Shown here one piece after another: positions 1-39,042 of a stretch of 39,042 nucleotides of DNA. How positions within the stretch are numbered: the stretch's first letter is position 1; each line of letters begins with the position of its first letter. Location of the stretch: positions 1-39,042 of the IMG/VR virus record IMGVR_UViG_3300031707_006572, one strand, 5' to 3'. The stretch comes from a virus. A model generated the notes under the pieces. That model did no database searches. It saw only the letters and a list, made by a program, of their open reading frames with translations, and had not been told where the DNA came from. Both the position numbers and the translations under genes were made by a program.

Positions 1-101
1 CGCAGAATGTCAGCCGCCGCAATAAGATATGGCTCAAGCGGACGCAGGAAAATCGAGACCATCGGAGTAGCGGCTTGCGAGGACGGTTCGAAGTTCCGCC
101 A
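1..101. other. unassigned left edge
   Basis: No gene is supported here. The plus frame is open from the window edge into the first tRNA-like repeat, but it could equally be noncoding. The stretch GGTTCGAAGTTCC near 85-97 resembles a tRNA T-arm and is followed shortly by ACTCGCCCCGA, so this may be a further degraded tRNA fragment. It is probably host chromosome, because it lies outside the integrase. Confidence 0.3.
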
Positions 102-187
102 CTCGCCCCGATTTTTCTTTGATGGGCGTGGCTCAGCCTCCTTAGAGCGTCCCGATCTTAATCGGGAAGGTCATGGGTTCAAATCCG
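102..187 (+). repeat. 86-bp tRNA-chimera repeat, copy A
   Basis: This unit starts with CTCGCCCCGA, the 3' end of the tRNA-Pro acceptor. It continues through a T-rich spacer and then the 5' part of another tRNA: GGGCGTG acceptor strand, GCTCAG D-arm and CCCGATCTTAATCGGG anticodon-like arm. It ends at the T-loop, where the sequence switches to the tRNA-Pro type AAATCCGC. It is identical to copy C at 631-716 and directly abuts copy B. The anticodon loop is one base short for a Lys(CUU) tRNA, the D-loop lacks the usual GG, and the acceptor and T stems do not pair properly with the borrowed 3' half. I therefore treat it as a tRNA-derived remnant, not a working tRNA. Confidence 0.75.
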
Positions 188-273
188 CTCGCCCCGATTT
201 TTCTTTGATGGGCGTGGCTCAGCCTCCTTAGAGCGTCCCGATCTTAATCGGGAAGGTCATGGGTTCGAATCGG
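188..273 (+). repeat. 86-bp tRNA-chimera repeat, copy B
   Basis: Copy B directly follows copy A and is identical to it up to base 266, the middle of the T-loop (GGGTTC). There copies A and C continue with AAATCCGC, whereas copy B continues with GAATCGGCATTG and leads into the GIY-YIG gene. The break in similarity therefore falls exactly in the tRNA T-loop, as if the 3' half of a tRNA had been replaced by the nuclease module. It is probably not functional as a tRNA. Confidence 0.7.
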
Positions 274-294
274 CATTGTGCCCGGCAGGGCAAA

Positions 295-573
295 ATGGAA
301 AGTGACAAGGAGTTTTGCGTATACATTCTTGAGAATGAAAAACACCGCTATTATGTCCGGTACACAGATGATTTGGACAAGCGCCTCGACGAGCACAATC
401 GTGGCGAAAGCCTTGCGACAAGAGGCCGGGGGCCGTGGAAGGTGGCCTACTATGAAACTTATTTCAGAAAGAGCGAGGCATTGAGGCGCGAACGCCAGAT
501 TAAACGGATGAAATCCCGGGGTTACATTGAGAGCCTTATCCAGCAAGGGGAAGATAAACACATCGGGGCGTAG
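295..573 (+). CDS. small GIY-YIG nuclease-like protein
   Basis: A 92-residue protein of the single-domain GIY-YIG (UPF0213/YhbQ-like) size. The start at 295 follows GGCAGGG, and the frame upstream is only tRNA-like sequence. Visible motifs are VYIL near the N terminus, YYVRYT in place of the usual YYVGxT, then DLDKRLDEHNRGE, which carries the conserved arginine and the H-N pair of the family. The glycine of the YIG triplet is replaced by arginine, so activity may be altered. The C terminus is basic (RRERQIKRMKSRG), which suits nucleic-acid binding. The last codons and the TAG stop lie inside the 5' acceptor strand of tRNA-Pro, and the gene begins just after the broken T-loop of repeat copy B. 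It is flanked by tRNA pieces on both sides, which suggests a tRNA-associated mobile nuclease rather than a phage gene. Confidence 0.8.
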   Translation: MESDKEFCVYILENEKHRYYVRYTDDLDKRLDEHNRGESLATRGRGPWKVAYYETYFRKSEALRRERQIKRMKSRGYIESLIQQGEDKHIGA

Positions 574-640
574 CTCAGCTTGGTTTTAGAGCGCCTGGCT
601 TGGGACCAGGAGGCCAGCGGTTCAAATCCGCTCGCCCCGA
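564..640 (+). tRNA. tRNA-Pro (anticodon UGG)
   Basis: A complete cloverleaf of 77 bases. The acceptor strand CGGGGCG pairs with CGCCCCG and is followed by discriminator A. The D-arm is GCTC...GAGC with GG in the loop. The anticodon arm is CCTGG-CTTGGGA-CCAGG with anticodon TGG. The T-arm is AGCGG-TTCAAAT-CCGCT with perfect pairing. CCA is not encoded. Its 3' end (from the T-loop on) is the sequence copied into repeats A and C, and its 5' end contains the stop codon of the GIY-YIG gene. Confidence 0.92.
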
Positions 641-716
641 TTTTTCTTTGATGGGCGTGGCTCAGCCTCCTTAGAGCGTCCCGATCTTAATCGGGAAGGT
701 CATGGGTTCAAATCCG
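631..716 (+). repeat. 86-bp tRNA-chimera repeat, copy C
   Basis: This copy begins in the 3' acceptor strand of tRNA-Pro and is identical to copy A. It again ends with the T-loop and the tRNA-Pro type CAAATCCGC, followed by another CTCGCCCCGA at 717-726. The leftward integrase gene terminates inside it (stop codon 708-710, in the T-loop). It therefore marks the boundary between tRNA-derived and phage sequence. Confidence 0.75.
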
Positions 717-730
717 CTCGCCCCGACCAT
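700..730. other. candidate prophage attachment region (left end)
   Basis: Tandem tRNA-like sequence stops at about 726 and integrase coding sequence starts at 708, so the host-phage junction probably falls here. Large serine integrases use a very short crossover core (2 bp), so no long direct repeat is expected and the exact point cannot be read from one end. The matching right end is not in the window. Confidence 0.3.
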
Positions 731-2207
731 TTGCAACAAAAGGCCGTTCGGCGAGAAAGTCGAACGGCCTTCTCTTTGTGAGGTTTATAGTTACGTCGCT
801 CAGGAGTCGGTTCGAACTGACGCACTCCAAAATCTTGCGGCGACCCGCGAACTTCGAACCGTGCCAGATATCCACCAAGTTCTGGCTGAAATCGAACACG
901 GAAAGCGCGAGCCGCCCCGTTTCCTCTGTCACCGCACCGCCTCCACCCAATTGCCTTTCTACCTCTGCGAGTTGTGTTTTCAGTTCCACCGATTTGATAT
1001 TGAACGCGGCCTCGTCCACCGTTCCATTCAGGAACGCGTTGAGGAGGCGGTCCTGCATATTCGTGAGATCTGCACGGCGCTGAAAAAGCACCTTGCGGCG
1101 CTCCGCCTCGGTTTTGGCAGTGTCCTCGAATAGCGTCTCGATGGAATAGCGAAGCCACGTCTGCATTTCGGGGTCAGGAATGCGTATGGAGTCTAACTCG
1201 GTCAGAATAGCGCCTTCGACTTCTTCTTCGCGCCATCTGACGGGCGGATGCCCCTCCGGCTTGTGGTTATTGCCGCACTTATAATAGATGTGAGTGTTCT
1301 TGTTCCCGTCGCGTAATTTCCGGCGGATTTCCTCGCCAGTGACTGCGTATCCGCATACGGCGCAGCGGAGGACGCATCCTGAAAGCATGATGTCCGGGTT
1401 GCCCGTACGGCGGTTCTTGCCGTGGAGGATATTCTGGCATACGTCGAAGGTCCACGGGTCGATGATGAGTTTGTACTTGCCTTGGTATATCTGGTTATGG
1501 CGATGGAGTTCGCCAATGTAGAACCGATTGTTCAGGATCCGCGAGAGTCCGGTCCGCGTGAAACCCCGCTGGCTTGGCAGATAGGCGTGTCCCTCTGCTG
1601 CCAACTTTTCCGCGAGACTCTCGAAGGTGTACTGCGCGGACGCATACAGTTCAAATATTCGTTGAACGGCCTTGGATTCAACCGGATGCGGCTGAACCGG
1701 CTCGTTCTTGTCGTCAACGTTGATGTAACCGAAAGGGGCGAGACCGGTGGGCCAACCTTGGCGCACGCGTTCATCCATTCCTTTCAAAACTTCGGTGCGC
1801 AGGTTGTCGGAATAGTATTGCGCAACCGCCGCCATCACGTTGAAGGAAAGCGCACCGGCGGCACCGGGTCCGAACTGGTTGTCAACAAACGAGAGTTGAA
1901 CGCCGCAATCATCCTCGAGTTCCTGCAGGCGCACAGCGTCGCGCATGTTTCTGCAAACGCGGTCGAGTTTGTGCGCAAGGATGGCGTTGATTTTCTGCTT
2001 CTTTGCGTTCGATCTAACCCACTTAAACATCTCGTTGAACGCCACTCGCTCTGCGCCGCGCTTCGCCGATTCCGCCACCACGAACTCTCTGAGAACCGTC
2101 CATCCGTTCTTCACCGCTCTGTCACGCGTGGCTCGCAATTGCGCGTCGATGGAATAACCTTCACGCTGTTCGCGGCTGCTCACTCGTGCCCAAATGATGA
2201 CATTCAT
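708..2207 (-). CDS. int: large serine recombinase (phage integrase)
   Basis: A 499-residue recombinase, normal for large serine integrases. The N-terminal resolvase domain (about 1-150) has WARVSSREQREGYSIDAQ with the catalytic serine at residue 10 or 11. A recombinase domain follows (about 155-260). A zinc ribbon comes next, with CAVC in the conserved LRCAVCG stretch and a later cysteine in YYKCG. The C-terminal third contains a coiled coil used for synapsis control. It ends the leftward operon after the sigma-like gene and overlaps the preceding small gene by ATGA (2204-2207). The last residues (NGRGERI) are encoded by tRNA-like repeat C, so the native C terminus may differ in the unintegrated phage. 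Confidence 0.93.
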   Translation of the reverse strand: MNVIIWARVSSREQREGYSIDAQLRATRDRAVKNGWTVLREFVVAESAKRGAERVAFNEMFKWVRSNAKKQKINAILAHKLDRVCRNMRDAVRLQELEDDCGVQLSFVDNQFGPGAAGALSFNVMAAVAQYYSDNLRTEVLKGMDERVRQGWPTGLAPFGYINVDDKNEPVQPHPVESKAVQRIFELYASAQYTFESLAEKLAAEGHAYLPSQRGFTRTGLSRILNNRFYIGELHRHNQIYQGKYKLIIDPWTFDVCQNILHGKNRRTGNPDIMLSGCVLRCAVCGYAVTGEEIRRKLRDGNKNTHIYYKCGNNHKPEGHPPVRWREEEVEGAILTELDSIRIPDPEMQTWLRYSIETLFEDTAKTEAERRKVLFQRRADLTNMQDRLLNAFLNGTVDEAAFNIKSVELKTQLAEVERQLGGGGAVTEETGRLALSVFDFSQNLVDIWHGSKFAGRRKILECVSSNRLLSDVTINLTKRRPFDFLAERPFVANGRGERI

Positions 2208-2455
2208 GTAGTAAGCCTTTCGCGTTTTGCCTGGAGGAGCGCCTCTCCCAATCGCTTCACGTTCGTCAGAATCTCGATTGCCTCATCCTCGCTGATCTGG
2301 CGTCTGTACGCTTTTGACCATACCCTCACGGTCTCGGCGAGGAGTGCATCCGGAATCCATGCCGGGCGCGACGGGCGCTCCTGTGCCGCGTACGGCACCG
2401 GATCATCAGGCGGAATTTCAGACGGAAAGCCAAGTTCTTTTTCAAACTTTTTCAT
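2204..2455 (-). CDS. small hypothetical protein upstream of integrase
   Basis: An 83-residue protein of unknown function, read from the ATG at 2455 with GAGGGG about ten bases upstream; upstream ATGs lack good spacing. The N-terminal half is acidic and proline-rich. The C-terminal half (SKAYRRQISEDEAIEILTNV and following) is predicted helical and resembles short proteins often found next to phage serine integrases. It overlaps the integrase start by four bases, so the two are probably translationally coupled. A role as an excision or directionality factor would fit the position, but no motif proves it. Confidence 0.7.
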   Translation of the reverse strand: MKKFEKELGFPSEIPPDDPVPYAAQERPSRPAWIPDALLAETVRVWSKAYRRQISEDEAIEILTNVKRLGEALLQAKRERLTT

Positions 2456-2469
2456 GTCGTGCATGCCCC

Positions 2470-2973
2470 TCAATCGTGCACCCATCCACGGATGCCAGCC
2501 TCCTCGAACTTCTCGCGGATGTTGTCAATCAGTCGCTCCACCGTGTGCCATCCCCAGACGCGCATCTTCGCAATCTCATGAATCGAATAACCCAGACCAA
2601 GCAGATTGCAAACGTCCTGTTCTCTTGGCGACAACACTGCAATCGCCCCTTGTATGTCCAAGAATTTGTGGTCAGTCGGTGTCGGATCGTATGATTCCTT
2701 CAGAGTTGCTCTCATTTGCTCCAAGTGCAGCCGATAGCGTGTTTCAGAGCGAATCATTTCCTTGAGGTAGTTGTCGATCACGGCTATGAACGCGGTGCTT
2801 TCCATTGCGCCATTTGACTTCGCGGCATCGAAGCGGAAGCGCATTGCTTTCAGGATAATCTCCTGTTGAACATCGTCCAGATTACTTCCTCGAAATCCCA
2901 TCTGCTTAGCGCGAGCAATAATCACGTCAACCTTCCACGACTCAAGTACACCTCTGTAATCAAGTCTTCTCAT
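2470..2973 (-). CDS. sigma-70-like transcription factor
   Basis: A 167-residue protein started at 2973, with AAGGGAGGGACACAG just upstream; longer starts have no ribosome site. The N-terminal half (LDDVQQEIILKAMRFRFDAA, then NYLKEMIRSETRYR) has the look of sigma region 2. The C-terminal part (LSPREQDVCNLLGLGYSIHE, then HTVERLIDNIREKFEEAG) is a region-4/LuxR-type helix-turn-helix. It heads the leftward integration operon beside the operator array. It could be a phage sigma factor for the paired CGGCAAA elements at 3181 and 25093, or a regulator of its own region. The fold call is fairly safe; the target is inference. Confidence 0.75.
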   Translation of the reverse strand: MRRLDYRGVLESWKVDVIIARAKQMGFRGSNLDDVQQEIILKAMRFRFDAAKSNGAMESTAFIAVIDNYLKEMIRSETRYRLHLEQMRATLKESYDPTPTDHKFLDIQGAIAVLSPREQDVCNLLGLGYSIHEIAKMRVWGWHTVERLIDNIREKFEEAGIRGWVHD

Positions 2974-3094
2974 CTGTGTCCCTCCCTTGTTCGCAATCCT
3001 AGTCCTCACGACCCCGGAACGACTCCGGGCTCACGAGCGCTATCTTCCATGCGCAAGGGGACAAAGTATGTAGGGCTGAAAGTGAGTGAGATTA

Positions 3095-3173
3095 CTCACG
3101 TGAGCACTCACGTGAGCGCAACATAGGGTGATACATGGGGGACATTTCACTCACGTGAGTACTCACGTGAGTG
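3095..3173. promoter_or_regulatory. operator array: four CTCACGTGAG palindromes
   Basis: Four perfect 10-bp palindromes CTCACGTGAG lie at 3095-3104, 3107-3116, 3150-3159 and 3162-3171. They form two pairs, each with 12-bp start-to-start spacing, and the pairs are 55 bp apart. The right pair is embedded in one perfect 26-bp palindrome (3148-3173). A degenerate half-site (TGAGTGAG) precedes the first pair. The array sits between the leftward integration operon and the rightward early operon, the usual place for a lysogeny switch. The binding protein is not identified; it may be the sigma-like protein or a host or phage repressor elsewhere. Confidence 0.8.
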
Positions 3174-3180
3174 GATGACC

Positions 3181-3216
3181 CTCCGGCAAATTTTCGAGCC
3201 GAGCGGCAAATAATAC
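3181..3216 (+). promoter_or_regulatory. paired CGGCAAA element before early operon
   Basis: The element reads CTCCGGCAAA, nine bases, then CGAGCGGCAAATAA, with two CGGCAAA repeats exactly 20 bp apart. The same element with the same spacing occurs at 25093-25125 before the late operon, and no other paired copy was seen. TAATAC directly after it could be a -10 box. It lies 45 bp upstream of the first early gene. It is probably a promoter or activator site used by the phage. Confidence 0.65.
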
Positions 3217-3260
3217 TGTGAGCGGCGGGATTGTCCGTCGCCGAACTACAGTAGGTATGT

Positions 3261-4100
3261 ATGGCCCGAAACATCAGCACACAGAGCATCATTGACGTTA
3301 TTGTCCGCGAACCAGATGCGGAATACCGCGAGAAGGCAAGGACACATCTGAGCAGCCACGCGCTGGCCGACTTCAGGAAGTGCCCCCTCCTTTATTGGCA
3401 AAAGCAGCAGGGACTCATTCATGACGAGGACAGACCCGCCTATTTCCTTGGTCGAGCGGCGCATGTTCTTATTCTTGAAGGCAGGGAACGTTTCGACCAG
3501 GAATATATCGTCGGAGCGCCCATCAACCCTCGGACCAGCAAACCCTACGGCGCAAACACTCAAGCATATGCCGACTGGGCTGCTGAACAAGGCAAGCCGG
3601 TTCTCAACGACGAGCAATTCGCATTAATCGCCAACCTTACGACGGGAGTCCGCTCCCACGCAATCGCAGGTGAACTGCTTTCCAACGGTATCGCCGAGGG
3701 CGTCGTCCGCATGGAGTATTGCGGCAGGTCATGCCAGACGCGAGTGGATTGGTTCAACCCGGAACGAGGCATCGTGGACCTGAAGACGTGCGACGATCTC
3801 ACATGGTTCGAGGCGGACGCTCGACGCTATGGATATGCACATCAGATGGCCTTCTATCGCGCCGTTCTTACTCAAGCCATCAGCGGCAACCTCGCAAGAC
3901 TCATTACGCAGATTCCCGTTCACATCATCGCTGTGGAAAAGAAGGCCCCATTCCGCTGCGGTGTGTGGGTTATGTCTGACCAGACTCTCGCTGTTGCGCA
4001 ACGCGAAAACGAGGCCGCTATCGCGCGCCTCAAATGTTGCGAGACCTCGACCTCATGGCCGACAGGCTACGAAGAGGTTCGTGTTTTCGATTACGTGTGA
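3261..4100 (+). CDS. PD-(D/E)XK exonuclease, RecE/exonuclease VIII-like (DUF3799 type)
   Basis: A 279-residue nuclease that probably resects double-stranded phage DNA for recombination. Visible core motifs of the RecB-like PD-(D/E)XK fold are LGRAAHVLILEG (motif with the metal-binding His, about 64-75), then RVDWFNPERGIVDLKTC, which supplies the catalytic D, D and K, then YAHQMAFYRAVL (QxxxY motif). It is the first gene of the early operon and is followed by a Sak4-type annealing ATPase, the usual exonuclease plus annealing-protein pair. The ATG at 3261 has a modest AGTAGG upstream. Confidence 0.88.
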   Translation: MARNISTQSIIDVIVREPDAEYREKARTHLSSHALADFRKCPLLYWQKQQGLIHDEDRPAYFLGRAAHVLILEGRERFDQEYIVGAPINPRTSKPYGANTQAYADWAAEQGKPVLNDEQFALIANLTTGVRSHAIAGELLSNGIAEGVVRMEYCGRSCQTRVDWFNPERGIVDLKTCDDLTWFEADARRYGYAHQMAFYRAVLTQAISGNLARLITQIPVHIIAVEKKAPFRCGVWVMSDQTLAVAQRENEAAIARLKCCETSTSWPTGYEEVRVFDYV

Positions 4101-4104
4101 ACCC

Positions 4105-4166
4105 GTGGACGGGATGGCGTAGCCGGGTATCGGGCCACCCGGTTCGGACTCCCTGTGCCCGTCCAC
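4105..4166 (+). ncRNA. structured, tRNA-like intergenic RNA element
   Basis: GTGGACGGG (4105-4113) pairs perfectly with CCCGTCCAC (4158-4166) to close a 62-base element. Inside, CCGGGT can pair with ACCCGG, and TGGC with GCCA. The closing stem followed by A, an AGCCGGGTA stretch like a D-loop, and GGTTCGGACTCC like a T-loop give a tRNA-like look. It is about 15 bases too short and has no clear anticodon arm. It lies between the exonuclease and annealing-ATPase genes, ending 15 bases before the next ribosome site. It could be a degenerate tRNA, a processing signal or a translation-control hairpin. Confidence 0.45.
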
Positions 4167-4191
4167 ATGATTTCTTTCTTGGAGAACAACA

Positions 4192-4962
4192 ATGTCATTG
4201 ATGGAAACGATTCAGACAGGCAGACAGCCGATGCCGCCGCGCCTGCTGATCTACGGAACTGAAGGCATTGGCAAAAGTACGCTGGCGGCGGGTGCGCCCA
4301 AGCCCATTTTTATCCAGACCGAGGATGGTCTTGGCGAAATTGAATGCGCCAAGTTCCCGCTCGCCGCTTCAGTTGATGACGTATTGGCCGCACTCGATGA
4401 ACTCAACCAGGCAGAGCACGACTTCCAGACGGTTGTGATAGACAGTTGCGATTGGCTTGAACGGCTCATTTGGGACACGATCTGCCGCGAGTATCACGTG
4501 TCGAGCATCGAAAAGGCGGACGGCGGTTACCAGCGCGGTTATGTCCACGCCCTTACTCACTGGCGTAAAGTCGTGGATGCCTTGAATGCTCTTCGCGTCG
4601 GCAAGGGCATGGCGACAATTCTCATAGCCCACGCCAAAGTCGAAAAGTTCGACGACCCCGAAGCAGCGAGTTACGACCGCTACACTCCGCGCCTTCACAA
4701 GCATGCCTGCGCGCTTCTGAATGAATGGGTGGATGCCGTGCTCTTCGCTACCCGCAAGTTCCGCACAGAGACAGAAGAGCAAGGCTTTGGAAAGGAGCGC
4801 ACCATCGCCGTCGGTATCGGCGCTGATGGTGGCGAGCGCATCCTGCGCTGCGTTGGCTCGCCAGCGTGCATAGCGAAGAATCGTTACAACCTTCCAGCGG
4901 AACTTCCTCTTGCGTGGTCCGCGCTGTTTGCAGCACTAGCAAACACAGGAGACAACACATGA
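4192..4962 (+). CDS. Sak4-like RecA-fold annealing ATPase
   Basis: A 256-residue P-loop protein. Walker A is GTEGIGKST (about residues 22-30), and Walker B is TVVIDS (about 81-86). Size, motifs and the position directly after a RecE-type exonuclease match the Sak4 group of phage single-strand annealing proteins (AAA_24 family). It would anneal single-stranded DNA ends made by the exonuclease. The start at 4192 follows GGAG with seven-base spacing. The gene overlaps the next one by four bases (ATGA). A more general role as a phage ATP-binding protein cannot be excluded. Confidence 0.82.
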   Translation: MSLMETIQTGRQPMPPRLLIYGTEGIGKSTLAAGAPKPIFIQTEDGLGEIECAKFPLAASVDDVLAALDELNQAEHDFQTVVIDSCDWLERLIWDTICREYHVSSIEKADGGYQRGYVHALTHWRKVVDALNALRVGKGMATILIAHAKVEKFDDPEAASYDRYTPRLHKHACALLNEWVDAVLFATRKFRTETEEQGFGKERTIAVGIGADGGERILRCVGSPACIAKNRYNLPAELPLAWSALFAALANTGDNT

Positions 4963-5162
4963 GCAAGGTGATTCCAATGGAGTTCAAGGAACCCAACCCG
5001 CAAATTTCGGCGGGGCAATACAAGGTTAAGGTCACAACGGTATCCGTCAACTACATGATTATCGGCGGGCCGCATGACGGCCAAACGTTGCACCGTGAAT
5101 ATCAGATGGATGTCCCTCTTACCATATATCTTCGGGAGCAGAAACATGGCGAATCTAGGTAA
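4959..5162 (+). CDS. small hypothetical protein in recombination operon
   Basis: A 67-residue protein read from the ATG that overlaps the Sak4-like stop codon; its end overlaps the next gene by 17 bases, so it is translationally embedded in the operon. The sequence (ISAGQYKVKVTTVSVNYMII) is predicted to be mainly beta and resembles the start of DUF669-type single-strand-binding proteins, such as the next gene. It might be a small partner or a partial duplicate of that protein. No catalytic residues are apparent. Confidence 0.65.
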   Translation: MSKVIPMEFKEPNPQISAGQYKVKVTTVSVNYMIIGGPHDGQTLHREYQMDVPLTIYLREQKHGESR

Positions 5163-5598
5163 CTTCAACGCGAACAATGTGGACCCGGCAAGCAACTTCG
5201 AGCCGATCCCGGCCGGGAAGTACCTCGCAGTCATCACTGAAAGCGAAACGAAAGCCACGAAGTCGGGGAACGGCAGTTATCTCGAACTAACTTTCGAAGT
5301 CATCGAGGGCGAGTTCAAAAGCAGGAAACTCTGGGCGCGCCTGAACCTCAACAATCCAAGCGAGCAGGCGGTAAGGATTGCCCGAAGCGAACTGTCGGCC
5401 ATCTGTCGCGCAGTGGGCGTGATGGAACCGAAAGATTCCGCCGAGTTGCACAACCTGCCTCTTGTCGTCGCCGTGAAGCAGAAGGCTGACGCAGAAGGCG
5501 AAGTGCGCAACGAGATCAAAGGCTACGCGAAGCGCGAGACTGCGAGCGGCGCGAAGCCTACGCAGAATGCAAACGCGACGCCCCCCTGGAGACGGTAG
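5146..5598 (+). CDS. DUF669-family phage single-strand-DNA-binding-like protein
   Basis: A 150-residue protein, started at 5146 after GGGAG. The segment PIPAGKYLAVITESETKATK, then LELTFEVIEGEFKSRKLWAR, then a helical region ending ICRAVGV is typical of the DUF669 family, which accompanies Sak4-type ATPases and is thought to bind single-stranded DNA. The C terminus is low-complexity and ends in TPPWRR, like the flexible tails of binding proteins. It lies between the annealing ATPase and RusA. Confidence 0.8.
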   Translation: MANLGNFNANNVDPASNFEPIPAGKYLAVITESETKATKSGNGSYLELTFEVIEGEFKSRKLWARLNLNNPSEQAVRIARSELSAICRAVGVMEPKDSAELHNLPLVVAVKQKADAEGEVRNEIKGYAKRETASGAKPTQNANATPPWRR

Positions 5599-5619
5599 TC
5601 CCGAAGAGAGGGGAAAACC

Positions 5620-5976
5620 TTGATTGAACTGGAATTGCCGTTTCCTCCATCCGTGAACCACTATTACCGGCGGGTAGGCCGACGGGTCTTAATCAGCCGC
5701 GAAGGTCGGAAGTTCCGCGAACGCGTTTGCGCACTTATCGCTGACTTGGGTCTTCGCACAATGTCCGGGCCTCTCCAAGTTGAAATCCTGGCCTACCCGC
5801 CGAATGGTCAGGAACGCGATTACGACAACATCGAAAAGGCACTCTTTGATGCGCTCCAGCATGCAAGGGTGTACCACAAGGATAGCCAGGTGAAAAAGCA
5901 CAGCACTGAAGAATGCACTTGCATACCCGGAGGCATGGTCATCGTGAGAATCGAGGCACGACAATGCTCACGTTAA
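5620..5976 (+). CDS. rusA: RusA-like Holliday junction resolvase
   Basis: A 118-residue endonuclease of normal RusA length. It begins LPFPPSVNHYYRR, the family signature, and has the catalytic acidic stretch ERDYDNIEKALFDAL (about 68-82) followed by DSQVKKH. It uses a TTG start at 5620 after AGAGGGG; no ATG lies near. It would resolve recombination intermediates made by the upstream genes. Its 3' end overlaps the helicase gene by 13 bases. Confidence 0.92.
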   Translation: MIELELPFPPSVNHYYRRVGRRVLISREGRKFRERVCALIADLGLRTMSGPLQVEILAYPPNGQERDYDNIEKALFDALQHARVYHKDSQVKKHSTEECTCIPGGMVIVRIEARQCSR

Positions 5977-7655
5977 GACCATATCAACATGAGGCTGTCG
6001 AAGCCGTTTACCGCTATCTGCGCGAGCACGACGACAATCCGTGCGTGGTCATTCCCACCGCGGGCGGGAAGACTCCCGTCATGGCGACAATCTGCAGGGA
6101 CGCGGTCAGCCATTGGCATGGCCGCGTCCTTATTGTGGCGCATGTGAAGGAACTCCTGGAACAGGCAGTAGACAAGATTCGCCAAGTAGCACCGGAAATG
6201 CTGTTGAAGATTGGTCTGTACTCGGCGGGATTGAAGAGCAGGGATAAAGACCACTCCATCATTGTCGCAGGCGTGCAGTCGGTCTTCAGACGCGCGGCAG
6301 AACTTGGGCACTTTGACCTCGTCATCATTGACGAAGCGCACATGATCCCGCCGGATGGCGACGGGATGTATCGGACGCTTATCGCGGGCTTGAAAGACGC
6401 GAATCCGCACCTGCGCATCATCGGCCTTACGGCCACGCCGTTCCGAATGAGCACCGGCTCAATTTGTGCGCCGGAAAACATTCTGAACGCCGTCTGTTAC
6501 GAAATCGGCGTCCGAGAACTGATCGTCCAGAAATACCTTTGCCCGCTTCAAAGCAAGGCTGGCAAGGATAAGGTCGACACGTCAAGTCTGCATATCCGCG
6601 CCGGTGAATTCGTTGCCGGTGAAGTCGAGGCGCTTATGGACGACGAGCACCTGATCCAGTCGGCGTGCTCGGAAATCCTGCGTTACACCGCTGACCGTAA
6701 ATCATGCCTCATATTCGCCAGCGGTATTCAACACGGGCAACACGTGGCGGATACGCTCAGGAACGCCGGAGCGAACGTCGCCACGGTCTTCGGTGAAACG
6801 CTCGACTTCGAGCGCAACCAGACGCTCACGGATTTCCGCGCGGGGCGCTTGAAATACCTCATAAACGTCAACGTTCTCACAACCGGTTTCGATGCACCCA
6901 ACATCGATTGCGTGGCAATGCTCAGGCCGACGATGTCGCCGGGACTTTACTACCAGATGGTTGGGCGCGGTTTCAGGCTGTGCGAGGGCAAGAAGAACTG
7001 CCTTGTGCTCGATTTCGGCGGGAACATTATGCGCCACGGTCCGGTCGACGCCGTCCGCGTGTCGGATGGACGACGTGCGGGGACCGGCGAGGCTCCTGCT
7101 AAGGAATGCCCGCAATGCAACGCAGTCATTCATATGGCGTACATGACCTGCCCCGATTGCGGCTATGAGTTCCCAAAGCCAGAGCGCGAGAAGCATGAGG
7201 CGCAAGCCAGCGAGGCCAGCATATTGAGCCAGCAGGTCACCGTTACGGAACGCGAAGTCCTGGATGTCACCTATTCCATTCATCGCAAGCGCGACGCGGG
7301 CGAGGATGCGCCGACGACGTTGCGGGTCGATTACCGGCTGGGATTTCGCGTCTGGCAATCGGAATGGGTCTGCTTCGAGCACACCGGCTGGGCGCGAGCA
7401 AAGGCTGAGGCATGGTGGACGAAACGCTCTTCTGTAACGCCGGTGCCAGCCACAGTCGAAGAGGCATATCATCTCGCCACAAACGGCGCGGTCTGCGAAA
7501 CAAAGAAGATCACCGTGCGCCACGTCGCTGGGGAGAAGTACGACCGGATCATCGGCTACGAACTCGGAGAGAAACTGGATTACCGCGAGCCTGGCTGGGA
7601 TGAAACGGAGATGCAAATCGAATCAGAGCCAGCGGCCGAACCGGCACCGTTTTGA
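5964..7655 (+). CDS. superfamily 2 DEAH-box helicase
   Basis: A 563-residue helicase. Motif I is PTAGGKT (about 31-37), motif II is DEAH (123-126), motif III is TATP (156-159), and motif VI is QMVGRGFR (about 331-338). After the helicase core comes a zinc finger, CPQC...CPDC (about 381-402), and a C-terminal region common to phage helicases of the UvsW/SSL2-like group. It probably remodels replication or recombination DNA. The ATG at 5964 lies inside the end of rusA. GC content and codon use match neighbouring early genes. Confidence 0.92.
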   Translation: MLTLRPYQHEAVEAVYRYLREHDDNPCVVIPTAGGKTPVMATICRDAVSHWHGRVLIVAHVKELLEQAVDKIRQVAPEMLLKIGLYSAGLKSRDKDHSIIVAGVQSVFRRAAELGHFDLVIIDEAHMIPPDGDGMYRTLIAGLKDANPHLRIIGLTATPFRMSTGSICAPENILNAVCYEIGVRELIVQKYLCPLQSKAGKDKVDTSSLHIRAGEFVAGEVEALMDDEHLIQSACSEILRYTADRKSCLIFASGIQHGQHVADTLRNAGANVATVFGETLDFERNQTLTDFRAGRLKYLINVNVLTTGFDAPNIDCVAMLRPTMSPGLYYQMVGRGFRLCEGKKNCLVLDFGGNIMRHGPVDAVRVSDGRRAGTGEAPAKECPQCNAVIHMAYMTCPDCGYEFPKPEREKHEAQASEASILSQQVTVTEREVLDVTYSIHRKRDAGEDAPTTLRVDYRLGFRVWQSEWVCFEHTGWARAKAEAWWTKRSSVTPVPATVEEAYHLATNGAVCETKKITVRHVAGEKYDRIIGYELGEKLDYREPGWDETEMQIESEPAAEPAPF

Positions 7656-7665
7656 GGGGGGAAAC

Positions 7666-7938
7666 ATGACATTCAAAGACACACGCGGTCGCAGACAACG
7701 CAAGACGTTATTTCAACCGCAAGATGAATTCATAGACTCGGAAACTGATGATGAATGGGAATCCGCAAGCAATGAAGACGAGATTGACAAAGCGGCGCGC
7801 GACCGCGAGCACAATCGCCTGCGCAAAAACTTCTACCGTAAGGTGACTTCATTCCACATGGAATGGAATACACTGTCGGACAAATTCACCGAGGAAGAGA
7901 CAAACCATGAAAAAGCAGCGCAAGAAGACACTCTTTGA
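7666..7938 (+). CDS. acidic hypothetical protein
   Basis: A 90-residue protein starting after GGGGGG. It is strongly charged: a basic start (RGRRQRK), an acidic middle (DSETDDEWESASNEDEID), and a helical charged end. No known domain is seen. Its 3' end overlaps the next gene by 32 bases. It belongs to the early operon between the helicase and the primase. Such acidic proteins can be DNA mimics or adaptors, but nothing here proves that. Confidence 0.65.
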   Translation: MTFKDTRGRRQRKTLFQPQDEFIDSETDDEWESASNEDEIDKAARDREHNRLRKNFYRKVTSFHMEWNTLSDKFTEEETNHEKAAQEDTL

Positions 7939-8230
7939 AATCGCAACATGGCTCACCGTGCGCGGACAACGATACGCCTGTGAGGACGCGGAGCGCCTGG
8001 GAGAACTGGAACTCTATATTCGCATACAGAAGCGTCTTCAGCGGGCGGAACGCAATGACATCCTGATCTCTGCCAGAAGCGCGCAAAAGATCAAATGCGC
8101 GTTTTGCAGAGCGGGAGTGAAATCTCTCCCAGACGGGCTTGTCTTGTCGGGCTCAGGCGATAGCGAAGGCGACACAATACTACATGATTCTGACGGGAAA
8201 TTTGGACGAGGGCAAAATGTGGTTCGATAG
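7907..8230 (+). CDS. hypothetical early protein
   Basis: A 107-residue protein started at 7907 with GAGGAAGAG upstream. The N terminus is basic (MKKQRKK); the middle is helical (AERLGELELYIRIQKRLQRA); one CxxC (CAFC) lies near residue 68 without a second pair. It overlaps the genes on both sides. The function is not recognised. Confidence 0.6.
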   Translation: MKKQRKKTLFEIATWLTVRGQRYACEDAERLGELELYIRIQKRLQRAERNDILISARSAQKIKCAFCRAGVKSLPDGLVLSGSGDSEGDTILHDSDGKFGRGQNVVR

Positions 8231-9050
8231 ATTATGCAAAATGATCGAAGCGACAAGCGCGCACAACGTGGCAAGCGCGCCATTGATGCAAAGCATGGCG
8301 CGAAGGGCGGCATTGTTCACGTTGGAAAACGTCGTCCTCAGCACGGATTTGAGAGAACTATCGGATGCGGATAGGAACAGACTATTCGAGTTGTTTCATT
8401 TTCCATTCCCCGTGGTTGCCATCGAAGACCCTGATGGCGCATGTATCATAGAAGATAGCAATCAGGACGCGCTCGGATTATTCAACCGTCCCATGCGCTT
8501 TGTGGAAATTTGGGGCAAGGGGCAAATCGCGTCTTTCAGGTGGGGTACGTTTTGGGTGGTGGCACCCGTAAACGACAACTTCGCGCTCTTTGTGGACGTG
8601 CGCGGCATGGCGCAAAATGATGGCGGTGAACTGTATTTCTTTACGCCACAAGAAATACGCGCCGTGGCACGAGAGGCAGGGAGCCAGTTCTCGATCAATC
8701 TTGCCGTCTACGTTGAAGAGATGCGCATCATAAATCTGCCGTCATACATCATCATCGAAAGCGCACCGAAGAAGATCAGGGACCCGAACTCACGACTCAT
8801 CCCGCGAAGTCATGAACGCAAAACATACACGGCGCTGAAGCCAGGGGACATTCATATCAGATACACAGGGTTTTCCGGCACTACGCATGCATCTCCGAGA
8901 ACGCATCAGAGGCGCAGGCATTTGCGGCTTCTCAGCAGTGACAGATATGTCAATAAGCAAGGTCAGTACATTTCTGTCCCGGCAAGTTGGGTCGGGAAAA
9001 CAGAATATTCCTCAGACAGGCGCATCTACCGTGTGTTGCTTGACAGATGA
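8217..9050 (+). CDS. hypothetical protein with C-terminal RRxH motif region
   Basis: A 277-residue protein, read from the ATG at 8217 with GAGGG five bases upstream; an earlier ATG at 8184 is also possible. The N-terminal part is helical and has no recognisable domain. The C-terminal part (GTTHASPRTHQRRRHLRLLS, then ISVPASWVGK) matches a recurring tail of phage hypothetical proteins in which a SPRxHxRRGH-like motif is followed by a WVG segment. Its function is unknown. It lies just before the primase-helicase. Confidence 0.68.
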   Translation: MWFDRLCKMIEATSAHNVASAPLMQSMARRAALFTLENVVLSTDLRELSDADRNRLFELFHFPFPVVAIEDPDGACIIEDSNQDALGLFNRPMRFVEIWGKGQIASFRWGTFWVVAPVNDNFALFVDVRGMAQNDGGELYFFTPQEIRAVAREAGSQFSINLAVYVEEMRIINLPSYIIIESAPKKIRDPNSRLIPRSHERKTYTALKPGDIHIRYTGFSGTTHASPRTHQRRRHLRLLSSDRYVNKQGQYISVPASWVGKTEYSSDRRIYRVLLDR

Positions 9051-9080
9051 TGGTGCCAAATACATCGAGAGAAAAAGGCA

Positions 9081-11279
9081 ATGCAAGAACTGATATACGG
9101 CCTCTTTGGCGACACCATCACTGCTGAGCGCCGACTATGTCTCGTCACGCTGCCGGACAAGAAGCACACATTTCACGCCTCCGTCAAGGACGCTTACGGG
9201 TACGCGGCCGAGGTCATGCAGAAGGCGGAAGTGTATTTCTGCGTGGGCTTGATGAAAGGCGACGATGGCGATCCGCACAGGTACGAGAAGGATGTTCTTG
9301 CTATAGGCGGTTTCTGGGCCGACATCGACCTCGACGCGCCATATCGTAAAGGCAAAAAGGCGCTTCCCAAGACAATGGACGAGGCGAAGTCCATCCTGGC
9401 GAAACTGCCTCTCGCGCCAAGTGTGCTCGTCGATTCGGGCCACGGCCTTCATGTGTATTGGGTCTTCAGGGAGCCGTGGGTGTTTGACGGCGATGATGAA
9501 CGCCTGAAAGCCAGACGCCTGTCCGACGGTTGGAAGGCAAGGATGCGGCAGGCCGCGGGTGAATGCGGGTGGGCAATCGACTCGGTAAGCGAACTCAACC
9601 GCATTATGCGATTACCCGGAACGTTCAACCGCAAGGGCGACGTGCCTGTCGCAGTGCGCGTTTTGGAATCGCACGACGACATCCGGTACAACCCGTCGGA
9701 CTTCGAAGAGTATGCATCGGCGCAGATGTCATCGCAGGAGACGCAAGGGGCGACCGTGCAGTTGGAGTCGCTCATTCTCACTCCAAGCGCGCAGCCACCA
9801 GTCGAAAAATTCGCCGCGCTTATGCGCGATGTGCCGTTGTTCGTGAAGACATGGAACCGCCAACGCGATGATTTCAAAACAGACCAGTCACAGTCGGTCT
9901 ATGACATGGCCTTGGCGGATATCGCGGCATTGAACCAATGGACGCCGCAGGAAATCGCCAACCTGCTAATCGCCGCGCGGACAAAACACAACGACAACGT
10001 TCAGAAGGCTCTGCGCGCCGGGTATATGACGGACACCGTCGGCAAGGCGATACGCATGGCTAAAGAGCGGATGGCGAACGGCGTGGATTTGTCCTGCTTT
10101 ACGGTCAAACAGCCTACGGAAATATCAGGTCCGAGAAGTCTGCGACAACTTGTACGCGAATATCCCGTGTTACGCAGTCCAGTTATCGAGGGGCTGTTGC
10201 GCCAAGGCGAAACGATGAACATCATCTCGGCAACAAAAATCGGCAAGAGTTGGCTCGCAACCGATCTCGCGCTTGCAGTCGCAACCGGGCGTCCGTGGCT
10301 CGGCATGCAAACCGTGCGCGGCGACGTACTCATCCTCGATAACGAGTTGCATGGTGAAACGTCAGCGAACCGCATTCCAAAGGTCGCCAAGGCGCGCGGG
10401 ATGGACTTTGACGAGGTTGCGGACCACCTGTTCGTGCACAATCTTCGCGGACAGTTGCAGACGATAGACACGCTTGAAAGGTATTTCAGGCAGTTTGAGC
10501 CTGGACGGTTCAGCATGGTTATTCTCGACGCCTTCTACCGCTTCCTGCCGGTCCGCACTGACGAGAACGACAACGGCACGATGGCGAACCTCTACAACAT
10601 ACTGGATTCGTTCTCTGATTATATGAAATCGTCATTCGTTCTCATTCATCACACGTCGAAAGGCAACCAGTCGCTCAAGGATGTAACGGACGTCGGCGCT
10701 GGAGCAGGAGCGCAATCGCGCGCAACAGACACGCACCTTGTCCTGCGGCGGCATGAGCAAAATGACGTGGTCGTGCTTGAAGCAGCCGTGCGGTCATGGC
10801 CACCGCTGCCGCCGAGATGCCTGCGTTGGGCGTGGCCCATCTGGATGCCCGCCGACGACCTCAATCCCGATTCTCTCAAGAAGGAGGGCAGCAAAAAGGC
10901 AGCGAAGACGGCGGAAACTGCGAAGCGACTGGATTATGACACGCCTGGTTTCGTGAAGCGGTTCATCGCCGAGATACCGAAGAGCGAAGACCGCATTCAT
11001 GAAGAGACCGAGGCAGAAGGTCTATCAGGCCGGCGCACCAGCAGGTTCATCAGGCTTGCCGAACAGGACGGGCTCATCTATTCGCATGTCATTGGTCCCA
11101 AGGGAATAGTCGGTTGGGCAACCGTGCCACAACCTGAAGATGAGATTCAGGACGACCGTAAACGCTTGGCTGTCGAAACGCTCCTTCATGATGAACCAAA
11201 TCTGTCCACGAAAGATGTCGCGGAGCGTTGTGGTGTGTCTCGTCAGTACGTGAACCGCATTCGGAAGGAGTCTGAATGA
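9081..11279 (+). CDS. primase-helicase fusion (AEP primase plus RecA-like helicase)
   Basis: A 732-residue replication protein. The N-terminal part shows archaeo-eukaryotic primase motifs: DID (81-83) for metal binding, SGHGLHVYW (119-127) and RLPGTFNRKG (177-186). The middle is a RecA-fold helicase (AAA_25/RepA type) with Walker A ATKIGKSW (about 384-391), Walker B MVILDAF (about 479-485) and VLIHHTSKG near residue 520. The last 30 residues form a helix-turn-helix (STKDVAERCGVSRQYVNRI). The gene is directly followed by TGGAAAC iterons, which suggests that the protein starts replication there. The start at 9081 overlaps no other gene and has a weak GAGAAAAAGG ribosome site. Confidence 0.9.
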   Translation: MQELIYGLFGDTITAERRLCLVTLPDKKHTFHASVKDAYGYAAEVMQKAEVYFCVGLMKGDDGDPHRYEKDVLAIGGFWADIDLDAPYRKGKKALPKTMDEAKSILAKLPLAPSVLVDSGHGLHVYWVFREPWVFDGDDERLKARRLSDGWKARMRQAAGECGWAIDSVSELNRIMRLPGTFNRKGDVPVAVRVLESHDDIRYNPSDFEEYASAQMSSQETQGATVQLESLILTPSAQPPVEKFAALMRDVPLFVKTWNRQRDDFKTDQSQSVYDMALADIAALNQWTPQEIANLLIAARTKHNDNVQKALRAGYMTDTVGKAIRMAKERMANGVDLSCFTVKQPTEISGPRSLRQLVREYPVLRSPVIEGLLRQGETMNIISATKIGKSWLATDLALAVATGRPWLGMQTVRGDVLILDNELHGETSANRIPKVAKARGMDFDEVADHLFVHNLRGQLQTIDTLERYFRQFEPGRFSMVILDAFYRFLPVRTDENDNGTMANLYNILDSFSDYMKSSFVLIHHTSKGNQSLKDVTDVGAGAGAQSRATDTHLVLRRHEQNDVVVLEAAVRSWPPLPPRCLRWAWPIWMPADDLNPDSLKKEGSKKAAKTAETAKRLDYDTPGFVKRFIAEIPKSEDRIHEETEAEGLSGRRTSRFIRLAEQDGLIYSHVIGPKGIVGWATVPQPEDEIQDDRKRLAVETLLHDEPNLSTKDVAERCGVSRQYVNRIRKESE

Positions 11280-11280
11280 T

Positions 11281-11533
11281 GGAAACAAAAGTGGAAACAA
11301 CTATGGAAACAGCACTGGAAACAACACCTATTGCTGGTTGGAAACATGGAAACAAGTTTCCAACGAGTGTTTCCAGTCGTAAGTCACTGCATAGCAGAGC
11401 AATAAGTATTGCTTGGAAACAAAGAAACACGTTTGCACACACACCCCCCATACCCCCACTAGGGTGCGCGAGCCTGAAGGCGTCGCGCACTAGGCTGGAA
11501 ACTGTGTGTGCGAAATCTTGTTTCCATGTTTCC
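11281..11533. repeat. TGGAAAC iterons, candidate phage replication origin
   Basis: GGAAAC occurs at 11281, 11293, 11305 and 11317 (exactly 12-bp steps), then at 11340, 11348, 11415 and 11497. The inverted form GTTTCC occurs at 11356, 11369, 11520 and 11528. All but a few lie as TGGAAACA. The array begins at the stop codon of the primase-helicase, where many phages and plasmids keep their origin. A plus-strand frame (11276-11737) is open through it, but its product is repetitive at first and not protein-like later. The origin is inference; the repeats are direct observation. Confidence 0.6.
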
Positions 11534-11720
11534 AAACGTGGGCGTTTCACGGTTCCTTCCGGGCAGAATCAAAAGGTTACGCGCGCGGGAACAGCCGCCA
11601 ATAGCATGAGACTTTCTTTTTTGCCGGTTTTTCCTGTTGCGTCCCGGCGCGGAGGTTTTACGGCCAAGGAATCTATCGGCCTTGGCAAACAGGACGCGCC
11701 TTATCGCAACGTGGCGCGTC
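11463..11720. other. hairpin-rich noncoding stretch after the iterons
   Basis: Three strong hairpins lie in a row. At 11463-11492, GGTGCGCGAGCC pairs with GGCGTCGCGCACT around a TGAA loop, with one bulged G. At 11663-11686, GCCAAGG pairs with CCTTGGC. At 11693-11720, GACGCGCC pairs with GGCGCGTC. None is followed by a T-run, so simple terminators are unlikely. With the iterons upstream, they could be primase or single-strand initiation sites. No convincing gene lies between 11280 and 11761. Confidence 0.5.
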
Positions 11721-11761
11721 GGGTTCGCGGTAATTAGGCTAGTTTCGAGAGAGGGGTTGGC

Positions 11762-12574
11762 ATGAACGCAGAGTTTCGCAAGGATTCGAGCATTAGGAAC
11801 GTGGAACGGATAACGCTCCACGAGGCGAAGCGGTTTTGTCTGCGCTGGCACTACTCGAAGATATTCCCGCCCCATTGTCTTGTGAACCTTGGTCTGCGGA
11901 ATGCTGCCGGAGAGTTGATTGCCGTCGCCATGTGGGGCTGGGGCGTGCGCCCGCGCCACACGATTCAGAAACTCTTTCCGAGTCTCGGCGTCCAGGATTA
12001 CCTCGAACTGAACCGTCTGTGCCTGCGCGACGACGAACCGCGCAACTCGGAGTCACACTTCATCTCACTCTGCGCGGAATGGATTCGCGTCAATTGCCCT
12101 GACGTGAAACTGCTCTTCACATGGGCGGATGGTCTTCGCGGCAAGCCGGGTTACGTTTATCAAGCGTCGTCATGGCTCTACGGCGGGTTCATCAAGACGG
12201 ACTTGTATGTGGACGAGCATGGCGGGCCAATTCATCCGCGCCTAATGATTACGCGCCTAGGCACACGCAGTCATGCGGAGTGGATGCGGCAGGGTTTCTC
12301 GAAGTGGAAGGGTTACCAGTTTCGGTATGTGAAGTTTCTCTGCGGTCATGCTGAACGGAAACGACTCCTGCGCGAGTCGTCGGTTCGCTGGGCGCAGGTA
12401 TATCCCAAAACAGCGGACTGCCGCTGGTGGGTTGATGCGGGGGAAGGCTCAAGAGAGAGCCACGAGCCGCCCAGGCTCGTAGGGACGGGGCAGTTCCGTC
12501 ACCCCGCTCCATTGCAAACAAACGTTGCCGAACAGCAACGATTACTTTTTGGAGGGGAACGCCATGAAAATTGA
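11762..12574 (+). CDS. Mom-like DNA-modification protein (GNAT fold)
   Basis: A 270-residue protein. The segments HYSKIFPPHCLVNLGL, LIAVAMWGWG, LELNRLCL, and LLFTWADGLRGKPGYVYQAS, then WLYGG, match the Mom family, whose founding member in phage Mu adds a carbamoylmethyl group to adenine to block restriction. The aromatic-rich core is intact. The C-terminal 60 residues look disordered. The next gene is a ParB-domain methyltransferase overlapping it by 11 bases, so both probably modify or protect phage DNA. A GAGAGGGG site precedes the ATG. Exact chemistry cannot be told from sequence alone. Confidence 0.82.
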   Translation: MNAEFRKDSSIRNVERITLHEAKRFCLRWHYSKIFPPHCLVNLGLRNAAGELIAVAMWGWGVRPRHTIQKLFPSLGVQDYLELNRLCLRDDEPRNSESHFISLCAEWIRVNCPDVKLLFTWADGLRGKPGYVYQASSWLYGGFIKTDLYVDEHGGPIHPRLMITRLGTRSHAEWMRQGFSKWKGYQFRYVKFLCGHAERKRLLRESSVRWAQVYPKTADCRWWVDAGEGSRESHEPPRLVGTGQFRHPAPLQTNVAEQQRLLFGGERHEN

Positions 12575-13880
12575 AATGCGCAAAACAACTGACATCAAAC
12601 CGTACGACAAGAACCCGCGCGACAACGATGCTGCGGTTGATGCTGTGGCCCACTCGATACGCGAGTATGGTTTTCGGCAGCCGATTGTCGTGGACAAAGA
12701 TGGTGTAATCATCGTCGGACACACGCGGCTCAAGGCCGCATTGAAACTCGGCATGACTGAGGTGCCTGTTCACGTGGCCACCGACATGACGCCGGAACAG
12801 ATCAAGGCATATCGCATCGCGGATAACAAGGTCGCGGAACTTGCCTCGTGGAACATGGAACTCCTGCCCATCGAGTTGTCAGAACTGCGCGGCATGGACG
12901 TGGACCTCGCGCTGCTCGGCTTCTCAAGCGAGGAGTTGGAGAAGATGCTTGGTGCGACAGGCACTGAGGGACTCACCGACCCTGACGCCGTGCCCGCGCC
13001 TCCGGACGAGGCAACCACGCGCCCGGGCGACCTGTGGATTCTTGGCAACCATCGTCTGCTCTGTGGCGACTCCAGCAAGTCCGAAGACGTGGACCGCCTG
13101 CTCGATGGCGCACGGATTCAACTCGTAAATACAGATCCCCCATATAACGTGCAGGTCGCGCCGAGAAGTAATGCGGCTGTTGCGGTCGCACGCGCAGGCG
13201 GCAAGTACGTGGGGTCTCAGGGACTGGACGTCGGCGTTGAAGGCGCGGCAAAAGCGAGCGAAACCACTCAAATAAAACTGCGTCCGAGGGATCGCGCCCT
13301 CGCGAACGACTTTGTTTCCGACGAGGAATTCGCGCGGTTGCTCAGGGCATGGTTCGGGAACGTTCAGCGCGTGCTGGAGCCCGGACGCGCGTACTACATT
13401 TGGGGCGGATACAGCAATATCTGGAACTACCCCAACGCGCTGAAGGAATGCGAACTCTACTTCTCGCAGATGGTCATCTGGGTGAAGGAGCATCCGGTAT
13501 TGACGCGCAAGGATTTCATGGGCAATCACGAGTGGTGCTTCTACGGCTGGCGTGAGGGCGCGGCGCATTATTTCAACCCGGAAATCAAGAACGCCACTGA
13601 CGTTTGGAGCGTGAAGAAAATCAACCCTCAGTCAATGGTTCACTTGACTGAGAAACCAGTGGAACTCGCGCTGCGTGCCATGACATACAGCAGCAAGCCA
13701 GGCGAGAATGTCCTCGACCTCTTCGGCGGTTCTGGCTCGACCCTCATCGCAGCCGAGAAGACCGGGCGCAAGGCATTCCTCATGGAACTCGACGCCCTCT
13801 ACTGCGACGTCATCGTCCGCCGCTGGGAAGAGTTCACGGGCAAGAAAGCCGAGCGCATCGCGGCAGAGGTGACGGCGTGA
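12564..13880 (+). CDS. ParB-domain DNA methyltransferase (N4-cytosine/N6-adenine, beta class)
   Basis: A 438-residue protein started at 12564 after TTGGAGGGG. The N-terminal ParB/sulfiredoxin-like domain contains IVVDKDGVIIVGHTRLKAA (about 36-54). The methyltransferase part has motif IV DPPY (about 191-194) before motif I DLFGGSGSTL (about 384-393), the beta-class order. Such fusions are common phage orphan methyltransferases that protect DNA from restriction. It overlaps the Mom-like gene upstream and the DUF1937-type gene downstream (GTGA), so all three are co-translated. Confidence 0.9.
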   Translation: MKIEMRKTTDIKPYDKNPRDNDAAVDAVAHSIREYGFRQPIVVDKDGVIIVGHTRLKAALKLGMTEVPVHVATDMTPEQIKAYRIADNKVAELASWNMELLPIELSELRGMDVDLALLGFSSEELEKMLGATGTEGLTDPDAVPAPPDEATTRPGDLWILGNHRLLCGDSSKSEDVDRLLDGARIQLVNTDPPYNVQVAPRSNAAVAVARAGGKYVGSQGLDVGVEGAAKASETTQIKLRPRDRALANDFVSDEEFARLLRAWFGNVQRVLEPGRAYYIWGGYSNIWNYPNALKECELYFSQMVIWVKEHPVLTRKDFMGNHEWCFYGWREGAAHYFNPEIKNATDVWSVKKINPQSMVHLTEKPVELALRAMTYSSKPGENVLDLFGGSGSTLIAAEKTGRKAFLMELDALYCDVIVRRWEEFTGKKAERIAAEVTA

Positions 13881-14284
13881 TTTACGTCGCGTCACCATAT
13901 ACGCATCCAGACCCAGCAGTGCGCGAGGCGCGGTATCGCGCGGTGTGTCGTCAGGTGGCGGAGATGCTTCGATGTGGCATTCAGGCATTCTCGCCGGTTT
14001 GCCACTCGCACTCCCTCGTGGAATATGGCGTGCCGGGCGACTGGGGGTTCTGGCGCGATTACGACCTGAAGTTCCTGGCCATGTGCGATGAGGTATGGGT
14101 GCTCATGTTGGACGGGTGGAAAACGTCAACAGGCGTGCAGGCGGAGATTGTAATGGCGATGGCACTTGGGAAGCGGGTTGTGTTTGTGGAACCGGACGGT
14201 CGGATCAAAGGCGCGATCACTGACCAAACCCCAGCGGATGCTGGGGCGGTCAACTCGGGGGACGTTTGCGATGTTACTTCTTGA
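13877..14284 (+). CDS. DUF1937 / nucleoside 2-deoxyribosyltransferase-like protein
   Basis: A 135-residue protein with a GTG start overlapping the methyltransferase stop. It begins IYVASPYTHPD, has SPVCHSHSL near residue 40, then CDEVWVLMLDGWKTSTGVQAE with the conserved acidic residue of the 2-deoxyribosyltransferase fold. It may act on nucleotides or hypermodified bases, which fits the DNA-modification neighbourhood. The C-terminal 25 residues are low complexity and overlap a hairpin that may terminate the opposing operon. Confidence 0.8.
   Translation: MIYVASPYTHPDPAVREARYRAVCRQVAEMLRCGIQAFSPVCHSHSLVEYGVPGDWGFWRDYDLKFLAMCDEVWVLMLDGWKTSTGVQAEIVMAMALGKRVVFVEPDGRIKGAITDQTPADAGAVNSGDVCDVTS
14229..14246 (-). 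terminator. probable terminator of the leftward small-gene cluster
   Basis: On the minus strand CCCCAGC-ATCC-GCTGGGG is a perfect 7-bp hairpin followed by TTTGG, 28 bases past the stop codon of the HARE-HTH gene. The T-run is short, so termination may be partial. It lies inside the coding end of the DUF1937-type gene on the plus strand. Confidence 0.45.
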
Positions 14285-14747
14285 TGGTAAACATGCCTCT
14301 GTCGGCTTTGGCGAATCTCGACGCGTCGCCTTTCACCGCTATTTCGCGGATAATTGCGGCGTAGATCGTCGCGGCGGGCGTCTTGCCGTTCGTCGTCCAG
14401 TAACCTTTCTCAATGGCGCGCTCCACCATCGTCTTGGTGTTGATCGGTTCGCCCGCCTCCGTAAGAACCTTGGCGGCAGCGTCCAGACCGGACATCTTGC
14501 CGTCCTTCTTCTCATCCTTGTCTATGATGACAAGGTCTTCAGCGGTGCGCGCCACGCCGTCGTCCTTCTTCGCTGCGTCCGTCGTCTTCGGGGTCTTCGT
14601 GCGCGGCAGGCGCATGGACTTCTTCGCGGGGGCCTTTTCGTTGAGGACGGTGTGCTTTACTGTGGCCATGTAATTTTTCTCCAGCGCCGGGTTCGTTTTC
14701 GCGGACTTCTTGGTTTCTTTCTTCGCGGTTTTCGTGCTCTTCTTCAT
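14274..14747 (-). CDS. HARE-HTH domain protein
   Basis: A 157-residue protein starting after GGAGG. Residues 1-65 are Lys/Ala-rich and probably disordered or DNA-binding. Residues 85-157 form a HARE-HTH winged-helix domain: LDAAAKVLTEAGEPINTKTM, then KTPAATIYAAIIREI, ending RGMFTIKK. Known HARE-HTH proteins link chromatin or DNA modification to other functions and are found in restriction enzymes. Here it lies tail-to-tail with a DNA-modification operon, overlapping the DUF1937-type gene by 11 bases. It may recognise modified phage DNA or act as a nucleoid-like protein. Confidence 0.85.
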   Translation of the reverse strand: MKKSTKTAKKETKKSAKTNPALEKNYMATVKHTVLNEKAPAKKSMRLPRTKTPKTTDAAKKDDGVARTAEDLVIIDKDEKKDGKMSGLDAAAKVLTEAGEPINTKTMVERAIEKGYWTTNGKTPAATIYAAIIREIAVKGDASRFAKADRGMFTIKK

Positions 14748-14785
14748 GAGATCCTCCGTTGTTTGGAAAAAGGGAAAAGGGTTCG

Positions 14786-15163
14786 TTACTTTCTCATTTC
14801 TTCGAGATGGTCGGCGATTGCGCGATGCGCCTCGGTTTCGGTTTCAAAATGGTTGATGACGAACGATGCCAGGATGTTTTCGAGGGACTCGCGCACATGC
14901 GCAACATCTCCGACCCAAGTCCAACTCTTCGGTTCTTTCGTAGCGCGTTCGGCGTGGGCAATTAATTCCTGTCCAATCAGGTCTAAGAGAATCGCGCAAT
15001 CGTTATTGAGCACCGTGTACTGTTCTGCGGCGGTGCGTTTCAGTTGTTCTTTGATGCGCTCGGTCTCGATTTTCTTCCGCGCTTCTTTGTCCGCGCTCGG
15101 GAATCTTGCGATCAGAAGCGTCGGGTATGTCTTGCGTCCGGTGTCTTTCTTTTTCTCGGTCAT
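14786..15163 (-). CDS. hypothetical charged helical protein
   Basis: A 125-residue protein read from 15163, preceded by GGAGAGCAG. It is mainly helical, with a basic first half (EARKKIETERIKEQLKR) and an acidic second half. No family is recognised. Its start lies 40 bases downstream of a good leftward promoter (15212-15239). It is followed after 38 bases by the HARE-HTH gene, so both are probably transcribed together. Confidence 0.7.
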   Translation of the reverse strand: MTEKKKDTGRKTYPTLLIARFPSADKEARKKIETERIKEQLKRTAAEQYTVLNNDCAILLDLIGQELIAHAERATKEPKSWTWVGDVAHVRESLENILASFVINHFETETEAHRAIADHLEEMRK

Positions 15164-15211
15164 CTCTGCTCTCCGTATGTTTTTGAATCGTATGTTCAAC
15201 ACGTCGCATGG

Positions 15212-15239
15212 ATCATACGATGCGGGGTGTGAAAGCCAA
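15212..15239 (-). promoter_or_regulatory. leftward sigma70-type promoter, copy 1
   Basis: On the minus strand TTGGCT (15234-15239), 16 bases, TATGAT (15212-15217). The same boxes, spacing and much of the spacer recur at 16195-16222. The repeated block (GGATCATACGATGC plus AGCCAAGG on the plus strand) is the only strong similarity between the two intergenic gaps. It would serve the genes starting at 15163 and 14747. Confidence 0.7.
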
Positions 15240-15302
15240 GGTACATTCCTGAAATCATGTAAGTTATTTTCTAATACTGTGTTAGGCAACCCGTTAGGCT
15301 TC

Positions 15303-15611
15303 TCAGAATGCCTGGCTTTGGAATCCCGCTGCCAGAAACGCGTCGATGTTTTCCGGTTCGCCAAGGCGTTCCGCAAATGCACGCGCATCTTCGACCGTGT
15401 CGAAATAGCGCGGCAAAACGTATCCACCGTATGCGGCAGTTTCGTCGTCCGCGAGGAGCGTCCCGCCGTTGTGCGCGAGGACGAGCGTGAAGTCAACGCC
15501 GTTCGCAAATACGCCTTCGCTGATGAGCGGCGCGATGGACTCGTTCTCGCCCCAACCGTCCGCGCCAGCGAACGCGTGCCAGTCGCTTTCAATAAATGGT
15601 CTCATGTTCAT
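15303..15611 (-). CDS. hypothetical small acidic protein
   Basis: A 102-residue protein starting at 15611 after AAGGAG. It is acidic, with alternating strands (FTLVLAHNGGTLLADDETA) and a short helix (VEDARAFAERLGEP). It resembles small single-domain proteins whose last part pairs a helix with a strand, but no family can be named. It is the last of three genes served by the promoter at 16195-16222. Confidence 0.65.
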   Translation of the reverse strand: MNMRPFIESDWHAFAGADGWGENESIAPLISEGVFANGVDFTLVLAHNGGTLLADDETAAYGGYVLPRYFDTVEDARAFAERLGEPENIDAFLAAGFQSQAF

Positions 15612-15625
15612 CGTTATCGCTCCTT

Positions 15626-15886
15626 TCAGTTCACTGGTATCGTGACAATCTTGCCGTCGAGGTCGTACACGAATGCGAATGTCGCACCCGCTTCATCGAG
15701 CCGGTCTGCTTCCAACGGGTCGACCACGAAGTATTTGCCATTGAGGTGGATGGCCTCGAGGTCGGCAGCTTCCGCGTGCGCAATTGCCTCGTTGATGTTC
15801 GTGAACTCAATTGCCTCGAACTCTATGGTGTACTCGTATGTCTCGCGGTCCATCGTGTGCGTGTGCTTCTTCGTTTCGTTTGTCAT
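15626..15886 (-). CDS. hypothetical small protein
   Basis: An 86-residue protein read from 15886, with GGGAGG upstream. It starts with a Thr/His-rich segment (TNETKKHTHTMDRETYEYTI) and continues acidic and beta-rich. The pattern YEYTIEFEAIEF then helix is weakly similar to the protein of the gene before it (YEYMIQTV), so the two may be distant paralogues. Function unknown. Confidence 0.65.
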   Translation of the reverse strand: MTNETKKHTHTMDRETYEYTIEFEAIEFTNINEAIAHAEAADLEAIHLNGKYFVVDPLEADRLDEAGATFAFVYDLDGKIVTIPVN

Positions 15887-15896
15887 CGTTGCCTCC

Positions 15897-16145
15897 CTAT
15901 CTGTTAAGGGTAAGAATCGTTTTGGGGTTGTAACCGCACCTGCGGGCTTCGCGCTCAATCATTTCCTTGACGTCGTTCGTCGTCCGGTCGTCGAAGTAGA
16001 TTTCCGCGAGGCGGTGCCAACTCAATCTCTTTATGCGCGGCACCCAAACCCAGCGCCCCGCGACGTTGCGTTTCACCGTTTGAATCATGTACTCGTAGGT
16101 GGCGTGCTGCCCGCGTTTCATAGTTGTCTTTGTCGTTTTCTTCAT
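15897..16145 (-). CDS. hypothetical small basic protein
   Basis: An 82-residue basic protein read from 16145 after GGAGG. It starts MKKTTKTTMKRGQHATYEYM and contains several Trp and Arg (VAGRWVWVPRIKRLSWHRL), then a helix (NDVKEMIEREARRCG). It is the first gene after the leftward promoter at 16195-16222. No family is recognised; nucleic-acid binding is possible from composition only. Confidence 0.65.
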   Translation of the reverse strand: MKKTTKTTMKRGQHATYEYMIQTVKRNVAGRWVWVPRIKRLSWHRLAEIYFDDRTTNDVKEMIEREARRCGYNPKTILTLNR

Positions 16146-16194
16146 TGTTGCCTCCGTCGTATATGGTTGTCGCTTCATCACTTACGTTAATCGG

Positions 16195-16222
16195 ATCATA
16201 CGATGCTGGGGCGGAAAGCCAA
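16195..16222 (-). promoter_or_regulatory. leftward sigma70-type promoter, copy 2
   Basis: On the minus strand TTGGCT (16217-16222), 16 bases, TATGAT (16195-16200), 50 bases upstream of the start at 16145. It matches the promoter at 15212-15239 in boxes and spacing. The remaining 135 bases to the packaging genes hold short inverted repeats (GCGTAA/TTACGC around 16270-16305) and presumably a rightward promoter that I cannot define. Confidence 0.7.
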
Positions 16223-16357
16223 GGCATGTGCGTCAGATTTTTGCGGATTTTCGCATGGTCGTAACTAGCGTAAACATGCGGACATGTGGCGCACCTTACG
16301 CAAACTTCGATGATGACTGGAAGAATTCTGGAAACCCCGACATTCAAGGAGAGAAAC

Positions 16358-16570
16358 ATGTCCGAACACACGCCTAGTGCGAGCGCTCGACCAAACGCGT
16401 TGTCGCTTTCGGACGCGGCAAAGTTGCTTTCAAAGATAGGCGGCAGACTCGTCACCGTGGAGATGCTGCAGAAGGACATCGACGCGGGCGCGCTGGTGAA
16501 TCCGGACGGCACTATCAACCTTATCCACTACGCGGCCTGGTTAGCGAGAGAATGCGATGCCAACATTTGA
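16358..16570 (+). CDS. small protein before terminase, possible small-subunit-like
   Basis: A 70-residue protein after AAGGAGAG. Its core (DAAKLLSKIGGRLVTVEMLQ, then INLIHYAAWLARE) is similar in pattern and length to residues 10-60 of the terminase that follows (DLARLLNSTPLGAVITERDL, then VDLLRYIAWLMD). The two genes overlap by 14 bases. It may be a stand-alone copy of the terminase N-terminal domain, acting as a small terminase subunit or DNA-recognition module. No direct match to known small subunits is evident. Confidence 0.7.
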   Translation: MSEHTPSASARPNALSLSDAAKLLSKIGGRLVTVEMLQKDIDAGALVNPDGTINLIHYAAWLARECDANI

Positions 16571-18878
16571 CCCACGAAATCTTCGACCCGTTGATCTTGC
16601 GCGTCTTCTGAACTCAACGCCGCTCGGAGCCGTCATCACAGAACGCGACCTCTACCGGCATCGCATGCAGGCTGGGTTTCGAATAGGCGACGGACGGCGC
16701 GTGGACCTTCTGCGGTATATAGCGTGGCTGATGGATGCGCGGAACGTGCCGCCTAAGGAGGTCAGAGACGCCGCGAAATACGAGGCGCAGAAGGCGCGGA
16801 TAGCGGCGGAACAACGTGAGCAATCTAAGGCAGCACGCGATATCGGAGAGTTGCCTTTCGTTGTCGACCCAGAGCGACGCGCTTGCGCGGAAAAACAGTT
16901 TCGCTTCTTTTGCGAGGCATACTTCCCGCGCACTTTTCATCTTGCATGGTCGCCGGACCATTTGAAAGTAATAGCCAAAGTCGAACAAGCGGTTCTTCAG
17001 GGCGGGCTGTTCGCGCTGGCCATGCCGCGCGGCAGCGGGAAAACCACGATTGCCGAATGCGCATGCCTGTGGGCTGTGTTGAACGGCCACAGCGACTTCG
17101 TCTGTCTAATCGGCGCGTCCGAAGTCCATGCGGTCGAGATGCTGGACAGCATCAAGATGGAACTTGACGGCAACGACCTGCTGGCGATGGATTACCCTGA
17201 AGTGGCGCATCCAATACACTGCATCGCCGGTATCGCCAACAGGTGTTCCGGGCAACTCTATAATGGAAATCGGACACACATCGGCTGGACCGCCAACGAG
17301 GTCATTTTGCCGACAATCCGCCTGCCCAAGACGGACGAGTGGAAACGCTGGACGCGGCCGGGCGGATATTCATATGGGAGTGGCGCGATCATCAAGGTCG
17401 CGGGCATCACGGGGCGCATTCGCGGCATGAAATACAAGCGAGCGGATGGACAGACCGTGCGCCCGTCGCTCGTGATTCTGGACGACCCGCAGACAGACGA
17501 GTCCGCGCGGTCGCTCTCGCAGTGCGCCACGCGCGAGCGCATTCTTGCGGGCGCGGTTCTGGGTCTCGCCGGGCCAGCCAAGAAGATCAGCGGCATAATG
17601 CCTTGTACCGTGATACGCCCAGGCGACATGGCGGACACGATTCTCGACCGCGATAAACACCCGGAATGGAACGGCGAACGCACACGCATGGTGTACGCCT
17701 TCCCCGCCGACGAGAAACTCTGGGCACGATACGCCGAAGTACGCGCAGAGTCTCTCCGCATGTATGGCGATATGCGGGATGCGACGGCATTCTACGAGGC
17801 GAATCGCGAGGCACTCGACGAAGGCGCTGTCATTGCGTGGCCGGAACGCTTCAACCACGACGAAGCATCGGCGGTTCAGCATGCGATGAATCTCAAGTTG
17901 CAGGACGAGGCGGCGTTCTTCGCAGAATACCAGAACGAGCCGCTTCCTGAGAAAGGCGTGGAAGACGAGGGGCTACTTTCTGCGGACGAGATAGCCACGA
18001 AGTTGAACGGAATGAAACGGGCTGAAGTTCCCGTTGGTGCAAACCATCTGACGATGTTCATCGATGTGCAGGGCAAACTCCTCTTCTGGCTGGTGGCCGC
18101 GTTCGAGGACGATTTCACCGGCTATGTAGTCGACTACGGCGCGTATCCAGACCAGCGACGCGCGTACTTTACGCTCCGTGACGCACAGAAGACGTTGCAG
18201 ACCGTGGCAAGCGGGACGGGCTTGGAAGGCAGTATCTATGCCGGACTTGAAGCGCTCACGAAAGAATGCCTTCGACGTGAATGGCGGCGTGACGACGGAG
18301 CGCTTATGCATGTCGAGCGTTGCCTCATTGATGCGAACTGGGGCACGTCCACGGACATTGTCTATCAGTTCTGTCGTCAAAGTGAGTTCGCAACCATTTT
18401 GCTGCCCAGCCACGGACGGTTTGTCGGCGCGGCAAGCGTGCCGTTCCAAGAATACAAGCGCAAGCGCGGTGACCGAGTCGGTCACAACTGGCGCATTCCA
18501 AACGTTCAAGGCAAACGTGCAATCCGCCACGCGATATTCGACTCGAACTACTGGAAGAGTTTCATCCACGCGCGTTTCGCCGTCCAGATGGGTGACCGTG
18601 GGTGTTTCTCTCTCTTCGGCCGCGATGCTGATGCGCACAGGCTTCTCGCTGAGCACCTTACGGCCGAATACCGCGTGAAGACCGAGGGACGTGGGCGCGT
18701 CGTCGACGAATGGAAGTCCCGTCCCGAAGCCCAGGACAACCACTGGCTCGACTGCCTCGTCGGCGGCGCAGTCGCAGCATCCATTCAGGGTGCGCTGTTG
18801 CCCGGTACGGGCGAAAAGACGGCAGCAAAGAAAACCAAGATTCGACTTTCAGACCTTCAAGGCGGGAGGACTCGATGA
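16557..18878 (+). CDS. terminase large subunit
   Basis: A 773-residue packaging motor. After the N-terminal domain shared with the previous protein and a charged linker, the ATPase has Walker A MPRGSGKTT (about 156-164) and Walker B LVILDDP (about 305-311). The nuclease domain has aspartates in FIDVQG (about 501) and LIDANW (about 590), and the late motif NHWLDCLVG (about 729-737). The length and motif order fit large gpA-like terminases. The stop overlaps the next start (ATGA). Confidence 0.92.
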   Translation: MPTFDPRNLRPVDLARLLNSTPLGAVITERDLYRHRMQAGFRIGDGRRVDLLRYIAWLMDARNVPPKEVRDAAKYEAQKARIAAEQREQSKAARDIGELPFVVDPERRACAEKQFRFFCEAYFPRTFHLAWSPDHLKVIAKVEQAVLQGGLFALAMPRGSGKTTIAECACLWAVLNGHSDFVCLIGASEVHAVEMLDSIKMELDGNDLLAMDYPEVAHPIHCIAGIANRCSGQLYNGNRTHIGWTANEVILPTIRLPKTDEWKRWTRPGGYSYGSGAIIKVAGITGRIRGMKYKRADGQTVRPSLVILDDPQTDESARSLSQCATRERILAGAVLGLAGPAKKISGIMPCTVIRPGDMADTILDRDKHPEWNGERTRMVYAFPADEKLWARYAEVRAESLRMYGDMRDATAFYEANREALDEGAVIAWPERFNHDEASAVQHAMNLKLQDEAAFFAEYQNEPLPEKGVEDEGLLSADEIATKLNGMKRAEVPVGANHLTMFIDVQGKLLFWLVAAFEDDFTGYVVDYGAYPDQRRAYFTLRDAQKTLQTVASGTGLEGSIYAGLEALTKECLRREWRRDDGALMHVERCLIDANWGTSTDIVYQFCRQSEFATILLPSHGRFVGAASVPFQEYKRKRGDRVGHNWRIPNVQGKRAIRHAIFDSNYWKSFIHARFAVQMGDRGCFSLFGRDADAHRLLAEHLTAEYRVKTEGRGRVVDEWKSRPEAQDNHWLDCLVGGAVAASIQGALLPGTGEKTAAKKTKIRLSDLQGGRTR

Positions 18879-19072
18879 CCGACTCAGACAAACGAATACA
18901 CCTCTCCGACCTTCAGCACATCAGTCCGCGCGGTCTTGAATGCCGCCATTGTGGCTGCAAGCATTTCCATGTCCTCTATACTCGCGCAACCGTTGGCGGG
19001 CGCATTCTCCGCCGCCGAGAATGCAGGCATTGCGGACGTCGAATAACTACCTATGAATCTGGTAAGCGATAG
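18875..19072 (+). CDS. stand-alone NrdR-like zinc ribbon protein
   Basis: A 65-residue protein after GGGAGG. It contains CRHCGCKHFHVLYTRATVGG, then RRRECRHCGRRITTYE, which is the four-cysteine ribbon and RRRECxxCGxRxTTYE signature of the NrdR regulator, without its ATP-cone. In phages such small ribbons near packaging genes may bind DNA or RNA. It ends the packaging operon. Confidence 0.82.
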   Translation: MTDSDKRIHLSDLQHISPRGLECRHCGCKHFHVLYTRATVGGRILRRRECRHCGRRITTYESGKR

Positions 19073-19170
19073 GCTGGGCGTGTGTCGAACTCTTCGCGGC
19101 TCAGAACTCGTCAGGTGTGAAGGGTTTTTCCCCTGACTGTCAAAAGGAGAAGTAGGTGTGGCTGATAACA

Positions 19171-19203
19171 TGATAGGCGACAATCATAGCCTCATCAGTT
19201 TTT
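19171..19203 (+). terminator. probable rightward terminator after packaging genes
   Basis: TGATAGGC (19171-19178) pairs with GCCTcATCA (19189-19197, one bulge) and is followed by GTTTTT. It lies between two converging operons. A second hairpin at 19110-19137 (GTCAGG/CCTGAC) has its T-run in the loop and is less likely to terminate. Confidence 0.5.
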
Positions 19204-19232
19204 AGCCAAATGCTTTATCTATTCCGAATGAA

Positions 19233-19943
19233 TTAATCATTTTTGGGCAGTTCATAACATGCACACGCATTAGGCATTCCAGAGGCTGTGCATGTGGCGT
19301 TATCTCTGCATTTGGCTGCGCATGTGGAAGATGAATGGCATATTTGCGGAAACTCGTGGCATCGCCTGATGACAACATCCCTCATAAACTCTTTCCAATG
19401 GTCAGCCTGCAAATGGTCGGCGGCAAGAATTGCCAGAAGGCCTGGCAGGTTTACAAAGGCACTGGGAATGCGCATTGTACGGCACCGTTGCAGTATCGCC
19501 TTATTCCGAACCTTAGTACGGCTACGGTTGAATGACTCAGGGCGACTGTCAAGAATGCGATTATCGTTTTGCGCATGACAGATTGGGTGTCTCTCTTGGA
19601 AAGGGAAAACGTAGTCATAGTGCAGACTTTCAGTCGCAAGTGCGGTCTTTTCGTAAATATGAAAGTAGTTAACACGGATTGTTGATTTCGTGCAACATCC
19701 GTCTTTCAGAGAAACTGTCTCCTGTATCTCAGCCAAAATGTCGATTTTCTCATTGCTGTCAACTCGGTATGGCCAGTCTCTACAATAGATCGGCTTAATA
19801 GTGTGTATGGATATATTTTGGCCGTTGGGGCTTGCTTGAATTTGGGCAGAAAGATCAACATCATAGTTTTTCTTGTATAGCCAGCCCAGGGCCTGCACGA
19901 GGAAATTGCTATACAGATCTTGAAAATGTTTAACCGAGAACAT
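19233..19943 (-). CDS. unknown protein, candidate effector of cargo operon
   Basis: A 236-residue protein read from 19943 after AGGAGGGAG, ten bases behind the receiver gene. The first 130 residues look alpha/beta (FLVQALGWLYKKNYDVDLSA, then IDILAEIQETVSL). A motif HYDYVFPFQERHPICHAQND carries several His/Asp and could be catalytic or metal-binding. The C terminus is rich in Cys and His (CHEFPQICH, then CAAKCRDNATCTA), suggesting a metal site. I do not recognise the family. Being the last gene of the operon, it is the most likely effector. Its GC content is lower than in phage genes. Confidence 0.7.
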   Translation of the reverse strand: MFSVKHFQDLYSNFLVQALGWLYKKNYDVDLSAQIQASPNGQNISIHTIKPIYCRDWPYRVDSNEKIDILAEIQETVSLKDGCCTKSTIRVNYFHIYEKTALATESLHYDYVFPFQERHPICHAQNDNRILDSRPESFNRSRTKVRNKAILQRCRTMRIPSAFVNLPGLLAILAADHLQADHWKEFMRDVVIRRCHEFPQICHSSSTCAAKCRDNATCTASGMPNACACYELPKND

Positions 19944-19953
19944 TATCTCCCTC

Positions 19954-21036
19954 CTAGTACATACCAATGAGAGCTGTGATGCTTTCAAACTTGTCCTTTC
20001 GGATGCGAGCCAAGTCCGCACCTGACGGGAACCAACTTATATTCCCGCGTGAATTTTCTAAAGACACTGGCTCCCGCATCAGCATGCAGTAGTAACCAGC
20101 CCGTTCTCTTGTCTGGGCATCTCTGCATTCCTTAGCCTTTCTGTAGCCACGAGACTTGATGTACTCAAGTCCGTCCTTGAAGCCGGCTCCATGCACAAAC
20201 GTGTCCAGTTCGCTGCGCCACCACCACGGTCCAAGTGAATGGTTATGAAACGGACCAGAGTACTTTGCTTTTTTGAATAGAGCACACACTTTGGGACTGT
20301 CAAAATCTCTACAGGCAATGTTGAGATAGCTCGCGGCCGCTGTATGGTTTACTAGTATGCCGGGGAACCGAAGGATAGACAGGAAAAGCCAATTGCCAAG
20401 AACTCGGGGCATGCGAGCGTATAGTGCGGGCATATCAGTTCTATCAGGGTCGTAGTACGTCATAATCTCGCGGAGAAAGCCTTGGTCACCCGCACCGTAT
20501 AGAGCGACACGGGATTCGCTCTCTGAGTGCCCAAGAATCTGAGCTAGTGCACCAGCAGGTGTAGTACCCTTCGTTTTCTTGACTTTCTTATATTCACAAT
20601 GCAAACGTTCGAAGCCATTGTACAGACACTCTATCTGGGGTGCCCAATCGGCTGCCTCCAACCCGTCCAGTGTAATCTGTTCGGAACTCCACTGCATCAA
20701 TCGCTTAAACTGAGCCATTTCCTTACCTGATGGTTGACGCGAATACTGACAAAATGGAATGCCTCTCTGGAGTGCAACTGCTGCAATGGGTGTTGCCGAC
20801 AAGCCCCGCAGTTGCGCATATCGGCCTAACTCTTTGTCACAGACAATGAGGCCGATCTGTTTTTTCTTGCATTGAGTGTCTATCCATTTACCAATATGCG
20901 TCTCATAACTCACGTCCTTCTTAAGAGAACATTGCTCATCGAAAGTCAGTACGACATTTCCACACCGCTTGCGCACCAATTCGTCAAGAGCATGGCGTTC
21001 TTTCGGATCATCCTCAAATATCAGAATATTGCTCAT
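19954..21036 (-). CDS. receiver-domain protein with unknown C-terminal domain
   Basis: A 360-residue protein starting 14 bases behind the double ATPase, with GGAGCAAGAAG upstream. Residues 1-105 look like a response-regulator receiver: acidic cluster EDD (8-10) after strand NILIF, candidate phospho-acceptor D67 in IGLIVCDKELG, and a later strand IPFCQYS ending in Ser99. The remaining 250 residues are not a standard DNA-binding output; they include ALYGAGDQGFLREIM and several Trp/His-rich stretches (HNHSLGPWWW). It would receive a signal from the histidine-kinase-like half of the ATPase. The receiver call is moderately sure; the output function is unknown. Confidence 0.72.
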   Translation of the reverse strand: MSNILIFEDDPKERHALDELVRKRCGNVVLTFDEQCSLKKDVSYETHIGKWIDTQCKKKQIGLIVCDKELGRYAQLRGLSATPIAAVALQRGIPFCQYSRQPSGKEMAQFKRLMQWSSEQITLDGLEAADWAPQIECLYNGFERLHCEYKKVKKTKGTTPAGALAQILGHSESESRVALYGAGDQGFLREIMTYYDPDRTDMPALYARMPRVLGNWLFLSILRFPGILVNHTAAASYLNIACRDFDSPKVCALFKKAKYSGPFHNHSLGPWWWRSELDTFVHGAGFKDGLEYIKSRGYRKAKECRDAQTRERAGYYCMLMREPVSLENSRGNISWFPSGADLARIRKDKFESITALIGMY

Positions 21037-21050
21037 CTTCTTGCTCCTTA

Positions 21051-23267
21051 CTATCGCCTGAACTCGACCCGAAAGCAGGTTGTGAAGCCTGGCGGCGGGT
21101 CAACAAGTGCAATGCGTCCCTTGATGTCAGATACGACCTTTTTGACCAAGGCGAGCCCCAAGCCCATGCCGGATCCCAAAGGATTGTATTGTTCACTCGA
21201 AGTGGTCGTAAACAACGGGTCCCAAATCCTCTTCTCTATCTCTGGGGGGATGCCGACTCCCGTATCTGCGACCTCTATCACGTGTGTCCTAGGTTCGTTC
21301 CATGCTTTTAGCACCACCTTGGCGTCTTTCTGTGCTTGTTCGCCACCCATTGTCGCCTTTAATGCATTGGTGTAAAGGTTCAAGATAACCCCTGTGTACA
21401 AAGCTCGTGGCAATGGCGGCGAGGTTACATCGTTCTTAACATCTATAGCAATGTCAATACCTCGCTCATCGGCAAGGTGTCGAAAGTGATGGGTCACAAG
21501 TTCTATAGCAGCTCGCGACTTGACCTCTTCCGACTCACGCGCTCTATCCTGCAATGCGCCTATGAAGGCGGTTGAGAAGTCCAGTTGTTCAACAACAGCA
21601 GAATGCGCATCTTGCACCTCCGCAATGATCCCTTGAGTGGTACTATCATTACCATATGCACGCTTGAGTTGATGAATAAGTTTTTCGAAGCCGTTTAGCA
21701 TGCGCTGCATCTCGTGTGTCACAAAGCCCGCAACGACCCCAAGCAGACCCATAATATCAAGTTTGGAAAATGCAAGCTGGTAATAATCTTCAACATCCGA
21801 TAATTCTTTTGATAGCTGTGTAAAGTGCGATACAACTTTTCCCCGATCTTCGTCGGACAGACCGGGCACGGATTTAATATATTCAGCAGCCTTTCGAAGG
21901 TCGGAACGAAGGCGTTTCGTTTCTTCCTTACGGCGAGCCTCTTCAAGTCTCCGCTGTTCACGATGGTCTGCATAAGCAAGCATTTCCAGACCCGCACGTA
22001 CAATCTCATGAAGATCCTGATATCCCTCATTGTCAACAAAGCCTTCCCTATCCATTGAGGGTGTAAGATCAGTTGGTCGACGTGAATCTGGCTTTTGCGA
22101 AGATACGACGAACACAGCACCAATAAGCTGGTGCATTTTAGGCAGGTAAAGCATGGGATTGTTGCGCGGCTGGGATCCCTCAGGAGGTATTGGGAAAAGT
22201 TGTCCCATCAGTACCGAGCGCCAGTTCCTGCGACTATGCGCACTATCCCAGCTCAAGTTAAGCCAGTCATCATCCTCAAATCCATAGGGCCGAATTCGGA
22301 AGCCGTGGTCAACAACACCAATACCGCCGTGGTCGCGAATCCATTTCCAAGCAGCATGTCCATCGACATCTGTATTTTGGAACATACCTGCGCGGCGCGG
22401 GAAATAGCGTATGTCCGCACAAAAACCGTTGGTAATATGGCTAGATTTTGAGACTATTTTCTTAAGAAGTGTGCGGCCGTCACGATGTGTAATATGAAAG
22501 TGTGTTTTCTTGCCATTGTGATTGATGGTGACGCGTGCATAAAAGCTGTTAACAACAGATGATGCCAGGTCACCTTGGCCTTCCCCCGCAATGCCCGGCA
22601 GGACAATGTTAAACCCAGGATCTTGTTTCGAACGACGACGTCGGCCAAAATTTCCACCATCGAGCCCAAAATACGGATTCACTAGCGACAGAAGTTCTGT
22701 CCGCATATCTCGGTCTATCACGTCTTCGCTAGGCGTTCGAAGATCAGTGATTATGAGAGTCGTTCCTATTGCTCTGTTGTTCGGCGCTACGCGCACCTCG
22801 TATGGAATGCGAACGGTATTTAGCTCACTTGACTGGTCAATCTGCTCCCAATCGAAATCGACGGTCAGAAGTGATCTGTCGACTTTCCCCCCGATTTGTG
22901 CAATGGTTTCCAACCGCAGGCGACGCCCCAGAAATCTTACCGCAAAGCGCCCAATCCCCTTTGAACCAGTCATTGTCCGTTTGTATTGACGTGACCGTCG
23001 GACCTGTTGCTTATCGGGGGTGGCAATGTGCATCCACTTGTTCAGGAACTCCTGTTCGGTCATTCCATGGCCATCGTCTTCAATAACGAGTCTATCGTGC
23101 TCGGATCTAACAGTACACAGGGCTGCGTCAGCATCGTATGAGTTCTTGATCAGTTCCATCAGCGCAACGTCAGCTTTGGCTACAAGGCGTTCGCCGAGTT
23201 CCTGCAAAAGCCGACCTTCTGTCTGAAAAGACGCGTGTCTTATCTTTACATCAGACTTAACCATCAC
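21051..23267 (-). CDS. double GHKL ATPase: MORC/Hsp90-like plus histidine-kinase-like
   Basis: A 738-residue protein with two GHKL ATPase domains. The first has the N-box MELIKNSYDAD (37-47), the G1 box EDDGHGM (63-69) and the G2 loop GSKGIGRF (101-108), as in MORC, MutL and Hsp90-type ATPases. The middle has a long coiled coil (about 425-500). Then comes a dimerisation-like helix with FVTHEM (His near 517), and a second ATPase with NLYTNALKA (about 632), VADTGVGIP (about 668) and GSGMGLGLAL (about 700), as in sensor histidine kinases. It overlaps the methyltransferase gene by 11 bases and precedes a receiver-like gene. It probably senses a DNA state with the first half and signals with the second. 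Confidence 0.88.
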   Translation of the reverse strand: MMVKSDVKIRHASFQTEGRLLQELGERLVAKADVALMELIKNSYDADAALCTVRSEHDRLVIEDDGHGMTEQEFLNKWMHIATPDKQQVRRSRQYKRTMTGSKGIGRFAVRFLGRRLRLETIAQIGGKVDRSLLTVDFDWEQIDQSSELNTVRIPYEVRVAPNNRAIGTTLIITDLRTPSEDVIDRDMRTELLSLVNPYFGLDGGNFGRRRRSKQDPGFNIVLPGIAGEGQGDLASSVVNSFYARVTINHNGKKTHFHITHRDGRTLLKKIVSKSSHITNGFCADIRYFPRRAGMFQNTDVDGHAAWKWIRDHGGIGVVDHGFRIRPYGFEDDDWLNLSWDSAHSRRNWRSVLMGQLFPIPPEGSQPRNNPMLYLPKMHQLIGAVFVVSSQKPDSRRPTDLTPSMDREGFVDNEGYQDLHEIVRAGLEMLAYADHREQRRLEEARRKEETKRLRSDLRKAAEYIKSVPGLSDEDRGKVVSHFTQLSKELSDVEDYYQLAFSKLDIMGLLGVVAGFVTHEMQRMLNGFEKLIHQLKRAYGNDSTTQGIIAEVQDAHSAVVEQLDFSTAFIGALQDRARESEEVKSRAAIELVTHHFRHLADERGIDIAIDVKNDVTSPPLPRALYTGVILNLYTNALKATMGGEQAQKDAKVVLKAWNEPRTHVIEVADTGVGIPPEIEKRIWDPLFTTTSSEQYNPLGSGMGLGLALVKKVVSDIKGRIALVDPPPGFTTCFRVEFRR

Positions 23268-24573
23268 CGCACTCCGCGCGAATAAATTCGTTCAAGACAG
23301 CGTTTAGCTGTCGTATCTCAATCTTCTTGAGCAACTTTGCATGCGGAACAACTTGGGCCTCGAAGTTGGTTTTGACCAGGAAATCACGTACTCGCGTCAG
23401 GGAACGCCTTTGATCCGTATAGACTCCACAAACAGATCCGACTGCGTGTGCCTCAATGGAATTCAGCAGTACTTTGGGTCCGAACTTTGTAAATCCTGTG
23501 CTAACCAGCAATCTCGGGGCGTTAAACAGCGGGTATTTGTACCAAGGATTCTGAGACATACACGTCGACGTCCCGCGAGACCGCTCAGGTACAGAATCCA
23601 AATACACATGAAGCCTCGATGAGAAACGGCCAGAGTAAGACTTAATTAACCAACACTTCGCACCAGCGTCTATGAAGTGCTTTCGGAATACAGCCTTTGA
23701 AAGACGCGTCACGTTCCTAGGCACTTCGCGTAGCGAGGTCACACATGGCAAGACATCCTTACGAGATAAACCAGCGTGAACGCGCTCGCCTTCAGTCAAG
23801 GTGAATATCTTCTGCGTGCCGGGGCTCATCCCACGCTTTGCCCACAGTGCGCCCCGGTTTTCGTATGTTAGCACGTGGTATCTTGAACCTGTAGCATGAA
23901 GGGATGGGGAAATATTTCCATCTCGTCGTAGCTTGAAGAACGACCACTCGCCGTCGTCGCACGCCTTGTCAATTACAGAAATAGAAGCGGTCGTTAGCAC
24001 GTTATCGAATATTGACTCTGTGAATTTATAGGTGTCAACATGCCAACCATTTTGTTTGATGAATCGTCGGAGTGGTTCGGCTGATGGCCGCGAAACCCAT
24101 TCGTACGGCACCACCGTGGAGACGATCCCGCCTTCTGCAGACTTCAGCAACGCGAGAAAGATGAAGTAGACAAATAAGTTGCATTTTCGGTTCAGCGACA
24201 CCCCGGTCTCTTTCGCAATTCTAGCTGCAATGCGGTCACGCCATGAATGCTCCAAATCGTGATGGCGAACATAAGGAGGGTTGCCAATGCAGGCATCGAA
24301 CCCAGTTCCAGCATGCTTGAATGCACACCCATATCGGATCACCGCATTGCTGGGCAACTTGTCAGACGGTTTTTGCCCCGGGTCTATTTCGATACCTTCA
24401 TATGTCTCGTATCGCCCACCCAAAGCAAAACGGCCATCGCCCGCTCCCAAGTCGAACACACGCGATAACTGCGGGCGATACGTATGCGTTATCTCCCAGA
24501 ACAGGCTAACGACGTCATGTGGCGTTGAAACCTGTGAACGAGAAAGCTCGTATGCCGTCTTCTTCCTACCCAT
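23257..24573 (-). CDS. N6-adenine DNA methyltransferase, TaqI/Eco57I-like
   Basis: A 438-residue methyltransferase. Motif I is VFDLGAGDGRF (39-49), an acidic residue follows in GIEIDPG (60-66), and motif IV is NPPY (98-101), so it is of the gamma-class order. The C-terminal half (after about 230) would be the target-recognition domain. No nuclease motif is seen, so it is a modification enzyme or part of a system whose restriction arm is in the other genes. It is the first gene of the four-gene leftward cargo operon and starts after GAGAGG. Confidence 0.88.
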   Translation of the reverse strand: MGRKKTAYELSRSQVSTPHDVVSLFWEITHTYRPQLSRVFDLGAGDGRFALGGRYETYEGIEIDPGQKPSDKLPSNAVIRYGCAFKHAGTGFDACIGNPPYVRHHDLEHSWRDRIAARIAKETGVSLNRKCNLFVYFIFLALLKSAEGGIVSTVVPYEWVSRPSAEPLRRFIKQNGWHVDTYKFTESIFDNVLTTASISVIDKACDDGEWSFFKLRRDGNISPSLHATGSRYHVLTYENRGALWAKRGMSPGTQKIFTLTEGERVHAGLSRKDVLPCVTSLREVPRNVTRLSKAVFRKHFIDAGAKCWLIKSYSGRFSSRLHVYLDSVPERSRGTSTCMSQNPWYKYPLFNAPRLLVSTGFTKFGPKVLLNSIEAHAVGSVCGVYTDQRRSLTRVRDFLVKTNFEAQVVPHAKLLKKIEIRQLNAVLNEFIRAECGDG

Positions 24574-24607
24574 TTGTCCTCTCTAAAACTGGCGATGCTT
24601 ACGTGTC

Positions 24608-24636
24608 ATTATGCACAGTCAACACCGTTTGTCTAA
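24608..24636 (-). promoter_or_regulatory. probable leftward promoter of cargo operon
   Basis: On the minus strand TTAGAC (24631-24636), 17 bases, CATAAT (24608-24613), about 35 bases before the start of the methyltransferase. An overlapping TTGACT lies too close to the -10 box to be its partner. The match is moderate. Confidence 0.4.
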
Positions 24637-24943
24637 TCACGTGCGCGAGCACCTAATTGACGATGGCTGCGTTAGCGTCGTTCACAATCTTTACAGTTTC
24701 GAACTCGGCTCATGCCGCAGTCCGCATAGCCAGAAGTATCGGCAGGGTCATCTCTTATGATGATACAAAAAATCTCGCAGACAGGTTCGACCTATTCCTC
24801 CGAGTTGCACGCTGAAGTATACGTGAAGCATGGCATTTGGTCAACAGGCAATTGCCATACGATAATGAGCCGTATGAGAAACCCAAACGCGCCTTGCGCG
24901 CTTGGATGACAAGGCCGCATGGTTTACGCCTTGCACAGTCAAC
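24612..24943 (+). repeat. 12-bp direct repeat TGCACAGTCAAC
   Basis: TGCACAGTCAAC occurs at 24612-24623 (inside the promoter region of the cargo operon) and at 24932-24943. Only two copies were noticed. They may be a regulator site or a trace of the insertion of the cargo. Confidence 0.4.
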
Positions 24944-25092
24944 CATCCCTTTGATGCGCCAAACAGCGGCAAAATCCCCGTCTCAATCCTTTACTGCTTT
25001 CTGCGAGGGATTTTTCTTTTGGCCTCAAATATTTCAAGCCTCATGTTCTGCCGGTGTAACAATTTCATCAATTTTTGCTCATCCCCTTGATT
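24637..25092. other. intergenic stretch without a convincing gene
   Basis: This stretch separates the leftward cargo operon from the rightward late operon. A plus frame from 24837 runs through to the late promoter but has no ribosome site, and its product has no domain. A weak hairpin AATCC/GGATT near 24987-25015 followed by TTTTTCTTTT may be a rightward terminator. The AT content is higher than in the phage genes around it. It could hold remains of what was present before the cargo was inserted. Confidence 0.5.
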
Positions 25093-25125
25093 CTCCGGCA
25101 AAAAAACGCGTCGAGCGGCAAATAA
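25093..25125 (+). promoter_or_regulatory. paired CGGCAAA element before late operon
   Basis: CTCCGGCAAA, nine bases, CGAGCGGCAAATAA: the same boxes and spacing as at 3181-3213, but with a different spacer. It lies 38 bases before the first late gene. TAAGAT follows in the position of a -10 box. Shared use before both rightward operons points to a common activator or phage sigma factor. Confidence 0.65.
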
Positions 25126-25163
25126 GATCATAGGCGCGACCATTTTTCTCACGGTGACAACTC

Positions 25164-25361
25164 ATGGCGAATGACATTGAGGATGCGATCCAGAAAAACG
25201 CCAAGGGACCGAAGCGAGCCAAAGGCGACTCGGGCGAGATTGAGCAGCACGACCCGACACAACTGATTGAAGTCGCTCGGTTCACTGCGTCCACGACGGC
25301 CGTGAAGAAAAAGCCATTCGGATTACGGCGCGCGAAACTGATTCCGCCGGGGGCGGACTGA
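25164..25361 (+). CDS. small protein in gpW position
   Basis: A 65-residue basic protein between the packaging and portal genes. Size, position and a positively charged C terminus ending GLRRAKLIPPGAD recall lambda gpW-type head-tail joining proteins, but the sequence similarity is not strong. Its stop codon overlaps the portal start (TGATG). It is the first gene of the late operon. Confidence 0.7.
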   Translation: MANDIEDAIQKNAKGPKRAKGDSGEIEQHDPTQLIEVARFTASTTAVKKKPFGLRRAKLIPPGAD

Positions 25362-26821
25362 TGGGATTGCTGAACAGAATCTTTGGACATAGGAAGACCG
25401 AGACCGTGAGCCTGCCGAGGCGGGTGCAGGTGGTTCGCGGCCGCTATGACGCGGCGACGATCAACGACGACAACCGCCGCCACTGGGCAAATGCGGATGG
25501 CCTGTCCGCGAATGCGGCAAACTCCCCGGAAGTGCGGCGGCGTCTGCGGAACAACGCGCGCTACGAGGTGGCGAATAACTCGTATGCCAAGGGAATTGTG
25601 CTGACGTTGGCTAATGACTGTATCGGCACCGGGCCGCGCCTTCAGATGCTAACGGACAACCCGGAAGTCAATCGCGTCATTGAAACGGCGTTCGCGGAAT
25701 GGGCAAGGTTGATTCGGCTGGCAGAGAAACTCCGCACGATGCGCATGGGGAAAGCGGAAGACGGTGAAGGATTCGGAATCATAGTCAACAATCCTACGTT
25801 ATCGATGCCGGTGCAACTGGATTTGCGCCTTGTCGAAGCGGACCAGGTGGCTACGCCGTTCTTTACACCCATGGCGAGTTATGCCGTTGACGGAATCGTC
25901 TTCGACACGTCGTGGAACCCGGTTGAGTATCACGTCTTGAGGAACCATCCGGGCGACACGGTCAGAGTACAGACACTGGAATATGACACGGTCAAGGCGG
26001 AAGCGGTCATTCACTACTTCCGCGCGGACCGTCCAGGACAAGCGCGTGGAATACCAGAGATCATGTCCGCGTTGCCGCTCTTCGCGCAGTTGCGAAGGTA
26101 CACACTGGCCGTCATTGCGGCGGCAGAAACAGCGGCGGATCACGCGCTCGTGATTTACACGGACGCGCCAGCAAACGGTGAAGCCGACTCGCTCGAAGCG
26201 ATGGACACGGTCGAGTTGGAAAAACGCATGGCGACGGTCATGCCGGGCGGTTGGAAGTTGGCACAGACTCAGGCAGAGCAGCCGACCACGACCTACGCGG
26301 AATTCAAGAAGGAAGTTCTGAACGAGATCGCGCGTTGCCTGAACATGCCGTTCAACATCGCGGCCGGAAATTCGAGCGGCTACAACTACTCGTCGGGACG
26401 GCTCGACCACCAGACTTACTACAAGGCCATCCGCGTTGAGCAGTCGCACATCGAGACAGTCGTGCTGGACCGCATTCTGAACGCGTGGCTGTCCGAGGCG
26501 GTCCTGATTGAGGGATTGCTACCACAGCCAGCAAGGATCAAAGGCGCGCGGTTCGCGCATCAGTGGTTCTGGGACGGACATGAGCATGTTGACCCGGCGA
26601 AAGAAGCGAACGCGCAGGACACGCGGCTTAAGAACAACACAACTACTCTCGCGCACGAGTATGCGAAGCAGGGACTCGACTGGGAATCGGAACTGAGACA
26701 GCGCGCAAAGGAAGTCGCACTCATGAATCAACTGGGACTAAGCATGGCGCAAGCAACACCGGCACCCGTGCCGGTTGCGGATAATCAAAATACCGAAGAC
26801 GGACAAACTCCAGAGGAATAG
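25361..26821 (+). CDS. phage portal protein, lambda family
   Basis: A 486-residue protein of the lambda portal family (Phage_portal_2). The stretch NDDNRRHWANADGLSANAAN, then NNARYEVANNSYAKGIVLTL, ending GTGP is the typical N-terminal part; NMPFNIAAGNSSGYNYSSGR is the conserved C-terminal part. It forms the ring through which DNA enters the capsid. The C-terminal tail is flexible. The next gene starts two bases after the stop. Confidence 0.93.
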   Translation: MGLLNRIFGHRKTETVSLPRRVQVVRGRYDAATINDDNRRHWANADGLSANAANSPEVRRRLRNNARYEVANNSYAKGIVLTLANDCIGTGPRLQMLTDNPEVNRVIETAFAEWARLIRLAEKLRTMRMGKAEDGEGFGIIVNNPTLSMPVQLDLRLVEADQVATPFFTPMASYAVDGIVFDTSWNPVEYHVLRNHPGDTVRVQTLEYDTVKAEAVIHYFRADRPGQARGIPEIMSALPLFAQLRRYTLAVIAAAETAADHALVIYTDAPANGEADSLEAMDTVELEKRMATVMPGGWKLAQTQAEQPTTTYAEFKKEVLNEIARCLNMPFNIAAGNSSGYNYSSGRLDHQTYYKAIRVEQSHIETVVLDRILNAWLSEAVLIEGLLPQPARIKGARFAHQWFWDGHEHVDPAKEANAQDTRLKNNTTTLAHEYAKQGLDWESELRQRAKEVALMNQLGLSMAQATPAPVPVADNQNTEDGQTPEE

Positions 26822-26823
26822 CC

Positions 26824-28767
26824 ATGAAAGACAAAATTGAAGGAAGCGATCAGTCGTTGAGCAACACGGTGGTTTTTGCGTGCGCGCCCGAGTGGGTCGA
26901 AGCCAACGCCGGGGCTGACGGGAAGCCTGCAGGACTCCCTCGCTTTTCAATGACGGCATATACGGGCGGCCCAATGAAACTCAGCGGCTGGCGGTATCCC
27001 GTCATCGTTGAGTTGTCGGGCCTGAACATCCCGTCGCAGAACCGCCCTATTCGTCTGGGCCATGACGCCGCGCAAGGCGTCGGTCACACGGACTCCCTGC
27101 TCGTGCAGGGCGGGCGGCTCATAGCAGGTGGCATCGTTTCGCGCGACACCAACGCGGCCAAGGAAGTCGTTGCATCCTCGCGGAACGGTTTTCCGTGGCA
27201 GGCATCCATCGGCGCGGGCGTCGAGGAAGCGGAGTTCATTCGTGAGGGCCAGAAGGCGGTCGTCAACGGCCGCGAATGGTCGGGACCGCTGAATGTTGTG
27301 CGCAAGGCAACTCTCGGCGAAATCAGTTTTGTGGACTTGGGCGCGGACGGAGAGACAAGCGCCCGCGTGGCCGCAAAGGCCAAGGAGGACACTGTGGACA
27401 AAGACGCGGAGGATAAGGAGAAGGTTGAAGGCACGCAGACGACTGACATTGCGGCAAAGATGCGTGAAGAGGCTGCGGCTGAGACTGAACGCATCGCGGC
27501 GATTCAGAAACTCTGCGGCGACAAGCACAAGGATATCGAGGCGAAGGCCATCCGAGAGAACTGGAACGCCACGAAGTGTGAACTGGAAGTCATGCGTGCG
27601 GATCGTCCTCCGACACCGGACATTATCCGCAGGACTGAAGGTCCCGCGACCGGCGCAATGCTGGAAGCCGCGTGCGCGCTGGCGGAAGGACTCACACAGC
27701 CGGAAAAGCACTACAAAGAGGAAGTCCTCGATGCGGCATCTCATCGCTTCAGAGGACTTGGACTGCAGGAACTCTTCCTGGAGGCGGCGTGGGCAAATGG
27801 CTACACGGGCCGCTCGTTCCGCGACAGCCGCGAAGTGATGCGCTTCGCGTTCGGCCGTGAGGTCAAGGCTGGCCTCTCGTTCGTCGACGTCGGCGGAATC
27901 CTCTCGAACGTGTCGAACAAGTTCCTGCTCGAAGGATTCTACTCCGTCGAGCGTACGTGGCGGAACATTTGCGCGGTGCGCAACGTCTCGGACTTCAAGA
28001 CGGTCACGAGTTACCGGCTCATCGGCAAGGATCAGTATGAAAAAGTCGGGCCGGGCGGCGAACTCAAGCACGGGACGCTGGGCGAGGAGACCTATACCAA
28101 CAAGGCCGACACTCACGGCATCATGCTGACCATCGACCGGCGCGACATCATCAATGACGATCTCGGCGCGATTACGCTCGTGCCGCGCAAGCTCGGGCGC
28201 GGAAGCGGGCTTCAGATATGCGAGGTGTTCTGGGTCATCTTCATGAACAACTCGGCGTTCTTCACAACGGGCAACAAGAACTACGCGGCTGGCACGCCGG
28301 ACACGGTGTGCGGCATTGACGGCCTGACCAAGGCGGAAACCATGTTCATGGAGCAGGTGGACGCCGACGGCAAGCCCATCGGAATCATGCCCGCGATTGT
28401 GCTGGTTCCACCGGCGCTCAGCGCGATGGCTACGCAGTTGCAGAAGTCGCTTGAGATACGCGACACGACTGCAAACACGAAGTACCCAATCGCCAACCCG
28501 CACGTCGGCAAGTTCCGCGCTGAGGTAAGCCGGTATTTGTCGAACGCCAAGTTCACGGGCAACTCCAGCAAGGCGTGGTATCTCCTCGCAGACCCGAACG
28601 ACCTGCCCGTAATCGAGGTAGCATTCCTGAACGGTCAGGAGTCGCCCATCATCGAAACCGCCGAGGCGGATTTCAACGTGCTCGGTGTCAGGATGCGCGG
28701 TTATCACGACTTCGGCGTCGCTCTTCAGGACCAGCGTGGCGGATGCAAACTCAAGGGCGAGGCGTAA
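26824..28767 (+). CDS. prohead protease-major capsid protein fusion
   Basis: A 647-residue protein. Residues about 1-190 resemble the prohead serine protease, with His near 79 (RLGHDAA) and Ser near 128 (WQASIGAG). Residues 190-260 are charged and scaffold-like. Residues about 300-647 resemble the Mu gpT/HK97-fold major capsid (RSFRDSREVMRFAF, then FYSVERTWRNICAV). Protease-capsid fusions are known in some phages; self-cleavage would release the mature capsid. No frameshift or internal ribosome site was found between the parts. Confidence 0.88.
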   Translation: MKDKIEGSDQSLSNTVVFACAPEWVEANAGADGKPAGLPRFSMTAYTGGPMKLSGWRYPVIVELSGLNIPSQNRPIRLGHDAAQGVGHTDSLLVQGGRLIAGGIVSRDTNAAKEVVASSRNGFPWQASIGAGVEEAEFIREGQKAVVNGREWSGPLNVVRKATLGEISFVDLGADGETSARVAAKAKEDTVDKDAEDKEKVEGTQTTDIAAKMREEAAAETERIAAIQKLCGDKHKDIEAKAIRENWNATKCELEVMRADRPPTPDIIRRTEGPATGAMLEAACALAEGLTQPEKHYKEEVLDAASHRFRGLGLQELFLEAAWANGYTGRSFRDSREVMRFAFGREVKAGLSFVDVGGILSNVSNKFLLEGFYSVERTWRNICAVRNVSDFKTVTSYRLIGKDQYEKVGPGGELKHGTLGEETYTNKADTHGIMLTIDRRDIINDDLGAITLVPRKLGRGSGLQICEVFWVIFMNNSAFFTTGNKNYAAGTPDTVCGIDGLTKAETMFMEQVDADGKPIGIMPAIVLVPPALSAMATQLQKSLEIRDTTANTKYPIANPHVGKFRAEVSRYLSNAKFTGNSSKAWYLLADPNDLPVIEVAFLNGQESPIIETAEADFNVLGVRMRGYHDFGVALQDQRGGCKLKGEA

Positions 28768-28785
28768 CAATCACAGGAGGCATAC

Positions 28786-29121
28786 ATGGCATACGCAACT
28801 TATGTGCATGAAGGGAAGAGCATCGACTACACCCCTTCCGCCGCTGTGGCGGTCGGCGATGTAGTCGTTCAGGGAGACTTGGTGGGCGTGGCAGCGAGGC
28901 CAATTGCGGCGGATGCGCTCGGGTCGCTCGCGGTGACCGGCGTGTTCGACTTTGCGAAGGCAACCGGAACCAGCACGGCTATCGCAGCGGGCACAAAGGT
29001 GTACTGGGACGCGACAAACCATGTGGCGACCACGACTGCGACCAGCAACAAATACATTGGCAAGGTCGTGAAGGCAGCCGTCGATGCGGATGTGACGGTG
29101 CGCGTGAGGCTGGAACAGTGA
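28786..29121 (+). CDS. DUF2190 capsid decoration-like protein
   Basis: A 111-residue Ala/Val/Thr-rich protein after AGGAGG. The pattern YVHEGKSIDYTPSAAVAVGD, then GVAARPIAADALGSLAVTG and GTKVYWDA is typical of DUF2190 proteins, which sit beside the capsid gene and probably decorate or stabilise the head. Confidence 0.88.
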   Translation: MAYATYVHEGKSIDYTPSAAVAVGDVVVQGDLVGVAARPIAADALGSLAVTGVFDFAKATGTSTAIAAGTKVYWDATNHVATTTATSNKYIGKVVKAAVDADVTVRVRLEQ

Positions 29122-29471
29122 ACTTAAGAGAGGGGTTGGCTTGGCTGGATCGTGGGCTGATTGCTCACGATCCATGCCGAGTCGAATACCGACGCGCTGG
29201 ACGCGCGCCTATGACGTTCGACGCGGCGAAAGGCAAACCCCGCTTTGAAGTCACAGATGAAAACAATGTTTCCATCAGGGCGCATCTTTGGGACTTCCTC
29301 GTGCTCGCAGAGGACTTGCCATTCGAGCCAAAAGCCGGTGATGCGATTATATCGGACGGCAGGAAATACGAGGTGATGGAACTTGGGCAGGATGGTTGTT
29401 GGCAGTGGACTGGTTCGCACATGACGACCTATCGAATTCACACCAAAGATACGGGTGAATCAAATGCCTGA
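29118..29471 (+). CDS. probable head completion / connector protein
   Basis: A 117-residue protein with a GTG start overlapping the previous stop. It is beta-rich (DAIISDGRKYEVMELGQDGC, then WQWTG), a pattern seen in small head-tail connector proteins with an SH3-like fold. Its position between decoration and tail-terminator genes supports this. No single motif is decisive. Confidence 0.65.
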   Translation: MNLREGLAWLDRGLIAHDPCRVEYRRAGRAPMTFDAAKGKPRFEVTDENNVSIRAHLWDFLVLAEDLPFEPKAGDAIISDGRKYEVMELGQDGCWQWTGSHMTTYRIHTKDTGESNA

Positions 29472-29751
29472 AGCAACACTCATACAACTCGTAATGCAAG
29501 GCGGTTTCACCGCCCTTGCGGCATTCCTGGTCTGGCGTATGGCGTCGGCAAGCGAAGCAGACCGTAAGGCGTCGCAGGAACGTGAAACGCGGATGGCGAA
29601 CCGCATAAACGATTTGGAGAAGACGCTTGTTGACCTTGTTGCGCGTAGTGTGGATGCGCAGAACAACATCTCCACGGCGCTCAACGGTCTCAGGCTTACG
29701 CTGGAGCGCAAGCCGTGCCTGCTGGAAAACGAGGTGAAGCGTGCCGTCTAA
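29464..29751 (+). CDS. small membrane protein with coiled coil
   Basis: A 95-residue protein with one membrane segment near the N terminus (LIQLVMQGGFTALAAFLVWR) and a coiled coil behind it. The layout is like the XhlA/BhlA group of holin-associated proteins. It is placed among connector genes, and a second holin-like gene lies at 32513. It overlaps the genes on both sides. Confidence 0.65.
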   Translation: MPEATLIQLVMQGGFTALAAFLVWRMASASEADRKASQERETRMANRINDLEKTLVDLVARSVDAQNNISTALNGLRLTLERKPCLLENEVKRAV

Positions 29752-30169
29752 ACTTGTGCAACTTGCGGACGCTGTCGTTGCGATGCTGAATGCGGGGAAG
29801 TTCTCCCTGGCGTTCACGGCACAGCGGCTCTACAGGCCATATTTCGATTTGCCGGATATGTCCACATTGCACGTAACGGTCTCACCAGACAGTGTGGTGT
29901 TAACGCAGCACACCCGCGCGGCAATGGCAAATGAGACAAAGGTCGATGTCGCCGTGCAGAAGAAATACAAAACGGAAGACGCGTCGGAACTCGACCCGCT
30001 GGTAGCGCTCGTTGAGGAGATCGCCGCGATGTTCTCGCAGAATCGTGTTATCGCGGAATTGGGCGCAGTTCTGCTGAAGATCGAACATGCGCCGGTCTAT
30101 TCGCCGGAGCACATGCAAGACAAGCGGATGTTCACGAGCATCATCACGCTTACATACAGGACGGACTAG
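29741..30169 (+). CDS. probable tail terminator protein
   Basis: A 142-residue protein with a GTG start inside the end of the previous gene. Alpha/beta pattern with strands MSTLHVTVSPDSVVLT and FTSIITLTYRTD at the end. Size and position between connector and gp10-like genes match tail terminator or minor tail proteins (gpU/gpZ type). Confidence 0.65.
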   Translation: MPSKLVQLADAVVAMLNAGKFSLAFTAQRLYRPYFDLPDMSTLHVTVSPDSVVLTQHTRAAMANETKVDVAVQKKYKTEDASELDPLVALVEEIAAMFSQNRVIAELGAVLLKIEHAPVYSPEHMQDKRMFTSIITLTYRTD

Positions 30170-30186
30170 TACCAGGACTAGCACCC

Positions 30187-30633
30187 ATGATTCGCTGCGA
30201 CATGAAGAAGTTCTTCTTCGACAAGAAGGCCGTAACAAGCCGCACGGACAAGGCGACGCGCAAGGTCTTGAGTAAGTTCGGCGCATACACACGGACACGC
30301 TCGCGCACGAGCATCCGCCAGCGCAAAGGAACGTCGCGCCCGGGCCAACCGCCGTACAGCCATACGGGATTGCTCAAAGACAACATCTTCTTCGGGTATG
30401 ACCCGAACAAACGTTCCGTGGTTGTCGGACCGGAGAAATTGCGCAAAGGAAAAGGCGAAGCGCCGCGCCTATTGGAACACGGCGGGAAAACCACAACGCG
30501 ATTCTTCGACTCCAAGCGCAAGAAATATGGAAAGCCCAGGCGGGTGCGCGTTGCGAAGCGGTCGTACATGCAGCCCGCATTTGATACGGAACTGAAACAA
30601 CTGCCGCCCAAATGGCGGGACTCTATTCGTTAG
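30187..30633 (+). CDS. HK97 gp10-like head-tail joining protein
   Basis: A 148-residue, very basic protein. GQPPYSHTGLLKDNIFFGYD and the later VVVGPEKL, then LLEHGGKT, are the typical features of the gp10-like neck family. The C-terminal part (KRSYMQPAFDTELKQLP) also fits. A second ATG at 30202 is a possible start. Confidence 0.78.
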   Translation: MIRCDMKKFFFDKKAVTSRTDKATRKVLSKFGAYTRTRSRTSIRQRKGTSRPGQPPYSHTGLLKDNIFFGYDPNKRSVVVGPEKLRKGKGEAPRLLEHGGKTTTRFFDSKRKKYGKPRRVRVAKRSYMQPAFDTELKQLPPKWRDSIR

Positions 30634-30643
30634 GGAGGGGCAC

Positions 30644-31075
30644 ATGGCGTTAACAACTTATGCGATGGGCATGAACGCCAAGATTTACTGCGGGGCCGCA
30701 GGCGCGACTCCCAGCACGGAATTGGCGAACGTGCGCGACGTGACGCTCACGCTGGATGCTGGAGAGGCGGACGTTACGAGCCGCGCAAATGGCGGCTGGA
30801 AGGCGACGGTTGCCACTCTGCGTGAATGTATCGTCGAATTCGAGATGCCGTACAAGCGGACTGATGCCGGGTATGCGCTCATCAAGACGGCATATCTCAC
30901 CGGCGGACAGGTCGGCCTGAAAACTCTGGCCGAGGAGAACGGAGAAGGCCCGGACGGCGACTTCTCCATCACGAGTTTCCCGCGCAGCGAACCGCTTGAG
31001 GAAGGCGTGATGGTCTCCGTAACCGCGAAACTCACAACCTTCAGGTCGTGGATTGAGGCAGGAGGTGGCGCATGA
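30644..31075 (+). CDS. major tail tube protein
   Basis: A 143-residue protein after GGGAGGGG. It starts ALTTYAMGMNAKIYCGAAGA and continues with TLTLDAGEADVTSRANGGWK and later strands, as in tail tube proteins of long non-contractile tails (DVTSR is a frequent motif). The next gene, a chaperone, overlaps by ATGA. Confidence 0.85.
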   Translation: MALTTYAMGMNAKIYCGAAGATPSTELANVRDVTLTLDAGEADVTSRANGGWKATVATLRECIVEFEMPYKRTDAGYALIKTAYLTGGQVGLKTLAEENGEGPDGDFSITSFPRSEPLEEGVMVSVTAKLTTFRSWIEAGGGA

Positions 31076-31620
31076 AAACATTCAACGACGCAGCTGGCCG
31101 CACTTGGACAATCAGTCTCACTCTGGGCAGCGCTATGCGCGTCAAGGACGCGCTCGGCGTCAGTCTGCTCGATCTAGACCAAGGCGTTGCGCGCGCTGGT
31201 GACAAGTATCGCATGGTCGAGATGAAGAACAAGGCTGACGCGGAGAAGCACGAACTCCTCTCCGTGAAACTCGTGAGCGACAAGTTCTTCCTCGCAGATG
31301 TCTTATTCTGTCTCCTAGAGCCGCAAATCGAGAAACATGGTCTCACGAAAGACAACGCATGGGATGCGTTCAACGGCGAAACCATGCTGGCCATGAACCA
31401 TGCGCTTTACGAGGAACTCACCGATTTTTTCCGCTCGAGCGGCCGGACAAACGTCGTCCGGCTGATAGAGGCACAGGCAAAGGTCGTGAACGCGCAGATG
31501 AAAGTCGTGGACAGGATGGCCGACAAACTCACCGACGAAACGATGGAGAAGGTGGTCGTTGGAGTGATGTCTGGCGAATCGCCGGAGCGCTTGGCGTCGA
31601 CCCTCGGCCTTACACGCTGA
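31072..31620 (+). CDS. tail assembly chaperone (gpG-like)
   Basis: A 182-residue protein between the tail tube and the tape measure, where tail assembly chaperones lie. It begins with a beta segment (DAAGRTWTISLTLGSAMRVK) and then is helical. In its last part the -1 frame is open into a second conserved segment (31590-31847). A classic slippery site T_TTT_TTC lies at 31425-31431, with a 7-bp hairpin (31442-31462) ten bases behind it. Confidence 0.8.
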   Translation: MKTFNDAAGRTWTISLTLGSAMRVKDALGVSLLDLDQGVARAGDKYRMVEMKNKADAEKHELLSVKLVSDKFFLADVLFCLLEPQIEKHGLTKDNAWDAFNGETMLAMNHALYEELTDFFRSSGRTNVVRLIEAQAKVVNAQMKVVDRMADKLTDETMEKVVVGVMSGESPERLASTLGLTR

Positions 31621-31847
31621 GGGAATTGCTATGGCTGGCGGAAGGCCAAGGGCGCGAACGTTGGGCGCACACGTCATTGGTGTGTTCGATTCTTGCGAAC
31701 GCCAATCGCGACCCCAAGAAGCGGCGTAAACCCTACAAGCCGGATGATTTCAACCCATACTCTGAAACATTGCGAGAAGACTACGTCGTAGTCAACAAGG
31801 ACAACATCGGACTCATGCGAGAGGCCTTCACTGGCCGGAAAGGATAG
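31590..31847 (+). CDS. gpT-like C-terminal extension in -1 frame
   Basis: This frame encodes ALGVDPRPYTLRELLWLAEG and then about 65 residues with ANANRDPKKRRKPYKPDDFN, a motif set of small proteins that follow chaperones in related prophages. There is no ATG or GTG near the start of the conserved segment, only CTG at 31617 and TTG at 31626, neither with a good ribosome site. It is therefore probably made by -1 frameshifting from the gpG-like gene. The start given here is the approximate beginning of protein-like sequence. The slip point is uncertain, because a shift at 31425 would add about 50 residues that look like out-of-frame reading. Confidence 0.6.
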   Translation, partial: LGVDPRPYTLRELLWLAEGQGRERWAHTSLVCSILANANRDPKKRRKPYKPDDFNPYSETLREDYVVVNKDNIGLMREAFTGRKG

Positions 31848-31849
31848 TC

Positions 31850-32149
31850 ATGAAGCGAACCGTTATTGCCATTGCCTTGTTTTGTGTTGTGTGCTTCGTG
31901 TTCACCGGATGCCAGGTGTATCTGAACGGCGAGGCGCGGACTGCCGCGACGAATTCCACGATTGACGCCGTGGAAGCCGCCCGGCGCGCGAACGCCGATC
32001 CAAACACCGCGCCGTGGCTCAAGTCCTACACGGTCGAGAACGCGAAACAGTGGCGCGAATTTATGCGCTCCGCGAAGCGAGACACGACTTGGGGCGCGGA
32101 GTATGACCAGATTCTCGAACCCGCCGACAAGGCCACTGACAACAAGTAA
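31850..32149 (+). CDS. small lipoprotein, spanin-like
   Basis: A 99-residue protein with a signal peptide and lipobox FTGC (Cys21). The rest is polar and helical. It starts after AAGGA, two bases behind the chaperone extension. With the membrane proteins behind it, it could be the outer-membrane part of a spanin or another lysis or superinfection-exclusion lipoprotein. No partner overlapping gene (Rz type) was seen. Confidence 0.7.
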   Translation: MKRTVIAIALFCVVCFVFTGCQVYLNGEARTAATNSTIDAVEAARRANADPNTAPWLKSYTVENAKQWREFMRSAKRDTTWGAEYDQILEPADKATDNK

Positions 32150-32160
32150 GGAGGTGACGC

Positions 32161-32499
32161 ATGTCGCTCACTTGGGAAGATTTGCTCGCTAAGATTCCGT
32201 CTGAAGAGATGTCCGCCGCCAAGGCGGTGCTTTCGCAGTACTCTACGACTCTCCTGCAGATGACGCAGGAGTCCGCGTGGGGTTACATCAAGCGCCTTAT
32301 GGAAGGCGACCTCACAGCCGTTTCCGACGTGCTAGCACAAATGTCTGACGAGGCGTTCATCCTCCGCGTGAAGCAGAATACCGCGCGTTGGCAGAACGTC
32401 GCGCGGTATGAGGAATTCGTCAAGACAGTTGAAAACAAAGTTCTCGTGGCGGTCGCGCCGGTGCTGCTATCGGTTCTGCTCGCACTGGTGGGCCTTTGA
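32161..32499 (+). CDS. C-terminally anchored membrane protein
   Basis: A 112-residue protein after a perfect AAGGAGGTGA ribosome site. The first 90 residues are soluble and helical; the last 20 (VLVAVAPVLLSVLLALVGL) form a membrane helix. It may belong to the lysis group (lipoprotein, this, holin). The family is not recognised. Confidence 0.7.
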   Translation: MSLTWEDLLAKIPSEEMSAAKAVLSQYSTTLLQMTQESAWGYIKRLMEGDLTAVSDVLAQMSDEAFILRVKQNTARWQNVARYEEFVKTVENKVLVAVAPVLLSVLLALVGL

Positions 32500-32512
32500 T
32501 CGGGAGAAAAGC

Positions 32513-32743
32513 ATGAATAGCATCAAGAACTGGCTCAACGGAAAACGCACCTACATCGTGGTCGTCATGGGACTCGTCACGTCGCTACTGGCGTGGCTTG
32601 ACGGCCAGATCGACTCGAAGGCCATGATTGCCGCAGTTCTCGTGGGCGCGTATGCAATCTTCAATCGCGCGGGCACGGCGAAGGTTCAGAAGACCGTGGA
32701 AGCCCTTCTCGCCGCACCGGACGACACAGCCAAGGAGAAATAG
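32513..32743 (+). CDS. holin-like protein
   Basis: A 76-residue protein read from 32513 after GGGAG. It has two membrane helices (YIVVVMGLVTSLLAWL and AMIAAVLVGAYAIFN) and a charged C terminus, the layout of class II holins. A holin would be expected near an endolysin, but none is visible in the window. It starts 13 bases after the previous gene. Confidence 0.72.
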   Translation: MNSIKNWLNGKRTYIVVVMGLVTSLLAWLDGQIDSKAMIAAVLVGAYAIFNRAGTAKVQKTVEALLAAPDDTAKEK

Positions 32744-32746
32744 TGC

Positions 32747-34810
32747 GTGGCGTTCGCGGGAGCCATACGCGCGGGGAAGGCGTTCGTCGAGTTATTCGCC
32801 GACGACAGCAAACTCGTGCGCGGCCTGAAGGCGGCTGAGAAGAAAGTCAAAGCCTTTGGCAATCACGTCCGCAACATCGGGCTGTCTATGTCGGCTCTTG
32901 GCGCGGCCGTTATGATGCCTCTGTTGGGCATGGCCAAAGGCTTTGCCGACACGGGCAGCAAGATATACGACATGTCCAAGCGCACCGGCGTATCCGCCGA
33001 GGCGCTTTCTGTTTTGGGGTACGCCGCAGAGCAAACAGGCACAGACGTGGACGCGCTGGAAAAGGGTCTGCGCAAAATGCGCAAGACCGTCGGCGACGCG
33101 ATTGGCGGCTCCAAGTCCGCACAAAAGGCGTTGGGCAATCTCGGTCTCACCGTGCAAGACCTGCAGGGTCTCTCCCCCGATCAGCAATTCCGGCTCATCG
33201 CCGACCGCATTGACAAGATTTCAGATCCGGCGCTCAAGGCCGCCGCAGCAGCGAGCATATTCGGAACTCGAATCGGCCCGATGCTCATGCCTATGCTGGA
33301 AGGCGGCGCGGCCGCGCTCGATGATTACGCGGCGCAGGCTGAGAAACTCGGCCTGATAATGTCCTCGGAGGACGCCGCTGCTGCGGACGCTTTTGGCGAC
33401 GGGCTGAAGGATTTGACGCTGGCGCTCAAGAAGACGGCCATTACAATCGGCGCGGCTCTCGCACCGTTCCTCAAAGACCTTGCCGCGCAAGTTACGTCCG
33501 CAGTCGTAACCGTCGCCACGTGGATACGCCAGAATCAGGGATTGGTTGTTTCGATTCTGAAAATCTCCGCCATTGTCGTCGCCGCCGGAATTGCCCTGAG
33601 CATTTTAGGCACGATCATCGGCGTAATCGGAACGGTCATCGGCGTGGTCGTCGGCATAATCACGGTGTTCGGCGCGATACTGTCCGGCGTGATAACTGTT
33701 ATCAGTGCCATCGGAGCGGTCATCGGATTTCTGCTCACACCCTTGGGCGCGGTCATTGCGCTCGTCGTGGCGCTGGGCGCGTACCTCGTAATCTCATCCG
33801 GTGCGGGCGGCCAGGCATTGGGCTGGCTTGGCGAGCAGTTCTCCGCGCTGTTCGGCTGGGTCAAGGAAGTAGTCGCCGGAATCTTCAACGCGATAAAGGC
33901 GGGCGACCTTGGACTCGCAGCCATTATTGCGTGGGCGGGTCTGAAAGTCGTGTGGATTGCGAGCACCAACTGGCTCCTGGGCAAGTGGCATGACTTTTGG
34001 GATTGGATCATAAAACTCGGTAACGATATGTGGACGGTGCTGCTCGTGTGTTTCAGCGAGGGCTGGTACGGCATCAAGATCGGCTGGGAGGAAGTTATCG
34101 GGTTCATCCGAAAACTCTGGACGGACATGAAACGGATTGCGGTCATCGTCTGGAACTCAGTCACGGGAGCGATAGTCAACGCCGTGGCGACGGCGTGGAA
34201 CGCGCTGGCCGACTTGATAAACGGCGCATCGGCGGCATTGGACAAGATAGGAGCAGGCTTTGGGCAAGTCGGCAAGATGGATTTGGTAAACATCGGCGCG
34301 AAGAATGATCAGGCGAATCAGGAAGCGGACGCAGAAAAAGCGGCCATCGACAAGGAAAAGCAGGACACCGAGACGAAGGCGCGACAAGAGGCCGACCAGC
34401 GCATGGGCGGCATCGCGGAAGGATACCAGAAATTCAACGACGACATGGCCGCGAAGAAGGCGAAACGCGACCAGGAAGCGGCAGATGAGTTGGCTGCGGC
34501 GCAGAAGGAACTCAATGACGCTTTGGGGAAAGCCGCGCAAGAGGCTGGCGACGCTGAAAAGAAACAAGCCGCCGGACCGGAAGCGCCCAAGGCACCCGAA
34601 TTGGGCAGCGTGGATGTCGGCGGCGCGCTGGCGGATCAGGCTGCGAAGATTGGCGTTCGCGGCACGTTTAACGCCTCCAACGCTGCGATTGCGGGCCTAA
34701 TGGGCGGCGACGCGGCAGATCGCACCGCCAAGGCAACCGAGGACACGGCGAAGTACACGAAGAAGACTTACGAAGCGCTTGACGACATGGGTGAATCAAC
34801 CTTTGCGTGA
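32747..34810 (+). CDS. tail tape measure protein
   Basis: A 687-residue protein with a GTG start after AAGGAG. The N-terminal part (AFVELFADDSKLVRGLKAAE, then GLSMSALGAAVMMPLLGMAK) and MSKRTGVSAEALSVLGYAAE are typical tape measure features. Hydrophobic segments lie at about 260-360, and a charged helical segment (about 515-610) follows. The length would correspond to a tail of roughly 100 nm if the usual ratio applies. It is probably the ruler for tail length and takes part in DNA entry. Confidence 0.92.
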   Translation: MAFAGAIRAGKAFVELFADDSKLVRGLKAAEKKVKAFGNHVRNIGLSMSALGAAVMMPLLGMAKGFADTGSKIYDMSKRTGVSAEALSVLGYAAEQTGTDVDALEKGLRKMRKTVGDAIGGSKSAQKALGNLGLTVQDLQGLSPDQQFRLIADRIDKISDPALKAAAAASIFGTRIGPMLMPMLEGGAAALDDYAAQAEKLGLIMSSEDAAAADAFGDGLKDLTLALKKTAITIGAALAPFLKDLAAQVTSAVVTVATWIRQNQGLVVSILKISAIVVAAGIALSILGTIIGVIGTVIGVVVGIITVFGAILSGVITVISAIGAVIGFLLTPLGAVIALVVALGAYLVISSGAGGQALGWLGEQFSALFGWVKEVVAGIFNAIKAGDLGLAAIIAWAGLKVVWIASTNWLLGKWHDFWDWIIKLGNDMWTVLLVCFSEGWYGIKIGWEEVIGFIRKLWTDMKRIAVIVWNSVTGAIVNAVATAWNALADLINGASAALDKIGAGFGQVGKMDLVNIGAKNDQANQEADAEKAAIDKEKQDTETKARQEADQRMGGIAEGYQKFNDDMAAKKAKRDQEAADELAAAQKELNDALGKAAQEAGDAEKKQAAGPEAPKAPELGSVDVGGALADQAAKIGVRGTFNASNAAIAGLMGGDAADRTAKATEDTAKYTKKTYEALDDMGESTFA

Positions 34811-34816
34811 GAAGTA

Positions 34817-35779
34817 ATGCCAGTTACATGTGTTGAGAAATATGAATCGCGCCAAGTGACAAACGGGCAGTCTGCGGACCTGATTTACGTTGTCAGGGGA
34901 ACCGCAGACCATCAGGCGGCGATTAACGCGGTTCTGGCAACTGCGCCCGCTATCTTTGGCGGCATGGTGTTGCAGCCTGTCAAGATGGAACCTGTTCACG
35001 TCGACGAACAGCATCCCGACACCTGCGTTTGGACAGGCACTGCAAGTTACAGCAAGTCCGATCCGCAACCAGATCCGGAAACCGGCGAATCCGGCTATTC
35101 CTTCGACACCGGCGGCGGCACGCAACACCTCACGCAGTCCTTTAGCACGGCCGGAAAATATGCGCCCAATCAGGCAGCCGCGTGGAGCAGCACGACGACT
35201 TACGCCGAGGGTGCCTGCGCGACGGCTGGATCGCCCGCGGTGCAATACCGGTCCATGCAGGCGGGAAACCTGAACCATCCGCCCGCTACTTCGCCGACGT
35301 GGTGGTCGCCAATGCTGGCTCCTGATTTCAAGGGCGCAATCGGCGTCACGCAGGACTCCGTCGAAGGCGTGGACGTGACCGTGCCGGTGTTCAATTTTAC
35401 GGAGACGCACTACATTGACGCGGACAACGTGGATGGCGCGTACAAAAACGCGCTCTATGCGCTCACTGGCAAGGTGAACAATGCTATGTTTCGCGGACTC
35501 GCCGCTGGCGAGTGCCTGTTCCTCGGCGCGTCCGGCTCGCTCCGTGGGAACGGTGAGGACTGGGAAATCACGTTCAAGTTCGCCGCAAGTCCTCACCGTT
35601 CCAACATTGTCATCGGCGACATCCTCGTCCCTTCGAAGACCGGTTGGCAATACATGTGGGTGCGGTATGAAGACGCCGTGGATTCCGCAAGTCAGAAGTT
35701 CGTAAAGCAGCCGGTCGCCGTCTACATCGAAAACGTCTATGAGTTGGGTAGTTTCGCTAGTTTGGGGATAGGCACATGA
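34817..35779 (+). CDS. tail protein with chitin-binding-like insert
   Basis: A 320-residue tail protein. Residues 1-115 and 165-320 form a domain of unknown name found behind tape measure genes. Between them (about 118-165) is an insert AAWSSTTTYAEGACATAGSP, then QYRSMQAGNLNHPP and WWSP, with the W/Y/G spacing of carbohydrate-binding modules of the CBM5/12 kind. It may bind surface glycans. The stop overlaps the next start (ATGA). Confidence 0.75.
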   Translation: MPVTCVEKYESRQVTNGQSADLIYVVRGTADHQAAINAVLATAPAIFGGMVLQPVKMEPVHVDEQHPDTCVWTGTASYSKSDPQPDPETGESGYSFDTGGGTQHLTQSFSTAGKYAPNQAAAWSSTTTYAEGACATAGSPAVQYRSMQAGNLNHPPATSPTWWSPMLAPDFKGAIGVTQDSVEGVDVTVPVFNFTETHYIDADNVDGAYKNALYALTGKVNNAMFRGLAAGECLFLGASGSLRGNGEDWEITFKFAASPHRSNIVIGDILVPSKTGWQYMWVRYEDAVDSASQKFVKQPVAVYIENVYELGSFASLGIGT

Positions 35780-36987
35780 GCGACGACATAAAGAAAGTCC
35801 AGAAGGGACAACCCATGCGCATTTCGGCCGCGTTTTATAACGGCGCGGTCGATGCGATTGCCGACTTTCGTCGCCGCCAGCAGCAACAGGAACGCTGGGC
35901 AATGCAGCCGACAGTGCAGTCCAGCATCATTCTGGTGAAAAACCTGTCGGGCACGCCGCGCCAGCGCTATGAGGTTTTGGGTCTGGACTCGCCGGTAATC
36001 TTGCCGTCGGTCAATCTGGCCGGGTTCCAAGACAAACTGGCAATGAACGCATCAGCCCCGACGACGGCGCACGCTGGCAAATACGTCGTCCTGCAGGAGC
36101 CATTGAACGTCGGCTCAATTGGCAAGGGACTGATTAGCGGCGTGACGCAGGTGCGCATTACCACCATCGCGCCGGAAAGCGTTGGTTCAGTTCTCTGGAA
36201 AGATTCGTCGTGGGCGCTTGTGGCGCTCGGCGGCAGCGGAGGTGCGGACGTGAGTAACGGAATTCTGGCGGGTATTTTTAGCAATATCGGCGGATATGAC
36301 GCCATCTTGGGCATCTATGACTTGCGCGCTCAGAATGTAGACCAGCGCGTTACCCAGACGCGAATATGTCCGCATTTGTACCTATACGGCAGCACGAACG
36401 GCACAAATGAGACGCCGGATTTGCTGTATGACTTTAATGTAACAGCCGGAACTTTTACGCAAACCCATACCCTGCCCGTTCCTCAGCCGGGACTGCTGCC
36501 GGGTCAGGTATTCACTGCGTTTTGTAGTGCGATAGCGCCGAACTTTCCGGGGGGCGGTTATGTCCACGGCAAATATGAGATACGCATCGGCAAGGGCGAT
36601 TTGAGGCGGCTAACGGTCAACAGCATTCCGTCCGGCAACAAGTACCAGTTAATTCTCGGCACTCCTACTTGGCCATCGCGCAAAACGACAGGCGGCTTTT
36701 ACGCCTTTTGGGGCGAGTTCATCGGCGGATACCTGTATCCGAACATCGCGGACTATCCCAACGTGAAGTTCCTCATCGGCTCGAACGATAGCATGGCCCC
36801 GGGCGGCAATAACTGGACTGTCGGCCTCGCGGACCATACCGTCGATTTGACGCAGTACACGGCCGCAGGAAAAACAGCCGTCATTGAGCCGGTGGGGTTG
36901 CCCTCGGACATTTGTGTGCTGGCGTATGAGATGTACACTTCAGGCAGTTCGGTATATTACATCCCGACTGGAACCTTCAAAGGATAA
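35776..36987 (+). CDS. tail structural protein
   Basis: A 403-residue protein. The first 30 residues are helical (QPMRISAAFYNGAVDAIADF), then mainly beta with Gly/Thr-rich loops. It follows a tail protein and precedes a BppU-like protein, so it is probably part of the tail tip. No enzymatic motif is seen. Confidence 0.72.
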   Translation: MSDDIKKVQKGQPMRISAAFYNGAVDAIADFRRRQQQQERWAMQPTVQSSIILVKNLSGTPRQRYEVLGLDSPVILPSVNLAGFQDKLAMNASAPTTAHAGKYVVLQEPLNVGSIGKGLISGVTQVRITTIAPESVGSVLWKDSSWALVALGGSGGADVSNGILAGIFSNIGGYDAILGIYDLRAQNVDQRVTQTRICPHLYLYGSTNGTNETPDLLYDFNVTAGTFTQTHTLPVPQPGLLPGQVFTAFCSAIAPNFPGGGYVHGKYEIRIGKGDLRRLTVNSIPSGNKYQLILGTPTWPSRKTTGGFYAFWGEFIGGYLYPNIADYPNVKFLIGSNDSMAPGGNNWTVGLADHTVDLTQYTAAGKTAVIEPVGLPSDICVLAYEMYTSGSSVYYIPTGTFKG

Positions 36988-36990
36988 CCC

Positions 36991-37362
36991 ATGAACGACC
37001 TGGCGAAAATGCAGCAGCAGATTGTCGCTCAGAAGAATCGGAACCTTGTGCTGGAGTTTCCAGTTCTTGACGCAAACGATGTCGCTTTCGACCTCACTGG
37101 CTTCAAAATTACGTTCTCTGTCGGCGACGTGAACGGCGATATTCTGTTTGCCCGCAAGAATACCGAGGCCGGAGGCGGCGACGCTGAAATCCAAATCATC
37201 GACGCGGTCGGCGGCATTCTGCGTGTCTACATCGTGCCTGAAAACACGGCGAACATGACGCCCGGCCAGGAATTCGCGTGGGACTTGACGCTTGAGAAGG
37301 ATGGCTACGGAATCGTGAGTGTGGCGGGCGGCGAGTTTGTTCTTGTGGCGACGGTGACTTGA
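36991..37362 (+). CDS. baseplate/tail-tip protein with BppU-like fold
   Basis: A 123-residue beta-rich protein. FDLTGFKITFSVGDVNGDI and later YIVPENTANMTPGQEFAWDL are similar in pattern to the N-terminal Ig-like domain of phage upper-baseplate proteins (BppU). Such proteins link the tail tip to receptor-binding parts. The next gene starts at its stop codon (TGATG). Confidence 0.7.
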   Translation: MNDLAKMQQQIVAQKNRNLVLEFPVLDANDVAFDLTGFKITFSVGDVNGDILFARKNTEAGGGDAEIQIIDAVGGILRVYIVPENTANMTPGQEFAWDLTLEKDGYGIVSVAGGEFVLVATVT

Positions 37363-38768
37363 TGTATGCGACCTATCGCAATATACTGTCGCTGAAGGCG
37401 CAGGTATCAAAGCGCACACCATACGCCCGTGCGCACTACGCTGTCATAGGCACTCCGCTGGAAATCCCCGTGGCCGACTTCTCCGCAAATCCGCTCGTCG
37501 TTGAGCGTAGCAGTGCGGTTCAATTCGTCGACGCGAGTTTCGGCATTATCACGCGCTGGCGCTGGACTATCGCTGGACAAGAATACACCGGGCAGAATCC
37601 TCTCGTCATCTTCGATCTCCCCGCCGGGAAGTACGACGTCACACTCATTGCTGGCAACGATGCGGGGGACAGCACGCCAGTGACAAAGACGGCGTATATC
37701 ACTGTCACGCAGACCTTGCCCACGGCCGATTTCGGAAGTGACATCACGCAGGTAAAACAGAACGGTTATGTGCAATTCCTCGATAAATCGGTGAATGCGA
37801 CTTCGCGGCTTTGGACGGTCGAGGGAGTCGGAACGTTCACTGACGAGAATCCGCGCGTGCGGTTTCCGACGCTGGGAGCAAAGGACGTTTCTCTCACAGC
37901 CACAAACGCCAGCGGCACTGTAACGAGAACACGCGGCGATTATGTCAGCGTTGTCGCCGCTCCGCCCGCGCCGAGCACGTTTCGCACTGGCGTTCTATGT
38001 TGCTATGGCACAAACGCCGCGAATCGCGATACCATGCTCTTGGTCGAGAATCGCAAGTCCACCAGTTTGCGACTGACAATCTGCGCGTTTGACGAGAACG
38101 GTAATCCGTTGATGCAGCCTTACACTGTGACGCCTGACATACCGGCAGGGCGTATGTGGACCGCCAGCATGTTGTATTCCGGCATATTCCCAGAAGAAAT
38201 AATGGGCGTGGTCGTCGTATGGGACGCCGACGCGCCTGATGACGGCGTGGACGGCGCGCTCGCGGGGCAGATAATCATGTACCCGCTTACGAATCCAATT
38301 GCGTTCTTTGCCGCGAACGCGATGACTCGCGTGCCGGACAGGCGGGCAGGCAGAACCGCTGTAGTCAGGCAAATTGGCATGGTGTGGCATACCATAAGCG
38401 GCTTTGACACTGTCTTTGCATTAATCAACCCGAACAGAGCGCTTGAACATGTCCCATGCGGATCATTATCGGGTACGCCAGAGGCGTTAGCAACCGTGGT
38501 GATAACGTCTGGCACTTATTATGACTCGAACGGCACAACGTGCTATGGCGTGCATGCAGGCGCACAGTTCCCGGTCAAGTGTGTGCTGCCAGGCATCGCG
38601 TCTGACGGATTTCTTTTGAAAGACAGCGATAATAGTTCTCTCACCGATTGCATGGGGCAAGTGGCATTGATGTACACCGGCGACCTCATTGGTATCGAAA
38701 TGATTATAGACCCCGGCATGGCGCAGTATTGCGCATTGTTTGACCTCCAACCGGAATTTGAGGTGTGA
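37362..38768 (+). CDS. PKD-domain tail protein, probable receptor-binding
   Basis: A 468-residue protein. The ATG at 37362 is preferred over a TTG three bases upstream. It contains two PKD-type Ig domains: VADFSANPLVVERSSAVQFV (from about 35) and LPTADFGSDITQVKQNGYVQ (from about 121). The C-terminal 270 residues have no recognisable domain but several cysteines. PKD domains bind surface proteins or sugars, so this is probably a receptor-binding protein or its adaptor. Confidence 0.8.
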   Translation: MYATYRNILSLKAQVSKRTPYARAHYAVIGTPLEIPVADFSANPLVVERSSAVQFVDASFGIITRWRWTIAGQEYTGQNPLVIFDLPAGKYDVTLIAGNDAGDSTPVTKTAYITVTQTLPTADFGSDITQVKQNGYVQFLDKSVNATSRLWTVEGVGTFTDENPRVRFPTLGAKDVSLTATNASGTVTRTRGDYVSVVAAPPAPSTFRTGVLCCYGTNAANRDTMLLVENRKSTSLRLTICAFDENGNPLMQPYTVTPDIPAGRMWTASMLYSGIFPEEIMGVVVVWDADAPDDGVDGALAGQIIMYPLTNPIAFFAANAMTRVPDRRAGRTAVVRQIGMVWHTISGFDTVFALINPNRALEHVPCGSLSGTPEALATVVITSGTYYDSNGTTCYGVHAGAQFPVKCVLPGIASDGFLLKDSDNSSLTDCMGQVALMYTGDLIGIEMIIDPGMAQYCALFDLQPEFEV

Positions 38769-38769
38769 T

Positions 38770-39042
38770 ATGACTCTCACGGCACTGGAAGAACTCACTG
38801 AATTCATCGCCGCCCAAAAGGCGGCTATGGCGCAGGCGCAATCTGAATTGGCTGCTCTCACCAACATGTGGCAGCAGTCAGCGAAACAATCCGAAGTCGT
38901 CGGCTACCAGAACGCCATCGCCGCCGCCAACGCCTGCATCGCGCAAATCAACGCCTGGAAATCCGCAGGCAAAACCACCGTCTATGTTCACTATGACGGA
39001 CACGGCATTCCGAGCGTCAGCTGCAACATGTCGATAGGCTAA
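38770..39042 (+). CDS. small Ala-rich coiled-coil protein at window end
   Basis: A 90-residue protein read from 38770, ending on the last codon of the window. Residues 1-60 form an Ala/Gln-rich coiled coil (EFIAAQKAAMAQAQSELAAL); the rest is beta (TTVYVHYDGHGIPSVSCNM). It may be a tail-tip attachment or chaperone protein. The tail operon probably continues beyond the window. Confidence 0.65.
   Translation: MTLTALEELTEFIAAQKAAMAQAQSELAALTNMWQQSAKQSEVVGYQNAIAAANACIAQINAWKSAGKTTVYVHYDGHGIPSVSCNMSIG

Follow-up and report, generated by a model that had tools for sequence, protein, structure and literature searches.

Phage-encoded sigma factors that work with the host core RNA polymerase provide the closest described counterparts of the locus analyzed here. 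In Salmonella phage 7-11, the sigma factor SaPh711_gp47 serves late genes only, and its late promoters are bipartite, GTAAtg-16-aCTA (PMC8948821). E. coli phage phiEco32 uses one sigma factor, gp36, for two temporal gene classes, with middle and late promoters that carry a single element, tAATGTAtA (PMC8948821, PMC4331800). Its genome includes, in addition, a gene for gp79, which inhibits host transcription. Among cellular sigma factors, the ECF (group IV) proteins SigW and SigE are composed of two domains, regions 2 and 4, and use a purine-rich -35 box; in SigW, it is established that the recognition helix of region 4 reads the -35 element (PMC6713349). Our literature searches returned no described transcription program for phages of Planctomycetota.

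The stretch examined in this study, hereafter the window, is the 39,042-nucleotide IMG/VR virus record IMGVR_UViG_3300031707_006572. It contains two copies of a spaced element, one before the early replication operon and one before the head operon. We read both copies as one promoter class, used by the host core RNA polymerase together with a phage-encoded ECF-like sigma factor (2470-2973), and assign this reading a probability of about 0.86. The predicted arrangement resembles that of phage 7-11 in pairing a phage sigma with the host polymerase at a bipartite promoter, and that of phiEco32 in serving two temporal gene classes with one sigma factor. Unlike in phage 7-11, the consensus is a different one, sites stand before both the replication and the head operon, the sigma gene diverges from the early promoter, an integrase is carried, and the probable host belongs to the Planctomycetota; no counterpart of gp79 was identified in the window phage. 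The window sigma factor shares the two domains and the purine-rich -35 box of SigW and SigE but is phage-borne, has no recognizable anti-sigma, and has no Pfam sigma match. Most likely, the mechanism is that of phages 7-11 and phiEco32, a phage sigma with its cognate promoters, set in a different consensus, gene arrangement, temperate context and host phylum.

Features of the window discussed in the text
Feature	Position	Strand	Remarks
Early promoter (predicted)	3181..3221	+	geometry from 30-site alignment
Early -35, GGCAAA	3185-3190	+	followed by 17-bp spacer
Early -10 region, GCGGCAAATAA	3203-3213	+	AAATAA hexamer 3208-3213
Early predicted +1	G3220	+	41-nt leader up to DUF3799 start codon at 3261
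Late promoter (predicted)	25093..25133	+	-35 GGCAAA 25097-25102, -10 region GCGGCAAATAA 25115-25125
Late predicted +1	A25132	+	same geometry as early copy
ECF-like sigma factor, 167 aa	2470..2973	-	divergent from early operon; proposed reader of both promoters
DUF3799 (PDDEXK nuclease-like)	3261..4100	+	first early-operon gene; then AAA_24, DUF669, helicase, AAA_25
First head-operon genes	25164..26821	+	small gene 25164-25361, lambda-type portal 25361-26821, then capsid
Serine recombinase (integrase)	708..2207	-	Pfam Resolvase/Recombinase; downstream of sigma gene, same strand
Small ORF, 93 aa	2204..2485	-	between sigma and recombinase genes; overlaps sigma gene end
ACTCACGTGAGT palindrome cluster	3094..3173	.	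directly upstream of early -35
Degenerate palindrome copy TTCTGCCGGTGTAA of TTCTACCGGTAGAA	25046..25059	.	upstream of head operon
Opposite-strand cassette, terminase-portal gap	19233-24573	-	Eco57I-type methylase, HATPase_c_3/HATPase_c protein, two unknown proteins

Two copies of a spaced element

The element CTCCGGCAAA-N9-CGAGCGGCAAATAA is found exactly twice in the window, at 3181 and 25093, on the same strand. Searched as CTCCGGCAAANNNNNNNNNCGAGCGGCAAATAA (24 fixed bases), it matches 3181-3213 and 25093-25125 with 0 mismatches, and 100 dinucleotide-preserving shuffles of the sequence gave no match even with up to 3 mismatches allowed. A sequence-only reading of this DNA had reported such a pair, with equal spacing and unlike spacers, and its coordinates and strand hold; the two N9 spacers, TTTTCGAGC and AAAACGCGT, are identical at only 3 of 9 positions. 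The pair is the sole dispersed one in the window with a 10-gap9-14 signature, the remaining signatures of this kind all lying within a tRNA-like tandem repeat at ~100-700, seen from both strands. Lone CGGCAAA boxes are frequent (16 in the window against 9.7 expected) and mean nothing by themselves. With 24 bases common to both copies, the repeat could be pictured as a recent, functionless duplication. This is exceedingly improbable, as the spacers differ at 6 of 9 positions and both the early and the late position are found occupied in relatives with 50-70% protein identity.

The tandem-repeat region also contains a tRNA-Pro gene (563-641) and repeated tRNA 3' ends at ~102, 188 and 631, beside the serine recombinase gene. 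The 3'-end repeats (~100-720) are probably remnants of attachment sites.

Predicted promoter anatomy

The geometry of the element is best read as that of a promoter rather than a double activator site. Thirty sites from diverse Planctomycetota prophages could be aligned without gaps. Conservation in this alignment, numbered by its own columns, falls on AA at -14/-13, GCGGCAAATAA (0..10), T in columns 14 and 16, and a purine in column 17. The right box, GCGGCAAATAA, is nearly invariant, while relatives keep only GC(G/A)AA or GCAAT of the left box, the full CTCCGGCAAA being peculiar to this phage. If AAATAA is taken as the -10 hexamer (-12 to -7), GGCAAA occupies -35 to -30, the spacer measures 17 bp, and alignment position 17 becomes +1. 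A T then falls at -1, and the predicted start is a purine 7 nt beyond the hexamer. Judged from this geometry, the layout would be the anatomy of a sigma-dependent promoter. The boxes would be its -35 and -10 elements, since the right one is fixed and the left one varies with the recognition helix of the sigma factor, and the 20-bp distance between boxes would follow from the 17-bp spacer. The GCGGC box of the 3181 copy lies 58 nt ahead of the DUF3799/AAA_24/DUF669/helicase operon, and the 25093 copy lies 49 nt ahead of the small gene that is followed by portal and capsid genes.

At the early site, a scan with the sigma-70 consensus gave no plus-strand promoter of host type. On the minus strand it returned one weak candidate, at 3237-3210, which could drive the sigma gene. 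Promoters of ECF sigma factors are usually of the GGAAC/CGTC type, from which the consensus described here differs. Promoters of FliA/sigma-28 have the form TAAA-N15-GCCGATAA. Compared with these, CAAA-N15-GCAAATAA in the present element has the same spacing and shares the ATAA end. The window sigma factor differs in that its matches are ECF sigmas with two domains and its model lacks region 3, and the resemblance is a lead only.

The pair could instead be a tandem operator bound by an activator or by a repressor, with two equal half-sites placed two helical turns apart. In this phage, CGGCAAA lies within both boxes, 20 bp apart; in relatives, however, the left box reads GCGAAG, GCGAAC or AGCAAT while the right box stays GCGGCAAATAA. 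In addition, conservation extends to the T/purine start, orientation and distance to the gene are fixed, and separate palindromes nearby are better operator candidates. We consider a tandem operator very unlikely, and the double activator site that the sequence-only reading had offered as one option is not supported, given the divergence of the boxes across relatives, in which the left changes and the right is fixed. Less likely again, to a clear degree, is that the conserved stretch acts not as a DNA promoter but as an RNA element of the leader, for example an anti-termination site or a hairpin. By eye, a possible hairpin lies just past the predicted start in the window and in three relatives (L183, L176 and L062), but the conserved bases are upstream of the predicted start, conservation falls off beyond +1, and the left box varies in step with a helix that recognizes DNA.

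Occurrence in relatives and host genomes

Relatives were gathered through their DUF3799 and portal genes, and the element was recovered in diverged phages. All strong matches in the fetched loci lie either 40-370 nt before a DUF3799/AAA replication operon or 50-95 nt before a head-gene operon. When the loci fetched by that stage were scanned with a weight matrix, every match above 24 bits preceded a replication or head operon, and the reversed-sequence control reached a maximum of 17 bits. A consensus pattern scan of 2.9 million viral contigs returned 15 contigs, 13 with early and 2 with late sites. One of the relatives, L165, was recovered by DNA pattern alone and has a portal gene downstream of the site. 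Two matches from the first contig scan (L003 and L004) were chance matches and were dropped. The late position is also occupied in L165, L280/L164, L086 and L087. The late copy is not universal among relatives; in one long relative (L275/L276), the early site is present but no copy precedes the head genes. The scans of the window and its relatives that the sequence-only reading had called for find the same two operon positions recurring, and a predicted bipartite promoter that is phage-specific recurs before phage operons.

DUF3799 relatives in species genomes are mostly found in the Planctomycetota, which points to a planctomycete as host of the window phage. Across 22 genomes or records with relatives, pattern matches outside prophages occur at about the control level. 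We also scanned 294 Planctomycetota genomes blindly with a sequence-only model and strict filters, which may miss weak sites. Many unrelated copies in host genomes would have spoken against a phage-specific element. The scan returned 11 matches, 7 of them at the two prophage positions: five early-type sites before DUF3799 beside a sigma gene (L285, L287, L289, L290 and L295) and two late-type sites before head-maturation-protease/capsid genes (L286 and L288). The other 4 of 11 looked like chance matches. They were set aside, two (L291 and L292) because they lie inside long ORFs, one (L293) for its low score, and one (L294) because it is upstream of a release-factor-like gene outside any recognized prophage.

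These counts bear on the possibility that the sites are promoters of an alternative or ECF sigma factor of the host, exploited by phages. Planctomycetota harbor many ECF sigma factors, and the geometry of such promoters would look alike. The site is nevertheless nearly confined to prophages (7 of 11 matches, the other four being two intragenic and two weak), and it follows a phage sigma family, with a -35 box that varies with the recognition helix of that protein. A host sigma factor is improbable as the reader, though it is marginally the strongest of the alternatives. The proposal that the element is a phage-specific promoter coordinating early and late transcription is well supported by its canonical -35/-10/+1 geometry, by the recurrence of both operon positions in unrelated relatives, by its absence from host genomes outside prophages, and by the association and covariation with a sigma factor described below.

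The phage-encoded sigma factor

The protein encoded divergently from the early operon matches phrog_1740, "RNA polymerase sigma factor" (E=1e-6). A profile built from 29 of its relatives matches ECF SigE/SigL over residues 19-169, covering both domains. Its AlphaFold model has a mean pLDDT of 91.9, with helices at 29-94 and 99-158, and sigma factors rank first among its fold matches. Global TM-scores of these matches are modest (0.3-0.4), probably because the two sigma domains are placed differently relative to each other. Sigma regions 2 and 4 are present by PHROG, profile and structure model, and, as in ECF sigma factors of ~170-200 aa, they are the only ones, region 3 and region 1.1 being absent. 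A Pfam search with the window protein gave no match; among the 29 relatives, 12 match Sigma70_ECF and 6 match Sigma70_r4_2, all weakly. Likewise, tblastn against viral contigs returned no relatives of the window protein because it is too diverged, and relatives were instead reached through the neighboring gene and by profile. A conserved hairpin in the sigma leader was considered and rejected, as it is held in only a few loci.

Presence of the predicted promoter tracks the sigma gene across phages. Among 106 dereplicated DUF3799 loci, 20 have both the site and a divergent sigma gene, 71 have neither, 11 have the sigma gene only, so that some sigma-bearing loci carry no recognizable site, and 4 have the site only, all of these weak. 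In the reverse approach, sigma genes were sought by protein alone in 392 genomes and 16 loci were examined, 3 of which (L300, L302 and L303) duplicate or nearly duplicate earlier loci. The right promoter half is found divergently upstream, at 220-300 nt, in 12 of the 16 (>12 bits), while among 48 control maxima one reached 13.3 and the other 47 stayed at <=5 bits.

In six relatives without the promoter (L005, L084, L177, L199, L214 and L220), the sigma-like gene upstream of DUF3799 is of another kind and runs in the same direction. These relatives may use another promoter class.

Covariation of the recognition helix and the -35 box

Covariation was computed over 167 x 41 combinations of sigma residue and site position, for 24 sigma/site pairs and then for 34, with 10 added. 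With 24 pairs, residue H143 and alignment position -16 gave both the top mutual-information z-score and the top corrected value. With 34 pairs, the strongest covariation was between residue 142, in the region-4 recognition helix, and position -16, in the -35 box. The highest blocks of the matrix are those of the region-4 recognition helix with the -35 box, and this was unchanged by the added pairs. In 24 of 25 cases W142 is accompanied by C at -16, and other residues go without C in 9 of 9; the rule held in 33 of 34 pairs. Taken together, residues 142/143 covary strongly with positions -16/-15. In the set of 34, covariation also links position 4 of the -10 region to residue 72, which lies in sigma region 2.

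Mapped on the tree, the recognition helix changed 4 times, with 1 independent pair on well-supported branches. The tree-based independent-pairs test did not reach significance, there being too few changes. Because helix changes are few, shared ancestry could contribute to the covariation, which is strong but short of proof. The sigma gene also adjoins the early promoter, so joint variation is partly linkage, and of the two promoters only the late one, which is distant, escapes this effect. Finally, the C/G difference at -16 admits a second description, namely that the GC dinucleotide has moved by one base. Given these three considerations, we grade direct recognition of the promoter by the sigma factor as very likely.

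Candidate operators and a proposed circuit

The ACTCACGTGAGT palindromes are likely the operator for a phage regulator. They are common to the window and L182; many other relatives carry a different palindrome nearby. In many sigma-bearing relatives (L182, L013, L255, L281, L184 and others), palindromes lie within ~100 nt upstream of -35 and their sequences depend on the phage, differences that resemble those of immunity-specific operators. Before the head operon, TTCTACCGGTAGAA (or TTCTACCCGTAGAA) is found 27-290 nt upstream in 24 of 80 portal loci. Loci with this type of palindrome include L148, L085, L088 and L159, among others, some of them without the sigma promoter. It is a candidate site for a late regulator.

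In the circuit that we propose, a host-type promoter governed through the ACTCACGTGAGT operators would express the leftward genes, and derepression at these operators would lead to expression of the sigma factor, the small ORF and the serine integrase. The sigma factor would then read the left box (-35) with its region 4 and the right box GCGGCAAATAA (-10) with its region 2, firing the divergent replication operon from 3261 onward. In this phage it would also fire the head operon at 25164, which is parted from terminase by a restriction-modification-like cassette. The 93-aa ORF (2204-2485) is conserved in ~20 relatives and has no match in Pfam, PHROGs or PADLOC; an anti-sigma and a recombination directionality factor are possible roles, both guesses.

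More broadly, a large group of temperate Planctomycetota phages may possess a self-contained sigma/promoter switch in which -35 specificity diversifies through helix changes alongside phage-specific operators, so that the transcription of one prophage could be insulated from that of related prophages in the same cell. We offer this tentatively, as somewhat doubtful. Such insulation, if true, would amount to an immunity-like system whose basis is a sigma factor and not only a repressor. The results define a consensus for the promoter, name a sigma factor and offer a residue-to-base code that can be tested, all for a large number of uncultured Planctomycetota phages, whose lytic operons could become predictable from sequence. 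They also provide a candidate orthogonal sigma/promoter pair for a phylum short of genetic tools, and suggest that one sigma factor can serve both replication and structural genes in temperate phages.

The opposite-strand cassette would hamper read-through from upstream, making a second promoter useful. Its HATPase_c_3/HATPase_c protein has weak matches to type II restriction enzymes. Three relatives with near-identical portals (L086, L087 and L088) have different DNA at this position, so the terminase-portal gap looks like a cargo hotspot. The link between cassette and late promoter is not strict, since the late site is present in L165 and L280, where the cassette is missing, and both are missing from L275/L276. 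Elsewhere in the window, a Mom-family DNA modification protein adjoins a ParB-N/N6_N4 methylase (11762-12574), and hypermodification of the phage DNA is possible.
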